Assembly (NCBI GenBank): GCA_002401855.1
Contig: NVUH01000002.1
Location: 1-64,000, forward strand
DNA from: Hyphomicrobiales bacterium
GTDB taxonomy: Bacteria; Pseudomonadota; Alphaproteobacteria; Rhizobiales; OSC116
Length of the DNA stretch: 64,000 bases
Direction: 5' to 3'
Numbering within the stretch: the stretch's first letter is position 1; every line of letters starts with the position of its first letter. Made by a program: the position numbers and the translations under genes. The notes under the pieces are model-generated. The model was not told where the DNA came from, searched no databases, and worked only from the letters and a program-made list of their open reading frames with translations. This document shows positions 1-64,000 of the stretch, piece after piece.

Positions 1-191
1 AATTTTCTCTCTCTTATAGAGGTTAATAGAGTTAAAAATTCATCTCTATATAACCAATTTTAAGAGAAACTGATTGAGTAGAATTTTCAAACATCCCACT
101 ATCTACATAGTTTAAGATAATGACTACGCAGATCGAAGTGATAGGCCGCTCAATAAGCTAGATTTTCGCATGTGTCAACATAAATGTACGA

Positions 192-608
192 TTATTTGAC
201 CGATTGGTCAGGCTTATTCACAATTCCTGCGCCAAAAGCATCCAATATGGCACATTGCGGTCGATTGTCGCCATGGCAATTGTTAGACAGGTGCTGCAAT
301 GTGGCTTTCATTTTTTGGCTATTGGCGATGATCTCATCTAGCTCGGTTATTTGCTGTGCCACCAATTGCTTAACATCTTTACTGGCGCGGTTTTCATCGT
401 GATACATGCCCAAAAGAGTGCGGCAATTTTCAATTGAAAAGCTTAAACTACGCGCGACTTTTAAGAAATTTAGTATTTCGATATGCTGGTCGCTATAGTC
501 GCGATAACCGTTGTTTTGCCTATCAGGAGTGATGAGATGGATTTCTTCGTAATAACGAATCGTTTTGCTGTTAAGCCCTGTCTGTTTTGCTGCTTGGCCG
601 ATATTCAT
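192..608 (-). CDS. cueR: CueR-type copper-responsive MerR-family regulator
   Basis: A 138-residue MerR-family activator. The N-terminal winged helix-turn-helix (about residues 1-70, with SKTIRYYEE) is followed by a dimerisation helix (about 78-108) and a C-terminal metal-binding loop. The loop has Cys111 and Cys119 in the pattern CHGDNRPQC. Two cysteines seven residues apart in a short loop is the Cu(I)-binding arrangement of CueR, which in this family senses cytoplasmic Cu(I) and untwists an over-long promoter spacer. The ATG at 608 overlaps the copA stop codon (ATGA, 605-608), so the two genes are translationally coupled. A matching operator-promoter lies upstream of copA, so the regulator probably controls its own operon. 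Ag(I) or Au(I) sensing by a close relative is possible. Confidence 0.9.
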
Positions 609-2956
609 AATTTGACCTTTCTCAGCCTTAACGCGTTGAGCACTACTGATACAGATGATAAGCTCATTGCTGCTGCGGCAAAAATGGGTGATAGCAGCAC
701 GCCAACCAGTGGGAATAAGATGCCCGCGGCGATTGGCACGCCTGCTGTGTTATATATAAAGGCGAAAAATAAATTTTGTTTGATATTACTCATCGTGGCA
801 TTGGCCAAGCGCTTGGCTTTGACAATGCCCATTAAACTGCCGCCAACTAGGGTGATGCCAGCGCTTTCTATCGCCACACCTGCGCCTGTGCCCATAGCAA
901 TGCCAACATCAGCTTGGGCAAGGGCAGGGGCATCATTAATGCCATCGCCCGCCATTGCGACTATTTTGCCTTCAGCCTGCATCTGTTTGACCAGCGCGAT
1001 TTTATCTTCGGGTAGCATCGCGGCTTTAACTACGTCTATCTTCACTTGTTGCGCGACCGCTTTGGCGCTTTGCTCAATGTCACCTGTTGCCATAATCACT
1101 TTTATGCCCAATTTGTGCAATTGCTCGATGGCGGTTGCGCTATCTTGCTTAACTTGATCGGCGACAAATACGAGGCCGATGGCTTGATTTGCTAAACTTA
1201 TATAAATAGGTGTTTGACCCTGGGCTAGGCGATTTTGAGCCGCTGTCGGAATGGTGCCAAAGTCGATTTTTGAATGGGTCATGAAGTTTAAATTGCCGAC
1301 CAAAATCTGTTTGCCTGATATGGTGGCGCTAATGCCTGCGCCTGTTACATCCTTAAAATCATCAACTTTAAGCAGGTCTAGGTTTTGATCTTGAGCACAT
1401 GTCAACACGGCATGGGCGAGAGGGTGATCGCTATATTGCTCGGCTGAAGCCAATTGTTGAATTACATCCTGCACTGTATATTGGTTATCAAGGGAAAAAA
1501 CTTCGCTCACCTCGGGCTTGCCTTGGGTGATGGTGCCAGTTTTATCGACTATCAAAATGTTGACATTGGCCATTTTTTCTAACTGAGCGGCATTTTTTAT
1601 CAACACGCCATTACGTGCGCCTTTGCCCATCGCCACCATGATTGACATGGGCGTTGCTAGCCCCAGCGCGCAGGGGCAGGCGATAATTAGCACGCTGACT
1701 GCGGCCACCACAGCATAGCTAAGCTTTGGCTCGGGGCCAAAATACATCCAAGCCGCAAAGGCGATGGTGGCGGCGGTAAATATAGTTGGTACAAATAGGT
1801 TGGCGACTTTATCGGCCAATGATTGTATGGGGGCGCGGGAGCGTTGGGCATCGGCCACCATTTTAATGATTTGTGCCAATATGGTTTCGTCACCGACTTT
1901 TTGTGCGGTGAAATCAAACCCGCCAGTGCCATTGATTGTGCCGCCAATTACTTTATCGCCGACTTGCTTGGCGACTTGTAGCGGCTCGCCTGTAATCATT
2001 GCCTCATCAACATGGGTTTTGCCGCTGATAATCACACCATCCAGCGGGATTTTTTCGCCAGCCCGCACGCGCAATGTCGCGCCTTTAGCTATTGCGCTCA
2101 CAGCAATGTCAGTTTCCTTGCCGTCTTTATCAATTATATGCGCGATGTCGGGCGATAGATCGAGCAATTGTTTAATGGCATTGCCGGTTTTTTGTTTTGA
2201 TCTAATTTCCATGATTTGCCCCATTAACACCAGAGCGATGATGACAGCGGCGCTTTCGTAATAGACAGGAATGACGCTATGCATGTTTAGCATGCTGGTT
2301 GGGAATAGATTGGGTAGAAACGTTGCGACCACCGAATAAGTGAATGCGGCAAATGTACCGACACCAATTAGAGTGAACATATTTAAATTGTTGGTTTTGA
2401 AGCTAAGAATGGCGCGTTCGAAAAACGGCATGCCCGCCCACATAACAGGTATCGCTAAGGTTAAGCCTAACCATTGGCGCTCGGCACCTGACAAGAATGG
2501 CAGTAGATTGATGGCTAATAAATGATCGAACATTTCGATAACCAGCAAGATGATTGCTAGCGGGGCGGCGACCCATAGGCGGCGGGTGAAATCGATTAAT
2601 TCAGGGTTGATTTCATCTGTTGGCATGTCCATTACCTCAAGTGCCATGCCGCATTTTGGGCAAACACCTGGTGCGTATTCGATAATTTCGGGATGGCAGG
2701 AGCAGGTGTATCTGGTGCCTTTGGGGGCTGTTTCGGCTTTTTTTGTTGCGTCAATTTTATGCTGACCTGTTAGATAATATTCGGGCTTAGTTTTAAATTT
2801 CTCATAACATTTTGGGTTGCAGAAATAGTAAGTCGTGGCACTGTAAGTATAGCGTTTCTTTTGTTCATTGTCGGTATCGACTTTCATCCCGCAAACAGGA
2901 TCAATTGCGTAGGTTGTTGGTTTTCTATCGTCTGTTGAACAGCAAGAATCGGCCAT
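605..2956 (-). CDS. copA: Cu(+)-exporting P1B-type ATPase CopA
   Basis: Membrane copper(I) efflux ATPase, 783 residues from the ATG at 2956. An in-frame GTG at 2965 is the alternative; AAGG eight bases before the ATG favours the shorter form. N-terminal modules are a YHS domain (about 15-60, DPVCGMKV and [12 protein letters not shown]) and a heavy-metal-binding zinc-ribbon-like module (about 80-110, CSCHPEI and CPKCGMALE). I see no classical GMTCxxC HMA domain. The core has the actuator TGE, the membrane CPC (C427-P428-C429), the phosphorylation site DKTGTIT (D471) and [10 protein letters not shown] (FIYNTAG) and MSLSS in the last two membrane helices mark the Cu(I) class P1B-1. It is the first gene of a copA-cueR operon. 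The modules could deliver Ag(I) as well. Confidence 0.93.
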
Positions 2957-2983
2957 TTCATTCACCTTATTTTGTTTTTGGTT

Positions 2984-3014
2984 ACAATAAACATTCCAGT
3001 GACTAGAATGTCAA
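2984..3014 (-). promoter_or_regulatory. MerR/CueR-type promoter and operator of copA-cueR
   Basis: On the minus strand the -35 is TTGACA (3009-3014) and the -10 is TATTGT (2984-2989), separated by exactly 19 bp. Between them lies the imperfect palindrome ACATTC-N9-GAATGT (2991-3011) centred on the spacer. A 19-bp spacer with a dyad between the promoter boxes is the hallmark of promoters activated by metal-bound MerR proteins such as CueR. It sits 28 bp before the copA ATG, and cueR is the second gene of the operon. Confidence 0.85.
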
Positions 3015-3096
3015 GCTATAGAAAAATATAAATGGGTTAATTTAATTTTAACGATGTTTTGTTATAATTGAACTAATATGTTTTTGGGGGTGCTCC

Positions 3097-4509
3097 ATGT
3101 CGCAATCAACTGAATCTTCTGTAGAAAACACGAGCCATCTTGATATTTTGGCAAGTATTTCCAAACGTTTAAGCCATGTTGGTATTAATATTACCAAAGC
3201 TTCGGCGGTTGTAGAAGATACCACTAAATCGCAGAAAAATTTGGAAGGCCGTTTTGATGAATTATCCAGTGCGGTAAGTCAAACACTAGAAGCCAACGCG
3301 AAAATTACCGAAGCGGTGAAAATTGCCGAAGAAACCACTCAAATCCTGGGTCAGAAAGTAAGTAATTCTAGCCAAAAACTTGATGCTTCTGTGTCGGAAG
3401 TTGCTGAATTGGTTGATGTTGTGAATGCGATGACAACACAATTGCAAGATTTGCAAAATTCACTCAATAGCGTATCTAGCGTGGCGGAGGTGATACAGGT
3501 TATTGCGAAACAAACCAATTTGTTGGCATTAAATGCTACCATTGAAGCGGCGCGTGCTGGCGAGGCAGGTAAGGGCTTTGCAGTTGTGGCCGCCGAAGTG
3601 AAAAGCCTTGCAGACCAAACCAGTGCTGCCACTTTGCAAATTGATTCGACATTGAACGCTTTGAATAAAGAATCGCTAAAATTGATAGATTTGGGTGACA
3701 AAGCCATTGAATTTAGTGATCATGTGAAAAATAGCACTGGTGAATTACAAAGTGAAATATCTGGATTAAGTGAGGCCTTTGCTGCCATAGATCAAACCTC
3801 GAAAACCATATCGGAGAATGTCGAAAACAATAATGAGGAAATGGAAAATTTCTTTTCGGCGATCGGGTCGATGAAAAATGATGTTGAGGAAAACTCAAAA
3901 AAATTATCAATTGCCACTAAGGGTATGAAAGAAACGGGCTCAATATCTGACGAATTGGTTGGTAGAGTTGCAACTTCAGGTATTGATACATTTGATTCGC
4001 GTTCGATCGAGCTAACTATTGAGGCGGCCAGACGAGTGGGAGAGATTTTTGACCATGAGGTGGCGCAAAATAATATTTCATTGGAAAAATTATTCGATTT
4101 TGATTATCAAGAAGTGCCAAATTCCGACCCACAACAACATATAACCAGCTTTACGAATTTCACTGATAAAGTGTTGGTTGATTTGCAGGAAGAAATATTA
4201 GCCAGCAGTTCGCAATATATATTGGCGGTATCAACTGATATAAATGGCTATATACCCACGCATCATAAGCAAGTTTCTAAACCACTTTCGGACGACCCGA
4301 TTTGGAACGCGCTCAATTGCCGTAACCGTCGTATATTTAATGATGCAGTTGGTTTGTCGAGCGCGCATGATACAAATAAATTTCTGTTCCAAACTTATAA
4401 CCGTGATATGGGTAGTGGCGAAAATATGATATTAAAGCATATTTCATCGCCTATTTTTGTGAATGGTAAGCATTGGGGTGCTTTCAGATTATCCTATAGC
4501 ATAGATTAA
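3097..4509 (+). CDS. Soluble methyl-accepting chemotaxis protein
   Basis: A 470-residue chemoreceptor without any transmembrane segment or signal peptide. The first 300 residues are helical coiled coil with the conserved MCP hairpin tip at about 142-175 ([18 protein letters not shown], then [11 protein letters not shown]), which contacts CheA and CheW. The C-terminal part (about 315-470) is a separate globular domain with [25 protein letters not shown] and [12 protein letters not shown]. From memory this resembles the C-terminal sensory module of other cytosolic alphaproteobacterial MCP-like proteins. The ligand is unknown. A TATAAT at 3063-3068 and GGGGGTG before the ATG fit its own promoter and ribosome site. 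No che genes lie in this window. Confidence 0.85.
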
Positions 4510-4525
4510 ACTTGCTTCTGCTTAG

Positions 4526-4550
4526 GCTTCGCTATTTAATGGGGCGAAGC
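4526..4550 (+). other. 7-bp hairpin just before the hybrid kinase ribosome site
   Basis: GCTTCGC (4526-4532) and GCGAAGC (4544-4550) form a perfect 7-bp stem with an 11-base loop. It lies in the 57-bp gap between the chemoreceptor and the hybrid kinase. No T-run follows, so it is not a standard intrinsic terminator. It ends four bases before the GAGGGA ribosome-binding site and could affect translation or mRNA stability; this is inference. Confidence 0.4.
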
Positions 4551-4566
4551 GAATGAGGGAAGATAC

Positions 4567-7500
4567 ATGCTTGACGGTTGGTTGATTGTCACAATAAGTT
4601 TAGCCTATATTGGTGCGCTGTTTTTGGTCGCATGGTGGGGCGATAAAAACCGTGATAAACAGCAAACGGCATTTGTGCGGGCGGCTATTTATTCTATTTC
4701 ACTCGCGGTTTATTGTTCATCTTGGACTTATTATGGCGCTGCAGCTACCGCCACATCATCAGGCTGGCAATATTTTACCATCTATTTAGGCCCAATATTG
4801 ACTTTTGTTATATTTGGCAAATTTGTTCAAAAACTAGTCATTGTTGGCACCAAACAGCATAGCTCGTCTATTGCCGATTTTATTTCGGCGCGTTATGGCA
4901 AAAGCCAGAGTTTGGCGATGATGATTGCTTGTTTGGCGGTGATTGGTAGCTTGCCATATATCGCTCTGCAATTAAAATCCATCTCGACCAGTTATCAAAT
5001 CATTTCGACCCCTGTTAACAGCTTGGTTGGTGCTGACCCTATTAGTTGGGCCAATGAGCTTGTCATTGCGCTTACGTTAGCATTTTTTGCCATTATGTTT
5101 GGCACGCGGCATATTGATGCCACTGAGCATCATCGTGGTTTGATCAATGCTGTGGCCTTTGAATCAATCATTAAACTGGTGGCGTTTTTAACTGTCGGCA
5201 TGTTTATTGTTTATTATGTGATGAATGGGTTTGATGATTTTGCGTTGCAATTGGATGTTTTGAACCAGGAAAAAGATTTGTTTTCGACCGATCAAATCAA
5301 CACACGGTTTTTCACAATGCTGGTGTTGAGCATGTCGGCCATTATATTTTTACCACGGCAATTTCATGTGGCTGTGGTTGAAAGTAATAATGTGAACGAT
5401 GTTAAAACTGCGCGCTATATCTTACCGATTTACCTATTATTGGTTAGCGTGGTTTTGGTACCAATCATAGTAGGCGGCATCAACACTTTGCCGAGTAATT
5501 TACAAAACCCAGAACAATTTATTTTAAACATTCCGTTGTTTAATGATAAAAACACTTTGGCTATTTTGGTGTTTTTGGGCGGGTTTTCAGCGGCAACTGG
5601 CATGGTGATTGTGGCGTCTATCACGCTTAGCACTATGGTTTCTAACGACATTATCATGCCGTTGATTGTGCGTTTTAACATTATCAATATGGATGATAAT
5701 GATTTTAGCAAATGGCTGATAAATATTCGGCGCGGCGCGATAGTGATGATGATGTTAATGGCCTATGCTTATTATCGCATATCAACCTCTGAAAGTTTGG
5801 CCAATATTGGGCTGATATCTTTTGCTGCGGCCATTCAATTCGCGCCCGCCATCATTGGCGCCATCACGTGGCGACGTGGGCATAGAAATGGTGTTACCAT
5901 CGGCCTTGCACTTGGCTTTTTAACTTGGGCCTACACTTTATTGTTGCCAAGTTTGGACATTCAATTCATCAATGATGGCATCAATCAAAATGGTTTATTT
6001 GGTTTAGAATGGCTCAAACCACATGCTTTATTTGGTTTGGATTTTAGCGATAGTTTAACTCATGGTGTGGTGATGAGTTTGGCCATTAACATCAGCTGTT
6101 ATATTTATTTCTCGCTCAAAGCCATGCCAAGCATTTTAGACAGCACGCAGGCCGCTGCTTTTGTTGACAATCGGCAATCTACCTTGCTTACGCCACATGC
6201 AGATGTGCAGGATATGATGCTGCGGGTGTGGGATTTGAAAAATCTTGCTACTAAAATTTTGGGCTATAATCAGAAGCAAGATTTCATCATTGGCTTGCAA
6301 AAAAAGTGTAACCGCATGGTGCATTTGAATGATAAAATTGACTTAGATGTGATCCAGTATACTGAAGAATTAATTGCCCGCGCCATTGGTGCGTCTTCGG
6401 CGCATAATGTGATGGGTTCGGCGTTAAAGGGCACTAATTTGCAGATTGATGACATTATTCATCTATTGGGTGATACCAGCAAAGAAATCGCTTTTAACCG
6501 CGAAATTTTGAGCTCAACCCTCGAATATATTGCCCATGCGGTTTATGTGATTGATGGGGCCCATAATGTGATTGCGTGGAACAAGAAATATGTAGATATG
6601 GCGGGATATGCCGATGATTATATGTATGTCGGGCGGCCTGCATCTGATTTGATACGGTTTAATGCAGAAAACGGGGAATATGGCGATGTGGATGTTGAAT
6701 CGGTTGTCACCCAGCGTAAGGAAAGCTGGCGTAAGAATATCCCACGCAGTGTAACGCGCACGCGGCCTGATGGCACGATATTGCAAATATTATCTAACCC
6801 CATGCCTGGCGGCGGCACTGTGGTGAGTTTTACCGACATTACAAAATTAGTCGATTTTGAAAACGCTCTGAAGCGTAAAGATGAGAATATCCAATTTTAT
6901 ACCGATAATGTGCCTGAAATCATCTCATTTGTAGATAAAAATGAAAAACTGGTATTTGCCAATAAGGCCTTTCACGCCACATGGAATTTTTTAAATGATG
7001 AAATTATTGGCATGCATGTCAAACAGGTATTTGGCGAAGATGACTATAATTTGCGCAAGCCGCATATTGAAAAAGTTTTAAATGGCGAGAAACAGACATT
7101 TGATGTTGAAATTTTTAGACCAATTATCGGCACGAGATATGTGCAAGTGTCTTATGTGCCACAATTTGATGATGATGGCGCCGTTGGCGGTTTTTTTGCG
7201 ATTTATCAGGACATTACAGATCGGCGCAAAGTCGAGCTTGAGCTGAAAGATAGCCATGAGAATTTGGAGCGGCGAGTGGTTAGCAGAACTGAAGAATTGT
7301 CGCAATTGAACACTGATTTGGTTACGGAAATTGAATATCGTGGTAAAATTGAAGAGCAGCTTAGACAGGCAACATTATTGGCCGAAACTGCAACCAAAAG
7401 TAAAACTCGCTTTTTGGCAGCAGCCAGTCATGATTTATTGCAACCGCTTAATGCGGCTCGGCTATTTACGTCGGTTTTAGAGGAGGATTTTGCAACTGAT

Positions 7501-8502
7501 GATGATGGCGAAACCAGAGAAATTATCAAAAATATTTCAGAATCGCTTAAATCATCAGAACGTTTGTTAAATGCTTTGCTGGACATTTCTAAGCTTGATG
7601 GTGGGGGTGTTGATGCCGATAATAGCGTATTTCCGGTCAATAAATTACTCACTTCACTCAATGTTGAATTTTCGGTTGTGGCGGCGCAAAAGGGTTTGAG
7701 TTTGCGCATGGTGCCGAGCAGTGTCACCATATTCAGTGATATAGGCCTGTTATATTCTATCTTGCAAAATTTTGTATCTAACGCCATTCGCTACACTCAT
7801 GAAGGCCGTATCTTGCTCGGTTGCCGTCGCCGTGATGACCATATATTGATTGAAGTGTGGGACACTGGCATTGGTATTGAAACCGATGATTTGAATGATG
7901 TGTTTCAGGAATTTAGGCGGCTCGATAACAAAGCCACACGCCAAGAAAAAGGGTTGGGTTTGGGGCTGGCGATTACCGAACGCATTGCTAAAATTATAAA
8001 TTGTGAGATTAGTGTGCATTCTAGTCCTGGCCGTGGCTCGGTGTTTCGCGTGGCGGTGCCAATATCTGGACAAGAGTATCAGCCTGAACCTAAATTGCCG
8101 CCATCAACCCAAGATCATTTGCTCGATGGGTTGAATGTTATTTGTGTCGATAATGAAGCGATTATATTGGATGGCATGGAAAAATTACTTCGCCGTTGGC
8201 GTTGTGATGTTTCGACCGCCCAAGACTTCACCCAAACTGTGAATTTGATTGACCAAATGACCGAAGTGGATGTTATCTTTGCCGATTATCAGTTGGATAA
8301 TGATGAAACTGGGCTTGAGTTATTGCTGCATTTGCGTGATCAATACCGCTTAGATTTTAAGGGCTATATTGTGACCGCCGATAAAACCAGTATGGTACAT
8401 GAAAAAATTGCCTGTGCTGGCTTTCAGCTAATCCAAAAGCCTGTCGACCCTGCTATTTTGCGCAGTGCGTTGCTCAGTGCAAAACAAGTGAGAAATGTTT
8501 AA
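4567..8502 (+). CDS. CrbS-type hybrid histidine kinase with Na+/solute symporter-like sensor
   Basis: A 1311-residue inner-membrane sensor. Order of domains: an SSS/SLC5-like transporter module with about 13 membrane helices (1 to about 510), a STAC-like helical linker (about 540-640), a PAS_7-type domain (from about 649), a second PAS (from about 769), a coiled coil, HisKA with the phospho-acceptor His955 in ASHDLLQPLNAARLF, an HATPase (about 1056-1166; DTGIGIE and GLGLGLAI), and a receiver (about 1188-1308; Asp1240 in FADYQLD). This architecture is that of CrbS/MxtR, which with CrbR/ErdR controls the acetate switch in Vibrio and Pseudomonas. Whether the transporter module moves or only senses solute is unknown. 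A LuxR-type regulator lies tail to tail, stop codon against stop codon. GAGGGA precedes the ATG. Confidence 0.9.
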   Translation: MLDGWLIVTISLAYIGALFLVAWWGDKNRDKQQTAFVRAAIYSISLAVYCSSWTYYGAAATATSSGWQYFTIYLGPILTFVIFGKFVQKLVIVGTKQHSSSIADFISARYGKSQSLAMMIACLAVIGSLPYIALQLKSISTSYQIISTPVNSLVGADPISWANELVIALTLAFFAIMFGTRHIDATEHHRGLINAVAFESIIKLVAFLTVGMFIVYYVMNGFDDFALQLDVLNQEKDLFSTDQINTRFFTMLVLSMSAIIFLPRQFHVAVVESNNVNDVKTARYILPIYLLLVSVVLVPIIVGGINTLPSNLQNPEQFILNIPLFNDKNTLAILVFLGGFSAATGMVIVASITLSTMVSNDIIMPLIVRFNIINMDDNDFSKWLINIRRGAIVMMMLMAYAYYRISTSESLANIGLISFAAAIQFAPAIIGAITWRRGHRNGVTIGLALGFLTWAYTLLLPSLDIQFINDGINQNGLFGLEWLKPHALFGLDFSDSLTHGVVMSLAINISCYIYFSLKAMPSILDSTQAAAFVDNRQSTLLTPHADVQDMMLRVWDLKNLATKILGYNQKQDFIIGLQKKCNRMVHLNDKIDLDVIQYTEELIARAIGASSAHNVMGSALKGTNLQIDDIIHLLGDTSKEIAFNREILSSTLEYIAHAVYVIDGAHNVIAWNKKYVDMAGYADDYMYVGRPASDLIRFNAENGEYGDVDVESVVTQRKESWRKNIPRSVTRTRPDGTILQILSNPMPGGGTVVSFTDITKLVDFENALKRKDENIQFYTDNVPEIISFVDKNEKLVFANKAFHATWNFLNDEIIGMHVKQVFGEDDYNLRKPHIEKVLNGEKQTFDVEIFRPIIGTRYVQVSYVPQFDDDGAVGGFFAIYQDITDRRKVELELKDSHENLERRVVSRTEELSQLNTDLVTEIEYRGKIEEQLRQATLLAETATKSKTRFLAAASHDLLQPLNAARLFTSVLEEDFATDDDGETREIIKNISESLKSSERLLNALLDISKLDGGGVDADNSVFPVNKLLTSLNVEFSVVAAQKGLSLRMVPSSVTIFSDIGLLYSILQNFVSNAIRYTHEGRILLGCRRRDDHILIEVWDTGIGIETDDLNDVFQEFRRLDNKATRQEKGLGLGLAITERIAKIINCEISVHSSPGRGSVFRVAVPISGQEYQPEPKLPPSTQDHLLDGLNVICVDNEAIILDGMEKLLRRWRCDVSTAQDFTQTVNLIDQMTEVDVIFADYQLDNDETGLELLLHLRDQYRLDFKGYIVTADKTSMVHEKIACAGFQLIQKPVDPAILRSALLSAKQVRNV

Positions 8503-9159
8503 TTAGTCTTGCTTGGTGTTTTTTTCCAAATCTTTGGCAAAAATGACCGCCTGAGTGCGTGAGCTGATGTTCAACTTTTTAAAGATGGCGGTGATGTGAG
8601 TTTTAATGGTGGATTCTGAAATGTCCATTTTAAAGGCAATTTGCTTATTGAGTAGGCCTTCGGCAATGGCCATAAACACCTTGGATTGGGTTGGGGTGAG
8701 GGTGGAAAATAGCCTGGATGATTCGCTAAAGCCAAAACTACCAGTACTGCCAAGTTGGCTCGGCCCATCAACTTCAGGCCACCAAGATTGGCCTTCAAAT
8801 ACGGTGTTAATGGCCTCACGGATTACCGAAAGGTCGGCCGATTTTGGTATGAAGCCAGACGCGCCAAATTCAATGGCATTGCGAATAATTTCTGGCTCTT
8901 CACTGGCTGAAACAATCACAATTGGCGTTAATGGATAGGCCTGCTTATACATAATCAGGCCGGCAAAACCGTCGCTATCCGACATATGGATGTCGAGCAG
9001 TAGCAAATTTATACTGTCTTCCGCAGCCAATATATCGGATGTTTCGCCTAAACTACTAACTTCCATAATTTTTGCGTTGGTTGAGATTTTGCGAATGGCT
9101 TGTTTTAGAGCAGCTCTAAACAAAGGGTGATCATCAGCAATTACTACTTTTTTAACCAT
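8503..9159 (-). CDS. CrbR-like LuxR/NarL-family response regulator
   Basis: A 218-residue response regulator. The receiver (about 1-120) has the acidic pair Asp9-Asp10 and the phosphorylation site Asp56 in LLLLDIHMSD. The C-terminal LuxR helix-turn-helix (about 150-215) reads LTPTQSKVFMAIAEGLLNKQ then SESTIKTHITAIFKKL. The ATG at 9159 follows GGAGGGA by five bases; the longer frame starting at TTG 9171 would begin inside that ribosome site. It is the probable partner of the adjoining CrbS-like kinase. Its likely targets include the ABC importer across the 342-bp intergenic region, and possibly an acetyl-CoA synthetase elsewhere. The targets are inference. Confidence 0.88.
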   Translation of the reverse strand: MVKKVVIADDHPLFRAALKQAIRKISTNAKIMEVSSLGETSDILAAEDSINLLLLDIHMSDSDGFAGLIMYKQAYPLTPIVIVSASEEPEIIRNAIEFGASGFIPKSADLSVIREAINTVFEGQSWWPEVDGPSQLGSTGSFGFSESSRLFSTLTPTQSKVFMAIAEGLLNKQIAFKMDISESTIKTHITAIFKKLNISSRTQAVIFAKDLEKNTKQD

Positions 9160-9501
9160 ACTTCCCTCCAAGATATGGAATCAAATTATTAAAAACTCCT
9201 AGTATCTATCTGTTAAAATATTTTATCCCAAAAGTAACCTCAGACCATAGTCTTACACTGAATCAGAGTTTTGTCTTAGACGTATATTATAAATGCATAT
9301 TAAAACAATCCGTTAGATATTATTTGAATGTGACATAAGACCAACGTCCGATAACCTTTTACTGTATTTAATAAGATTATTGTCAGGTTAAAGGGATTAT
9401 ATCTGGTTTGTAATCAAATTTTGGATTGATTTTTTTAAAAATTTTGATTGGGCATATTTTACTGTGCTTCATTTTAAATCATTAAGAGGGAGGAATTTAT
9501 C
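9160..9501. promoter_or_regulatory. Divergent intergenic region between response regulator and ABC binding-protein gene
   Basis: A 342-bp AT-rich gap, the longest simple promoter region in the window, shared by two divergently read genes. No ORF is evident. The hexamer GTCTTA occurs at 9250-9255 and 9273-9278, 23 bp apart in direct orientation. Its reverse complement TAAGAC is at 9336-9341. They could be operator half-sites, for example for the neighbouring LuxR-type regulator; I cannot assign them. GAGGGAGGAA (9485-9494) is the ribosome site of the downstream TTG-started gene. Confidence 0.45.
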
Positions 9502-10863
9502 TTGGCTAAAAAGTCTGATATTTCAAAAACTATATCTCGCCGTTCTATACTAAAAGCTGGTGCTTTAGGCTCAGTGGCAATGAGCGCACCTATGTTTTAT
9601 GCAAAAAATGCATGGGCCGAATCTGCAATTGGTAACTATCCAATTGAAGGTGATACTGTAATGCTTGGTTTTAACGTACCGCAAACTGGCGCTTATGCCG
9701 ATGAGGGTGCTGACGAACTTCGTGCTTATAAACTGGCTGTAACCCACCTTAATAACGGTGGCGGCATGTTAGATACATTCAAGCCATCAAAATTAACCGG
9801 TTCAGGTATTCTGGGCAAAAAAGTTGATTATGTTGTTGGTGATACGCAAACTAAAGCTGATGCAGCGCGTACAAGTGCTCGGCGTATGATTGAGCGTGAT
9901 AAAATTATCATGCTTACAGGTGGTTCATCTTCAGGCATCGCGATTGCTCAGCAATATCTTGCGTCTGAAATGGGCATTATCTTTATGGCTGGTCTTACGC
10001 ATAGTAATGACACAACTGGTAAAGACAAACGCCGTTATGGCTTCCGTCATTTCTTTAATGCTGAAATGACTGGTATTGCGCTTTCACCAATCTTGGCTGA
10101 AACATATGGCAAAGAACGTCGTGCTTTCCATTTAACAGCTGATTATAGCTGGGGTCATACACAATATGACGCTATGAAACGTGGTACTGAAGCTCAAGGC
10201 TGGACAACAGTCAACAACCTAATGACACCTGTTGGCGCACCTGACTTTAGCCAATATTTAACAGAAGTGTTGTCATCTGATGCTGACATACTTGTGTTGA
10301 ACCATTATGGTAAAGACATGGTGAATTCACTTTCACAAGCTGTTGAATTTGGTATGCGTGAGCTGCAAAAAAATGGTAAAACAATGGAAATCGTTGTGCC
10401 GCTATTCTCTCGTCTTATGGCGCAGGGTGCTGGTTCATCTAAAATTCAAGGCGTGTTGGGTACAACCAACTGGAACTGGTCATTGCAAGATGAAGGTTCT
10501 CAAGCATTCGTTAAAGCGTTTGAAGCTGAATATGGCTTCCCTCCTTCAATGGCTGCTCACACTTGTTATTGCCAAACATTGCTATATGCAAATGCTTGCG
10601 AAGTTGCTGGCACATTCTACCCACCTGAAGTTATCAAAGCACTTGAAGGCTTTGAATTTGACGGCATGGGTAACGGCAAGACTCTTTATCGTGCTGAAGA
10701 TCATCAGTGCTTTAAAGACATTTTGGTTGTTAAAGGTAAATCACCTGCTGATAAAACTGGCGAATTTGATCTGCTTGAACTTGTGGGCACAACCCCTCGT
10801 GAAACAGTGACATATGATGCTAGCATCTTTGGTGGTGAACTTGGCCCTTACGAGCCTGCATAA
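9502..10863 (+). CDS. Tat-exported periplasmic substrate-binding protein of a HAAT-type ABC importer
   Basis: A 453-residue binding protein of the branched-chain amino acid/amide (Leu/Ile/Val, UrtA/FmdD-like) type. The start is TTG, eight bases after GAGGGAGGAA. A twin-arginine leader is visible: Arg13-Arg14 in SRRSILKAG, a hydrophobic stretch, then a cleavage-like AWA near residue 38. The mature part has the type I periplasmic fold signature near its start (GFNVPQTGAYADEGADE). The following genes supply two permeases and two ATPases. Codons are skewed to GCT, CTT and ACA more than in neighbouring genes, which suggests high expression. The substrate (amino acid, urea, short amide or another carboxylate) cannot be decided from the sequence. 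Confidence 0.87.
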   Translation: MAKKSDISKTISRRSILKAGALGSVAMSAPMFYAKNAWAESAIGNYPIEGDTVMLGFNVPQTGAYADEGADELRAYKLAVTHLNNGGGMLDTFKPSKLTGSGILGKKVDYVVGDTQTKADAARTSARRMIERDKIIMLTGGSSSGIAIAQQYLASEMGIIFMAGLTHSNDTTGKDKRRYGFRHFFNAEMTGIALSPILAETYGKERRAFHLTADYSWGHTQYDAMKRGTEAQGWTTVNNLMTPVGAPDFSQYLTEVLSSDADILVLNHYGKDMVNSLSQAVEFGMRELQKNGKTMEIVVPLFSRLMAQGAGSSKIQGVLGTTNWNWSLQDEGSQAFVKAFEAEYGFPPSMAAHTCYCQTLLYANACEVAGTFYPPEVIKALEGFEFDGMGNGKTLYRAEDHQCFKDILVVKGKSPADKTGEFDLLELVGTTPRETVTYDASIFGGELGPYEPA

Positions 10864-10891
10864 GCCATAACTGGTTTATAAATGAACGGTT

Positions 10892-10928
10892 GCGGCAACC
10901 ATCCTTAATGAGTTGGTTGCCGCTTTTT
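10892..10928 (+). terminator. Intrinsic terminator between binding-protein and permease genes
   Basis: A perfect 10-bp GC-rich stem, GCGGCAACCA (10892-10901) and TGGTTGCCGC (10914-10923), with a 12-base loop and TTTTT directly after. It lies 28 bp past the binding-protein stop. It probably stops part of the transcription so the binding protein is made in excess of the membrane components, as in many ABC import operons. Confidence 0.85.
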
Positions 10929-10996
10929 ATGATATCTTCGTTAAAAGGCACGTTTAAACAAACGCGCGGCAGAATTTTTGATGATTGAGGTGGACA

Positions 10997-11884
10997 GTGA
11001 ATTATCTTTTCTTACAAGTATTAACCGGGTTGCAAATTAGTGCGCTTTATATGCTGATTGCATTGGGCTTGACACTAATTTTTGGCACACTCGGTGTGGT
11101 GAACTTTGCGCATGGTGCATTGTTTATGTTGGGCGCATATTTTGCGGTCGTTATTTCCGATGCCTTTGGCTTTAGTGTCGCCTTAGTTTCGGTGCCGATA
11201 TTGTTATTTATTGTCGGTATTATTTTAGAGCGCGGCCTGATTAGGTTCTTTTATGAACGCTCACATACCGACCAAATATTGGTGACCTTCGGCTTGGCCA
11301 TTGTGATTGGCGAAGTGTTGAAGACCATATATGGCGCGAATAACCTACCATTTGCCAAACCATCATGGGGCAGTGGCATTGTAAAATTACATGAATACCT
11401 ACCTTTCTTAGAAGGTTTTGTGGCTTATCCGAAATGGCGCTTAATTTTAGTGGTTGTGAGTTTTTCGACCGTAGCGGCCTTGTTCTTATTGTTACAATTC
11501 ACCCGTTTTGGTCTGATTGTACGGGCAGGGATGCGCGATAGCCAAATGTTGGCTTTCTTAGGTGTTAACATTACGCGTCGTTTCACCATTGTATTTGGTA
11601 TTGGTGCGGTGATTGCGGCGATTGCGGGTTTATTTGGTGGCCCGATCACTCAGGTAGAGCCTGAATTGGGCATGAAACTGCTTATACCATCCTTCTTAGT
11701 GGTGGTGGTGGGGGGCATGGGCTCCTTACCCGGGGCGGTGCTCGCCAGCCTGTTATTCGGCATGGCACTGAGTTTTACCGCGAAATATGCTGAAATTCAG
11801 CAGATTATTATTTATCTACTCGCGGTTGTTATTTTGTTAGTGCGCCCTCGTGGTTTGATGGGCAAAAAAGGATTAATGGAATAA
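10997..11884 (+). CDS. HAAT-family ABC importer permease, LivH-like
   Basis: Integral membrane permease of 295 residues. The LivH signature near the N-terminus, LTLIFGTLGVVNFAHG, is followed by about eight membrane helices and the cytoplasmic-loop motif with GGMGSLPGAVLAS near residue 245. The GTG at 10997 is six bases after AGG and is preferred over an in-frame TTG at 10985. The stop codon overlaps the next ATG (TAATG at 11884), so translation is coupled to the second permease. Together with the partner permease it forms the channel for the substrate delivered by the binding protein. Confidence 0.9.
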   Translation: MNYLFLQVLTGLQISALYMLIALGLTLIFGTLGVVNFAHGALFMLGAYFAVVISDAFGFSVALVSVPILLFIVGIILERGLIRFFYERSHTDQILVTFGLAIVIGEVLKTIYGANNLPFAKPSWGSGIVKLHEYLPFLEGFVAYPKWRLILVVVSFSTVAALFLLLQFTRFGLIVRAGMRDSQMLAFLGVNITRRFTIVFGIGAVIAAIAGLFGGPITQVEPELGMKLLIPSFLVVVVGGMGSLPGAVLASLLFGMALSFTAKYAEIQQIIIYLLAVVILLVRPRGLMGKKGLME

Positions 11885-12867
11885 TGGAATATGTAGTTTC
11901 TATCTTAAAAAAATTCCCACTGACTGTGTTTGCTTTGGTTATTTTGACTATGCCATTCTGGTTTCCGTGGATTGGCGGTTATGGCGGTTTGGCAACTAAA
12001 ATTATGATTTGGGCATTGTTTGCTTTGGGTTTTGATATACTGCTCGGGTTTACGGGTTATCTTTCTTTCGGTCATGCTATATTTTTTGGTGTATCGGCCT
12101 ATGCAACAGGTCTAATGTTTAAGCATTTTTCTGATGAGATTATCCCCGCGATGATTGTGGCGGTGATTGTTGGTACACTGGCTTCGGTTATCATTGGTTA
12201 TCTGACGCTGAAAAAATCAGGAATTTATTTTTCAATCCTCACGCTGGCATTTGGTGAAATGTTACACTCATCGGCGCTTTCAACATTTGGTGGTTTTACA
12301 GGTGGCGAAAACGGCCTGACATTGCCCGATATGATCCCTTCAATGCTTGGCATTGAAATGCGCGGCGAGGTGATGTTTTATATGACAGCTGCTGTGTTGA
12401 TTCTTGGTTATTACATTGCGCGTCGCATTAGTGATTCACCGTTTGGGCTCATCTTAAAAGCCATTAAATCTAACCAGGAACGGTTGGAATATACGGGCAT
12501 TGATGTGCAAAAATATAAGTTAGGTGCCTTTGTTATTTCGGCAATCTATGCTTCTGTGGCTGGTAGTCTGATGGTGGTTTATGAGCCATATGTTGGTACT
12601 GAGTATTTGCGTTGGTCAACCTCTGGCAACTTGGTGCTTATGTCAGTTATGGGCGGTGTGGGTACACTCATCGGGCCGATTATTGGCGCGGCATTTATGC
12701 TGTATTTCGAGAATGTACTTTCTGTGCCTTTGGGCGAAGAATGGTTATTGGTACTCGGGTTAATATTCATGGCGATTGTTATCTTCTTACCGGGCGGTTT
12801 CACTGACGGCTTTAAGCTGATTTATAAAAAGCTTATTGGTAAAAAACCTGATGGGGAGGAGAAGTGA
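11884..12867 (+). CDS. HAAT-family ABC importer permease, LivM-like
   Basis: Second channel subunit, 327 residues, about ten membrane helices. LivM-type signatures include LGFTGYLSFGHAIFFG near residue 55 and GGVGTLIGPIIGAA near residue 257, the site that contacts the ATPases. The start overlaps the LivH-like stop by one base. The C-terminus has a basic cytoplasmic tail. The gene is followed two bases later by the first ATPase. Family and position are clear; the transported substrate is not. Confidence 0.9.
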   Translation: MEYVVSILKKFPLTVFALVILTMPFWFPWIGGYGGLATKIMIWALFALGFDILLGFTGYLSFGHAIFFGVSAYATGLMFKHFSDEIIPAMIVAVIVGTLASVIIGYLTLKKSGIYFSILTLAFGEMLHSSALSTFGGFTGGENGLTLPDMIPSMLGIEMRGEVMFYMTAAVLILGYYIARRISDSPFGLILKAIKSNQERLEYTGIDVQKYKLGAFVISAIYASVAGSLMVVYEPYVGTEYLRWSTSGNLVLMSVMGGVGTLIGPIIGAAFMLYFENVLSVPLGEEWLLVLGLIFMAIVIFLPGGFTDGFKLIYKKLIGKKPDGEEK

Positions 12868-12868
12868 T

Positions 12869-13642
12869 ATGTCTAAAGAATCTATATCAGATGTAATGCT
12901 TGATTGTTATCAAGTGTCTAAAAACTTTGGTGGTTTGCAGGCGCTGAACGACGTAAATTTAAAAGTGAAGCACAACACCATTCATTCGCTTATTGGGCCG
13001 AATGGTGCTGGTAAATCAACCTTGTTGAATGTGATTACGGGTATGATTACACCCACTCACGGTAGCGTGGTGTTTGACGACAAACCGATGCTTGATTTAT
13101 CGCCGCATGAGATCAACCAATTGGGGCTGGCAAAAGTATTTCAAACACCGGCTATTTTCCCTGAAATGACGTTGATTAAGAATGTGTGCATTCCTGCTCT
13201 AGCATCACGAGATGGTGCTTTTAAATTGAATATGTTTCAAAAAGAAGGAATGAGATCTATAGAAAGTTTTGCTGAAGAAACTTTGGAAGAAGTCGGTTTG
13301 AAAGATAGTGTACATAAAGAAGCTCGCTTCTTATCACGCGGTGATAAACGCCGTTTAGAGTTGGCTATTTGCTTGGCTCATCGGCCTAAAATGCTGTTGC
13401 TTGATGAACCTACTGCTGGCATGGCGCGTCATGAAACAGAAAACACCATTCTGCTTTTGCGTAAAATTGCTGATCGCGGTATGACCATGGTGATTGTTGA
13501 GCATGATATGAATGTGGTGTTTGCATTGTCTGAAACCATTTCGGTATTAGCACAAGGCACTATTATTGCCGAAGGCACGCCGAATGAAGTGAAGGGCAAC
13601 CCTAAAGTTATTGAAGCCTATCTAGGTGAGGAGCAAGAATGA
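12869..13642 (+). CDS. HAAT-family ABC importer ATPase, LivG-like
   Basis: Cytoplasmic ATPase of 257 residues. Walker A is GPNGAGKST; the signature motif is degenerate (LSRGDKRRLELA instead of LSGGQ-like), followed by Walker B LLLDEPTAGM and the switch histidine in VEHDM. The ATG at 12869 lies one base after the previous stop and behind GGGGAGGAG. An upstream TTG in frame would start inside the LivM-like gene and is rejected. The stop overlaps the next gene (ATGA). The SRGD signature is somewhat unusual, though LivG and UrtD homologues vary here. Confidence 0.9.
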   Translation: MSKESISDVMLDCYQVSKNFGGLQALNDVNLKVKHNTIHSLIGPNGAGKSTLLNVITGMITPTHGSVVFDDKPMLDLSPHEINQLGLAKVFQTPAIFPEMTLIKNVCIPALASRDGAFKLNMFQKEGMRSIESFAEETLEEVGLKDSVHKEARFLSRGDKRRLELAICLAHRPKMLLLDEPTAGMARHETENTILLLRKIADRGMTMVIVEHDMNVVFALSETISVLAQGTIIAEGTPNEVKGNPKVIEAYLGEEQE

Positions 13643-14361
13643 GCATGTCAGATAATAAAAGCTTTTTCTCGGTGAAAAACATTCATGCCTATTATGGCGA
13701 AAGCTATATTGTGCAAGGTGTGTCATTTGACGTTGCCGAAGGCGAAATTGTGGCACTACTTGGCCGTAATGGTGCGGGCAAAACCACAACTTTGAAAACC
13801 CTAGCGCGGGCACTTGACCCGAAGTTAAGAAGCGGTGAGATTTATCTTGGTGGTGTTGCATTGCACAAGATGAAAGCCCATGAAGCTGCGCAAGCTGGCG
13901 TGCAATTGGTGCCAGAAGATAGACGCATCATCCCTGGTCTAACGGTTGAGGAAAACCTCATCATCGCTCAAGTGGCGCCTAATAAGGGTTGGGAAATTGA
14001 CCGTATTTATGAGCATTTCCCGCGTTTGGCAGAACGCCGCAAACAAGATGCGACCTCTATGTCGGGCGGTGAACAGCAAATGTTGGCTGTAGCAAGGGCG
14101 TTGGCCAGAGAAGTGAAACTATTGTTGCTTGATGAACCATATGAAGGCTTAGCGCCAATCATTGTGCATGAAATTGAAGCCATTTTACAAGAAGTGAAAA
14201 AATTAGGAATCACCACCATTATTGTCGAACAGAATGCTGTGGCAGCGCTTAAGCTTGCTGACAGTGCGATTATTTTGGATACAGGTGAGGTTGCATTTAG
14301 AGGCACCGCCAAAGAAGTGCTGGACAATAAAGAATTGCGTGAAGAATATCTTGCAATTTAA
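13639..14361 (+). CDS. HAAT-family ABC importer ATPase, LivF-like
   Basis: Cytoplasmic ATPase of 240 residues with Walker A GRNGAGKTT, signature MSGGEQQML, Walker B LLLDEPYEGLAP and switch histidine replaced by Gln (VEQN), as is usual in LivF/UrtE proteins. It also has VPEDRRIIPGLTVEENL, typical of LivF. It starts at ATG 13639, overlapping the LivG-like stop; a second in-frame ATG at 13645 is possible. It is the last gene of the importer cluster and is followed by an intrinsic terminator. Confidence 0.9.
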   Translation: MSMSDNKSFFSVKNIHAYYGESYIVQGVSFDVAEGEIVALLGRNGAGKTTTLKTLARALDPKLRSGEIYLGGVALHKMKAHEAAQAGVQLVPEDRRIIPGLTVEENLIIAQVAPNKGWEIDRIYEHFPRLAERRKQDATSMSGGEQQMLAVARALAREVKLLLLDEPYEGLAPIIVHEIEAILQEVKKLGITTIIVEQNAVAALKLADSAIILDTGEVAFRGTAKEVLDNKELREEYLAI

Positions 14362-14395
14362 TTTTGAGTCTTGTGTACAGTAGAATGTATCACCT

Positions 14396-14426
14396 AAGAG
14401 CGTTCATTTATGAGCGCTCTTTTTTA
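14396..14426 (+). terminator. Intrinsic terminator of the ABC importer operon
   Basis: Stem AAGAGCG (14396-14402) with CGCTCTT (14415-14421). It is extended inward by pairing of TTCAT with ATGAG through one G-T wobble, and followed by a T-run. It lies 34 bp after the LivF-like stop and closes the cluster. Confidence 0.85.
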
Positions 14427-14461
14427 TGTGGCTTGCGATATATTTAAAATTGCTGTAATTC

Positions 14462-14677
14462 ATGCCTATGGAAAAAGATATTATAAAATTACAAGAGACC
14501 GTCGCGCATCAGGGCATCGAAATTGCTGAGCTGAGTGACGAATTATATAATCAGCACAAAGAGCTTGATCGGTTGAAACAATATATAAAGGTAATTGAAG
14601 CCAAAATCCAAGTGGCGATGGATAGTGATACAAATATCAACCAACCGCAAGATGATGCGCCACCTCCACATTATTGA
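14462..14677 (+). CDS. slyX: SlyX family protein
   Basis: A 71-residue coiled-coil protein (about residues 5-50, IIKLQETVAHQGIEIAELSD) ending in a proline-rich tail with the family terminus PPPHY. Length and ends match SlyX. Its function is not well defined in any bacterium. An internal ATG at 14468 is an alternative start. It is 12 bases before a small HTH gene and may share its transcript. The upstream terminator at 14396-14426 suggests a separate promoter in the short gap. Confidence 0.85.
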   Translation: MPMEKDIIKLQETVAHQGIEIAELSDELYNQHKELDRLKQYIKVIEAKIQVAMDSDTNINQPQDDAPPPHY

Positions 14678-14689
14678 GTTAATTAAATT

Positions 14690-15019
14690 ATGAAAAAAGT
14701 AAAACGCACGCCATTTGAGCATGAAATTGTTTTGGGTAAAAACATATGGCGCATACGTGACCATTTGGGTTTAGGCCCGCGTGACATTGGTAAAAAACTA
14801 AAAATGACCGAAAAACAATATTTACTGATGGAGCGCGGCGCTCTTGTGCCATTGCCGAAACTAGAGATTATTGGTAAAATGTTAGGGCATCCCGTTCAAA
14901 AACGCGACATTCGGCGTATTTCTTTCAAACGTAAATTGGAAATGGAAACTGGTATTGAGCAGGTTGAGCTTATTGATATTTACAACGAAATTTTTCCACA
15001 TCCAGAAGTGGAAGATTAA
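14690..15019 (+). CDS. Small XRE-like helix-turn-helix protein
   Basis: A 109-residue basic protein. Residues about 18-65 form a Cro/C1-like helix-turn-helix: WRIRDHLGLGPRDIGKKL, then KMTEKQYLLMERG and LPKLEIIGKMLG. The remainder is charged and I do not recognise it. It may be a DNA-binding regulator, but the target is unknown. Its stop codon overlaps that of the convergent M20 gene: the palindrome TTAA (15016-15019) serves both strands. Confidence 0.7.
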   Translation: MKKVKRTPFEHEIVLGKNIWRIRDHLGLGPRDIGKKLKMTEKQYLLMERGALVPLPKLEIIGKMLGHPVQKRDIRRISFKRKLEMETGIEQVELIDIYNEIFPHPEVED

Positions 15020-16164
15020 TTTAAAATATTGGTGATGAGCCGATAGAATATATCGTGCCCTGTTTCAATTAGTTCATCGGGAAAGTTGAAATCTGGGTTG
15101 TGTAGATAAGGTTGGTCGACACCTGAACCTAACTGAAACATAGCCGATTTGTTGATATTGGCAAATTGTCCAAAATCCTCAGATGCGCGCCACGTGGTGT
15201 CAAGTTCAGTTACTGGTTTGTTTTCGTCGGCACAAGCTTGTCTAATCTTATCGGCCGCTTTGTCGTCATTAATTGAAGCATCAAACGGTTCATCAAGGTT
15301 ATAATCGTAGCCTAGATTATGTTTGCGGCTGGATTTTTGAATGAATATATCCAATTGATTTTGCATCTTTTTTATTAATTGATCGCTCTCAGAGCGCAAT
15401 GTAAGCATAATCTTGGCGGCGCCTGCGGTGATGCCAAAGGCCTCTTCACCTGCTGACGCGTGGTTGATAGAAATTAGGCAGAACGCTTGTTCGGACTCAT
15501 ATTGTAGATTGATGTTTTTCACCTCCGCCAATATTTCACACATGGCTTCAACTGGGCTGATGCCATTTTCGGGGTGAGAGGCATGCGAAGTTTTTCCAAA
15601 TAGCTCAATTTTCATACCTACTGATGCGCAATTGAAGTAACCATTTTTAATTGCCACCTCATGCATATTCATTTGCGGCATGTTGTGTAGAGCAAAACTG
15701 TATTCAGGCACAAGCTTATTGAGTTTTAGTGCCTCTACCAAGGGCTTGGCGCCTTTGCCAGTTTCTTCGGCGGGTTGGAACAATAAGATCACCCGGCCGC
15801 TCTGTGGGCGCTGTTTGTGCAATGCTACGGCCAATGATGCTACGATGGCCATATGGCCGTCATGTCCACAAGAATGAGCCACATTATCATATTGTGATTT
15901 ATAAGCGACGGAGCTTGTTTCCATAATCGGCAAAGCATCTAGCTCACACCTGAACAATATGGTGGGGCCATTTATATCTTTGCCATTATAAACTACGGCG
16001 AGGGCAGTGCCGCTTAAGCGATTGTGAAATTGATCGGGTTTGAATTTTTCAATAAATTGGCTAATCATTTTCGCAGTGTCACGCTCATGACCTGAAATTT
16101 CGGGCGATTGGTGCAATTTGTGGCGCAGTTTTGTGAGCTGGCTAATCTCGCTTTTATTTATCAT
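15016..16164 (-). CDS. M20-family amidohydrolase (hippurate hydrolase / IAA-amino acid hydrolase type)
   Basis: A 382-residue zinc metallopeptidase-like amidohydrolase. Visible motifs are LFRCELDALPI, the metal-binding SCGHDGHMAIV, and PAEETGKGAKP carrying the catalytic glutamates. A dimerisation domain lies in the middle (about 180-290), with HASHPENGISPVEAM. Such enzymes cleave N-acyl amino acids or deacetylate small amides in the cytoplasm. It follows the CHASE2-EAL gene by nine bases on the same strand, but I see no good ribosome site before the ATG. The exact substrate is not determinable. Confidence 0.87.
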   Translation of the reverse strand: MINKSEISQLTKLRHKLHQSPEISGHERDTAKMISQFIEKFKPDQFHNRLSGTALAVVYNGKDINGPTILFRCELDALPIMETSSVAYKSQYDNVAHSCGHDGHMAIVASLAVALHKQRPQSGRVILLFQPAEETGKGAKPLVEALKLNKLVPEYSFALHNMPQMNMHEVAIKNGYFNCASVGMKIELFGKTSHASHPENGISPVEAMCEILAEVKNINLQYESEQAFCLISINHASAGEEAFGITAGAAKIMLTLRSESDQLIKKMQNQLDIFIQKSSRKHNLGYDYNLDEPFDASINDDKAADKIRQACADENKPVTELDTTWRASEDFGQFANINKSAMFQLGSGVDQPYLHNPDFNFPDELIETGHDIFYRLITNILN

Positions 16165-16173
16165 GATTTAAGG

Positions 16174-18972
16174 TTATGCGCTTAGAGATAATTTTTCAAT
16201 TGAATCTAGTTGCTCGCGCACATGTTTAATGGGCATCGGCTTGCCATAGTGATAGCCTTGGCCAAGTTGGCAACCTGCGGCTCTGAGCATAATGATCATT
16301 TCTTCGGTCTCGATGCCTTCAGCCAATACAAGTTTATCGAGTGAGTGGCCAAGTGCTACAATGGTTGAGATCAGCGCATCTGCTTGCTTTGATTTGCCAA
16401 TGTTTTTGATAAAGCTGCGATCAATTTTAATTTTATCAAATGGCAATTCAGTTAGATATTGCAAACTTGAATAACCTGTACCAAAATCATCCATGGCGAT
16501 TTTAACACCCAAATTTTTAATACTGGTTAGGGTTTTAATCACATGATCGACATCATCCATCATCATGCTTTCGGTAATTTCTAATTCAAGCCGTTCTGGT
16601 GGTAAACCAGATTGCTTTAAATATTTGCGGCATAAATCGACCATATCTGTATCTTTAAATTGTATTGGCGATACATTGATGGCCACCGTTAAATCGTCTG
16701 GCCAATAAACGGCATCGTGACACCCCGTTTTAAGCACTAGCTCACCAATCTGGTTGATTAAGCCAAACTCTTCAGCCACATGGATAAATTCATCGGGGAA
16801 ACGCAGACCTTTAATGGGGTCCTGCCATCTGATCAATGCTTCATAACCAAGTAATTTGCCTGACACAATGTCGTGTTGAGGTTGATAATAAAGTACAAAT
16901 TCTTCATTTTTGATGGCGCGTTGTAAATCAAGACGAATTTCGCGTTTGTCACGTAATTTTTGTGCCAAACCTTCTTCATAAATAAACCATTTGGTTTTTT
17001 TTGAAGCTTTTGAATAATCTAGGGCTTGTACCGCATTGCTAATGAGAGTTTCTGGAGTGTCGCCATGTTTGGGTGCTATCACCACGCCCATGGATACCTC
17101 TATAGATATATTTTGGCCATTTATGTAAAGTGGTTTTGAGAATAGATAATAAAGCTGGCGGATGAGTTCTTTAAAATGGCCGGTATTTTCGCCGTCCATG
17201 CCGCTATAAATAACGCCAAATACCTTTTCGGAAAAGCGTGCTACCAAACCTTGGTTGCCAACAGCGTTACGCAATAAACGCCCAGCTTGATAGATGACTT
17301 CATCGCCGATATCCATGCCATGTAAATCGTTTATTTCTTTGAGGCTATCTAAATTAAGCAATATAACAATGCTATCTTTTTTAATGTGGGCGTTAGAATA
17401 AAGCAATTCTAAGACTCTGTTAAAATTACTACGATTTGGTAATTTGGTTAGCGGATCGTTATTTTTAAGGTCAATGAGAGCGCTATCAGATTTATTTTTG
17501 TCGGCCAGAATTTTCATTTTCTCCGTCACATCCTGAATGGTAAAATTAAAAATTTCATGTGATTTCATTCTGCTGCTATTGTTAAAAAACTTATGATTGT
17601 CAAAATGTTGAATGAAGCTGGTTTTATTCAACATCATTTCTATGATATATTCTTGACCCGATTTGTTTTTAAAATGTTCCATCACAAATTCAATTTTGGA
17701 ACCATTTCGTGATTTTAACTGGCTTACTTTTGCAAATAGATTTTTGCTACCTGGAATATGTTCAAATACACTTTCTGTATTTTGTACGGTTTGATTATCC
17801 ATCGAGAAGAGTTGCCGTGCCTTACTATTGGCGATTAAAATCCCACCTTGTAAATTGGTGATGATAATGGCATTGGCGCTTTCCTTAATAACTTGATTAA
17901 TCAAAGCCTTATTATAGTTATTTCGATTGGTTTCTTTAAACAAAATATGGCTGCGGTATTTTATATTTTGAATGATTTGCAGAACACATGACAATGTTAT
18001 CGCCACATATAATATAGCGGCAGGCAGCATAATGGCGGCGTAAGCGTGCATTATAAAACTCGATGCATAAATAATAGCCATAATGATTAAGTTGGAGGCT
18101 AACGCTAAAATCAACCTTGTATCATCATGTAAGAAAGTCAATGTGATGAATAGAGTGATGGCTAAAGCCAGCATAATTGAGGGAGAGATTGTGGTGAATA
18201 ATCTATCGGCAACCAGTGTTTCATAACCTAATGCATGAATAAATACATTGGGTAATCTGCCATGTTCTGGCAGCGTATACATATCGCCCAATTGCGGGGA
18301 CGTGGTGCCAATTAATAGCGTTTTGCCGCGGATTTCGCTCAAGTCAAAATCATCAGAAGTAATGGTTTTAAACGTTATACAGGGAATGCTTAATGGGTTG
18401 ATTGAGAAATTAATATGAACTGGATCTTGTGGAGTGTTAACGCGGTTGGCAAGCAGTGCCCCAATGGTTGGGCGGTCGTTCTCTGCAAAAGTTAGATATT
18501 CATGAACAAGGCCTGATTTTTCCACCTTTATATCCAAACTGCCGAGTAATGAGTATTTTGCTAAGGGTTCAATGGGTATAATTTCTCGGGGCGAACGCGT
18601 TTTTGTCGGTAATATAACTGGAAAGGAAACATCTTTTATTGCCTTACTAAAAATTTGATCGTTGATTGGGTTTGAGGGGGCGCTAAAATCTACATTAAGA
18701 ACCACCAATTCAGGAGAAGCTGTTTCCAGTTTATATAAAAGCTCGGCAAAGCGGCTACGCGGCCAAGGCCATGTATTGAAATCTGCGATGCTCTCTTCGT
18801 CTATCTTAACAATAATCAAATTCTGTGAGGCGGGAGTGGTAAATTGGTTGAATTTTTGAATGTTAGCGGTTTGATTCCAGCCTTCTATATCCATAGTTAC
18901 TGATAAAATCGCGAGTAGTATCGACAGCATAACTGCTGGGAATATTTTCCGTTTTAACAAAATTCGATTCAT
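16174..18972 (-). CDS. CHASE2-PAS-GGDEF(degenerate)-EAL protein, probable c-di-GMP phosphodiesterase
   Basis: A 932-residue membrane signalling protein from the ATG at 18972 (in-frame TTG at 18984 is the alternative; neither has a strong ribosome site). Order: one N-terminal membrane helix, a periplasmic CHASE2 domain (about 30-265; DEESIADFNTWPWPRSRFAE), about three membrane helices, a PAS domain (about 365-480), a GGDEF-like domain, and an EAL domain (about 675-925). The GGDEF signature is replaced by SEKVF (about 581-585), so cyclase activity is unlikely. The EAL site is intact (E711-A712-L713 in YEALIRW, then DDFGTGYSSL and KIDRSFI), so c-di-GMP hydrolysis is expected. CHASE2 senses an unknown extracytoplasmic signal. 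Confidence 0.88.
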   Translation of the reverse strand: MNRILLKRKIFPAVMLSILLAILSVTMDIEGWNQTANIQKFNQFTTPASQNLIIVKIDEESIADFNTWPWPRSRFAELLYKLETASPELVVLNVDFSAPSNPINDQIFSKAIKDVSFPVILPTKTRSPREIIPIEPLAKYSLLGSLDIKVEKSGLVHEYLTFAENDRPTIGALLANRVNTPQDPVHINFSINPLSIPCITFKTITSDDFDLSEIRGKTLLIGTTSPQLGDMYTLPEHGRLPNVFIHALGYETLVADRLFTTISPSIMLALAITLFITLTFLHDDTRLILALASNLIIMAIIYASSFIMHAYAAIMLPAAILYVAITLSCVLQIIQNIKYRSHILFKETNRNNYNKALINQVIKESANAIIITNLQGGILIANSKARQLFSMDNQTVQNTESVFEHIPGSKNLFAKVSQLKSRNGSKIEFVMEHFKNKSGQEYIIEMMLNKTSFIQHFDNHKFFNNSSRMKSHEIFNFTIQDVTEKMKILADKNKSDSALIDLKNNDPLTKLPNRSNFNRVLELLYSNAHIKKDSIVILLNLDSLKEINDLHGMDIGDEVIYQAGRLLRNAVGNQGLVARFSEKVFGVIYSGMDGENTGHFKELIRQLYYLFSKPLYINGQNISIEVSMGVVIAPKHGDTPETLISNAVQALDYSKASKKTKWFIYEEGLAQKLRDKREIRLDLQRAIKNEEFVLYYQPQHDIVSGKLLGYEALIRWQDPIKGLRFPDEFIHVAEEFGLINQIGELVLKTGCHDAVYWPDDLTVAINVSPIQFKDTDMVDLCRKYLKQSGLPPERLELEITESMMMDDVDHVIKTLTSIKNLGVKIAMDDFGTGYSSLQYLTELPFDKIKIDRSFIKNIGKSKQADALISTIVALGHSLDKLVLAEGIETEEMIIMLRAAGCQLGQGYHYGKPMPIKHVREQLDSIEKLSLSA

Positions 18973-19077
18973 TAGCTGCCACAAAATATATTTAAGTATG
19001 GAATTATGTTACGGCGGAGGGAATTAATATATGGTTTATTTACAGTTAGTAAAAAGTTAACACTTGCTTTTTTTTAA

Positions 19078-20385
19078 CTAAACTTCTTTTGTGGCATAAA
19101 ATTTATCTTTGGCTAGTTTTAAGCTAACCCCCCAGTTTAAAAAGGGTTGAGGCGGCAACCAGTTAGGTTTGGGGCGGGCATCGATAAGTTGTCTCGTCGG
19201 GCTGGCTTGATTAAGCGCTTGATAAGCTATTTCTTGACCAAATAGAGTGGCAAGGCCAATTCCACCACCATTATAACAACCGACAGCCCAGCAATTTTTA
19301 TATATTTCATCAAAAATATTAGCGTTATTGGCGCTGATGCAAGTGACGCCTGACCATGTGTGTTGGATTATGTTACCGGCTAAGAAAGGAAATCTCACTT
19401 TCAAACCCGCTAAATGTTGTAATTTGCGCTTTTGCATGTCGTTGGTTGATAGTCGCAGTGAAGAAGACACTTCAACAGTGTTGCGAATCATCAAGCGATT
19501 GTCTGACGTGTAGCGCAAAGTCGCGCCCATGTGATTGGCAGATAAAACACCCCATTCAGGCACGTTATTCATATGTTTTTGTTCATCAGCTGTGAGTTGC
19601 CGGGTTAAGCTTGCAGTCAGCAGTAAAGGAAAGGCGCGGCTATTCTTAATTTTAAGGCTTGGCATGAAACCATTCACTGCGATGACGAGGTTTTCGGTGG
19701 TGATTTTAGCATGATCACAATATACCATATGCTTTTCGCCATATTTTATTTTTGTTACTGGTGTATTTTCGTATAGGCTGACATTCTGCGGCAATGCATC
19801 TATCAAGCCACGGGCGAGGGCGGCGGGCTGTAACATCGCGCCGCCGAAGGTTTTAACTGCCATTTTATAAAAATCTGTGCCCAATTGTTTGGACAAATCG
19901 GCTTGATTGAAAAATTGATTTTTTAGGCTAAGATGATCCAGTAACTTAATGAAATTATGTAGTTTTTTTTCATTATTGAATGTAGAACTTGAGTAAAATT
20001 TTCCGCATTCATTCCAATCACAATCTATTTTATATTTGGCGACCATTTGTTTTAAATTATCAGCAGCTTTTTTGTTTAATTCATATTTTTGTAAATAGGA
20101 TTTAAGCCCTGTGTCTGAAAGATGGCCATCATTTAATGTAGTGTCTACTAAATAACCCGAATTTCGTGCGCTGGCGCCTTCGCCTGCGCCGTTGGCATCA
20201 ATGAGTATGATCTTATCATTAGGTTGGTTTTCGGCCAAAGTTAGGGCTGTGGCTAAGCCTGAATAACCTGCGCCAATTATCAACCACTTGCTATGGGTAT
20301 CTTTTTGTAGTGATGGAGTGTGTTGGCGCTGGCCCAATAAATTTAACCATCCGCAGCCAGCATCGTTTTGGGGTTGTATCGGCAT
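19078..20385 (-). CDS. FAD-dependent amine/amino-acid oxidase (DAO family, PuuB-like)
   Basis: A 435-residue flavoprotein with an N-terminal Rossmann FAD site, LIIGAGYSGLATALTLAE, followed by the DAO-family GASARNSGYLVD. The C-terminal flavin contact is in AVGCYNGGGIGLATLFGQ. This layout matches gamma-glutamylputrescine oxidase-like enzymes that oxidise amines with release of aldehyde, ammonia and peroxide. The substrate here is not known. The ATG at 20385 is preferred over an in-frame TTG at 20400 because GAAGAG precedes it. It is divergent from the MATE pump gene across about 130 bp. Confidence 0.85.
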   Translation of the reverse strand: MPIQPQNDAGCGWLNLLGQRQHTPSLQKDTHSKWLIIGAGYSGLATALTLAENQPNDKIILIDANGAGEGASARNSGYLVDTTLNDGHLSDTGLKSYLQKYELNKKAADNLKQMVAKYKIDCDWNECGKFYSSSTFNNEKKLHNFIKLLDHLSLKNQFFNQADLSKQLGTDFYKMAVKTFGGAMLQPAALARGLIDALPQNVSLYENTPVTKIKYGEKHMVYCDHAKITTENLVIAVNGFMPSLKIKNSRAFPLLLTASLTRQLTADEQKHMNNVPEWGVLSANHMGATLRYTSDNRLMIRNTVEVSSSLRLSTNDMQKRKLQHLAGLKVRFPFLAGNIIQHTWSGVTCISANNANIFDEIYKNCWAVGCYNGGGIGLATLFGQEIAYQALNQASPTRQLIDARPKPNWLPPQPFLNWGVSLKLAKDKFYATKEV

Positions 20386-20513
20386 TGTTCTACTCTTCAA
20401 AAAAAATCATTATTTGTGTTGACTGACTATTCATCAATCTAAATCAATTGACAAGTATAAACTTTTCCTTATGTTCTATTTTTTAATCAAGAACCAATTT
20501 GCAGAGGCCAGAA

Positions 20514-21899
20514 ATGTTTAAAAATACGGATAAACAATTATGGTTGGGTGAGTTGGCGGCCACCTATAAATTGGCTTGGCCGCTCATTTTAACCCAATTG
20601 CTACACACTTCTCTGGGTGCAACTGATGTGGTTATGATGGGTTGGTTAAGCCCACATCATTTGGCGGCTGGTGGCACGGCATCTTCATTTTATTTTACAT
20701 TCTTGGTGTTTGGCATGGGGGTTGTTGGCGCGGTGTCGCCATTGGTTGCACAAGCCATTGGTGCTAAGGATTTAACTGCAGTGCGCCGCTCTTTGCGCCA
20801 AGGTATATGGGTGGCCTTGCTGCTGGCCGGCTTGCTGTTATTGATTTTAATGCAATCTGAATTTATATTTAGCCTGCTCGGCCAAAAACCCGATGCCATT
20901 GATTTGGCGGGTGGATATTTAACATATGCCAGTTGGTCAATATTCCCTGTGTTGATTATGGTGGCATTTCGTTCATTTTTGTCGGGTCATAATGATACTA
21001 AGGTTATTTTGCTCATCACTATTTTGGGTTTCTTTTTGAATTTCCTTGGCAATTATGCATTGATGTTTGGTAATTGGGGACTGCCGCGGTTAGAGTTAGC
21101 AGGGGCGGGGATTGCGACCAGCATTGTGCAATTTGTTTCGACCATTTTAGTCATCATTTATATTGTGTTCAAAAAAAGCTATCATCATTATGAGATATTT
21201 GTGCGGTTTTGGCGTCCAGACTGGGTGAAGTTTAGAGAAATACTGCGTGTTGGCATTCCCATTGGGCTTACGGTTATGGCAGAGGTTGGATTGTTTAGTG
21301 CGGCATATTTTCTGTTTGGTTTGTTATCGGCCGAAGAAACTGCGGCACATGCCGTGGCGTTACAAATTACCTCTATTACCTTTATGATTCCGTTTGGCCT
21401 TAGCATGGCCACGACAGTGAGGGTAGGGGTGGCTTATGGACAGAATAGCAAACAAGCGGTGTTTTATGCAGGCTGGGTGTCGATTATTTTAGCGTTTTTG
21501 ACCATGATTTTCACCTGTGCGTCATTTATTTTGATACCAGAAATATTCATTCATCTATTTTTAGACCCAGCATTGAGTGGCAATATAAATTCTATTAGGT
21601 TCGCGATCTCTTATTTGGTTATTGCTGGGGTTTTTCAGCTGGTTGATGGTGTACAAGTGGTTAGTGCTGCTGCATTGCGTGGTTTAAGCGATACCAAAGT
21701 GCCAATGTATGTGGCGGTTATAGGGTATTGGGCATTTGGCCTGCCGATAGCTTACATATTGGCATTTGAATTCAATATGCGTGGTGTGGGCATTTGGCTA
21801 GGTCTTGCGGGTGGGTTGGCTTTTGTGTCAATTATATTATCGATACGGTTTATGATGCGTGATAAATTGAACTTAATGGCAGGCAAAAACATAGGCTAA
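20514..21899 (+). CDS. MATE-family multidrug efflux transporter (NorM-like)
   Basis: A 461-residue, twelve-helix cation-antiport exporter. The first half carries LTQLLHTSLGATDVVMMGWL and the second half repeats the fold with VGIPIGLTVMAEVGLFSAAY. Both are typical MATE domain starts. The ATG at 20514 follows AGAGG; the longer frame begins at TTG 20499 inside that ribosome site. Compounds exported cannot be read from the sequence. The gene stands alone, divergent from the FAD oxidase. Confidence 0.9.
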   Translation: MFKNTDKQLWLGELAATYKLAWPLILTQLLHTSLGATDVVMMGWLSPHHLAAGGTASSFYFTFLVFGMGVVGAVSPLVAQAIGAKDLTAVRRSLRQGIWVALLLAGLLLLILMQSEFIFSLLGQKPDAIDLAGGYLTYASWSIFPVLIMVAFRSFLSGHNDTKVILLITILGFFLNFLGNYALMFGNWGLPRLELAGAGIATSIVQFVSTILVIIYIVFKKSYHHYEIFVRFWRPDWVKFREILRVGIPIGLTVMAEVGLFSAAYFLFGLLSAEETAAHAVALQITSITFMIPFGLSMATTVRVGVAYGQNSKQAVFYAGWVSIILAFLTMIFTCASFILIPEIFIHLFLDPALSGNINSIRFAISYLVIAGVFQLVDGVQVVSAAALRGLSDTKVPMYVAVIGYWAFGLPIAYILAFEFNMRGVGIWLGLAGGLAFVSIILSIRFMMRDKLNLMAGKNIG

Positions 21900-22031
21900 T
21901 TGCAAAAATAGTTGCTATTCCATAATTTTTGCTGCAAATTTAACCATAGAAATGTCTTGTGGTTTTTATTTTATATTGAGAAAATACTATATATACAATA
22001 TTATATATCAATTAGTTAGGTGGTTTTTAAA

Positions 22032-22463
22032 ATGAATAAATTTAGTGTAGCTGAATTAAATGATTTTTTACTGACTCTCTTTCCACAAGCTGAGAATATT
22101 GGCACTGTCACTAGTTTGGCAGAAGGCAGTGCTGAGTTTAAACTTAAGGTAAATGATGGCCATTTAAGGCCTGGTGGGACGGTATCTGGCCCGACTATGA
22201 TGGCACTTGCTGATGTGGCGATGTATGGCGCTATATTGAATGCTATCGGCCCGGTTGCTTTGGCCGTTACCACTAATTTAAACATTAATTTTTTACGTAA
22301 ACCTGATGCCAATTGTGATATTATTGCGCTCGCAAAAATACTAAAACTCGGCAAACGTTTGGCCGTAGGTGAGGTGTCTATTTATAGCGCGAAAAATAAC
22401 GATTCAGGTACGAATTTAGTGGCTCATGCGACTATAACCTATTCGATTCCTAATCATGAATGA
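22032..22463 (+). CDS. PaaI-like hotdog-fold thioesterase
   Basis: A 143-residue hotdog-fold protein from the ATG at 22032 (GTG at 22020 lies inside the AGGTGG ribosome site). The signature region DGHLRPGGTVSGPTMMALAD carries the Gly-rich turn and catalytic acidic residue expected of PaaI/YbgC-type acyl-CoA thioesterases. The second half has NLNINFLRKP, a typical hotdog strand. It probably hydrolyses an aryl- or acyl-CoA in the cytoplasm. The substrate is unknown. It stands alone, preceded by a very AT-rich 130-bp stretch. Confidence 0.82.
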   Translation: MNKFSVAELNDFLLTLFPQAENIGTVTSLAEGSAEFKLKVNDGHLRPGGTVSGPTMMALADVAMYGAILNAIGPVALAVTTNLNINFLRKPDANCDIIALAKILKLGKRLAVGEVSIYSAKNNDSGTNLVAHATITYSIPNHE

Positions 22464-22537
22464 CAAGTATAATGTAATTTGTTGAAGTTAAAGTGCGAGT
22501 GATTCTGTTTATTAATTTTGCCCAAGGAGGTTGATTT

Positions 22538-22594
22538 ATGCAAAATAGTTGTATATTATCGGTTATCTTTGGGATTGTAATACACACCCGTTAA
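22538..22594 (+). CDS. 18-codon small ORF with strong Shine-Dalgarno
   Basis: ATG at 22538 preceded at seven bases by AAGGAGG (22524-22530), the strongest ribosome site seen in this window. It encodes MQNSCILSVIFGIVIHTR and stops with TAA. The middle is hydrophobic (ILSVIFGIVI), so a tiny membrane peptide or a leader peptide is possible. I know of no homologue. It lies 74 bp after the thioesterase gene and 90 bp before the structured RNA candidate, of which it could be the upstream reading frame. It may also be a chance ORF. Confidence 0.35.
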   Translation: MQNSCILSVIFGIVIHTR

Positions 22595-22683
22595 CCATGT
22601 TCCAATGTTTTATTTGCTATTTGTTTCATTTTCATACAAAATGCCTAAAAATTTAGATAAATCTTAACTACATGTTAATTTGT

Positions 22684-22807
22684 TGTCTGAGACAGATTCC
22701 TACGGTGTGCTCAGGTCCGCCGCATCTCCTGGGTTCGTAGGTCGGTCGGTCGTAGAATAGTTAGAGTGGCCTCCTCGATGATATTATTCTTGACCGACCA
22801 TTTTCTT
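22684..22807 (+). ncRNA. Candidate structured small RNA ending in an intrinsic terminator
   Basis: A conspicuously GC-rich island inside AT-rich sequence with three consecutive helices. The first is TGTC-TGA-GACA (22684-22694). The second is a hairpin closed by CCTACG (22699-22704) with CGTAGG (22736-22741), containing CTCAGG (22710-22715) with CCTGGG (22728-22733) and loop TCCGCCGCATCT. The third is GGTCGGTC (22744-22751; the unit GGTC is tripled from 22740) with GACCGACC (22792-22799), continued inward by GAATA (22755-22759) with TATTC (22785-22789). The third stem is followed by TTTTCTTT (22801-22808), so it can act as the terminator. Its apical part contains GGCCTCCTC, complementary to Shine-Dalgarno sequences. 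No reading frame crosses it. I could not identify an Rfam family. Confidence 0.5.
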
Positions 22808-22907
22808 TGCCTAAATTCTGAAATTTAGCTCGATTTGGCGGTGATTCGAAGTCACTTCTACATTTAAAAAAGATTCACACAGTTTTTTTAGTTTTCAAAA
22901 AAAGAAC
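22808..22907. other. Gap between RNA candidate and rpmG terminator, with two more small dyads
   Basis: No ORF. CTAAATT (22811-22817) and AATTTAG (22822-22828) form a 7-bp dyad with a 4-base loop. GGTGA (22840-22844) and TCACT (22852-22856) flank TTCGAAG. They could be an extension of the upstream RNA or unrelated. The rest is A/T runs. Confidence 0.3.
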
Positions 22908-22941
22908 GAAAAAAATAAGGTGCTATAAATAACACCTTATT
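22908..22941 (-). terminator. Intrinsic terminator of rpmG
   Basis: On the minus strand a 9-bp stem, AATAAGGTG paired with CACCTTATT (plus-strand 22914-22922 and 22933-22941), ends in a T-run (plus-strand A-run 22908-22915). It lies 22 bases past the rpmG stop. Confidence 0.85.
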
Positions 22942-22963
22942 CATTTCTGTAAAAATTAAGAAA

Positions 22964-23131
22964 TTACTTAATTTTAGTTTCTTTAAAATCTACGTGTTTA
23001 CGTACAACTGGGTCATATTTTCTTTTGACCATTTTTTCAGTCATTGTACGTGCATTTTTCTTCGTCACGTAGAAAAATCCAGTGTCTGCTGTTGATTGCA
23101 GTTTGATCTTGATGGTTGTAGGTTTAGCCAT
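22964..23131 (-). CDS. rpmG: 50S ribosomal protein bL33
   Basis: A 55-residue basic protein read from ATG 23131. It begins [20 protein letters not shown] and continues with [20 protein letters not shown] and [15 protein letters not shown]. Length, composition and the YVTKKN and [12 protein letters not shown] motifs are those of bL33 without the zinc-binding cysteines found in some versions (a C-minus form). It is a component of the large ribosomal subunit near the E site. It has its own promoter (23223-23250) and terminator (22908-22941), so it is a single-gene unit. Codons are biased as in a highly expressed gene. Confidence 0.95.
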
Positions 23132-23222
23132 ATTTCTTCTCTTTTGTGATGTTGAAAATCATCTGTCTTATCGATAATGAATATCTAGCAAATAGTTCTC
23201 AAATAGTCGTAATATTGACCGC

Positions 23223-23250
23223 AATTTACGGTTATTTAGGCCAAAGTCAA
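23223..23250 (-). promoter_or_regulatory. Probable sigma-70 type promoter of rpmG
   Basis: On the minus strand a -35 TTGACT (plus 23245-23250) and a -10 TAAATT (plus 23223-23228) are separated by 16 bp, about 90 bp before the rpmG ATG. An AACCG-N8-CGGT-like dyad overlaps the -10 region. Confidence 0.5.
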
Positions 23251-23282
23251 GCATTCAATAACTTTATTGGCAGATAAATGGT

Positions 23283-23744
23283 TTATTCTGCTACCAACTT
23301 GCTGGGGGCGGGCGCTTCATTCCAATCTGGGCTTGTGTCTTCATCGCCAAAGCCATGCATTCTGTGCGCCCATTGTAGGCCGACCAATGCTGCCTTAATT
23401 GGTGGTAGGAGAGAAAGTGATAGAATGAGTATCATTGGCAGCCATAAAACCATATGCACCCACATAGCCGGCGCGTAGAGTATCTGTAGGGTGGTTGCAA
23501 GGCTGAGGACAATATGCCCAACAATGGTGATGGCGATATAGGGCGGAAAATCATCAGCTTGGTGATGGTGAAACTGTTGCCCGCAATGATCACAACTATC
23601 TTTTACTTTAAGATATTTGCCATAAATTTTACCTTGATTACAACGTGGGCATTTGCGGCTTAGGCCGCGGCGTATGGCCTGCCAAACGTTTCTCGGTTCA
23701 GGCCGCTCAAATGCATCAATATTTTCACTATCTGTATCTGTCAT
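23283..23744 (-). CDS. DUF983 family membrane protein
   Basis: A 153-residue protein with an N-terminal four-cysteine ribbon, KCPRCNQGKIYGKYLKV then CDHCGQQF (about residues 31-58), and two hydrophobic membrane helices (about 68-90 and 96-118). This is the DUF983 layout. Its function is unknown; homologues are common in alphaproteobacteria next to rnr and rpmG, as here. It follows rnr on the same strand after about 80 bp and may be the end of the topA-rnr transcript. Confidence 0.85.
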   Translation of the reverse strand: MTDTDSENIDAFERPEPRNVWQAIRRGLSRKCPRCNQGKIYGKYLKVKDSCDHCGQQFHHHQADDFPPYIAITIVGHIVLSLATTLQILYAPAMWVHMVLWLPMILILSLSLLPPIKAALVGLQWAHRMHGFGDEDTSPDWNEAPAPSKLVAE

Positions 23745-23827
23745 TTTTCACTCTTTAAAAATTCGTAACAGCTATAACATAAATAGTTTAAAATTTGATA
23801 TAGGACAAATTGTCGCCATTCATTGGT

Positions 23828-26227
23828 TTATCTTACGTTAGTTGTTTTTTTATTACGGGCTTTTCTTTTGTGTTTTGGCGTGGTGGTTTTTACCTTTTTG
23901 CGCTTGGCGGCATTGGGGCGGCTATCCTCGCGCTTTTGCGAACGCCTTGGTGCTTTGCCTGTCGATTCGGAGCGTCTGCGGCCATCGCGGTAGCTATGTG
24001 AGCGTGAACCATCACCTGACGGGGCTTTTTCGATGCGTTTAGACGAAGATAGCATTTTAAACAGCAATGAGCCGTTGCTGGCATTGGCTTCTACCAGCTC
24101 AACCTCAACCATGTCACCCATACGGAAACCGCTTTTATGCTTGCGGTCGTATAACATCTTGGTGGCTTCATCATAAATGTAGAAGCCTTGTAGGGTTGAC
24201 TTAGGAATAAAACCATCGGCGCCTGTTTCGGATAACTCTAAGAATAGGCCTGCATGAATCACCCCTGAAATGCGGGCATCAAAACGAGCGCCAATTTTTT
24301 CGGATAAGAATTCAGCAATTAGCCTGTCTTTGGTATCGCGTTCGGCTTTCATAGCGCGGCGTTCGGTGGTGGAGATATGCTCGGCAATGTCGTCCAGCCG
24401 TTCGATTTCTTGCTCAGTTAAGCCATCATCACCCATATCAAGTGCTGAGATGAGCGCCCGATGCACGATGAGATCGGCATAACGCCGAATCGGCGAGGTG
24501 AAATGGGCATATTTGCGCAAGTTTAAGCCAAAATGTCCAAGATTTTCAGGCTGATAGACGGCTTGCATTTGCGAGCGCAATACGCTGATGTTGATCATTT
24601 CTGAATTTGAATGCTTTTTGGCGCGCTCCAATATCGTATTGAACATACGCGGTGCGAGTTCATCTTGGCTCTTGACTTGAATGTCTAAATCTTTGAGAAA
24701 ATCGTTTAACGCTTCGACTTTTGCCAAGCTTGGCTGCTCGTGGACGCGGTAAATAAGTGGTTGCTTGCGTTTTTCTAATGTTTCGGCGGCTGCAACATTG
24801 GCTAAGATCATACATTCTTCGACCAATTTATGGGCTTCTAGGCGTTGTGGAATGACGACATTTTTTACCAAACCATTTTCGTCCAGCACGATTTTACGCT
24901 CTGGTAGGTCAAGTGCCAAAGGTTGGCGGTTATCTCGTGCAATGCATAGGCATTTATATGCTTTTAGAATGGGGCTGAGGCTATATTGATAAATATCGGC
25001 GCTCACGGCACCCATATCGCCATCAAAGGCTGCCTGAGCTTCCTGATAGCTTAATTTGGCGTGGGAGCGAATCAAAGCCCGCACAAATTTCTGGCCAATT
25101 TTTTTGCCTTTAGCATTAATGCGGATGATGGCAACCATAGAAGGGCGCACTTCATCTTGGATTAACGAGCAAAGGTTGTTGGAGATGCGTTCGGGCAGCA
25201 TTGGTACCACTTGATCAGGGAAATAGACACTGTTGCCGCGCTTAAACGCTTCTTTATCCATGGCCGAAAATGGTTTGATATAGGCGGATACATCGGCAAT
25301 GGCGACATAGATTTTATAGCCATCGAGATTGTCTTTGGCCAAATCTGGCTCGGCATATAGTGCGTCATCATGGTCTTTGGCATCTGCTGGGTCGATGGTT
25401 ACGAAGGGCAGATCGGTCAGATCATCACGTTGGTTGCGTGCGACTGCGGATTTGCCAACATCTTGGCATGCTTCTGATTCGGCAATCACTTCATCGGGGA
25501 ATATATGTGGAATTTCGTAGGCGTGCAGAGCGATCAGACTGAGAGCTTTTTCGCCTTTTGGTGAGCCATGGCGTGCGGTGACGGTCGCGCCTTTGTAACG
25601 TGAACGGGTTTTAGGCATGTCGAAACTGACTAAGTCGCCGTCTTCTAGCTCAATGCCTTTTTCAATGGCTGAAACTCTATATTGATTGTGGTCTTTTTTG
25701 TCGATTGGCTCGATAAAGCCTAATTTTATGTGCTTTTGATGCGGCTCAGCGTCTTCATCGATATAGAAAATGCCCAAAGCATCGGCTTTGCCAGTCGCGC
25801 CAATTTTTTTGATGAGTTTGGCGGTATAATGTTCGATGCCTCGTTCGGCGCCGGTTTTTTTAATACGTACCAAAGCTTTGTCGCCGGGTTTTAAATCCTT
25901 GGCTTCTTTGTCGGGCAGGGTGATGTAAAGATTTTTACGATCTTTTACCTCTGCGCTTATTGGCAGCAGTAGGTAGTCGCCGTCTTCAGTTAGCTTATCG
26001 ATCTCGCAGGTGATGACAGGAGGTAAGTTTTTGCTGTTCTGAAATACGCGATGTTCATAGGCCACATCGCCACTGTTGATCAGATCGCGCAGCATATGCT
26101 TGAGCTTGGTGCGGTTATCACCTTTAATACCAAAGGCACGGGCGATGTCACGTTTGCCAATGCGCCCCGTTCCGCTGTTGATATATTCAATCACTTCAGC
26201 TTTTGAGGGGAATGGTTTATTACTCAT
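23828..26227 (-). CDS. rnr: Ribonuclease R
   Basis: A 799-residue 3'-5' exoribonuclease that degrades structured RNA. Order: an N-terminal winged-helix region (1-70, GKRDIARAFGIKGDNRTKL), cold-shock-like OB folds (to about 250), the catalytic RNB domain with the magnesium-binding aspartates in DPADAKDHDDALYAE, an S1 domain (about 640-720; ARISGVIHAGLFLEL), and a strongly basic Arg/Lys/Ser tail. The tail probably helps it bind structured RNA and ribosomes. The start overlaps the topA stop by four bases (26224-26227), so the two are co-transcribed and translationally coupled. Confidence 0.95.
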   Translation of the reverse strand: MSNKPFPSKAEVIEYINSGTGRIGKRDIARAFGIKGDNRTKLKHMLRDLINSGDVAYEHRVFQNSKNLPPVITCEIDKLTEDGDYLLLPISAEVKDRKNLYITLPDKEAKDLKPGDKALVRIKKTGAERGIEHYTAKLIKKIGATGKADALGIFYIDEDAEPHQKHIKLGFIEPIDKKDHNQYRVSAIEKGIELEDGDLVSFDMPKTRSRYKGATVTARHGSPKGEKALSLIALHAYEIPHIFPDEVIAESEACQDVGKSAVARNQRDDLTDLPFVTIDPADAKDHDDALYAEPDLAKDNLDGYKIYVAIADVSAYIKPFSAMDKEAFKRGNSVYFPDQVVPMLPERISNNLCSLIQDEVRPSMVAIIRINAKGKKIGQKFVRALIRSHAKLSYQEAQAAFDGDMGAVSADIYQYSLSPILKAYKCLCIARDNRQPLALDLPERKIVLDENGLVKNVVIPQRLEAHKLVEECMILANVAAAETLEKRKQPLIYRVHEQPSLAKVEALNDFLKDLDIQVKSQDELAPRMFNTILERAKKHSNSEMINISVLRSQMQAVYQPENLGHFGLNLRKYAHFTSPIRRYADLIVHRALISALDMGDDGLTEQEIERLDDIAEHISTTERRAMKAERDTKDRLIAEFLSEKIGARFDARISGVIHAGLFLELSETGADGFIPKSTLQGFYIYDEATKMLYDRKHKSGFRMGDMVEVELVEANASNGSLLFKMLSSSKRIEKAPSGDGSRSHSYRDGRRRSESTGKAPRRSQKREDSRPNAAKRKKVKTTTPKHKRKARNKKTTNVR

Positions 26228-28875
26228 GCTTCAGCCGATTTTTTGGCAGCTGGTTTTTTCTTGGCTGCGGTTTTCTTTTTTGCCGTGGTTTTTTTGGCGG
26301 CTGGCTTTTTCTTCGCTGCTGCTTTTTTCTTAGGCGTGGCTTTTTTCTTAGCTGGCGCTTTCTTTTTGGTCTTGGCTTCTTTGGCCTTAATCAGCTCTAG
26401 TGCCATTTTCATGGTTATGGATTCTGGATCAGTGGCTTTGCCGATGGTGGCGTTTACTTTTTCGAATTTTACGTAGGGGCCATAGCGACCATTGTAAATG
26501 CCGACTTCGCCACCTAATTTTGGATGTTCGCCCAGAATTTTAATTGGGATGGATTGAGCGCGTTGCTTGGCGCGTTTTTCGGCTAACAAAGTTAGAGCGC
26601 GGTTTAGGCCTACGGATAAGACATCTTCGCCTTTGGTGAGGCTGGCAAACACTTTATTGTGCAGAATATAGGGGCCAAAGCGACCAAGGCCAGCTTTTAC
26701 CACCAAGCCATCTTCGGGATGCATGCCAATGGTGCGCGGCAATTGCAACAAGCCAATCGCTAAATCTAAATCAACATTTGCTGGATCAACATCTTTAGGG
26801 ATGGTTGTGCGTTTTGGTTTTTCTTTTTCGACGGCTTCGCCCAATTGTACATAAGGGCCAAAACGGCCGCGGCGCAGGCTGATTTCCAGCTTGGTTTCGG
26901 GGTCAATGCCCAGAACTTTAGGCTCATCACCAGCGGCTTCATCATTGCCTTGGCCCAATTGGCGGGTGAAATTACAATCTGGATAGTTGGAACAGCCAAT
27001 GAATGCGCCATAGCGGCCGACTTTAAGGCTTAATAAGCCATCATCACATTTTGTACAGCTACGCGGCGGGGTGCCATCTTCACGTTCTGGGAATACGAGT
27101 GGGCCTAAGGCTTCGTTCAATGCGTCTAGCACTTGGGTGATGCGCAAGCCTTTGGTTTCTTGAATTAAATCGTTAAATGGAGTCCAGAATTGGCGTAGAA
27201 TTTCTTTCCAATCGGCATTGCCTGCTGAAATTTTATCTAAGTCTGCTTCTAGATTTGCGGTGAAATCATATTGTACATATTTGCTGAAGAAATTTTCTAA
27301 GAAAGCGGTTACCAAACGGCCTTTATCTTCTGGGTGCAAACGGCCTTTTTCGAGCCTTACATAATCACGGTCACGCAAGGTTGACATGGTGGATGTGTAA
27401 GTGGATGGACGGCCAATGCCTAATTCTTCCATTTTACGAATCAGCGTGGCCTCTGAAAAACGGGCTGGTGGCTCGGTGAAATGTTGAATAGGTAATATTT
27501 CGACTGTTTTGACGGTTTCGCCTTCGGTTAGTTTAGGCAGGCGTCTGGCATCTTCATCTTGTGATTTGTCATCATATGATGACTGGTAAAGGTTTAAGAA
27601 GCCATCAAATATCATCACTGAACCCGTGGCGCGGAATTCGTAAAATTTGCCGTCTATGCCCTTGGTTTCTAACGTTGCTGCGGTGCGTTCAAATAGCGCA
27701 TCTTCCATTTGCGAGCCTAAGGCACGGCACCAAATTAAGTTGTAAAGTCTGTAATGGTCGTCATCTAATATGGCACGTACTTCGCGCGGGTGACGGGCTA
27801 ATAAGGTTGGGCGGATGGCTTCATGCGCTTCTTGAGCATTTTTAGCTTTGGCGGTGTAAACCCTTTGTTTGGCGGGTAGATATTTATCGCCTAAGGTTTT
27901 TTTAATCACGCTGCGGGCTTCTACAATGGCTTCTTGGGTCATGGTCACGCCATCGGTACGCATATAGGTGATTAGGCCAGTGGTTTCGCCGTTAATGTTA
28001 AAACCTTCATATAATTTTTGTGCCACACGCATGGTGCGGGCTGCGCCAAAACCGAGCTTAGACGAGGCTTCTTGTTGCATGGTCGAAGTGGTGAATGGGG
28101 CTTGTGGCCGGCGGCGGGCAGGGGTGGCTTTGATGTTAGTGACTTTTAGGTCACTATTTTGCAATGTGGTTTCAATGGCTTTAGCAGCGGTTTCTGTGGT
28201 GATAGAGAATTTCTCTAACCGATTATTGTCAATTGCCCAAAGCTTGGTGCTGAATTCAGTGCCATTGTTGGATTTTTGTTTGCCGTCTATCGTCCAATAT
28301 TCTTCGCGGTCGAAACGTTCAATCTCGGCTTCGCGCTCACAAATTAGGCGTAGTGATACGGATTGCACACGGCCAGCACTACGTGCGCCCGGTAATTTGC
28401 GCCATAGGATGGGTGAAAGTGAAAAACCCACAAGATAATCTAATGCGCGGCGGGCAAGGTATGCCTCAACCAATGGTGTATCGATCTCACGCGGGTGTTT
28501 CATGGCTTCTAAGATAGACTTTTTAGTGATAGCATTAAATACCACTCGCTCAACTTGTTTGCCTTTCATCAGGCCGCGTTTGGCGTTTAAAACTTCCAAC
28601 ACATGCCAGCTAATGGCTTCGCCTTCACGGTCGGGGTCGGTTGCGAGAATTAACTTGTCAGCATTTTTTAGCTCAGCCGCAATTTCATTTAAGCGTTTTT
28701 TGCTGTCGGTATCAACAAGCCAATTCATGTCAAAATCGTTTTCAGGGTCGACGCTGCCGTCTTTGGATGGCAAATCTCTTACATGGCCGTAAGATGCATA
28801 CACCTTATAGTCTGAACCTAAATATTTATTGATAGTTTTGGCTTTTGCTGGCGATTCTACGATCACTATATTCAT
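26224..28875 (-). CDS. topA: DNA topoisomerase I
   Basis: An 883-residue type IA topoisomerase that relaxes negative supercoils. The Toprim domain is at the N-terminus (IVESPAKAKTINKYLGSDY; ATDPDREGEAISWH). The active tyrosine is in IGRPSTYTSTMSTL. A four-cysteine ribbon follows (CTKCDDG and CSNYPDC), then several topo C-terminal repeats with GRFGPYVQLG, GRFGPYILHN and GRYGPYVKF. The last about 55 residues are a low-complexity Lys/Ala/Pro tail (AAKKKPAAKK-like), a common alphaproteobacterial and actinobacterial add-on thought to aid DNA binding. A promoter is visible 36 bp upstream. rnr follows with overlap. Confidence 0.96.
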   Translation of the reverse strand: MNIVIVESPAKAKTINKYLGSDYKVYASYGHVRDLPSKDGSVDPENDFDMNWLVDTDSKKRLNEIAAELKNADKLILATDPDREGEAISWHVLEVLNAKRGLMKGKQVERVVFNAITKKSILEAMKHPREIDTPLVEAYLARRALDYLVGFSLSPILWRKLPGARSAGRVQSVSLRLICEREAEIERFDREEYWTIDGKQKSNNGTEFSTKLWAIDNNRLEKFSITTETAAKAIETTLQNSDLKVTNIKATPARRRPQAPFTTSTMQQEASSKLGFGAARTMRVAQKLYEGFNINGETTGLITYMRTDGVTMTQEAIVEARSVIKKTLGDKYLPAKQRVYTAKAKNAQEAHEAIRPTLLARHPREVRAILDDDHYRLYNLIWCRALGSQMEDALFERTAATLETKGIDGKFYEFRATGSVMIFDGFLNLYQSSYDDKSQDEDARRLPKLTEGETVKTVEILPIQHFTEPPARFSEATLIRKMEELGIGRPSTYTSTMSTLRDRDYVRLEKGRLHPEDKGRLVTAFLENFFSKYVQYDFTANLEADLDKISAGNADWKEILRQFWTPFNDLIQETKGLRITQVLDALNEALGPLVFPEREDGTPPRSCTKCDDGLLSLKVGRYGAFIGCSNYPDCNFTRQLGQGNDEAAGDEPKVLGIDPETKLEISLRRGRFGPYVQLGEAVEKEKPKRTTIPKDVDPANVDLDLAIGLLQLPRTIGMHPEDGLVVKAGLGRFGPYILHNKVFASLTKGEDVLSVGLNRALTLLAEKRAKQRAQSIPIKILGEHPKLGGEVGIYNGRYGPYVKFEKVNATIGKATDPESITMKMALELIKAKEAKTKKKAPAKKKATPKKKAAAKKKPAAKKTTAKKKTAAKKKPAAKKSAEA

Positions 28876-28910
28876 ATTTAATTCCGCTTAATGTCTAAAT
28901 TATTTTTATG

Positions 28911-28939
28911 CTAATACTCATCTATATGGTATTTGTCAA
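28911..28939 (-). promoter_or_regulatory. Probable sigma-70 promoter of topA-rnr
   Basis: On the minus strand a consensus -35 TTGACA (plus 28934-28939) and a -10 TATTAG (plus 28911-28916) are separated by 17 bp, 36 bp before the topA ATG and past the dprA stop. Confidence 0.6.
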
Positions 28940-28975
28940 AAAATTTTTAAAGATTTAACAATAATTACTGTAATT

Positions 28976-30133
28976 TTAAGAGCGCAATTGCACACCCTGA
29001 CCATAAATTTGTTCAATTTTTTCATCTAGTTCAAGATTTAACAAAGCATTATGAAATTTTTCTGTATTTAATTTGGTTTCTCGCAATAAATAATCCATTT
29101 CTATCGGGGAGGTGGTTAGTAATTGCATGATCACATCTTCTGGCTTGCTGCTTATTTTTTGTGTTTTAGGTGTAACGGGTTGAAGTGAAAACAAATCTTC
29201 TTGTGGTATATTTACTTCAGCTTCCTTTATATTTTCGTAAGAAATTTTTTGATTATTTTTAACAAATGCCAATGCATCTAAGACGTCATCTTTGTGCAGC
29301 ACCAGTATCGCACCATTTTTAAGCAGGCTATTGGGGCCTGCTGCGCGTGGGTCAAGTGGGTTGCCAGGCACGGCAAGAATCTCACGGCCTAAATCTGCCG
29401 CCATATTGGCGGTGATTAATGAGCCAGATTTTATCGCTGCTTCGATTACCAATGTGGCATGGGCAATGCCAGCTATGATGCGGTTGCGGCGGGGGAAGTG
29501 CGTGGCTTTGGGTGTTAAACTAAACGGCATTTCACTGATGAATAAGCCTTTATGGGTAAGGAAGTCTTGATATAGCTTGTCATTTTCGGGCGGGTAGATG
29601 ATGTTGATTCCACCTGCCAAACAGGCGATTGTGCCTGTATTAAGGGCTGCGACATGTGCCTTGGTGTCAATGCCACGGGCAAAGCCTGATACGATGGTAA
29701 AGCCTTCTGCGCCGACATCAGTAGCGAGTTTTTGGGTGAGCTTTAGGCCTAAGGCCGAGCAATTTCGTGTGCCGACAATGCTAAGTGCGGGTTTGCGTAA
29801 TTGCGATATATCGCCTTTGACGGTTAGTAATGGCGGGGGATTGGCCGAATATTTTAGGGCTTCTGGGTAATCATCTTCGCCCAAAGCAATGAGCTTGGCA
29901 CCAAATTTATGTATATTCTGCCATTCATAAAGCACAGTATCGCGGTTGGCCAATTTAATTTTTTTATTGTTGGTTTCGGCGATGAATTCGGGCAGGGCGG
30001 CAATGGCGTTGGCCGCGCCGCCATATTTATTGATCAGCATGTGAAATATTTTAGGCCCAATTTGAATGGAACGAATGAGCTGTAGCCAATCTAGCTTTTG
30101 CTCATCAGTTAGTTCCACTTTTACCCCGTCCAT
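28976..30133 (-). CDS. dprA: DNA-processing protein DprA
   Basis: A 385-residue protein that loads RecA on incoming single-stranded DNA during transformation. The Rossmann-like core (about 80-290) shows VGTRNCSALG, SGFARGIDTKAH, YPPENDKLY and FPRRNRIIAG. An N-terminal SAM-like helical segment (about 8-70) and a C-terminal winged helix (about 320-385) flank it. The ATG at 30133 sits four bases after the plsY stop, with AAGGG upstream. The longer frame from TTG 30154 would overlap plsY and start before that site. Competence itself cannot be inferred; dprA is widely conserved in this plsY-dprA-topA order. Confidence 0.93.
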   Translation of the reverse strand: MDGVKVELTDEQKLDWLQLIRSIQIGPKIFHMLINKYGGAANAIAALPEFIAETNNKKIKLANRDTVLYEWQNIHKFGAKLIALGEDDYPEALKYSANPPPLLTVKGDISQLRKPALSIVGTRNCSALGLKLTQKLATDVGAEGFTIVSGFARGIDTKAHVAALNTGTIACLAGGINIIYPPENDKLYQDFLTHKGLFISEMPFSLTPKATHFPRRNRIIAGIAHATLVIEAAIKSGSLITANMAADLGREILAVPGNPLDPRAAGPNSLLKNGAILVLHKDDVLDALAFVKNNQKISYENIKEAEVNIPQEDLFSLQPVTPKTQKISSKPEDVIMQLLTTSPIEMDYLLRETKLNTEKFHNALLNLELDEKIEQIYGQGVQLRS

Positions 30134-30137
30134 AATG

Positions 30138-30758
30138 CTACCCTTTGTTGCCAATCTTAGACTCTTCGCCTTTTAGTAAGCGTTTTATATTTTCATGATG
30201 TTTGGCAAATATGAGGACAGTGAGAATCGCCGATAATATCGCCCAATCGAGATTGAAAAAATATAAGAATATGGTGGTTGCTGAACAAGCCAGTAAAGCC
30301 GATAAAGATGAAAAACGTGTGATATAAGCTGTGCTTAGCCATGTGATGGCGAATACTAATACCGCCCATGGTGCGCCTGCCAAGAAAATACCGATATAAA
30401 CTGCGACACCTTTGCCACCTTTGAATTTAAGCCAGACGGGAAATAAATGACCGACCAGCGCAAAAAAGCCTGTTAGACATACAAAGAATATCGGGAAATT
30501 CATGGTGTTGTGGAAATATAGTGTGATCCAGATGGCGATGGCACCTTTTAGCAAATCAGCAGCCAAAGTGGCTGCAGCAAGTTTTTTACTGCCGGTGCGC
30601 AATACATTGGTGGCGCCGATGCTGCCCGAGCCAATGTCGCGTACATCGCCCAAACCCGCCATTTTGGTGAATATAAGACCGAACGGGATCGAGCCTAAAA
30701 AATAACCAATGACAAAGGCCAAACCATAGCCATGATAAGCGACTAAAAAATCTCGCAT
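30138..30758 (-). CDS. plsY: Glycerol-3-phosphate acyltransferase PlsY
   Basis: A 206-residue polytopic inner-membrane enzyme that transfers acyl groups from acyl-phosphate to glycerol-3-phosphate, the first step of phospholipid synthesis. Visible motifs are [25 protein letters not shown] and [13 protein letters not shown], the three conserved PlsY loops. The start abuts the stop of the dihydroorotase-like gene (30758/30759), so it belongs to the pyrB-pyrX-plsY-dprA transcript. Its own PlsX partner is not in this window. Confidence 0.93.
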
Positions 30759-32048
30759 TTAATTTCCTAACTCAAATATTTTATGTCCGTCAATATAAGT
30801 TGCCAACACCTTACCTTGTAAGATGCGATTCTCAAATGGTGTATTTGTGCTTTGAGATTTTAATGCTGTTCGTTCGACCTTCCAACTATGCTCAGCATCG
30901 ACAATGATAAAATCGGCCGGGCTATTGGTTTTTAGGTAACCGACGTTGAGGCCTAATATTTGTGCGGGGTTGTAACTTAATGCCCGCCATAGGGTGGGTA
31001 GATCAACGCCTTCGCTATGGTAGAGGCGTAAAGCAGCGGAAAGCAGGGTTTCAAGCCCCACTGCGCCAACCGCCGCATCAGCAAACGGGTGACGTTTGCC
31101 ATCGGGGTCTTGCGGGTCATGAGAGGATACAATCACATCTATGTCACCATTTTTAATGCCTTCAACCATTGCCATACGGTCATCTTCACTGCGCAATGGC
31201 GGCTCAAGCCGTAAGAAGCTTCGATATTCGCCGATGTCAAATTCGTTAAGCGTTAGATTGTTAATTGATACACCTGCAGTGATTGGCGCATTTTCGCTTT
31301 TGGCGCGTATGACAGCATTTAGTGATTCTGCACATGAAATCTGACTGACATGATATTTGGCTTTTGTGAGTGAAGCTAAGGCCAAATCACGCTCTAACAA
31401 TATGGTTTCGGCAATTTTTGGTTTGCTCGGCAGGCCAAGGCGGGAGGCGAATAATCCTTCATTCATCACTCCGTCGCCTGCCAAATCTTTGTCTTCGACG
31501 TCATGGATGATTAAGGCGTTATGCGATTTTGCATATTCGAGTAGGCGTTTGAATAATAAAGAGTTTTGTACGCTTTTGCGGCCATCGGTAAAGGCAATGG
31601 CTCCGGCTTTTTTCAACAGGCCAATTTCGGCCATTTGTTTACCTTCAAGCCCTTGGGTGAGGGCGGCGCTGGTGTAGAGATTGATGCCTGACACGCTTTT
31701 GGAGCGGCCATTGATATATTCGACCAAGGCAATGTCTTCAATGATGGGTTCGCTATTGGGCATGCTCATTAATGATGTCACACCACCAGCGGCGGCAGAT
31801 ACGCCCGTATTCTTGAGCGTTTGGTTGCCAACGCCATTCATAAACACCCGCATATCGACTAAACCCGGGGCTAATATTTGCCCTTTCACATCGATATATT
31901 CAACGGCTATTTTTGCATCATAATCTCGGGTAACGTGGCTGCCGATATCCAGCACCTTGCCATCACCAATATACATACCGCCCGTACTGTCGGTCATTTC
32001 TACAGGGTCAATCAGGCGGGCATTATAAAAGATTTTATGTTTTGACAT
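30759..32048 (-). CDS. pyrX: Non-catalytic dihydroorotase-like protein (PyrX type)
   Basis: A 429-residue amidohydrolase-fold protein aligned along its whole length with dihydroorotase, but the zinc ligands are gone. The HxH of the first strand is replaced by Arg and Phe (PGLVDMRVFMNG). The second histidine of the HVxH-type motif is Gln (YHVSQISC), and the ATDHAPH-type site reads SSHDPQDP. It should not hydrolyse dihydroorotate. In bacteria such PyrX proteins are structural partners of aspartate carbamoyltransferase. Here it directly follows pyrB with a one-base overlap (32048), which supports that role. An active pyrC should exist elsewhere in the genome. Confidence 0.85.
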   Translation of the reverse strand: MSKHKIFYNARLIDPVEMTDSTGGMYIGDGKVLDIGSHVTRDYDAKIAVEYIDVKGQILAPGLVDMRVFMNGVGNQTLKNTGVSAAAGGVTSLMSMPNSEPIIEDIALVEYINGRSKSVSGINLYTSAALTQGLEGKQMAEIGLLKKAGAIAFTDGRKSVQNSLLFKRLLEYAKSHNALIIHDVEDKDLAGDGVMNEGLFASRLGLPSKPKIAETILLERDLALASLTKAKYHVSQISCAESLNAVIRAKSENAPITAGVSINNLTLNEFDIGEYRSFLRLEPPLRSEDDRMAMVEGIKNGDIDVIVSSHDPQDPDGKRHPFADAAVGAVGLETLLSAALRLYHSEGVDLPTLWRALSYNPAQILGLNVGYLKTNSPADFIIVDAEHSWKVERTALKSQSTNTPFENRILQGKVLATYIDGHKIFELGN

Positions 32049-33001
32049 TATGCGCCCCCCTTATTCTTTGATAACCAATTGTTGGATAATGCCTCAAGCA
32101 CGCCCATGCGCACTGCGACCCCCATTTCGACCTGTTCGCGTATTAATGAACGGGCGCTATCGGCCACCACGCTGTCAATCTCAACGCCTCTATTCATTGG
32201 CCCTGGATGCATGACCATGGCGTCATCATTGGCGTATGATAATTTTTTTTCGGTCAGGCCGTAAAATTGGTGATATTCGCGGGCTGAAGGGATGAAAGCG
32301 CCTTGCATGCGCTCGGTTTGCAGGCGTAGCATCATTACGATATCGACGCCTTTAAGCCCTTCCTCCATATCGTGAAAAACTTCGCAGCCCATTTTTTCGG
32401 CACCTGCTGGCAGCAGGGTTGGTGGTGCGATTAGCCGCACTCGTGCGCCCATAATATTAAGCAATATGATGTTTGAGCGCGCGACGCGGCTGTGCAATAT
32501 ATCGCCGCATATAGCGATGGTTAGGCGGGCTAACTTGCCTTTGTTGCGGCGGATGGTCAGTGCGTCTAGCAAGGCTTGAGTGGGGTGTTCGTGCCGCCCA
32601 TCTCCTGCGTTTATCACCGCGCAATTGACTTTTTGCGATAATAATTCAACTGCGCCAGCGCTGTGGTGGCGAATGACTAGTAGATCTGGCTGCATGGCAT
32701 TGAGCGTTGCGGCGGTGTCGATTAGGGTTTCGCCCTTTTTGATGGAAGAGTGAGCCACTGCCATATTCAATACGTCAGCGCCTAAGCGTTTGCCCGCAAT
32801 TTCAAACGAGGCTTGGGTGCGGGTTGAACTTTCGAAAAATAGGTTGATTTGGGTGCGGCCTTGCAGCACATCGGTTTTTTTAGTGTCGCGGCGAGATTGC
32901 TCAATCTTCTTTTCAGCCAGATCTAGCAATGCGGTGATGTTGGCTTCTTTCAGCCCCTCAATGCCCAATAAGTGCTTATCGGCAAAATGCGGTTTCATCA
33001 T
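32048..33001 (-). CDS. pyrB: Aspartate carbamoyltransferase catalytic chain
   Basis: Pyrimidine synthesis enzyme joining carbamoyl phosphate and aspartate; 317 residues from the ATG at 33001. The carbamoyl phosphate site [13 protein letters not shown] and the [10 protein letters not shown] motif are intact, as are HPGPMNRG and the central Rossmann-like half. Other in-frame starts are ATG 33019 and TTG 33022. The putative promoter lies so close (-10 at 33030-33035) that the upstream starts would give an almost leaderless message, so the later start is preferred. No pyrI is next to it; the PyrX-like protein follows instead. Confidence 0.93.
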
Positions 33002-33029
33002 GTTTTCAAAATTTTTCATCAAAACTAAG

Positions 33030-33058
33030 TTTATAATACGCTTTTAGGTTTTGAACAA
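33030..33058 (-). promoter_or_regulatory. Probable promoter of pyrB-pyrX-plsY-dprA
   Basis: On the minus strand a -10 TATAAA (plus 33030-33035) and a -35 TTGTTC (plus 33053-33058) are separated by 17 bp. The predicted transcription start falls near 33023, just upstream of the pyrB start codons. Confidence 0.5.
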
Positions 33059-33071
33059 GTCTAGTTCGACT

Positions 33072-33998
33072 TTAGACACCAATATAATATAGAATCGCCG
33101 TGATGCTGACGATAGAAACTAAGGTTTGAACGGTTAGAATATTGGCGATTAAGGTGGCATCGCCGCCCATTTTACGCGCTAAAATATAGCTTGCACCCGC
33201 TGTTGGCACTGCGCCGCACAATATGGCCACCGTCAAAGCCATGCCTGTTACGCCAAAATAACTGCCGAATAAAAACATGAATAAAGGCATTACGGCCAAT
33301 TTAAGTGTGGTGGCGATTAGTACCGCAAAACCGGAGTTTTTAATGGTCGAAAATTGCACACCAACGCCAACTGCTAGTAATGACAACGCCAAGGCGGCAC
33401 GGCCTAATAAATCCATTGTATTGGCAATAGGTTGCCAAAGACCCAAGCCTAAAAAGTTGAGTGCAAGCCCCGTTGTACAGGCAATGATGAACGGGTTGGT
33501 GATCAGCATTTTAATCACTTTGCCAATTGTTGGTGCGTCTTTGCCGACCATTAAGGCCAATGCGGTGACGTTAGAGACGTTGAGCATTGGAATCATCACC
33601 GCAATGCCAATGGAGGCTACAGACACGCCTGCATCACCATAAAAACCATCAATAATTGCAACCACGGCAAAAGTATTCCACCTTGTTGAGCCTTGAAAGA
33701 TGGATGAATATGACGCGCCAGCCATGCCCATTGGTTTGGCGATAAAATAACCAAAGCTCACCACAACCAACATGGTGATGACGGCCGCCCCCATGGTGAA
33801 CGCCACATTTAATGCCGGAAATTGGCTAAAATCTGTAGTTGCCAGTGTCCGGACGATAAGTGATGGAAACAAAACATAATAACATAAATGCTCTATGCCT
33901 GACCAAAAGCCATCGGTAAAAGTTTTTTGCCGATGGAATATATAACCCAAGCTAATGAGAAAGAAAATCGGTGTGATGGTGTAAACAATGTTGAGCAT
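33072..33998 (-). CDS. AEC family transporter (auxin efflux carrier-like permease)
   Basis: A 308-residue membrane protein with about ten helices in two similar halves. The start MLNIVYTITPIFFLISLGY and the second-half motif AILCGAVPTAGASYILARKM are typical of AEC/MleP-like carriers, which in bacteria export or import malonate, malate or other organic acids. The substrate is not known. It stands 13 bases after a LysE-type gene on the same strand, so ruvX, lysE-like and aec may share a transcript. Confidence 0.85.
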   Translation of the reverse strand: MLNIVYTITPIFFLISLGYIFHRQKTFTDGFWSGIEHLCYYVLFPSLIVRTLATTDFSQFPALNVAFTMGAAVITMLVVVSFGYFIAKPMGMAGASYSSIFQGSTRWNTFAVVAIIDGFYGDAGVSVASIGIAVMIPMLNVSNVTALALMVGKDAPTIGKVIKMLITNPFIIACTTGLALNFLGLGLWQPIANTMDLLGRAALALSLLAVGVGVQFSTIKNSGFAVLIATTLKLAVMPLFMFLFGSYFGVTGMALTVAILCGAVPTAGASYILARKMGGDATLIANILTVQTLVSIVSITAILYYIGV

Positions 33999-34011
33999 GT
34001 TTTTTTAAATT

Positions 34012-34635
34012 CTATTGTTTGGCGGTCAGCATAAGCAGGCCAAAACCCACCAAAAAACTACCAATGATTCTTGATAAAACTGTTTGCCCCTTGCGTGATT
34101 TAAACTTTTCAGCAAATCGCGAAGTGGTGATGACATAAATACTGGTGGCCAATAATTCTAGAACACAAAACATAATGGTCAGCCAAAAAAACTGCACGTT
34201 AAAATTTTCGGTCGAGCTGATAAATTGTGGCAAAAGGGCGGTGAAAATAAGCACAATTTTGGGATTGGCAAAGCCTACCATAGCCTCTTGTTTAAACAAC
34301 TTAAAATAATAAGTTTTTTTCTGCTGCACCAAATTCAAATCACCTAAATTCATGCCATTTTTAATGCTCATAATGCCAATATAAATGAGGTAAAAAGCCC
34401 CAATGAATTTGATGGTGGTAAATGCCCAGACACTATTGGCGATGATGATGCCCAAGCCGAAAACGGTCAGCAAAGCGTAAAAAATAAAAGGTAAAAACCG
34501 CCCCAATACGCCCACCATACTGGCCCAATAGCCATGTTGTAAGCCATTGCGAATGGCCAATACGTTATTGGGGCCTGGTATCATATTGATTGCAAAACAT
34601 GCGGGTATCATTAGTAATAAAGTTTCAATAGTCAT
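34012..34635 (-). CDS. LysE family exporter
   Basis: A 207-residue membrane protein with about six helices. The family signature near the N-terminus, CFAINMIPGPNNVLAIRNGL, and the loop KEAMVGFANPKIVL-like region (QEAMVGFANPKIVLIF) are present. Members export amino acids such as lysine, threonine or homoserine lactones; the substrate is undefined here. The ATG at 34635 lies behind GAGGATG and overlaps the ruvX end by 11 bases. The longer frame from 34728 runs through ruvX and is rejected. Confidence 0.85.
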   Translation of the reverse strand: MTIETLLLMIPACFAINMIPGPNNVLAIRNGLQHGYWASMVGVLGRFLPFIFYALLTVFGLGIIIANSVWAFTTIKFIGAFYLIYIGIMSIKNGMNLGDLNLVQQKKTYYFKLFKQEAMVGFANPKIVLIFTALLPQFISSTENFNVQFFWLTIMFCVLELLATSIYVITTSRFAEKFKSRKGQTVLSRIIGSFLVGFGLLMLTAKQ

Positions 34636-35143
34636 AATCATCCTCGATAATTTTACCCGATTGCACACGTAAATCATATATACGATCAACCGCGCCCTGT
34701 AAAATAAAACTGGCGGCCAATTTGTCAACCACGTCTTTACGCTTAGCGCGGCTTACATCGGCTTCAATTAACGTATTGGTTACCGCCATGGTCGAGCCTC
34801 TTTCATCCCAAAAGCATACTTTTATGCCGTTCAGGGCAGGGGCATTGGCCATATTGCGCACAAAAGCGCGGGTGGCTTGGCAGCGCGGGCCTTCGCTATT
34901 GTCCATATTTTTGGGTAGACCAATAATAATGGCATGAATGCTATACTCTGTAATGATCTCTGATAGTTCAACCACATTCTCGCCAAATTTTTTACGCTTA
35001 AGAGTTTTTAGCGGTGTGGCGATGCTGTTGCCAATGTCTGATGTGGCAAGGCCGATGGTTTTGCTGCCGAGGTCTATGCCCAGTAAGCGCCGCCCTATAT
35101 CCAATTGATCGGCTAAATTTTCGATTTCTATAATATTTGTCAT
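34625..35143 (-). CDS. ruvX: RuvX/YqgF family Holliday-junction resolvase-like nuclease
   Basis: A 172-residue RNase H-fold protein with the N-terminal LLGIDLGSKTIGLATSDIG carrying the first acidic residue, then IIGLPKNMDNSEGPR and WDERGSTMAV carrying later ones. In bacteria YqgF is implicated in 16S rRNA 5'-end processing and possibly junction resolution. It is divergent from the UPF0173 hydrolase. It lies near gatCAB, a neighbourhood usual for alphaproteobacteria, though here separated from it by about 2.4 kb of accessory genes. Confidence 0.9.
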   Translation of the reverse strand: MTNIIEIENLADQLDIGRRLLGIDLGSKTIGLATSDIGNSIATPLKTLKRKKFGENVVELSEIITEYSIHAIIIGLPKNMDNSEGPRCQATRAFVRNMANAPALNGIKVCFWDERGSTMAVTNTLIEADVSRAKRKDVVDKLAASFILQGAVDRIYDLRVQSGKIIEDDYDY

Positions 35144-35247
35144 ATCATTTGACCAATTCCAAAACTATGTCATTATTGCGATAAGATTGGAAAAAATACC
35201 AATCAATAATAATAATGTTTATAAGCATATTTTAGATGGGAGCAAAT

Positions 35248-35970
35248 ATGAAAATTTTTTGGTTGGGACATAGTGCGTTTCGGATTGAGTTTGGTGACAC
35301 GGTTTTATTGACAGACCCATTTTTAACGGGCAACCCAAGTTTCGCAGAAAGCTCATATGCAGGTGATGTAGCCAAAGCTACCGAAGGTTGCACACATATT
35401 GCCCTAACCCATGGACATAATGACCATGTTGGCGACACGCTGGCGATTATAGAAGCTACCGGCGCTACTTTGATTGCCAATGCTGAAATTTGTGATTATC
35501 TAAGCCGAAAAGCCAGCAGCCCTATTAAAGCCAAAGGCGGCAATAGCGGTGGCACGATTGATTTAGGCGAATTTACCCTGACATTGGTGCAAGCTATTCA
35601 TTCATCATCCTATGTTGAAGAAGATGGCACAATTATTTATATGGGCAACCCTAATGGCTTTATTATCAATGCGATGGGTGCATCTATTTATCATATGGGT
35701 GATACTGATGTGTTTGGTGATATGGAGCTGATTAATAGGCTTTATCACCCTGATGTTGGCATTGTACCGATTGGTGACAATTACACCATGGGCGGGCAGA
35801 GTGCTGCCTTTGCTTGTAAACAATATTTTGATTTTGAACTGGTTATTCCGTGTCATTACAAAACTTTTGGTGCTTTAGACCAGCGCGCTGACACATTTGT
35901 AAACGCCATGAAAGAAAGTTCAACTAAAGTGGCTGTGCTTGAAGTGGGCGAAAAATATAAAATTAGATAA
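35248..35970 (+). CDS. UPF0173-type metal-dependent hydrolase (metallo-beta-lactamase fold)
   Basis: A 240-residue protein beginning MKIFWLGHSAFRIEFG, followed by the DPFLTGNP turn and the di-metal motif ALTHGHNDHVGD. Later ligands are in YHMGDTDVFGD and VIPCHYKTFG. This is the UPF0173/YtkL type of beta-lactamase-fold hydrolase. The natural substrate is unknown. The ATG at 35248 follows GGGAG by five bases and is preferred to ATG 35236. It is convergent with the NTF2-like triplet. Confidence 0.88.
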   Translation: MKIFWLGHSAFRIEFGDTVLLTDPFLTGNPSFAESSYAGDVAKATEGCTHIALTHGHNDHVGDTLAIIEATGATLIANAEICDYLSRKASSPIKAKGGNSGGTIDLGEFTLTLVQAIHSSSYVEEDGTIIYMGNPNGFIINAMGASIYHMGDTDVFGDMELINRLYHPDVGIVPIGDNYTMGGQSAAFACKQYFDFELVIPCHYKTFGALDQRADTFVNAMKESSTKVAVLEVGEKYKIR

Positions 35971-35985
35971 TGTTTTTGTAGCAAA

Positions 35986-36369
35986 TTAGTGAAAAATCAT
36001 TTCACCTAAAATTTCTTTTGCTTTTTGCTCGTCCTCATAAATGACAACTATTTTTTCAATCTGTTGTTTTGCGATGTATAGCGTTGCATCGGCATCTAGC
36101 CCTATTATTTTCTGACCAGGATAATATATTTGATAATGAAATTTTGCTTTGAAAATATTTTCATCTTTATCGGCCTGTAGCTCTGAAATGGTCATCTGAT
36201 AATTGCAATCAAATTTTTCTTGTAGTTTTATAAATTGTTTGGACCCTGTGGTTTTAATGGATTCTGTTTCGTAAATAAAATCATCAGCAAGGCAGGCGGC
36301 CATTTCACTAAAATTACGGCGAATAAAACTATTTACAAAGAAATTAATGAGGTCAAAATTATTGATCAT
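35986..36369 (-). CDS. NTF2-like paralogue 1 of 3
   Basis: A 127-residue small protein, member of a tandem family of three. Shared core: SFIRRNFSEMAACLADDF near the N-terminus, then G-x3-FIKLQ, a D-x-N/D-x-F/Y strand, and the ending EILGEMIFH. Size, the alternating strand pattern and the aromatic-rich N-terminal helix suggest a cone-shaped NTF2/SnoaL fold; this is inference. The longest frame begins at 36426. Alignment with its two paralogues places the start at ATG 36369, giving exactly 127 codons plus stop in all three. It has no recognised catalytic residues. It is the downstream-most of the three on the minus strand. Confidence 0.72.
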   Translation of the reverse strand: MINNFDLINFFVNSFIRRNFSEMAACLADDFIYETESIKTTGSKQFIKLQEKFDCNYQMTISELQADKDENIFKAKFHYQIYYPGQKIIGLDADATLYIAKQQIEKIVVIYEDEQKAKEILGEMIFH

Positions 36370-36435
36370 TTTACCAACAAGAGAAGTTTGAATTTTAATA
36401 TAATTTACCATCATCTTGCGTGGCAAGTATGTAAT

Positions 36436-36460
36436 ACTTTGATGGGTATTAGACCAAAGA
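36436..36460. repeat. Intergenic inverted-repeat element, copy between paralogues 2 and 1
   Basis: ACTTTGAT at 36436-36443 and ACCAAAGA at 36453-36460 bound an imperfect 25-bp dyad (ACTTTG with CAAAG). The second copy is at 36935-36959; the shared stretch runs further to the left (AAGTATGTAATACTTTGAT here, AAGTGTATCTAGTACTTTGA there). The element lies 14 bases after the stop codon of paralogue 2 and 66 bases before the start of paralogue 1. Confidence 0.6.
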
Positions 36461-36474
36461 ATTTGTGAGGCATT

Positions 36475-36858
36475 TTAGTGAATGACCATTTGACTAAAGA
36501 TTTCTTGGGCATATTCTGGGTGTTTATAGTTGATTTGTATTTTATAAATTAGTTCATCTTTTACATAAATTTTGGTCGTTGCCTCTAAGGTGATCCTTTG
36601 ACGGGTATGGAAATATATATGGTAGATAAGTTCAAACTTAAACATTTGCGTTTGGTGATTAAATTGTAAGTTGGATACTGATATGATGAAATTACTATCC
36701 AACCTTTCTTGAGATTTTAAGAATTTTTCACGCCCAGATATGCGAATAAAACCACCATCGCACAAGAAATTTGCAGCCAAGCAACTTTCCATTTCGTCAA
36801 AATTTCGGCGACCAAAACTATTAATAAATCGATAGATTAGACTATAGCTATTGTTCAC
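36475..36858 (-). CDS. NTF2-like paralogue 2 of 3
   Basis: A 127-residue paralogue with SFGRRNFDEMESCLAANF, GREKFLKSQERLDSNF, YHIYFHTRQRI and the ending EIFSQMVIH. No ATG exists near the N-terminus. GTG codons at 36867, 36864 and 36858 are possible; alignment with the other two proteins picks 36858, immediately after a GGTGGTG run. It is closest in sequence to paralogue 3 (both have FGRRNF and YHI-x2-H-x-RQ). Probably an NTF2/SnoaL fold; function unknown. Confidence 0.72.
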   Translation of the reverse strand: MNNSYSLIYRFINSFGRRNFDEMESCLAANFLCDGGFIRISGREKFLKSQERLDSNFIISVSNLQFNHQTQMFKFELIYHIYFHTRQRITLEATTKIYVKDELIYKIQINYKHPEYAQEIFSQMVIH

Positions 36859-36934
36859 AAGCACCACCGTTGCAAATTGTCACATATCCACCCAGAACTC
36901 TATTAAACGCTATTTCACACTAAGTGTATCTAGT

Positions 36935-36959
36935 ACTTTGATAGACATTATACCAAAGT
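36935..36959. repeat. Intergenic inverted-repeat element, copy between paralogues 3 and 2
   Basis: A 25-bp dyad: ACTTTG at 36935-36940 with CAAAGT at 36954-36959, with further inner pairing TA...TA. On the minus strand it contains TATAAT (plus 36947-36952), so it could overlap a promoter for paralogue 2. It lies 11 bases after the stop of paralogue 3 and 76 bases before the start of paralogue 2. Sequence and placement match the copy at 36436-36460. Confidence 0.6.
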
Positions 36960-36970
36960 GAAGTTTTAAA

Positions 36971-37354
36971 TTAGTGGTAGATCATTTGCTTAAAAATGGC
37001 TTCTGCGCGTTCTTTATCCTCAAATTCGACGGTCATTTTTGTAATAAGTTGATCATTTATATATATTTTTGCTTGTGCTGCGATGTCGACTTTTTGGCGA
37101 GAATGTAAATGTATGTGATAAATATATTCCAGATCATATACATTTGGCACCGAACTTGGCTTAATACTGGTCACTGATAGATTGAAATTACTATCAATTT
37201 TTTTTTGTAATTTTATGAATTTATCCCGTCCTTCTAGCTCGATAATGGGCGTTTCAAATATGAATGTTTCAGCAATACAGCTTGATGTTTCGGAAAAATT
37301 TCGCCGCCCGAAACTGCGCATAAAGAAATCAATCAATCTAAAATTATATTCCAC
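36971..37354 (-). CDS. NTF2-like paralogue 3 of 3
   Basis: A 127-residue paralogue with SFGRRNFSETSSCIAETF, GRDKFIKLQKKIDSNF, YHIHLHSRQKV and the ending AIFKQMIYH. The longest frame starts at TTG 37387. GTG 37354 has GGGTGA upstream and aligns exactly with the starts of the other two. It is the first gene of the minus-strand triplet. Above it, near 37417, lies GTATGTAAGACT, which resembles the left part of the intergenic element but lacks the full dyad. Function unknown. Confidence 0.72.
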   Translation of the reverse strand: MEYNFRLIDFFMRSFGRRNFSETSSCIAETFIFETPIIELEGRDKFIKLQKKIDSNFNLSVTSIKPSSVPNVYDLEYIYHIHLHSRQKVDIAAQAKIYINDQLITKMTVEFEDKERAEAIFKQMIYH

Positions 37355-37484
37355 AAAAATCACCCAGAACAGACGCGCATCCCTCAATAATCATTGAAAA
37401 CTTTAACGAGCGGCTTGTATGTAAGACTATCGTCATTAAATATTTGATGAAAATTCAGTGGGGGCATTGTTGATGGGCTTCATT

Positions 37485-37517
37485 AAGCTTTGCTATGTTT
37501 GTAAAGCTTTGCTATGT
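37485..37517 (+). repeat. Pair of 14-bp direct repeats upstream of gatCAB
   Basis: AAGCTTTGCTATGT occurs at 37485-37498 and again at 37504-37517, offset by 19 bp. They lie about 80-110 bp before the gatC ATG in the otherwise gene-free stretch 37355-37593. They may be an operator pair or a local duplication. Confidence 0.45.
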
Positions 37518-37593
37518 AAGAATGAGAGTAAATAAATATGAGCCTTTTTATTGCTAAAAGTAAGCTTATATTACAGATGGAGTGACAGAATAG

Positions 37594-37881
37594 ATGGCCA
37601 TAGACCAAGCCACGGTACGCAAAGTTGCCAATCTCGCCCGCATTAGAGTGAGTGATGAGCAAGTCGCTAATTTAGAGAGCGAATTAAACCAGATATTACA
37701 ATTTGTTGAACAATTATCCGAAGTCGATACCGACGGTGTTGCGCCTTTAACCAGTGCTGTTGAAATGACTCAGCCCCTGCGTGCTGATGTGATTAATGAT
37801 GGCGGTTATGCCGACCAGATTGTGAAAAATGCACCTGCGTCTGATGATGGTTTTTTCTTAGTTCCTAAAGTGATTGAATAG
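37594..37881 (+). CDS. gatC: Asp-tRNA(Asn)/Glu-tRNA(Gln) amidotransferase subunit C
   Basis: A 95-residue GatC. It starts [19 protein letters not shown] and continues with [20 protein letters not shown] and ends FFLVPKVIE, all as in the family. It wraps around and stabilises GatA and GatB. It opens the gatC-gatA-chorismate mutase-gatB operon, five bases before gatA. The presence of GatCAB implies that Gln-tRNA and/or Asn-tRNA is made by transamidation. Confidence 0.95.
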
Positions 37882-37886
37882 TTGAT

Positions 37887-39362
37887 ATGAGTGATTTAAC
37901 AAATTTAACTTTAAGTGATGCGCGTGAGAAATTACGCAATAAAGACATCACAGCCGTTGAACTGGCTGAAGCGCATATTGATGCGATGCAGCAAACGGCA
38001 GGCCTTAATGCCTTTATTTTTAACACCGAAGAAAAAGCCATAGAGATGGCCAAAGCTTCTGACGTTAAACTTGCCAAAGGTGAGGGTGGTATTTTAGAAG
38101 GTATTCCTGTTGGGGTGAAAGATTTATTTTGCACCAAAGATGTCAGAACAACGGCGTCTAGCAAAATATTGGGCGACTTTACGCCGACATATGAGAGTAC
38201 GGTCACCGCCAATATGTGGGCTGACGGTGCGGTGTTGTTGGGTAAATTGAATTGCGATGAATTTGCAATGGGTTCTTCTAACGAAACTAGTTTTTTTGGC
38301 CCTGTGGTTAACCCTTGGCAACGCCAAGGTGATGATACGCAGCTTGTGCCGGGTGGCTCATCAGGTGGTTCTGCCGCCGCTGTGGCTGCGCGGGCTTGCA
38401 TTGCGGCCACTGCCACTGATACAGGTGGCTCTATCCGCCAACCCGCTGCCTTTACGGGCACAGTTGGCATGAAACCCACTTATGGTCGTTGTTCGCGTTG
38501 GGGCACAGTTGCATTTGCCTCAAGCCTTGATCAAGCTGGCCCGATCACCCGCACAGTGCGGGATGCGGCAATTATGCTTGAATCTATGGCTAGCTATGAT
38601 GTTAAAGACAGCACCAGCGTTAATGTTGCGGTGCCTGCTTATGAAAAAACCTTAACGGGTGACATTAAAGGGCTTAAGATTGGCATTCCCAAAGAGTTTA
38701 AAGTTGATGGCATGCCCGAAGAAATTCAGGCACTTTGGCAACAAGGCATTGAGTGGCTTAAGGCTGCCGGGGCTGAGATTCATGACGTGAGCTTGCCGCA
38801 TACTAAATATGCATTGCCAGCTTATTATATCGTGGCACCTGCTGAGGCCTCATCTAACTTAGCGCGTTATGATGGCGTGCGTTATGGCCTGCGGGTTGCG
38901 GGTGACAATATTGATGAACAATATGCCAACAGCCGTGCCGAAGGCTTTGGCGAAGAAGTGCAACGCCGTATTTTAATTGGTACTTATGTGCTGTCGGCTG
39001 GTTATTATGATGCTTATTATAAAAAAGCCCAGCGTGTGCGGACATTGATCAAGCGAGATTTTGACCAGGCTTATGAAAAAGTTGATCTGATGCTAACGCC
39101 AACCACACCAACCGCCGCTTTTGGCATTGGTGAAAATATTGGTGATCCGCTGACTATGTATTTGAATGATATTTTCACGGTTTCAGTCAATATGGCTGGC
39201 TTACCGGGTATTTCTATACCTGCAGGTATATCTGCCAACGGGCTGCCACTTGGTTTGCAATTGATAGGTAAACCGTTTGATGAGGAAACCTTGTTTAGAG
39301 CTGCTGATGTTATGGAACAAGCTGCTGATTTTACAGCGTTACCGCAGTTAATGGCTAAATAG
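37887..39362 (+). CDS. gatA: Asp-tRNA(Asn)/Glu-tRNA(Gln) amidotransferase subunit A
   Basis: A 491-residue amidase-signature enzyme that releases ammonia from glutamine for the transamidation. The catalytic Lys is in [13 protein letters not shown]. The serine pair of the Ser-cisSer-Lys triad lies in [15 protein letters not shown] and [13 protein letters not shown]. The C-terminal PGISIPAG and [10 protein letters not shown] match GatA. Full length for the family. It is in operon with gatC upstream and a chorismate mutase gene downstream. Confidence 0.96.
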
Positions 39363-39372
39363 GTATTGATGA

Positions 39373-39702
39373 ATGAGCAATGTAGCCAAAAATTGTGACA
39401 CAATAGGCCAAGTGAGAGCCGAAATTGACCGTATGGATGATCTTATCTTGCCGTTAATGGCGGAACGAGCGGGCTATGTGGCACAGGCTCCAAAGTTTAA
39501 AAAAATTATAGATGATGTTGTCGTACCTGTACGGATTGACGAAATTGCGCATCGCATGCGCGCTGAAGCCGAACAATATGGAATGAATGGAGGGCTTGCC
39601 GAAAATATCTGGCGAGCTTTGATTGCAGAACATATTAAATTTGAGCAAGGCGTATTTCGCAAAATGTATGATGGCGATAAAAATAGAGAGAAGGACACAT
39701 AA
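39373..39702 (+). CDS. Chorismate mutase family protein (AroQ class) inside the gat operon
   Basis: A 109-residue all-helical protein. The AroQ pattern is visible: an N-terminal [19 protein letters not shown] with the Arg/Asp/Asp placement, then FKKIID-x-VVPVR, and finally [18 protein letters not shown]. It would convert chorismate to prephenate, or may be a paralogue with another role such as isochorismate-pyruvate lyase, as alphaproteobacterial members of this group are divergent. The stop overlaps the gatB ATG by one base (39702), so the two are translationally coupled. The functional link with tRNA amidation is unclear. Confidence 0.82.
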
Positions 39703-41156
39703 TGTCTCTGATTCAAGGTGCAACAGGTGAGTGGGAAATCGTACTCGGGCTGGAAATTCACGCTCAGATAACCTCCCAGTCAAAATTAATGTCGGGCGCT
39801 TCGACTAAATTTGGTGCCGAGCCAAATAGCCAAGTGAGCTTGGTGGATGCGGCGATGCCGGGCATGTTGCCTGTGGTTAATGAGTTTTGCTACGAACAAG
39901 CGGTGCTGACTGGTTTGGGCTTGAACGCTGAAATTAATTTGGTGTCAATTTTTGACCGTAAAAATTATTTTTACCCTGATTTGCCGCAAGGTTATCAAAT
40001 TTCGCAATTCACCGACCCGATTGTCGGCCCTGGTGTGGTGAAAATTGAACTGCCTGATGGTAGCTTTCATGATGTTGGTATTGAACGGCTGCATTTAGAA
40101 CAAGATGCGGGTAAATCAATCCATGATTTATACCCTAGTCAATCTTGTGTTGATTTAAACCGTTCTGGCGTGGCTTTGATGGAGATTGTTTCTGACCCTG
40201 ATATGCGCACTGCTGAACATGCTAAATTATATGTTAGCAAAATCCGCACCATTCTGCGTTATTTGGGCACTTGTGACGGCAATATGGAGCAAGGCTCATT
40301 GCGAGCGGATGTTAATGTATCTGTGCGCCGCCCTGGTGCTGAGCTTGGCACACGTTGCGAGATTAAGAATATGAACTCAATCCGTAATATTGGTATGGCG
40401 ATTGAATATGAAGCGCGGCGCCAAGTAGATATTATTGAAGATGGTGGCACCATTGCTCAAGAAACCCGCCTTTGGGATGTGGCAAAAGGCGAAACTCGGT
40501 CTATGCGCTCTAAAGAAGAAGCTCATGATTACCGTTATTTTCCTGATCCTGACCTGTTGCCTGTGGTGCTTGAACAATCTTGGGTTGATGCCATTAAGGC
40601 GCGCATTCCAGAATTGCCTGATGCCAAACACGGGCGGTTGATGAGGCAATATGGCCTGAATTCTTATGATGCTAACATATTGATTGCTGACCCTGAGAAT
40701 GCCGATTATTTTGAAATTGTTGCCAAAGGCGTTGATGCCAAATTGGCGGTAAACTGGGTGACTGGCGATTTGTTTGGTATGCTGAATAAACGTGGTTTCA
40801 CCATCGAAACATCGCCAATTAAAGCCGAAGCATTGGGTGAATTGGTTGGTTTGATTACAGATAAAACTATTTCTAACAAAATTGCTAAGCAAGTGTTTGA
40901 ATTTATGCTCGAAACAGGCGATGCGCCAACAAAAATTGTTGAAGAAAAAGGCCTGAAACAAGTGACTGATACGGGCGCTATTGAAAAAGCCGTTGATGAA
41001 GTGATTGCGGCCAACCCAGACAAAGTTGAGCAAGTTAAACAAAAGCCAAAAATGGCCGGTTGGTTTGTTGGGCAAGTGATGCAAGCCACAGGCGGCAAAG
41101 CTAATCCGCAAGCGGTTAGTGATCTAATCAAGGCCAAGCTTGGCCTTGAAGACTGA
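39702..41156 (+). CDS. gatB: Asp-tRNA(Asn)/Glu-tRNA(Gln) amidotransferase subunit B
   Basis: A 484-residue subunit that activates the tRNA-bound acid with ATP and binds the tRNA. The start is followed by [32 protein letters not shown] and [12 protein letters not shown] match the GatB catalytic core. The C-terminal YqeY-like helical domain (about 400-484) ends in [17 protein letters not shown]. It is last in the operon and is followed by an intrinsic terminator 24 bases after the stop. Confidence 0.96.
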
Positions 41157-41180
41157 GCTATATATTAAATGTTTTAAAAG

Positions 41181-41208
41181 CGGTTGCCATAATTTGGCGG
41201 CCGTTTTT
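41181..41208 (+). terminator. Intrinsic terminator after gatB
   Basis: A 9-bp stem CGGTTGCCA (41181-41189) with TGGCGGCCG (41195-41203), including two G-T wobbles, and five T after it. It reaches into the first bases of the convergent ntrX stop region. On the minus strand the stem is followed by an A-interrupted T-run, so weak bidirectional action is possible. Confidence 0.75.
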
Positions 41209-42577
41209 ATTTGCCTGCTTTAATCTCGAGGCTTTTCAGCTTGCGATGTAAAGCCGATCTCTCCATGCCGATAAACGCCGCGGTTTTTGAAATGTTGCCG
41301 CTAAAACGGCTAATTTGGGTGGCTAAATATTCTTTCTCAAATAACTCACGCGCCTCGCGTAACGGCAAAGACATAATTTCAGTGTTGGAAAACCCCGCCA
41401 TCTGATTGTCGATACTGCTATCAATATTCTGTATGTCTTCTGATGATATGACGTGGTTGCTTACTTCGCCCTTGAGAATGATCAACCGTTCAATATGGTT
41501 TCTCAGTTCACGGGCATTGCCTGGCCATGTTTTGGTTTGCAGCATGGCAATTGCGGATTCGTTAAATTTCTTTGCAATCAAGCCCGTGGTTTGGCAATAA
41601 TTGGTTGAGAATTCCTCAATCAACTCGGGTATGTCTTCACGCCTTTCCTCGAGCGTTGGGACGTGCAGGGGCACAACTGCCAAACGATGATAAAGGTCTT
41701 CTCTGAATTGACCCTTGGCAATGGCTAAGGTTAAATCGCGGCTGGAAGTGGTGATGATGCGGACATCAACTTTAACTTTTTTATGCCCACCAACGCGTTC
41801 GAATTGTTGGTTGACCAAAACCCGTAATATTTTTGCTTGGGTGTCAATTGGCATATCACCAACTTCATCAATCATTAATGTGCCGCCGTGGCATTCTTCA
41901 AACGCGCCAATTTTAGTCACATTGCCATTTGTATCTTCAATGCCGAATAATTCTTCTTCCATGCGCTCTGCCACCAATGCCGCGCTGTTGATGGATACAA
42001 ATGGGCGGCTGGCACGATATGAAGCTTGATGAATGCTTTTTGCAGCTAGTTCTTTGCCTGTACCAGGCAAGCCCGTGATGAAGACGCGGCTATTGGTTGG
42101 GGCGATTTTCTCAATGTTAGCAATAAGTTGGCGCACCAATGGCGAGCGGCCTGAGATGCTATCATCACCAGACTTGAGCTTTAACTCTACATTTTCGCGT
42201 TTTAAGGTGAAATTCTCCAGTGCATGCTCAACCAATAAAATCAGGCGGTCTACCTTGAAAGGTTTCTCGATATAGTCGTAAGCACCTTTTCGAATGGCTG
42301 AAACTGCAGTTTCAACATTGCCATGACCGCTGATGATCACCACAGGTAAGTTGGGGTGTGCTTGTTTAATCAACTCAAGCAGTTCCAACCCGTCTAAGCG
42401 GCTGCCCTCGAGCCATATGTCCAACACAATCATTGAAGGACGGCGGTCATTAATGGCTATAAGTGCCGCGTCCGCGCTATCTGCGGTGCGAACTTCATAG
42501 CCTTCATCTTCCAGAATGCCAGCAATCAGCTCTCTAATGTCAGCTTCATCATCTACAATTAGTATATCAGCGGCCAT
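41207..42577 (-). CDS. ntrX: NtrX response regulator
   Basis: A 456-residue regulator. Receiver with Asp53 (IVLDIWLEG), AAA+ domain (Walker A TGLPGTGKE; Walker B GGTLMIDEVGDM), and a C-terminal FIS-type helix-turn-helix (SKTAAFIGMERSALHRKL). The GAFTGA loop that contacts sigma-54 is missing: the place after ELFG reads IEDTNGNVTKIGAFEECHGG. It is therefore unlikely to open sigma-54 promoters and is expected to act with sigma-70, as reported for other alphaproteobacterial NtrX proteins. It overlaps ntrY by 11 bases. Roles include nitrogen, redox and envelope control. Confidence 0.93.
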   Translation of the reverse strand: MAADILIVDDEADIRELIAGILEDEGYEVRTADSADAALIAINDRRPSMIVLDIWLEGSRLDGLELLELIKQAHPNLPVVIISGHGNVETAVSAIRKGAYDYIEKPFKVDRLILLVEHALENFTLKRENVELKLKSGDDSISGRSPLVRQLIANIEKIAPTNSRVFITGLPGTGKELAAKSIHQASYRASRPFVSINSAALVAERMEEELFGIEDTNGNVTKIGAFEECHGGTLMIDEVGDMPIDTQAKILRVLVNQQFERVGGHKKVKVDVRIITTSSRDLTLAIAKGQFREDLYHRLAVVPLHVPTLEERREDIPELIEEFSTNYCQTTGLIAKKFNESAIAMLQTKTWPGNARELRNHIERLIILKGEVSNHVISSEDIQNIDSSIDNQMAGFSNTEIMSLPLREARELFEKEYLATQISRFSGNISKTAAFIGMERSALHRKLKSLEIKAGK

Positions 42578-44837
42578 TATTTGCTCCGGTTACGTCGTTA
42601 GGTTGGGTATGGTTCAGTGGAAAACTCAAAGTGATGAGAGCGCCATGCTCAAAACCAAAATCTTTTGGGGCATCAGCCAATTCAATGCTGCCGCCATGTT
42701 CTTCCATAATGCGTTTTACAATGGCAAGGCCAAGACCGGTGCCTTTGCTGCGTGTGGTGATATATGGCTCTAATAATTTTTGGCGGCCAGATTTCGGCAG
42801 GCCAATGCCATTATCGGCAATTAGGATTTTATAAAAATCTTCGCTTTGGTCGATAGACAGGGATATCTTGCCTTTGGCATCACCATGTTTTAGCAATTTA
42901 TCTGAAAAGGCGGTTTCGATTGATTCACTGGCATTTTTTACAATATTGGTAATCACTTGGGTCACTAATCTGCGGTCTATATAGAGGTTTTTGGGCTTAT
43001 CGGGTAATTTAACCTCAATGTCAATATTTGGGTTGCCGACTTTTTGTAGGAATATGGCCTCTTTAATGCATTTGATAATGTCTGTTTTGGCCAAACGCGC
43101 GCTGGGCATTTGAGCAAAAGAAGCAAATTCATCAACCATATTGCCGATGTCGCCCACTTGGCGCACAATGGTGTCGATGCATTGGTCAAATATCTTATCA
43201 TCGGCGGCAATCTCTTTGCGATATTTGCGCCTTAACCGCTCTGCCGAAAGCTGAATGGGGGTGAGTGGATTCTTAATTTCGTGGGCAATGCGGCGCGCGA
43301 TATCCGCCCAAGCTGAGGTGCGCTGTGCGGTCACTAAATCGGTAATGTCATCCAAGGTGATCACATAGCCTTCTTTATGATCGTTAGAAATTTCTTCAGT
43401 AATGCGGTAATTGAGGATGCGTTCATCATTGCCGACACCCAATGTAATCTGACCATTTGGTATTTTTAACCCACCGATAAATAAATTTTCTAGCGCCTCG
43501 CCAAGTTCAGGTGTCACTTCGGCTAATTTTTTTCCGATTGCAGCGGTGTGCGTGCGTCCTAACAATTTCTCAGCAGGTCGATTGAGCAAGGTTATGTTCT
43601 GGTCAATATCTAAGCCAATCACCCCAGCAGACACTCCCGAAAGCATGGCCTCATTAAACCGCCTTCGTGTGTCAATGGCTTCATTGGCGGTGATTAGATC
43701 TTGCCTTTGATCCGTCAACCGTTGAGTCATATTGTTAAATGTCAGGCTTAAATCAGCCAAGTCGCCTTCGTTTTTTAGCACAGGTAATACAACTTCAAAC
43801 TGGCCATCGGCAACCAAATGGGCTGCATTAATTAACCGTCTGATCGGGTCAATTAATTGATTGGCGACTTGAATGCCGACCCAAATAGCCGAGAGGACTA
43901 ATGTCAGGCCAATGCCGATATACATGAGAGCAAATACAATTTGCACATCTTCACGCTGGGTTTCGAGGTTGAAATATTCCAATTTTGCACTGTTGGCATT
44001 TAATATTTGTTGAGTGACTATTGGATCTACATTGCGGTATACATATAAAAACTGATCAAAATTTTCCAAATAAACCAATACTAAAGTTTTGCTGGGGGTT
44101 TTTAACTTGGAAATGCCTTCATTAATGGCTTGTTTAATCGCCGAATCCCATGGACGGGGGAAGGTGTTATCAGGAAAATTATCATATTTTGCTAATATTT
44201 TATCGTTTTTCTGATCCCAAATCAGCGCTCCGTCTAATTGTTTAAATAAGGCTTGTACACCTAATTCATATTCCATATTGGAACGAGATGTTGGATTGGT
44301 TTCAATTGAGTTACGGTAAAGCGGGTATATGCGGTTAACCACCAAGGCCAGCTCTCCAGCGCCTTCCCAAACGCTGTTGGATGCGGATTCAAAATATAAA
44401 TCTGCCACGGCTAAGCTATTGTCGATCACTCTTTTTGTGCGTTCTGAAAAATAGCTATCAAGGCCTTGGCTAAGGGTATAGGAAGCAAAAATAGCCACTA
44501 AAATGGCGGGAATGGCCGAAATAACGGAGAAATAAAATACCAAGCGTGAATGTAAATTTGCGCCTGCTATGTTGGATTTTCGTGCTTTGGTAAGTTGGAA
44601 AAGTTGAACGGCTATTAAACCGAGAATGATTAAAATGGAAATAGAATTGACCAATATCAGCAGGTCTAAGATGTTTTTATCGACCGTAATGTCGGCAATG
44701 CCAGTGATAATCGTATAGGTGACAATGGCCACAACCACCATGGCAGCGGCACATAAAAAACCAGCCGTCTGAAAACTGAGAAATTTATAATGTCTTATTT
44801 TGGTATCAATATATATGTTGTCGACACTCGGGTTCAT
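42567..44837 (-). CDS. ntrY: NtrY sensor histidine kinase
   Basis: A membrane sensor kinase, 756 residues from ATG 44837. Other in-frame ATGs at 44855 and 44894 are possible and no start has a clear ribosome site. Order: two or three N-terminal membrane helices, a periplasmic sensor region (about 130-290), another membrane helix, HAMP (about 315-370; RRLINAAHLVADGQFEV), PAS (about 385-490), HisKA with ARRIAHEIKNPLTPIQLSAE, and HATPase (DNGIGLPKSG; GTGLGLAIVKRIMEEHGG). It phosphorylates NtrX, encoded next. It is divergent from trkA across about 200 bp. Confidence 0.93.
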   Translation of the reverse strand: MNPSVDNIYIDTKIRHYKFLSFQTAGFLCAAAMVVVAIVTYTIITGIADITVDKNILDLLILVNSISILIILGLIAVQLFQLTKARKSNIAGANLHSRLVFYFSVISAIPAILVAIFASYTLSQGLDSYFSERTKRVIDNSLAVADLYFESASNSVWEGAGELALVVNRIYPLYRNSIETNPTSRSNMEYELGVQALFKQLDGALIWDQKNDKILAKYDNFPDNTFPRPWDSAIKQAINEGISKLKTPSKTLVLVYLENFDQFLYVYRNVDPIVTQQILNANSAKLEYFNLETQREDVQIVFALMYIGIGLTLVLSAIWVGIQVANQLIDPIRRLINAAHLVADGQFEVVLPVLKNEGDLADLSLTFNNMTQRLTDQRQDLITANEAIDTRRRFNEAMLSGVSAGVIGLDIDQNITLLNRPAEKLLGRTHTAAIGKKLAEVTPELGEALENLFIGGLKIPNGQITLGVGNDERILNYRITEEISNDHKEGYVITLDDITDLVTAQRTSAWADIARRIAHEIKNPLTPIQLSAERLRRKYRKEIAADDKIFDQCIDTIVRQVGDIGNMVDEFASFAQMPSARLAKTDIIKCIKEAIFLQKVGNPNIDIEVKLPDKPKNLYIDRRLVTQVITNIVKNASESIETAFSDKLLKHGDAKGKISLSIDQSEDFYKILIADNGIGLPKSGRQKLLEPYITTRSKGTGLGLAIVKRIMEEHGGSIELADAPKDFGFEHGALITLSFPLNHTQPNDVTGANNGR

Positions 44838-45036
44838 CTTAAATTTTTGTCTCATTAGAATCATCACTATCGCAACTTTAAACCAGTGTATCATATTTAC
44901 AACAGTTATATCAATCCGTTTAACTTAAAACTGAGACTATTTTATGGTGATCCGTTTAAGATTTTCATTTTGAGCTTTTCATTTACCGCCACCTTATATA
45001 ATATAAACAGTAGTCAAAATGATATTAGGGTTTTAT

Positions 45037-46413
45037 ATGAAAATTGTCATCTGTGGTGCAGGGCAGGTAGGTTTTGGTATCGCTGAAGTGTTGTCACGCG
45101 AGCAAAATGATGTGACGGTGATCGATAGAAACCCCGATCTTCTCAAAGCGATATCCGACCAATTGGATGTGCAAACAGTGATTGGCCATGGATCTCACCC
45201 CGACATACTCAAGCAAGCCGGTTGCGATAATGCGGATATGATTATTGGCGTGACCTTATATGATGAAGTGAATATGGCAGCGTGCCAAGTGGCACACAGT
45301 ATTTTTAATGTGCCGACAAAAGTGGCACGCATTCGTTCTCAGGCTTATTTAGATAAACAATGGGGGGATTTATTCTCCCGCGACCATTCGCCGATTGATG
45401 TGATTATCTCGCCCGAAATTGAAGTGGGTGAAACGGTGGTGACACGTCTGGCTTTGCCGGGTGCGTTTGAAATGGTTGGTTTTGTGGGTGATAAAATTGC
45501 ACTTGTTGGTATTAATTGTGATGAAGATTGTCCGATATTAGACACGCCGATTAAGCAATTAACTGAATTGTTTCCCGATCTTTTTTCGGTCATTGTGGCG
45601 ATTGAACGTAAAGGCGAATTGATTGTCGCCAATAGCCAGGAAAGCTTGGTTGCTGGAGATAATGTCTATCTTATTGCCGACTATAAACAAGTGTCACGCT
45701 TATTGGGTATATTTGGCAAACGTGCTGAACAAACCAACCATGTGGTGATTGCTGGCGGCGGCAATATTGGTCTATATGTTGCCAAACGGCTGGAGAGTTT
45801 GGGCCGTGGTGTAAAAGTAAAAATCATTGAAAGTGATCATAAACGGGCCGAAGACATTGCCGATGAGCTGAACAATACATTGGTGTTGCATGGCAGTGCA
45901 CTCGAAGCCGAAATATTGCGTGAAGCTGGCGTATTGCACGCAGGCACATTTGTGGCGCTTACCAATAATGATCAGGTCAATATGTTGGCTTCGGTTATGG
46001 CCAAAAAAGAGGGGGCAGATACGACAGCGTGCTTGTTGAGCTCTGACAAATATACAGCGCTTATTCCTGCGCTTGGCATTGATGCTTATATCAACCCTAA
46101 ATCTACCACAATATCACGTGTGCTGCAATATGTACGTAGAGGGCGGATTCGCGGCGTGCATTCTATTTTAAATGGGATGGGTGAAGTGATTGAAGCCGAA
46201 GCATTGCAAACCTCGCCTTTGGTGAAAAAACCTTTACGCGATGTTGACCTGCCTGTTGGGGTGCGTATTGGCGCCATTGTGCGCGGCGATGAGATTGTTA
46301 TGCCTGATGGTGATTTAATTATCAACGCGGGTGATCGGGTTGTGGTTTTTGCCATAGCGAGCGCAGTTAAGCAGGTTGAGCAATTATTTAGAGTGAGTAT
46401 AGATTTCTTTTAA
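45037..46413 (+). CDS. trkA: Trk system potassium uptake protein TrkA
   Basis: A 458-residue peripheral regulator of K+ uptake. It has two RCK units: the first begins MKIVICGAGQVGFGIAEVLS, the second VVIAGGGNIGLYVAKRL near residue 227. Each has an NAD(H)-binding fold followed by a TrkA-C domain. The ATG at 45037 follows AGGG; a start at 45019 is less likely. The pore protein TrkH is next, 90 bp downstream. It lies divergent from ntrYX. Confidence 0.95.
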   Translation: MKIVICGAGQVGFGIAEVLSREQNDVTVIDRNPDLLKAISDQLDVQTVIGHGSHPDILKQAGCDNADMIIGVTLYDEVNMAACQVAHSIFNVPTKVARIRSQAYLDKQWGDLFSRDHSPIDVIISPEIEVGETVVTRLALPGAFEMVGFVGDKIALVGINCDEDCPILDTPIKQLTELFPDLFSVIVAIERKGELIVANSQESLVAGDNVYLIADYKQVSRLLGIFGKRAEQTNHVVIAGGGNIGLYVAKRLESLGRGVKVKIIESDHKRAEDIADELNNTLVLHGSALEAEILREAGVLHAGTFVALTNNDQVNMLASVMAKKEGADTTACLLSSDKYTALIPALGIDAYINPKSTTISRVLQYVRRGRIRGVHSILNGMGEVIEAEALQTSPLVKKPLRDVDLPVGVRIGAIVRGDEIVMPDGDLIINAGDRVVVFAIASAVKQVEQLFRVSIDFF

Positions 46414-46503
46414 TCTTATGGTCACGTCACTTAACAGTGGCAATAATAGAATGGCAATAATGTGCGTTAAATGTGCATCAATAACGCTCTAAGTAGGCAA
46501 AAG

Positions 46504-47955
46504 ATGAATAAGAACGGCAGTTTATATTATTTAGGCGTTGGCATTGTTTTGGTGGGCATTGCCGAGCTTTTTCTAATGCTATTCGCATTTTTAATGGGCG
46601 ACCAACGCACGGCTTATGCCTTTGCAGGGGCAGTTGTATTGTCTATTTTTTGTGGCTCTACCTTGGTGTTGGCCACTAAAGGTGAGTATGAGCCATTGGG
46701 GCGGCTCGATTCTATACTTTTGTTGGTCTATTTTTGGATGATTATTCCCATATTTGCCGCCGTGCCGTTTTATAGTTATTTGGGCTCATTCATCAAAGCT
46801 TATATAGAGGCAGTGTCTGCACTGACCACCACGGGCGTTACAGTCATTCAGTATGAACGATATATACCCAAAACTTTATTTTTATGGCGAAATATATTGG
46901 CGTGGAGTGGAGGGCTGCTGACCATTACCATGGTTATTTTAATTTTGGCACCTTTTGGCATTGGTGGCTTACAAGATAAGAGTTCAAAATTTTTAGGCAC
47001 AGAATTCAAAAAAATGGGTAATTTTTCCCGCATATTGACCATGGTTGGTGGTGCTTATTCTTTGATTACGGTTATATTGGTGGTGGCATTAATGTTTGGT
47101 GGCGCGCGGGCTTTGGATGCGCTGAATATCATTTTATCGACCATTTCAACCACTGGATATAATCAGCATTCCATTGGGTTTAGCTATTATGATAGTCCTT
47201 ATACGGCTTTCATTATTATGCTCAGCATGTTTGTCGGTGCGGCCTTAATCATTGTTTTCTTTCGGCAATTCATCAGCGCCAAGACCCGCCTTAATTTTAA
47301 TGTTGAGGTTAAAATATTTATCATTATATGTATATTTTTCGCGCTGGCGGTGACTATATATAAATATTTTTCTCAACAGATTGATGTGCTAAGTGCTGCA
47401 GAATATTATTTTTATGCTTTGTTTGATGCGGTTTCGATTTTGTCGACCACTGCATTGATATATAATACAGATTGGCAACCCATAAATTTCTATTACTTTT
47501 TGGCACTGGTGGGCGGGGCGTCCTTTACCACGGCGGGTGGCATGAAATTATTTCGGTTATTAATATTCTTAAAACACACCAATATTGAGGTTAACCAGCT
47601 GGCTTTTCCACATAGTGTTACCTCTAATCGGTTTTTGGATATGCGTTTAGATAACAAATTTATGAGGCTGATATGGAGCTTCTTTATGGCCTATATGATG
47701 CTGATTGTTATCTTGTCGGTCGTGATTGCTAGCTATGGTTATGATTTAAACACCTCTTTGCTTAATGCTATAGGTGCGGTTGCTAATATTGGCCCCTTTG
47801 CTGATTTTATGCTGGCTAAAGGGCAGGATGTTTACCCATTTTCGCAATTTGATACCAGTTTGCAAATGTGGCTAAGTGGAGGTATGATTTTGGGACGGCT
47901 CGAAGTGATTTCGGTATTGGGTTTGCTTAATTTTGCCTATTGGAAAAATAGATAA
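46504..47955 (+). CDS. trkH: Trk system potassium uptake pore protein TrkH
   Basis: A 483-residue K+ channel-like membrane protein. Four pore loops are visible as the repeated pattern T-T-x-G: SALTTTGVTVIQ, STISTTGYNQHS, SILSTTALIYNT and GAVANIGPFADF (last repeat degenerate). The ATG at 46504 follows AGG by six bases; the longer frame from 46471 is less likely. It works with TrkA, the preceding gene. It is followed 19 bases later by dat. Confidence 0.93.
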   Translation: MNKNGSLYYLGVGIVLVGIAELFLMLFAFLMGDQRTAYAFAGAVVLSIFCGSTLVLATKGEYEPLGRLDSILLLVYFWMIIPIFAAVPFYSYLGSFIKAYIEAVSALTTTGVTVIQYERYIPKTLFLWRNILAWSGGLLTITMVILILAPFGIGGLQDKSSKFLGTEFKKMGNFSRILTMVGGAYSLITVILVVALMFGGARALDALNIILSTISTTGYNQHSIGFSYYDSPYTAFIIMLSMFVGAALIIVFFRQFISAKTRLNFNVEVKIFIIICIFFALAVTIYKYFSQQIDVLSAAEYYFYALFDAVSILSTTALIYNTDWQPINFYYFLALVGGASFTTAGGMKLFRLLIFLKHTNIEVNQLAFPHSVTSNRFLDMRLDNKFMRLIWSFFMAYMMLIVILSVVIASYGYDLNTSLLNAIGAVANIGPFADFMLAKGQDVYPFSQFDTSLQMWLSGGMILGRLEVISVLGLLNFAYWKNR

Positions 47956-47974
47956 CGTGTTTTAGGAGAAGAAT

Positions 47975-48838
47975 ATGTCGAGAATAGCATTTGTAAATGG
48001 TGAATTTGTGCCACATGGCGAGGCTTATGTGCATGTTGAAGATCGTGGCTATCAATTTGCTGACGGCGTATATGAAGTATTTGAGATTAAAGAGGGGCAA
48101 ATTATTGATCTTGAAGGCCATATGACGCGTTTGCAATATTCGTTGTCAGAGCTACGAATCGCCATGCCAATGGCGCAAGCCGCCTTGGTGGTAAAAATGA
48201 GGCAAACTGTCATGCGTAATTACGTTAAAAATGGTATGATATATTTGCAGGTGACGCGTGGTGTTTCGCCAAGAAACCATGTATTTCCACCTGCTGGTGT
48301 TAAATCATCAATTGTTTTGACGGCAAAATCTGTGTCACCAATGAGTAAAATAAACCTTTATAAAAATGGCGTTGCCGTAATTAGTGTGCCCGAAAATAGA
48401 TGGGCGCGGCCTGACATTAAGACTATAGGCCTGTTGCCCAATTGCATGGCCAAGCAAGAAGCCAAAGAACAAGGCGCGTTTGAAGCTTGGTTCGTTGATG
48501 ATGATGGCATGGTGGTTGAAGGTACATCTTCCAACGCGTGGATCATCAATCAAGATAATGAAATTATTACCAAAAATGCTGATGGAAGTATTTTAAAAGG
48601 AATCACTCGTGCGACAATTTTGCAGCAAATTAAAGACCAAAAACTCACTATTATTGAACGGGCTTTTAGCTTGCGCGAAGCAATATTAGCCAAAGAAGCC
48701 TTTATTTCATCTGCAACCACAATTGTTATGCCTGTTGTGAAGATTGATAACCATTTGGTGGCTGGCGGTAAAGTTGGTGCTATGGCTAAAAAAATGTTAG
48801 AGAGTTTTTATCACTATGCTGAGAAAACTGATATTTAG
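47975..48838 (+). CDS. dat: D-amino acid aminotransferase
   Basis: A 287-residue fold-type IV PLP enzyme. It starts MSRIAFVNGEFVPHGEAYVH, with VEDRGYQFADGVYEVF, then IKTIGLLPNCMAKQEAKEQG carrying the PLP lysine, and EGTSSNAWII for cofactor phosphate binding. The DRGYQFADGVYE segment is typical of D-alanine transaminases rather than branched-chain ones. It makes or interconverts D-amino acids for peptidoglycan. Its position between trkH and hfq is a recurring alphaproteobacterial arrangement. The ribosome site AGGAG precedes the ATG. Confidence 0.9.
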   Translation: MSRIAFVNGEFVPHGEAYVHVEDRGYQFADGVYEVFEIKEGQIIDLEGHMTRLQYSLSELRIAMPMAQAALVVKMRQTVMRNYVKNGMIYLQVTRGVSPRNHVFPPAGVKSSIVLTAKSVSPMSKINLYKNGVAVISVPENRWARPDIKTIGLLPNCMAKQEAKEQGAFEAWFVDDDGMVVEGTSSNAWIINQDNEIITKNADGSILKGITRATILQQIKDQKLTIIERAFSLREAILAKEAFISSATTIVMPVVKIDNHLVAGGKVGAMAKKMLESFYHYAEKTDI

Positions 48839-48984
48839 GTGATAAAATCATAATTATCTGGTTTAATTCTAAGAAACATTCTATTTGATTGCTTTCTGCT
48901 TGCAATCACCCCATCTTTGGTTAATGGTCTTTGACTAGATGGATATGTCACCATTGACCGATTTGACTAAAAATGAGGGAAATA

Positions 48985-49233
48985 ATGGCTTCAGAACGTT
49001 CAAATAACCTACAAGATGTATTTTTAAATAATGTACGTAAAGAGAAAAACCCCGTCACCGTATTTTTGGTTAATGGTGTTAAATTACAAGGTATAGTCAC
49101 TTGGTTTGATAATTTTAGCGTATTATTGCGACGTGATGGACATTCTCAACTTGTCTATAAACATGCGATTTCAACCATTATGCCGACAACCCCCATTCAA
49201 TTATATGATTTTGAAGACACGGAAGAAAAATAA
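48985..49233 (+). CDS. hfq: RNA chaperone Hfq
   Basis: An 82-residue Sm-like protein. Sm1 and Sm2 are seen: [20 protein letters not shown], then [19 protein letters not shown] and the conserved YKHAIST. It forms hexamers that join small RNAs and mRNAs. The ATG at 48985 has AGGGA four bases upstream; ATG 48973 is rejected. It sits 7 bases before hflX, as in many proteobacteria, and has about 145 bp of upstream gap in which a promoter is likely though I see no good match. Confidence 0.97.
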
Positions 49234-49240
49234 ATAATAA

Positions 49241-50686
49241 ATGTTACCTACCGATATAGATGAATTAGAAAATGCGCCCGAAGATGATTTTGATCTGCTC
49301 GCCGAACTAGATGCCAATGTTGATGTCCATGATATCGAGACTGTTGCTGGTGATCATTGCTTTGTGATGCAGCTAGACTTTTCTAAAGTGAAATCCGTTA
49401 AAATTACAGGCCAGTCCGATCATGCTGACATGCGCAGTATGGAATCTCAACTTGAGGAAGCCATTGGTTTGGCCGAAGCGATAGACCTAAAAATTGTCGC
49501 CACTTCAATCACTCGGGTTAATAAATTTACCCCTGCGACTATGTTTGGCAAGGGTAAAGTTGAAGAATTGGGCAAAATGCTGAATAAGCACAGAGCCCAA
49601 TTGGTGGTGGTCAATACTGTTTTGACGCCAGTTCAGCAAAGGAATTTAGAAGAAGCTTGGGGCGTGAAAGTGCTTGACCGCACTGGTTTGATTTTGGAAA
49701 TTTTTGGCGCGCGGGCTGAAACCAAAGAGGGTAAATTGCAAGTGGCTTTGGCCAACTTGAATTATCAACGTGGCCGTTTGGTGCGCAGTTGGACCCATTT
49801 GGAGCGCCAACGGGGCGGCACTGGATTTATTGGTGGGCCAGGTGAAACTCAAATTGAATCTGACCGCCGCGCCATTCAAGTGCGTATTTCAAAGCTTGAA
49901 AAACAATTGGCCCAGGTGAAGCGCACGCGCGGTTTGCACCGTACAGCTCGGAAAAAAGTACCTTACCCGATTGTGGCTTTGGTGGGCTATACCAATGCTG
50001 GTAAATCTAGCCTGTTTAATGTGTTGTCTGGCGCTGATGTTATGGTTAAAGACATGTTGTTTGCCACACTTGACCCGACCATGCGGCAAGTTGAATTGCC
50101 AACTGGTTTAACCATTATTATGTCTGACACTGTTGGGTTTATCTCTAATTTACCACATGAATTGGTGGCGGCATTTAGAGCGACACTTGAAGAAGTTTTA
50201 GAAGCTGACCTTATATTACATATTGAAGACATTGCCCATAATGATCATGAGGCACAAGGGCTTGACGTTAACATAATTTTACAAGGCCTTGGTGTGGGTG
50301 ATGAATATCCCATTCCGATTGTGAGAGTTTGGAATAAAACCGATTTGCTATCTGATGAAGACCGTGAGGCGGTGAATAACACAGCTGCTGAAGATAATGA
50401 CATCATTCCCATCTCAGCCGTTAAATCTATTGGCTTACATGAATTGTCAAAACGCATTGAAAGCGTATTGCAAAAAGATCATCATTTTTATCAACTGCAG
50501 CTATCACCTGCGCGCGGTGCCGAGCTTGCTTGGGTTTACCGCCATTGCCAAGTGAAACAACGCGATGATTTGGAAGATGGCACTATTGATTTAAACGTCA
50601 TGGTCGATGATAAACATCACGAACAATTTAAAAATAAATTCCATATGGAATTGGGTTTAGACATGCGTGAAGAATGGGAAAAATGA
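49241..50686 (+). CDS. hflX: GTPase HflX
   Basis: A 481-residue ribosome-associated GTPase. The HflX N-terminal domain (about 50-200) ends in RRGRLV-like SWTHLERQRGGTGFIGGPGE, a loop typical of the family. The G domain has GYTNAGKSSLFN (G1), DPTMRQ and DTVGFISNLPHELVAAF (G3), and NKTDLL (G4). It rescues or splits ribosomes under stress. It follows hfq by seven bases. The stop is separated by one base from the next gene. Confidence 0.95.
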   Translation: MLPTDIDELENAPEDDFDLLAELDANVDVHDIETVAGDHCFVMQLDFSKVKSVKITGQSDHADMRSMESQLEEAIGLAEAIDLKIVATSITRVNKFTPATMFGKGKVEELGKMLNKHRAQLVVVNTVLTPVQQRNLEEAWGVKVLDRTGLILEIFGARAETKEGKLQVALANLNYQRGRLVRSWTHLERQRGGTGFIGGPGETQIESDRRAIQVRISKLEKQLAQVKRTRGLHRTARKKVPYPIVALVGYTNAGKSSLFNVLSGADVMVKDMLFATLDPTMRQVELPTGLTIIMSDTVGFISNLPHELVAAFRATLEEVLEADLILHIEDIAHNDHEAQGLDVNIILQGLGVGDEYPIPIVRVWNKTDLLSDEDREAVNNTAAEDNDIIPISAVKSIGLHELSKRIESVLQKDHHFYQLQLSPARGAELAWVYRHCQVKQRDDLEDGTIDLNVMVDDKHHEQFKNKFHMELGLDMREEWEK

Positions 50687-50687
50687 T

Positions 50688-51095
50688 ATGGGTGATCGTC
50701 AATGTTTAACATTGGGCACAGATCATTTAGGTCTAACCGTTCAGCTTGATAAAACGTTGGCGTTTTTTGTTGAAGCATTGGGCTGGAAACAAGTTGGTGA
50801 AAAGCCTACATACCCAGCGACTTTTATCAGCGATGGCAAATCTGTATTGACGTTGTGGCAAGCCAAAGCAGATGAACCTATTAGCTTTAATCGTAAAAAT
50901 AATATTGGCCTGCATCATTTGGCACTTAAAATAGGTACAGAAGAGCAGTTGCATATATTGTTCAACCGCATTAAAGATTGGCCAGAAGTGCATATCGAAT
51001 TTGCGCCAGAATTTTCGGGACAAGGGCCAAAGGTTCATTTTATGATTAATGAACCTTCTGGTAATCGTATTGAATTTTCTTACGACCCGAGATAG
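50688..51095 (+). CDS. VOC family protein (glyoxalase/bleomycin-resistance fold)
   Basis: A 135-residue vicinal-oxygen-chelate fold protein. It has LGTDHLGLTVQLDKTLAFF with a metal-type histidine and ALGWKQVGEKPTYPATF, then NIGLHHLALKI and the closing EPSGNRIEFSYD with a metal-type glutamate. Two beta-alpha-beta modules are visible. The exact reaction is not known (glyoxalase, dioxygenase or epimerase-like). The ATG at 50688 begins one base after the hflX stop, so it is probably translated from that mRNA. It is convergent with lexA, three bases apart. Confidence 0.8.
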   Translation: MGDRQCLTLGTDHLGLTVQLDKTLAFFVEALGWKQVGEKPTYPATFISDGKSVLTLWQAKADEPISFNRKNNIGLHHLALKIGTEEQLHILFNRIKDWPEVHIEFAPEFSGQGPKVHFMINEPSGNRIEFSYDPR

Positions 51096-51098
51096 ATA

Positions 51099-51800
51099 TT
51101 AGTAACGGCGGATAAGCCCAACTAATTTACCTTGAATACGCACCCTATCTGGACCAAAGATACGTGTCTCAAACGCTGGGTTAGCGGCTTCAAGCGCAAT
51201 ACTATCACCTTTTTTGCGCAAGCGTTTTAATGTGGCTTCTTCTTCATCAATCAGCGCCACAACAATGTCACCATTATTGGCAGTTGATTGTTGTTTAATG
51301 ATCACGGTGTCGCCATCTAAAATGCCAGCTTCAATCATTGATTCACCACTTACCTCAAGCGCAAAATGCTCGCCATTTGATAGCATTTCCATAGGCACAG
51401 TCACATCGTTGCCATGTTCTTGAATGGCCTCAATCGGCACACCAGCGGCAATGGTGCCCATAATTGGCAATGTCATGCTATTTTCATTTGCAGGGGTGGC
51501 TTCAACAACCGCTTCGGACTTGTGGAGGCTGCCTTCAATAACTGAAGGTTGAAAGCCTTTTTGCCGCGCCACACTGGGTGATGCGGATTCTGGTAATTTT
51601 ATAATTTCTAGCGCTCTTGCTCTGTGTGGCAGACGGCGGATAAAGCCGCGTTCTTCGAGTGCCGTTATTAGCCGATGAATGCCCGACTTTGATTTTAGAT
51701 CAAGCGCAACTTTCATCTCGTCAAAGGACGGAGATACCCCAGATTCTTTAATGCGCTCGTTGATAAACATGAGCAATTCAAATTGTTTACGGGTTAACAT
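51099..51800 (-). CDS. lexA: SOS repressor LexA
   Basis: A 233-residue repressor with an N-terminal winged helix (about 1-65: [20 protein letters not shown], then [19 protein letters not shown]) and a C-terminal S24 peptidase domain. The cleavage site is Ala-Gly in [11 protein letters not shown]. The catalytic serine is in [12 protein letters not shown] and the lysine in EEEATLKRL. Upon RecA activation it self-cleaves and derepresses the SOS regulon. Candidate operators lie at 51831-51845 and 51901-51915. It follows trpC on the same strand after about 115 bp. Confidence 0.96.
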
Positions 51801-51830
51801 ATTTTCACCTTAATGATTAGAATCAGTTTA

Positions 51831-51845
51831 GTACAAAACAAGAAC
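51831..51845 (-). promoter_or_regulatory. Probable LexA box of lexA (GTTC-N7-GTAC)
   Basis: On the minus strand GTTC-TTGTTTT-GTAC, one mismatch from the alphaproteobacterial LexA box GTTC-N7-GTTC. It lies 31 bp before the lexA ATG, where autoregulation would be expected. An overlapping dyad GAAC-N9-GTTC (51842-51858) adjoins it. Confidence 0.6.
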
Positions 51846-51900
51846 TTTATACATGTTCTCATTTTGTTTTACAACTCAAAACTTAAGATTTTCTATATTT

Positions 51901-51915
51901 GTTCTTTTTTTGTGC
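51901..51915 (+). promoter_or_regulatory. Possible second LexA-box-like site (GTTC-N7-GTGC)
   Basis: GTTC followed by seven T and GTGC on the plus strand, one mismatch from GTTC-N7-GTTC, immediately beside the trpC stop codon and 101 bp upstream of lexA. The all-T spacer makes chance similarity quite possible. Confidence 0.3.
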
Positions 51916-52704
51916 TTATCGTGTCAGCAGTTCTTTGGCTGCTAATTCGACATTTTCTTGGCGCATTAAGCTTTCGCCAATCAGGAAACAATTAATGTTT
52001 ACAGTGCTTAACCGCTGCAAATCTGCTTTTGTGTAAATACCACTTTCGCCAACAATGATGCGGTCGTCATCTATATATTGCGCCAGATCTTCGGATACAG
52101 ATAAATTCGTTTCGAAGGTTTTTAGGTTTCGGTTATTGACGCCTATGAGCGGTGTTTTGAGTTTTAATGCGCGATCAAGCTCAGCTTTATCATGCACTTC
52201 GGCCAAGACATCCAGACCTAAATCAATCGCCACGCCTTCAAGCTCTTGCGCTAAATCGTTATCTATCATCGACATGATGAGCAAAATACAATCTGCGCCC
52301 CAAGCGCGTGCTTCGAGTAATTGGTAAGCATCGAGCATAAAATCCTTGCGCAATATCGGCAGATCGACCGCCTCGCGCACTTGTTTTAGAAACTCAGGTG
52401 AGCCTTGAAATGAGGGTGCATCGGTGAGGACAGACAGGCAAGTAGCGCCGCCAGCCTTATAGGCTTTGGCTAGTTCGGGTGGGTTGAAATCTTCGCGTAT
52501 GAGGCCTTTTGAAGGGCTGGCTTTTTTGATTTCAGCAATTAGCGCATAATCACCCGCATCGAGCTGATTTCTAATGGCTTGATAAAAGCCACGTTTTACG
52601 GTTTGCTTACCAATTTCTTCGGCCAATTGTGCTGTTGAAATTTTGAGTTTGGCCGCTGCTATTTCTTCATGTTTATAGGCGGCAATTTTGTCGAGAATGT
52701 TCAT
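51916..52704 (-). CDS. trpC: Indole-3-glycerol phosphate synthase
   Basis: A 262-residue TIM-barrel enzyme of tryptophan synthesis that closes the indole ring. Motifs: [19 protein letters not shown] at about 56-74, [43 protein letters not shown] and [10 protein letters not shown]; lysines and glutamates expected for catalysis are present. Standalone, not fused with TrpF. It overlaps trpGD by four bases (52701-52704). A TrpF and trpBA are not in this window. Confidence 0.95.
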
Positions 52705-54353
52705 GCGTTTGATAGCTCCACCAATTTTTCTAAGCTTTTGAGCGCTGCACCACTATCTATTGATTCTGTTGCTAATTTTACGCCTGCGGCTAGATCTGTC
52801 ACTTTACCCGCTACGATTAAGCCAGCTGCGGCGTTGAGGATGCTGATGTCACGATAGGCTGATTTATGACCGCCTAATATTTTGCGTAATGCAGCGGCAT
52901 TATATTCAGGGTCACCGCCTTTAAGTTGTTCGCTGGTGCCGAGCTTAAAACCGTAATCAGTTGGGTCAATTTCAAATGTTGTGACTTTGCCGTCTTTAAG
53001 CTCGGCTACGTAGCTTTTGCCTGTAATGGTCAGTTCGTCTAGGCCATCGCTGCCATGCACCACCCACACATGCTTGCTGCCGAGCTCTTTTAACACGTTG
53101 GCGATTGGTTCGACCCATTGTTTGGCAAATACGCCTAGCACTTGGCGTTTTACGCCTGCGGGGTTTGACAGTGGCCCGAGTAGGTTAAATATGGTTTGAA
53201 TGCCCATTTGCACGCGGGCAGGGCCGACAAACCGCATGGCAGAATGATGTTTAATGGCATATAAAAAGCCAATGCCAGCTTCATCGATGCATTTTGCCAC
53301 TTTATCAGCGTCTATGGTTACATCGACACCCAGTGTTTCTAGCACTTGTGCGGTGCCGCTCAGTGATGATAAGGCGCGGTTGCCGTGTTTGGCGATGGTC
53401 ACGCCGCAACCTGCTATTATGAATGATGCAGCGGTTGAGATGTTATAACTGCCAGAGCCATCACCGCCTGTGCCACATGTATCTATGGCATGGGCGGGTG
53501 CTTTCACTTTAAGTGATTTACTGCGCATAATGGTGGCCGCGCCGGTGATTTCATCGACTGTTTCGCCGCGCATGCGGATGGCGGTTAACAACGAGCCGAT
53601 TTGCGCGTCAGATGCATTACCTGACATGATGATTTCAAACGCCTTGCTGGCATCTGTTTGGCTGAATGTTTCGCCTTTAACTGCGCGGGCGATGTATGGC
53701 TTTAAATCGTCATAATTTTTGGGTGATTCGGCAGCATCGGTCTTGGGCTTTTGCGGCGATACAGGCGCGCTGTTACGCAAATTCACGCCTGCGCTGCGTA
53801 AGAAATTGCCAATCATCTCGTGGCCATATTCTGAGGCGATGGATTCAGGGTGAAACTGCACACCGTAAATTGGTTTGGTTTTGTGCGATAGAGCCATGAT
53901 CACGCCATCATCGGTTTGCGCGGTGACATTTAAGCAATCGGGCAGGGTGGCGGGGTTGATGGTCAGTGAATGGTAACGTGTTGCGTCAAATTTCTCGGGT
54001 ATATTTTCGAATAGCACATCATCAATATGAGTGATCACACTGGTTTTGCCATGGCGAATTTCTTCGGCACGCACGACATCACCGCCAAAGTTTTGGGCGA
54101 TGGATTGATGACCCAAGCAAACGCCGAAAATGGGAATGTTGCCATCGGTTTGCTTGATCAACTCCAAACATATACCTGCGTCATCAGGAGTTTTTGGTCC
54201 TGGTGATAGAATGATCGCTTCGGGTTTTTTGGCAATCACTTCGGCGACAGTGATTTTGTCATTGCGCCATACTTCAATATCTGGGGTGAATTTGCCAATA
54301 TAATGGTATAAATTATAGGTAAAACTGTCGTAATTATCGATTAAAATGATCAT
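52701..54353 (-). CDS. trpGD: TrpG-TrpD fusion: anthranilate synthase amidotransferase and anthranilate phosphoribosyltransferase
   Basis: A 550-residue bifunctional protein. Residues 1 to about 190 are a class I glutamine amidotransferase with the triad Cys79 (FGVCLGH), His168 and Glu170 (GVQFHPES), opening [17 protein letters not shown]. After a Pro/Ala-rich linker (about 195-215) comes TrpD (about 216-550) with [17 protein letters not shown] for PRPP binding, KHGNRALSS and [10 protein letters not shown]. It supplies ammonia to TrpE and then transfers phosphoribose to anthranilate. The GD fusion is known from enterobacteria; many alphaproteobacteria keep the genes separate or fuse TrpE with TrpG. 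It is 11 bases after trpE and overlaps trpC. Confidence 0.95.
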
Positions 54354-54364
54354 GGTTTTAGTCC

Positions 54365-55879
54365 TTATTGCCCGTATTTTGAGGCATTGGCTAATTTAAT
54401 GGCTTCTTCGGCTGATCTAAACAAAGCTTTGGCTTTATTGACACATTCTTGCTGTTCACTGTCAGGGTCGCTATCTGCTACGATGCCAGCGCCTGCTTGT
54501 ACATGCATCTTGCCGTCTTTAATGATGGCGGTGCGCAGTACGATGCAGGTGTCCATATTGCCATCTGCGCCAAAATAGCCCACACAGCCAGCGTATGGGC
54601 CGCGCTTTATATTTTCTAGCTCTTCAATCACTTGCATGGCGCGCACTTTTGGTGCACCTGAAACTGTGCCTGCGGGGAAGCCTGCCATCAAGGCATCAAT
54701 GGCGTCATATTTAGCGTCTAGTTGCCCTGTTACGTTAGAGACAATGTGCATCACTTCGCTATAATATTCTAGAAAGAAGCTATCTGTGACCTTGACGCTG
54801 CCAAGTTCTGCAACATGGCCAACGTCGTTTCGGCCGAGGTCTAGCAGCATTAAATGTTCGGCTAGTTCTTTTTTATCGGCGAGTAATTCTTCGCTATAGG
54901 CTTTGGTTTCGGCGATTGTTTTGCCCCGTGGCCGTGTGCCTGCTATTGGACGAATGGACACTTCGTTGTCGCGCACCCGCACTAGAATTTCGGGGCTGGA
55001 ACCGACAACAGCAACATCATCAAAATCTAGATAATATAGAAATGGCGAGGGGTTAATGCGGCGCAATGCCCGGTATAAAGCAAATGGTGTCAGCGTAAAA
55101 TCAGTCGTAAAACGTTGGCTTAATACCACCTGAAAAATATCACCTGCCATAATATAATCTTTGGCGACCCGCACCATGTCTTTATATTGTTCAGGTGTTA
55201 GGTTGGAGGTTGGCTCAACGAAGGTTAGTTCTTCCTCAATTTGCGCTGTCTTTGGCCGTGGGCCGTTAAGCAAATCAATGGCTGATGTTAGGCGTTCAAC
55301 CGCTTTGCTATGGGCGATTTTGGCGTTGATATTGTCATCATGCCATACGCTGGTTACCAGAATAATTTCTTCTTTTACATTGTCGAAAATGGCGATGATG
55401 GTCGGCCTGATCATATACATATCGGGCAGATTAAGCGGGTCGGGCAGGTCGGCATCTATCTCTTCGACCAATTTAACGGTGTCAAAACCCATATAACCGT
55501 ATATGCCCATCATTGGTGGCACATCTTCTGGCATATCGATGCGCGATTCGGCTAAAAGTTTGCGTAGATTATCCAGCGTTTCACCATCTTGCGGTTCAAA
55601 TGTTTTGCTGTTGTTTAAAGCATCACGATTGATTTCAGATTTTTTGCCTGCTGCCCGCCAGATAAGGTCTGGCTCCATGCCGACCATTGAATAACGTTCT
55701 TTTTGCGTGCCGTCATTAACCGATTCGAGCAACATGCAGTTGGTTTTATTGGCCGTTAGTTTTTGCAATGCTGAAATGGGTGTCTCTAGATCAGCAATGT
55801 GTCTGGTATAGACAATTTGGGGTTTCTTTTGGTCGTAATTCTTCGTAAAGTCACTTAAATTTGGGGTTATTTTCATCAA
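54365..55879 (-). CDS. trpE: Anthranilate synthase component I
   Basis: A 504-residue chorismate-using enzyme. The feedback-site motif LLES (CMLLESVNDG) is retained near residue 50, so tryptophan inhibition is expected. The chorismate site is complete: VLSQRF, YLDFDDVAVVGSSPEILVR, RPIAGTRPRG, DLGRNDVG and AGFPAGTVSGAPKVRAM. The ATG at 55879 is six bases after the ppiD stop. Hence no leader or attenuator fits between them and the trp genes must be read from upstream, or from a promoter inside ppiD. Confidence 0.95.
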   Translation of the reverse strand: MMKITPNLSDFTKNYDQKKPQIVYTRHIADLETPISALQKLTANKTNCMLLESVNDGTQKERYSMVGMEPDLIWRAAGKKSEINRDALNNSKTFEPQDGETLDNLRKLLAESRIDMPEDVPPMMGIYGYMGFDTVKLVEEIDADLPDPLNLPDMYMIRPTIIAIFDNVKEEIILVTSVWHDDNINAKIAHSKAVERLTSAIDLLNGPRPKTAQIEEELTFVEPTSNLTPEQYKDMVRVAKDYIMAGDIFQVVLSQRFTTDFTLTPFALYRALRRINPSPFLYYLDFDDVAVVGSSPEILVRVRDNEVSIRPIAGTRPRGKTIAETKAYSEELLADKKELAEHLMLLDLGRNDVGHVAELGSVKVTDSFFLEYYSEVMHIVSNVTGQLDAKYDAIDALMAGFPAGTVSGAPKVRAMQVIEELENIKRGPYAGCVGYFGADGNMDTCIVLRTAIIKDGKMHVQAGAGIVADSDPDSEQQECVNKAKALFRSAEEAIKLANASKYGQ

Positions 55880-55885
55880 AATAGC

Positions 55886-57781
55886 CTAGAATTGCTGACT
55901 TGTCGCTTCTCCGCCTACAATGCGGTTGATCAAGTCTTGATTGATTGAAATCCCATAAACGCTTTTGTTGTTTTCGATATAACTTTCGAGCAATGTCGAA
56001 GCCAAATTAGGTGCAATAGATTGCAGGATTTGGTTGTTTTCTTCGTCCATGTCAACGGCGCCGGGGTTTATAATTTCTTTCAATTGCATCATAATATATG
56101 TATTTTCACCATTTAAATTAGCAGGCACAAAGGCATAAGCATTTTGTTTAATGGCAAATAAAGCCGCAATAGCTTCTGATGACAATTGTACCGATTGCGT
56201 GCTACGCTTAACAGCGCTGGCAACCGATATAACCTCTGCAATGCCATTGGATAGAGCGTCTATATCGCCACCTTTGGCGGCAAGCTCTTCGGCTTTGGCA
56301 AGCAAGGCTTTTTCGATCTCTTGGCCTCGCCAGAGTGCGTTCACTTCATCAGTCACTTCGCTTAAGTCTTTGTTGTGGCGTGGGGTGATTTTGCTAACCA
56401 CATACCAAACCAAACCACCATTTATGGTGTCTAATGGCTCATTATCTAGCGCTTCATCACTGTTGAATATACCGCCTAACAATTGCACTGCAACGGGCAA
56501 TGTGACGGGCTGTTCATTCATATCTAGTGAATTTACGTCAATCGCTTCAACCGCCCCAAATTCAATGTCGAACTTATTGGCTATTTCTTTAAATGTCGCA
56601 CCACCAGCGATTTCGTCTTCAACATCATCGCGTAATTCATAGACTTTGTCGATCGCCAGACGCATCGCTTCGGATTGTTCGATGCTTTGTTTGACATCTT
56701 CAAATGTTTTGGTTTCGGCCGCGGTGATTTTAGAGACTTGCAACAATGCAATGCCTAAACCCAGATCCAGCGGTTGGCTTACTTGAAAAACATCTAAAAG
56801 GAAGGCTGCTTCGGCCATTTTTTGGTTGGGTAGGTTATCTTTTGAGAAAGTGCCCAGCAGAGCGGCTGCGCTTGTAGTGCCTTTGTCGACAGCTAAATCA
56901 GCAAATGTTGTGCCATTTTGAGCTTTGGCATAAGCCGCTTTAGCGTCATCCATATTGTCATATAATAGTTGTGAAATGGTGCGAGTCTCGGGTGTATTGT
57001 ATGAATTTTTTGACAATTCATACTGGGCTTTTACCTCTTCATCATCGACTTGCATGTCTTTTGCCAGAAGCTCTGGGTTTAACAATAAGGTTTCGACTTG
57101 GCGATATTCGGGGGCATCAAATTGCTCAATCACGGTGTTATAGAAAGTCTCTAAATCATCACCTATTGGCGTTTCGCCAATTTCAACATTAGCAGGGGTG
57201 ATGTGGAAAAATTCGGCAATGCGTTCTTGGTCATTAAATTCGTTAATGATAGATGCATAAATTTCAGGACTATATTTAACGTTAACCAAACCATCGGTTA
57301 ATTGATCAAGAATCTTTTGTTCTTTAATCAGAGCCACATAGTCTTTTTCGGTTAGGTTATTCTGGCGTAGCAGACCATCAAAAATCGCTTTGTCAAAAAT
57401 TCCACTAGATTGGAAATTAGGATCTTCTGTGATGGTTTTTGATGCAATTTTGTCATCAATGGCTAAATTCATTATTTTGCCGGTGTTTTCGAGTGTTGCA
57501 CGGTTGACTGTGCGGGCAATCACCGTTTGCTCAATGAGTTTTAAAAATTGTGGTTGTAAGGCTTGGCCTAAACGGCGCGAATAGTTATTGACCTCTTGGC
57601 TATAATCGGCAAAAAATGCATCGGCGGTTACATTGGCATCGCCGACTGTGGCTACATAATTGCTAGATTGAACACTAGAATAAGAAAGCAAACCGCCTGT
57701 GGCGATAAAACCTAAAACAACAATACCGAGAAAGATTTTTACAAACCAATTATCAGAGCCTTTACGCATGGCAGTTAACAT
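55886..57781 (-). CDS. ppiD: PpiD-like membrane-anchored periplasmic peptidyl-prolyl isomerase/chaperone
   Basis: A 631-residue protein with a short cytoplasmic N-terminus, one membrane helix (about 14-36, IFLGIVVLGFIATGGLL), a SurA-N-like chaperone region (about 40-190) and a central parvulin-like domain (about 240-370) that is degenerate (TISQLLYDNMDDAKAAYAKA). This is the PpiD layout: a chaperone for proteins leaving the Sec translocon. An in-frame ATG at 57769 (MRKGSDN) is the common start of this family and is the alternative. Its gene heads the ppiD-trpE-trpGD-trpC transcript and is divergent from tpiA. Confidence 0.88.
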   Translation of the reverse strand: MLTAMRKGSDNWFVKIFLGIVVLGFIATGGLLSYSSVQSSNYVATVGDANVTADAFFADYSQEVNNYSRRLGQALQPQFLKLIEQTVIARTVNRATLENTGKIMNLAIDDKIASKTITEDPNFQSSGIFDKAIFDGLLRQNNLTEKDYVALIKEQKILDQLTDGLVNVKYSPEIYASIINEFNDQERIAEFFHITPANVEIGETPIGDDLETFYNTVIEQFDAPEYRQVETLLLNPELLAKDMQVDDEEVKAQYELSKNSYNTPETRTISQLLYDNMDDAKAAYAKAQNGTTFADLAVDKGTTSAAALLGTFSKDNLPNQKMAEAAFLLDVFQVSQPLDLGLGIALLQVSKITAAETKTFEDVKQSIEQSEAMRLAIDKVYELRDDVEDEIAGGATFKEIANKFDIEFGAVEAIDVNSLDMNEQPVTLPVAVQLLGGIFNSDEALDNEPLDTINGGLVWYVVSKITPRHNKDLSEVTDEVNALWRGQEIEKALLAKAEELAAKGGDIDALSNGIAEVISVASAVKRSTQSVQLSSEAIAALFAIKQNAYAFVPANLNGENTYIMMQLKEIINPGAVDMDEENNQILQSIAPNLASTLLESYIENNKSVYGISINQDLINRIVGGEATSQQF

Positions 57782-57822
57782 TTACATTTCCTTACAAGTC
57801 TAAATCACTAACATTTGAAGGC

Positions 57823-57851
57823 ATCATAAATAGACCGCCCCATAACCACAA
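57823..57851 (-). promoter_or_regulatory. Probable promoter of ppiD-trpE-trpGD-trpC
   Basis: On the minus strand a -10 TATGAT (plus 57823-57828) and a -35 TTGTGG (plus 57846-57851) are 17 bp apart, 42 bp before the ppiD start. The 8-bp inverted repeat CTTACAAG (57791-57798) and CTTGTAAG (57855-57862) brackets it. Confidence 0.5.
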
Positions 57852-57936
57852 GCCCTTGTAAGCAAAAAAGCCAAAAAAAGCGCATTTTATCAAGTTAATT
57901 TGATATATGATTAATACCATTGGAAAATAGCGTTTG

Positions 57937-57971
57937 TTTTGGCTGCTTAAATGGCTTAGATTTAGCCAAAA
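57937..57971 (+). repeat. 8-bp inverted repeat upstream of tpiA
   Basis: TTTTGGCT (57937-57944) and AGCCAAAA (57964-57971) form a perfect dyad with a 19-base spacer, 34 bp before the tpiA ATG. Either an operator or a hairpin in the mRNA leader; no T-run follows, so it is not a terminator. Confidence 0.4.
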
Positions 57972-58004
57972 TGTTGAATTAGATGCGAAATTGAAAGGCA
58001 AATT

Positions 58005-58763
58005 ATGACAAATTCCCCGAAAGCATTGGTTGCAGGTAATTGGAAAATGAACGGCTTAAAGGCTGCACTGAGCGAAATTGAGCTATTGAACGACAAGATC
58101 GCCAATAACCCCAATATGAAATGTGAAATGATGATTTGCCCACCCGCCACAATTTTAGGCGCAGCGGTTGCAGCTGCTACTAAGTTGGAAATTGGCGCAC
58201 AAGATTGCCATGCGGCTTTTGGTGGCGCACATACGGGTGATATTTCGACCGAAATGTTAACCGACCTTGGTGTGACCGCGGTGATTTTAGGGCATAGCGA
58301 AAGACGTGCTGATCATGGTGAAACTTCGGCACAAGTTAAGGAAAAAGCCGAAGCCGCGCATCGTGCCAGTTTGGTGGCGATTATTTGCGTTGGCGAAACT
58401 GAAGCAGAGCGTAAAGCTGGCCAAGCATTGAATGTGGTTTCTGGCCAAATTGCTGACTCCATTCCGATTGATTGTTCGCACGCTGACAATGTAGTAGTGG
58501 CTTATGAGCCTGTTTGGGCGATTGGCACCGGCCTTGTGCCATCTGTTGAAGATGTTGCTGAAATGCACGCTCACATTCGTGATTTGCTCAAAGGCATGTT
58601 CGAAAATGATGGCGAAACGATCAGCATTCTTTACGGCGGTAGTGTTAAAGGCTCTAACGCGGCTGAGCTTATGAGTGTCGACAATGTTAACGGTGCCTTG
58701 GTTGGCGGCGCGAGCCTAAAAGCTGATGACTTTTTCGGCATTGTTGAAGCCGCTTATCTTTAA
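58005..58763 (+). CDS. tpiA: Triosephosphate isomerase
   Basis: A 252-residue TIM-barrel glycolytic enzyme. NWKMNG near residue 12 carries the catalytic lysine. ILGHSERR carries the histidine and [11 protein letters not shown] the glutamate; the phosphate loop is [11 protein letters not shown] and [11 protein letters not shown]. The ATG is preceded by GAAAGGC. It is divergent from ppiD and is followed by a strong terminator, so it forms a single-gene unit. Confidence 0.97.
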
Positions 58764-58786
58764 GCCTCATATATAATAGATGATTG

Positions 58787-58814
58787 AGCCGCTCATTACT
58801 GAGCGGCTTTTTTT
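58787..58814 (+). terminator. Intrinsic terminator of tpiA
   Basis: A perfect 9-bp stem AGCCGCTCA (58787-58795) with TGAGCGGCT (58800-58808), loop TTAC, and a 7-base T-run (58808-58814). It lies 23 bp after the tpiA stop. Confidence 0.92.
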
Positions 58815-58817
58815 GTT

Positions 58818-58940
58818 TTAAATGAAAATAGCTTTGTTGAACAAGCTCAAATCGAGTGGGTTGGGCAATTTGATGGATTGTTCACGCTTAAGCTGTTTGG
58901 CTTGCATTTTTAACGTGTGAATGGGTGAAGTGAGTTTCAT
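58818..58940 (-). CDS. 40-codon small ORF, possibly a truncated gene start
   Basis: ATG at 58940 with GGAG six bases upstream, ending in TAA at 58818. The protein begins MKLTSPIHTLKMQAKQLKRE and continues QSIKLPNPLDLSLFNKAIFI. The opening MKLTSPI-x2-LK-x2-AK-x-LKRE and the following leucine pattern recall, from memory, the N-terminal module M-K-x-S-S-P-I-Y-x-LKR-x-AK found at the start of some longer proteobacterial proteins. That would make this a remnant or free-standing module. It is basic and lies back to back with the tpiA terminator. I give no function. Confidence 0.5.
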   Translation of the reverse strand: MKLTSPIHTLKMQAKQLKREQSIKLPNPLDLSLFNKAIFI

Positions 58941-59006
58941 AAAGATCTCCAATTGTGAGTTCTTAAAACATTCCCTTCTTCTGTTTCAAACCCCAATTAA
59001 AGGAAC

Positions 59007-59034
59007 TTTATGTATATTCAACTCTACACATAAA
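59007..59034. repeat. 7-bp inverted repeat in the smORF-patatin gap
   Basis: TTTATGT (59007-59013) and ACATAAA (59028-59034) with a 14-base spacer. It lies in the 163-bp gene-free stretch 58941-59103, upstream of the small ORF on the minus strand and after the patatin stop. Nothing else is recognisable there. Confidence 0.3.
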
Positions 59035-59103
59035 TGCTTTCCCGAATGAAGGGGGGATGCGCGAGTTTAACGCAGCCTTATGTTAGCAGATTCGCAACAA
59101 AAA

Positions 59104-60021
59104 TCAAATGCCAACATTTCTGATTGCATTTAGAATGGAGGGTAGGGCTTTGTGTGCTGCTTCATAGCCCAAATCATAAAGTTCTTGAGCTCTGTCAAAT
59201 TCAAACGCGCCAATATGCTCGACATTGGGGGTGATGAGGGCATCTGGCGGGTCGCCAGCCAAACGCGTGCGGGCAATGCGGTCTTGCATGATGTTAAACG
59301 ATGCCATGGTCACTGTGCCAATATTTGGTTCGCTGGTTTTTATCTTATGTAGGCCTTGTTTGACCTCTTCAACCATATCCATGGTTCCGCGCTTGTCGCC
59401 TTCTAAATCTTGATCATAAAAATCATCATTTTGATTTTTGGTCAAATAAATGGCTGAGGTTAGGCCAAAGGCGATGACGATGCGGGCGCCAAATGCGCGG
59501 CAAACTGAAACGGGTATGGGGTTGACTAACGCGCCGTCGGTTAGCCATCTGCCGTCAATATCCAGCGGTGAAAACACCCCAGGCATGGCAAAACTAGCGC
59601 GCATTGCTGGCACAATTTTACCATCGCGTAGCCAAATTTCATGACCTGTGGCAAGTTCGGTGGCAATCGCCACAAAGGGGATATTTAAATCCTCTATATG
59701 CATGTCCCCGAAATATTTACTTAATTCAGTGACAAGATGACTGCCTTTAATGATGCCGCCGCCTAAGCGCACATCCATAAATGAAAACATGCGGCGCTTG
59801 GTCATTGAAAATGCGAATTCTTTTAATTCATCCAATTTACCAGCTGCGTAGCACGCCCCTGCTACGGCGCCCATTGACGTGCCGCAAATAAGCTCTGGCT
59901 TTATGCCAGCCTCATCAAGATAGCTAAGCATACCTATATGGGCCCAGCCTTTGGCGGCGCCGCCCCCGAGGGCAAAAGCAATTAATGGATGGTTTGTTGG
60001 TTTTTCTGAATCACTTATCAT
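59104..60021 (-). CDS. Patatin-like phospholipase (RssA-like)
   Basis: A 305-residue patatin-fold hydrolase with a Ser-Asp dyad. The oxyanion motif is ALGGGAAKGWAHIGML, the nucleophile serine is in GTSMGAVAG, and the Asp is in DGALVNPIP. It resembles the cytoplasmic RssA/NTE-type esterases that cleave phospholipid or lysophospholipid. It is on the same strand as folE and hisI, after hisI by about 90 bp, and this folE-hisI-patatin order recurs in alphaproteobacteria. Confidence 0.9.
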   Translation of the reverse strand: MISDSEKPTNHPLIAFALGGGAAKGWAHIGMLSYLDEAGIKPELICGTSMGAVAGACYAAGKLDELKEFAFSMTKRRMFSFMDVRLGGGIIKGSHLVTELSKYFGDMHIEDLNIPFVAIATELATGHEIWLRDGKIVPAMRASFAMPGVFSPLDIDGRWLTDGALVNPIPVSVCRAFGARIVIAFGLTSAIYLTKNQNDDFYDQDLEGDKRGTMDMVEEVKQGLHKIKTSEPNIGTVTMASFNIMQDRIARTRLAGDPPDALITPNVEHIGAFEFDRAQELYDLGYEAAHKALPSILNAIRNVGI

Positions 60022-60112
60022 GATTCCATGCTAAGCTTTGTTAATAAAAAAGCTATGAAAATTTTACCGCATTTGAAATTTAGTTTTGAGGTTGAAATCA
60101 AACACTAGATGG

Positions 60113-60598
60113 TTAAACAATTGTTGGGTTTGGCGCGTCGCCGTAAACTTCCTTAGGGTCGAATGTTTTGCTGTCTTCGCGATAAATGAGTTTCAACTCT
60201 TCTGTCGGCGCATCACCTGTGGGGATGGAGCGGTAAAAACAGCTCATATAACCCACATGGCAACTGGCGCCAGAGCCTGATACGTCAACTTTCATCCAAA
60301 TTGCATCTTGGTCATCATCGATGCGCAAATCTACAATTTTTTGCACCAAACCAGATGTCGCGCCTTTGTGCCATAAAACTTGGCGAGAACGGCTCCAATA
60401 ATGAGCTTCGCCAGTTTCTATGCTTTTTACTAATGCGTCTCTATTCATGTAGCCTAACATCAAAACATCGCCAGTTTTATCATCGGTGGTAACGACAGTG
60501 ATCAAACCATCGGCATCAAATTTTGGCGCTAAATCGTGTGCTTCTTCAACCTGTTCAATGGTCAAACGCTCGGCAAAAGGTGTGTTTTTATCAGTCAT
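60113..60598 (-). CDS. hisI: Phosphoribosyl-AMP cyclohydrolase
   Basis: A 161-residue histidine-pathway enzyme that opens the adenine ring of PR-AMP. Motifs: VLMLGYMNRDALVKSIETGE, HYWSRSRQVLWHKGATSG and the magnesium/zinc site with DDDQDAIWMKVD and ASCHVGYMSCFYR (two cysteines). Monofunctional: no HisE domain is fused. It is slightly longer than usual, with extra N- and C-terminal residues. It follows folE on the same strand by about 13 bases. Confidence 0.94.
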   Translation of the reverse strand: MTDKNTPFAERLTIEQVEEAHDLAPKFDADGLITVVTTDDKTGDVLMLGYMNRDALVKSIETGEAHYWSRSRQVLWHKGATSGLVQKIVDLRIDDDQDAIWMKVDVSGSGASCHVGYMSCFYRSIPTGDAPTEELKLIYREDSKTFDPKEVYGDAPNPTIV

Positions 60599-60611
60599 AA
60601 TTTCACTCTCA

Positions 60612-61187
60612 TTAGCTTCTTATCATCGACATGAAAGCGGCTTTCATCTCTGGGGTGTTATATTCGCCACGAAATTGCGTGGTGATGGTGTCTACATTAG
60701 GCTTCATCACGCCGCGCATGCTCATACATTGATGCTCGGCTTGTACAAATACAGCAACGCCGCGCGGTTGCAATGCTTCTTCTATAGCATCGGCTATTTG
60801 CATGGTCATTTTTTCTTGTATCTGTAGGCGTCGGGCATAGATATCCACCACCCGCGCGATTTTAGAAATGCCGACCACGGCTTTGTTGGGGATATAGGCC
60901 ACATGGGCTTTGCCAATGAATGGCGCCATGTGATGCTCGCAATGTGAATGGAAGTTAATGTCACGTAGCAACACAATGTCATCATAGCCGCCGACTTCAT
61001 CGAACCTGCGGCCTAAAATTTCTATGGGGTCTTCTTCATAACCCTTAAAATACTGTTCATAGGCTTTGACCACGCGGCGGGGCGTATCAACGAGGCCTTC
61101 GCGCTCGGTATTATCGCCTGCCCAAGCTAGCAATGTTTTCACCGCAGCTTCTGCTTCTTCTCTACTTGGTTTAACAAGTTTACTCAT
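60612..61187 (-). CDS. folE: GTP cyclohydrolase I
   Basis: A 191-residue enzyme of folate/tetrahydrobiopterin synthesis. The zinc cysteine and histidines are in [20 protein letters not shown] and [32 protein letters not shown] and the N-terminal [14 protein letters not shown] are standard. All catalytic residues appear intact. It heads the folE-hisI pair, and is divergent from the NifU-like gene. Confidence 0.96.
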
Positions 61188-61313
61188 AAGGTCTTAACTT
61201 TCAAACTCTATCGCAATATTGCGATAACACAGCCCTCAATATTGTTTTTATTTTAAAAACAATTAGGGTATAAATTGAAAAAAACAAGTTTTCAAGTTTT
61301 GAATGGTCATTCA

Positions 61314-61736
61314 GTGATAAAAAAAATCTATAGCGATAAGATAATTAGATATGCAAGCGCCATTCCTTTGCAAACCAGATTGGCTAAACCCGATGCGACA
61401 GCGCGCAAACGCAGTGAGTTTTGCGGTAGCCATATTGAGGTTGATATTGTTGTAGAGGGTGGTAAAATTAACCAATTTGGGCAAAATGTCGATGCTTGTG
61501 CATTGGGCAGTGCTGCGGCGGCTATCGTGGCGGAATATATTATCGGCGCGACTTTTGATGAGGTTTTGCAAACTCAAATAGAGGCTTGGAATATGCTTAA
61601 AAATGCGGGTATGCCGCCAACAGGGCGCTTTGCCGAGTTGGGGGTTTTGCAATCAATTGTTGAATATCCGAACCGTCATGCTTCGACCATGTTGGTTTTG
61701 GATGCTTTGGTGCTAGCGATAGAGGATTTAAAATGA
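61314..61736 (+). CDS. NifU-like iron-sulfur cluster scaffold protein
   Basis: A 140-residue protein from GTG 61314 (VIKKIYSDKIIRYASAIP, matching the usual family start). The longer frame begins at TTG 61275. It keeps the three scaffold cysteines: one in KRSEFCGSHIEVD, one in NVDACALGSAAAA, and the third position near MPPTGRF is not cysteine (typically H/C varies), so cluster assembly may be altered. Alphaproteobacteria often have this NifU/SufU-like gene divergent from folE. Its stop overlaps the dehydratase ATG (61733-61736). Confidence 0.75.
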   Translation: MIKKIYSDKIIRYASAIPLQTRLAKPDATARKRSEFCGSHIEVDIVVEGGKINQFGQNVDACALGSAAAAIVAEYIIGATFDEVLQTQIEAWNMLKNAGMPPTGRFAELGVLQSIVEYPNRHASTMLVLDALVLAIEDLK

Positions 61737-62704
61737 TTTCACAAATTATTGCCGCCAACGAGCGGATAAAAGCCAAACCAAATGCTGTGCGCGAAACGCC
61801 GCTTGAGAAAAGTTTGAGTTTGAGCGCGCAAACTGGGGCGAATATTTATCTCAAATATGAAAGCCTGCAACTGACTGGCTCTTTTAAATTACGGGGCTCA
61901 AGCAATAAATTAAATCTGCTGAGTGATGCTGAAAAGGCCAAGGGTGTTATTACCGCCAGCACGGGCAACCATGGCTTGGGTGTTGCAACTGCGGCTAGCT
62001 TGCTGGGCATTGATGCTACTATATATGTGCCCGAAACTGCATCGGTGGTTAAATTGGACGCCATTCGGCAACTAGGCGGTACGGTTGAGACGGTTAAAGG
62101 TGATGGCTATTTGGCTGAAATGACAGCAAAGTCTGTGGCTGAACAATTGGGAAAAACCTATGTTTCGCCTTATAATGATTTTGATGTTGTGTGCGGGCAG
62201 GGCACATGTGGCTTAGAGATTATGCAACAATTGCCCGATGTTGATGCGATATTTGTGGCTGTTGGTGGTGGTGGGCTTATTGGCGGCAGTGGTCTATACG
62301 CAAAATCAGTTAACCCTGATGTTGAGATTGTAGGCTGTTGGCCTGAGGTGGCGAGGAGCTTTTATGAGGCTTTAGAATTGGGCAAGGTGGTTGATATTCA
62401 GGAAGGTGAGACAATATCCGACGGCACCGCTGGTGGCGTGGAACATGACACGATCACATTAGAGCTTTGCCAAAAAGTGATTGATACAAAGGTGCTGGTT
62501 AGCGAGGCTGAAATCACTGATGCTATGCGATTGATTGCCCAAGGCGAAAGACAGATTATTGAAGGCGCGGCGGGTGTGGCGGTTGCTGCTGCGCTTAAGG
62601 CCATTAATGCCGAACCTGTTAAATATAAAGGCAAAAACATTGCCATTGTGATTTGCGGGCGCAATATATCGTTTGATAAGTTCTTGAAAGCCATTGGTGT
62701 TTGA
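61733..62704 (+). CDS. PLP-dependent threonine/serine dehydratase
   Basis: A 323-residue fold-type II PLP enzyme without a C-terminal ACT domain, so a catabolic type. The PLP lysine is in TGSFKLRGSSNK, STGNHGLGVA is the substrate loop, and the cofactor phosphate is bound by VGGGGLIGGS. It would deaminate threonine or serine to a keto acid and ammonia; serine racemase-like or hydroxyectoine-related dehydratases are alternatives. It overlaps the NifU-like gene by four bases and is followed three bases later by the MFS gene. Confidence 0.87.
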   Translation: MISQIIAANERIKAKPNAVRETPLEKSLSLSAQTGANIYLKYESLQLTGSFKLRGSSNKLNLLSDAEKAKGVITASTGNHGLGVATAASLLGIDATIYVPETASVVKLDAIRQLGGTVETVKGDGYLAEMTAKSVAEQLGKTYVSPYNDFDVVCGQGTCGLEIMQQLPDVDAIFVAVGGGGLIGGSGLYAKSVNPDVEIVGCWPEVARSFYEALELGKVVDIQEGETISDGTAGGVEHDTITLELCQKVIDTKVLVSEAEITDAMRLIAQGERQIIEGAAGVAVAAALKAINAEPVKYKGKNIAIVICGRNISFDKFLKAIGV

Positions 62705-62707
62705 TTA

Positions 62708-63904
62708 ATGTCGGTATCATTCTCGAGATTTCTCAAAATCATATATAGCTATTGCTTCTTATTTGATTTTATCATCTGTTACGCAATATATGCGGCTTTT
62801 TTTACGTTAAGCGGTATTGGCATATTGGACATCGGCTTGCTTTTAGCATTTTGGTCTGGCTCAGCCATTATACTTGAAGTTTTTAGCGGCGCGCTATCGG
62901 ATTGGCTCGACCGTTCGTGGTTACTTATCGCCGCGCCATTGTTAAAGATCGGTACATTTATATGTTGGGCGTTGGCTGATGGAAATTTCTGGGTGTTCGG
63001 TTTTGGTTTCTTGTTTTGGAGTGCAGGGCAATCTTTATATTCAGGCACATTGGAAGCTTTGCTTTATGAACGGGCGGCGCATGAAGGCAAAGAGGATGAT
63101 TATGACGAATATTATGGCAAAGCCAATGCTGCAGAGAAATTAGGCACTGCTGCTGGTGTGTTATTAGGTGGCTTTGTGGCGGCTTGGAGCGTCCACGCTT
63201 TAGATGGCATGGTCGTTACTTTTTGGCTATCCATCCCGCCTTTGCTAGTGGCTTCGTTCATTGCCATCGGCTTAACTGACATTCGGCATGAAACTGAAGA
63301 TAGCGAAGGTCTAGGTTATTGGCAAAATATAGGGGAGGCATTTGCCGAATTCAAACGCTTGCCAGAGTTGCGGTTTATCACTCTGTATATTGCTGTTGGT
63401 CTGATATTATTTGAAGAGTTAGAGGAGTTTTACACCATCTATTATGTGGTGGTGGATTTGCCGTTATGGTTATTCGGTGTTGTGGGTGCTGTTGGTATCG
63501 GCATTGCGGCTATATTCAGTGCGTATGCCCATCGGTTGAATGGTCATCAGGCTTTGGGTTGGGCATTGCCAGCTTTGGGCGGGGTATTATTCATTATATC
63601 GTCATTTGCTAACCATGCTGCATATGTGATTGTTTTGGAGTTGGCTTATTTGGTTGCCATTCCTGCTGCTATATTATCTGAAGCGCGTTTTCAGCAAGTT
63701 ATAGAAGGCCAAAGCCGCGCTACCACTACATCAATTCTTTATCTTATTCAAAATGTAATGGCCTTAAGTGTTGCATTCTTATTTGGTTGGTTGGCGCAAC
63801 AGCTCGATCTATTGTCTGCCTTCGGTTGGGCAGGCGTTGTATTGTTGTTTGTATCTGCATGGATGTGGTGGATGATTAAAGATGGCCATAAACCGTTTTC
63901 TTAA
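62708..63904 (+). CDS. MFS transporter
   Basis: A 398-residue protein with about twelve hydrophobic helices. The loop between helices 2 and 3 has SGALSDWLDRSWLLIAAPLL, a version of the MFS D-R/K motif; the second half begins around residue 215. The substrate is unknown. It starts at ATG 62708, three bases after the dehydratase stop, so it may carry a related amino acid or keto acid; this is only context. It converges with a partial gene at the window end. Confidence 0.82.
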   Translation: MSVSFSRFLKIIYSYCFLFDFIICYAIYAAFFTLSGIGILDIGLLLAFWSGSAIILEVFSGALSDWLDRSWLLIAAPLLKIGTFICWALADGNFWVFGFGFLFWSAGQSLYSGTLEALLYERAAHEGKEDDYDEYYGKANAAEKLGTAAGVLLGGFVAAWSVHALDGMVVTFWLSIPPLLVASFIAIGLTDIRHETEDSEGLGYWQNIGEAFAEFKRLPELRFITLYIAVGLILFEELEEFYTIYYVVVDLPLWLFGVVGAVGIGIAAIFSAYAHRLNGHQALGWALPALGGVLFIISSFANHAAYVIVLELAYLVAIPAAILSEARFQQVIEGQSRATTTSILYLIQNVMALSVAFLFGWLAQQLDLLSAFGWAGVVLLFVSAWMWWMIKDGHKPFS

Positions 63905-63905
63905 A

Positions 63906-64000
63906 TTATCTTTGTGCATCTGGGATATATCTTGCGTCTGGTTTATACTCACCATTTAACTCGTTATGAATGGCCTCAACATCTACACGATCTTTGACAT
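63906..64000 (-). CDS. 3' end of a minus-strand gene cut by the window edge
   Basis: The minus strand has an open frame entering from the right edge: VKDRVDVEAIHNELNGEYKP then DARYIPDAQR, followed by TAA at 63908-63906. Thirty codons without a stop, a sensible composition, and a tail-to-tail position one base after the MFS stop support a real gene end. The product cannot be named. Confidence 0.5.
   Translation of the reverse strand, partial: VKDRVDVEAIHNELNGEYKPDARYIPDAQR

Follow-up and report, generated by a model that had tools for sequence, protein, structure and literature searches.

A genus-restricted, expanded family of NTF2-like proteins represented by a tandem gene triplet at the UPF0173-gatC site of an alphaproteobacterium

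The window analysed here, a 64,000-nucleotide stretch of the genome designated G000, carries three neighbouring minus-strand genes, flanked by UPF0173 and gatC on the plus strand (Table 1). All three ORFs were found where an initial annotation of this DNA had placed them, and the encoded proteins, as that annotation had stated, can be aligned over their full length with no gap; 30 of the 127 columns are invariant, and pairwise identities are 36-41%. The motifs that it had listed, S-F-x-R-R-N-F-x-E, C-x-A, F-x-K-x-Q and a terminal M-[IV]-x-H, are all present in the triplet, but the final histidine is not universal, as the copy 2 orthologue in the congener G005 ends in M-I-I-R. Likewise, a length of exactly 384 bp holds for each gene under starts chosen by alignment, but is partly start-dependent, with longer ORFs opening upstream (the longest ORFs of copies 1, 2 and 3 start at 36426, 36867 and 37387). 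The single copy at the same site in another congener, G002, also yields 127 residues from a GTG start. In a genome search with copy 3 as the query, copies 2 and 1 were recovered with E-values of 4e-31 and 4e-27, so the likeness within the triplet is not due to chance. Polar residues kept in all three proteins are R17, R18, N19, C26, K48, Q50, D54, Y79, Y98 and K106. The GC content of the triplet (0.31-0.35) is the lowest among the larger ORFs of the window (mean 0.43), fitting a foreign or fast-evolving origin. One additional ORF of 11 codons, read by eye, is out of frame with copy 2 and overlaps that gene's GTG start (window 36848-36883, minus strand; GTG ACA ATT TGC AAC GGT GGT GCT TGT GAA CAA TAG); it may be a coupling leader or what is left of an earlier start.

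Table 1. Genes and upstream elements of the UPF0173-gatC array, with positions in the window.
Feature	Position	Strand	Remarks
Copy 1, NTF2/SnoaL-like, 127 aa	35986..36369	(-)	ATG start; SnoaL_2 E 0.0017 (below Pfam cut-off)
Copy 2, NTF2/SnoaL-like, 127 aa	36475..36858	(-)	GTG start; G005 orthologue 90% identical, dN/dS 0.12
Copy 3, NTF2/SnoaL-like, 127 aa	36971..37354	(-)	GTG start; AlphaFold2 pLDDT 91.7; G005 orthologue 91% identical, dN/dS 0.13
Upstream element, copy 1, AAAGTATTACATAC	36427..36440	(-)	71 nt before start codon
Upstream element, copy 2, AAAGTACTAGATAC	36926..36939	(-)	81 nt before start codon
Upstream element, copy 3, ATAGTCTTACATAC	37417..37430	(-)	76 nt before start codon

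The copies are real protein genes under purifying selection. Five congeners (G001-G005) were compared with G000, and G005 carries orthologues of copies 2 and 3 at the same site, for which dN/dS is 0.12-0.13 by NG86 and 0.21-0.25 by YN00; the flanking genes give 0.02-0.21 in the same G000-G005 comparison. Conservation of the frames as proteins in relatives, which the initial annotation had proposed as a test, is seen for these two copies. Across the family, dN/dS (NG86) is 0.07-0.14 in six of the seven informative G000-G005 pairs and 0.46 in the remaining one; a further reciprocal pair, which is saturated and probably non-orthologous, lies outside the seven.

Copy number at the UPF0173-gatC site differs among the congeners, with three copies in G000, two in G005, one in G002, and none in G001 or G004. 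A contig profile scan with the close alignment matched only two relatives, G005 and G002. The gap between UPF0173 and gatC is only 157-189 bp in the two copy-free congeners, in keeping with the earlier impression of an inserted set. In G003 the gap holds an unrelated gene for a 173-residue membrane-like protein (L047:2249-2770, contig C142), indicating that it takes different inserts within the genus. No orthologue of copy 1 is present at the site in G005 or G002. In a tree of the family, the six array proteins of G000, G005 and G002 form one clade (support 99/97). Within that clade, the single G002 protein falls with copy 2 (99/89); support for the placement of copy 1 is weak (81/56). The array copies differ from each other at about 60% of protein positions, as against about 10% between G000 and G005 orthologues. 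Because divergence between paralogues far exceeds that between orthologues, and because the G002 copy groups with copy 2, the duplications appear to predate the species split and to have been followed by loss. Judging from branch lengths, the array looks old, with differential loss, and not freshly amplified, and the local amplification described in the initial annotation is not supported as a recent event. Horizontal transfer or accelerated evolution could mimic such a history of old duplication and loss.

Each gene of the array is preceded by a conserved 14-bp element (Table 1), which is found 84 nt before the start in the G002 copy. Identity of the element between copies is 71-100%, compared to 25-62% for the sequence flanking it upstream and 31-47% downstream. 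Furthermore, the spacers between the array genes are 105-112 bp, and the presence of an upstream element for each copy suggests separate promoters. A 24-bp stretch, TTTGGTnTAATnnCnATCAAAGTA, overlaps the element of copy 2 and recurs only upstream of copy 1. No other occurrence of the element was found in the G000 genome at 1 mismatch or fewer, nor upstream of family members outside the array within 2 mismatches; the element is specific to the UPF0173-gatC array, and a promoter motif shared by the whole family was rejected. A scan for the sigma-70 consensus gave no excess over shuffles. From its sequence conservation, the 14-bp element is a candidate promoter or operator that was probably duplicated along with each gene and retained by selection.

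The NTF2-like fold assigned in the initial annotation is backed by structure prediction and structural searches. The AlphaFold2 model of copy 3 (pTM 0.85) consists of helices followed by a strongly curved sheet, and the model of a distant family member (pLDDT 85.9) has the same order of elements. The top Foldseek matches in the PDB are of the NTF2/KSI/LEH/SnoaL type (E 3.6e-9 to 8.5e-7), and include NTF2-like proteins, limonene-epoxide hydrolases, polyketide-cyclase-like proteins and proteins of the ketosteroid-isomerase fold. The best of these, an uncharacterised NTF2-like protein from Cytophaga hutchinsonii (PDB 3f40; E 3.6e-9, TM 0.74/0.83), is also a profile match (E 7e-4), but is only 21% identical to copy 3 over the structural alignment; the PDB profile matches of the family are to polyketide-cyclase-like and NTF2-like entries. 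Viral Foldseek matches, which are giant-virus NTF2-like proteins, reflect the fold only, and a phage origin was rejected, as no relatives were present in phage records or viral contigs.

At the sequence level, SnoaL_2 (PF12680) matches eight of the 66 family members at E <=0.01, with a best value of 1.7e-6, and SnoaL and SnoaL_4 match a few. The window copies score 19.4, 15.3 and 14.6 bits against SnoaL_2, below the curated cut-off of 27 bits, and have no meaningful model match in NCBIfam. A Pfam match of copy 3 to ACT_AHAS_ss (0.0034) was dismissed as fortuitous, given that copies 1 and 2 show no such match and have a different fold in prospect from the copy 3 model. The common predicted fold and the weak but repeated matches to SnoaL_2 and SnoaL-like Pfams (PF12680, PF07366, PF13577) point to membership of the NTF2-like superfamily, with a probable remote affinity to the SnoaL group. 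Unlike SnoaL_2, however, the family is restricted to one genus and expanded, and 58 of its 66 members have no match to that model even at E 0.01.

A family profile built from 25 members identified 13 true members in G000, 19 in G001, 11 in G002, 5 in G003, 5 in G004 and 15 in G005, the counts for G002 and G004 being minima for genomes that are 71-75% complete. A fourteenth match in G000 (C36, E 0.003) was left out, as it reads as a 354-residue FlhF-like protein. Members occupy many scattered sites, with close tandem pairs in strong excess: six pairs within 2.5 kb were observed versus 0.13 expected in G000, four versus 0.13 in G005, and three versus 0.24 in G001. The triplet is the largest uninterrupted tandem cluster of the family seen here. 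Thus, the early view of tandem paralogues forming a lineage-specific set was borne out, but the relevant unit is a family spread across the genus, mostly at dispersed sites, and not the local array; 13 of its copies are in G000.

Outside the genus, the family profile matched once, weakly, among 291 further genomes of the order, and gave five weak single matches in a class sample of 385 genomes that overlaps the order sample in part. The family is therefore genus-restricted within the compared genomes, which included no other genus of its taxonomic family. Genes of the ordinary SnoaL_2 type are common in the order and occur in multiple copies (0-24 per genome), and possession of several NTF2-like genes is thus not unusual; what is unusual is the expansion of one divergent clade in one genus. 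A literature search for a published NTF2-like lineage-specific expansion of this kind gave nothing relevant.

A number of other member sites have distinctive surroundings. The clade that is sister to the window array (98/94) lies behind pyrG and a NUDIX gene, another long-kept site, with two copies in G000 (L009:2755-3805, C15) and one in G001 (L093:4578-5012, C44). At one locus in G005 (L037:3081-6607, C99), three members are interleaved with small PAS-like and PilZ-like genes. Transposase-like genes are found near a few members (L034:8320-8631, L100:194-619, L109:6295-6744).

Clustering of about 200 neighbouring genes uncovered no recurring partner gene. Recurrence arises mainly through orthologous sites, and the other recurring neighbours belong to common classes (transporters, MCPs and PAS proteins among them), along with small PAS and PilZ genes. 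The term undescribed system, used in the initial annotation, was consequently too strong, for lack of a recurring partner and because the fold and superfamily are well known. Identity as a defence protein was rejected as well, for matches to PADLOC anti-phage defence models were weak and scattered over unrelated models, with each model hit by only one or two members (best 3e-4).

Members of the family are single-domain proteins of about 120-140 residues, and none has a membrane-like hydrophobic run near its N-terminus. Delta5-3-ketosteroid isomerase (KSI) shares their fold and size, and its N-terminal half can be aligned with them, but its catalytic Tyr14 and Asp38 are replaced in the family. 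The comparison used the Comamonas testosteroni enzyme, a sequence that PDB matches confirm as a steroid isomerase; in the hhalign alignment, which is weak (probability 3%), Tyr14 and Asp38 fall opposite F11 and T35 of copy 3, respectively. In that weak alignment Phe occupies the Tyr14 column of 54 of the 66 members, and the Asp38 column is mostly Ser, Leu, Thr or Val (Asp in 3/66); the alignment ends before reaching Asp99, and nearby columns are Gly/Ala or variable. Over the 66 members, conserved columns are nearly all hydrophobic, together with a DD turn, and no polar column is conserved family-wide except the DD turn, an adjoining Ser and an Asn close to the N-terminus.

Where an NTF2-like family has no conserved polar residues, non-catalytic ligand binding has been inferred, but enzymes are the commoner case among intracellular NTF2-like proteins (Eberhardt et al. 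2013, PMC3924330). With the alignable KSI residues missing, no conserved polar pocket residue, no recurring partner and no toxin recognised among the neighbours, non-catalytic ligand binding is the likeliest role, and we give it an about even chance. In this account the family is cytosolic and has grown to its present numbers as genes were duplicated, moved into new intergenic positions and were lost, and every gene is presumably expressed separately. The cone-shaped NTF2 pocket of each protein would hold a different small hydrophobic or aromatic ligand, with no conserved catalytic apparatus, and the proteins may act as soluble sensors, carriers or scavengers. Paralogues differing in pocket specificity would explain the retention of residues that form the fold alongside variation at polar positions in the pocket.

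The second-ranked reading, possible but on balance rather doubtful, is that of small SnoaL-like enzymes (isomerases, cyclases, dehydratases or epoxide hydrolases) whose active sites diverged with substrate, leaving no residue conserved across the family. The closest structures are mostly enzymes, for instance limonene-epoxide hydrolase, polyketide-cyclase-like and KSI-fold proteins, and the homology to SnoaL_2 and the several polar residues retained in the window subfamily are in line with this reading; some of the residues kept in the triplet could line the pocket, and catalysis could be specific to that subfamily. Replacement of the KSI Tyr and Asp argues against it, as does the failure of any polar pocket residue to be conserved family-wide. 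Moreover, neighbours differ by site and suggest no single pathway, repeating, common classes aside, only at orthologous sites.

A function as orphan immunity proteins, in a repertoire resembling polyimmunity against toxins delivered by competitors, is improbable. NTF2-fold immunity families do exist, and Imm-NTF2 and Imm-NTF2-2 polyimmunity loci resemble the present case in fold, tandem paralogue arrays and variable copy number; polyimmunity loci typically consist of tandem paralogue arrays whose copy number changes from strain to strain (Zhang et al. 2012, PMC3482391), and copy number at the UPF0173-gatC site varies as 3/2/1/0. However, none of the 66 members matches a Pfam immunity NTF2 model at E 0.01. 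The conserved Trp listed for Imm-NTF2 in the table of immunity families (PMC3482391) is missing, with 53 of 66 members having no Trp and no column being Trp-rich, and no toxin was recognised among the approximately 200 neighbours, by reading and by clustering of recurrent ones. A genome usually has a single polyimmunity locus, with co-oriented, closely spaced genes that are probably co-transcribed (PMC3482391). The array is tandem and co-oriented, but each of its copies has an upstream element of its own, and the family uses many dispersed sites.

There is similarly little probability that the proteins are cytosolic sensory adaptors tied to chemotaxis or second-messenger signalling. For eight of 52 members, versus 1.25 expected, a methyl-accepting chemotaxis gene is located no more than 2.5 kb away, a post hoc comparison made without a matched control and comprising about five independent sites (orthologous sites included; P ~0.002), and small PAS and PilZ genes repeatedly adjoin members. 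The genes are not co-operonic, however, being separated by gaps of about 0.4-1.2 kb, and most sites, including UPF0173-gatC, have no adjoining signalling gene. Islands of lineage-specific genes may also gather both kinds, and the suggested link to chemotaxis is a lead only. Selfish or near-neutral turnover of a gene family, with copies kept without strong function, would fit the variable copy number, the truncated and stop-containing copies that occur in relatives, and the low GC of the triplet, but is very improbable given dN/dS well below 1 in informative orthologue pairs, several orthologous member sites kept across two or three species, and an upstream element conserved while the surrounding spacers diverged.

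The triplet thus belongs to a real, previously unmodelled, genus-restricted NTF2-like family within a well-known superfamily, which is a modest finding. By way of a long shot, the 5-19 diversified cytosolic NTF2 pockets per cell, with their own promoters, might work together as soluble sensors of ligands, in part coupled to chemoreceptors encoded nearby, with which an oligotrophic bacterium of the sea or subseafloor would read many different small molecules. In any event, the NTF2-like superfamily gains an undescribed, lineage-restricted and expanded family from uncultured marine or subseafloor alphaproteobacteria. If the copies are ordinary enzymes, they would represent a routine paralogue expansion of a common fold; if they bind different ligands, they would provide a natural panel for studying how a pocket diversifies without fixed catalytic residues.
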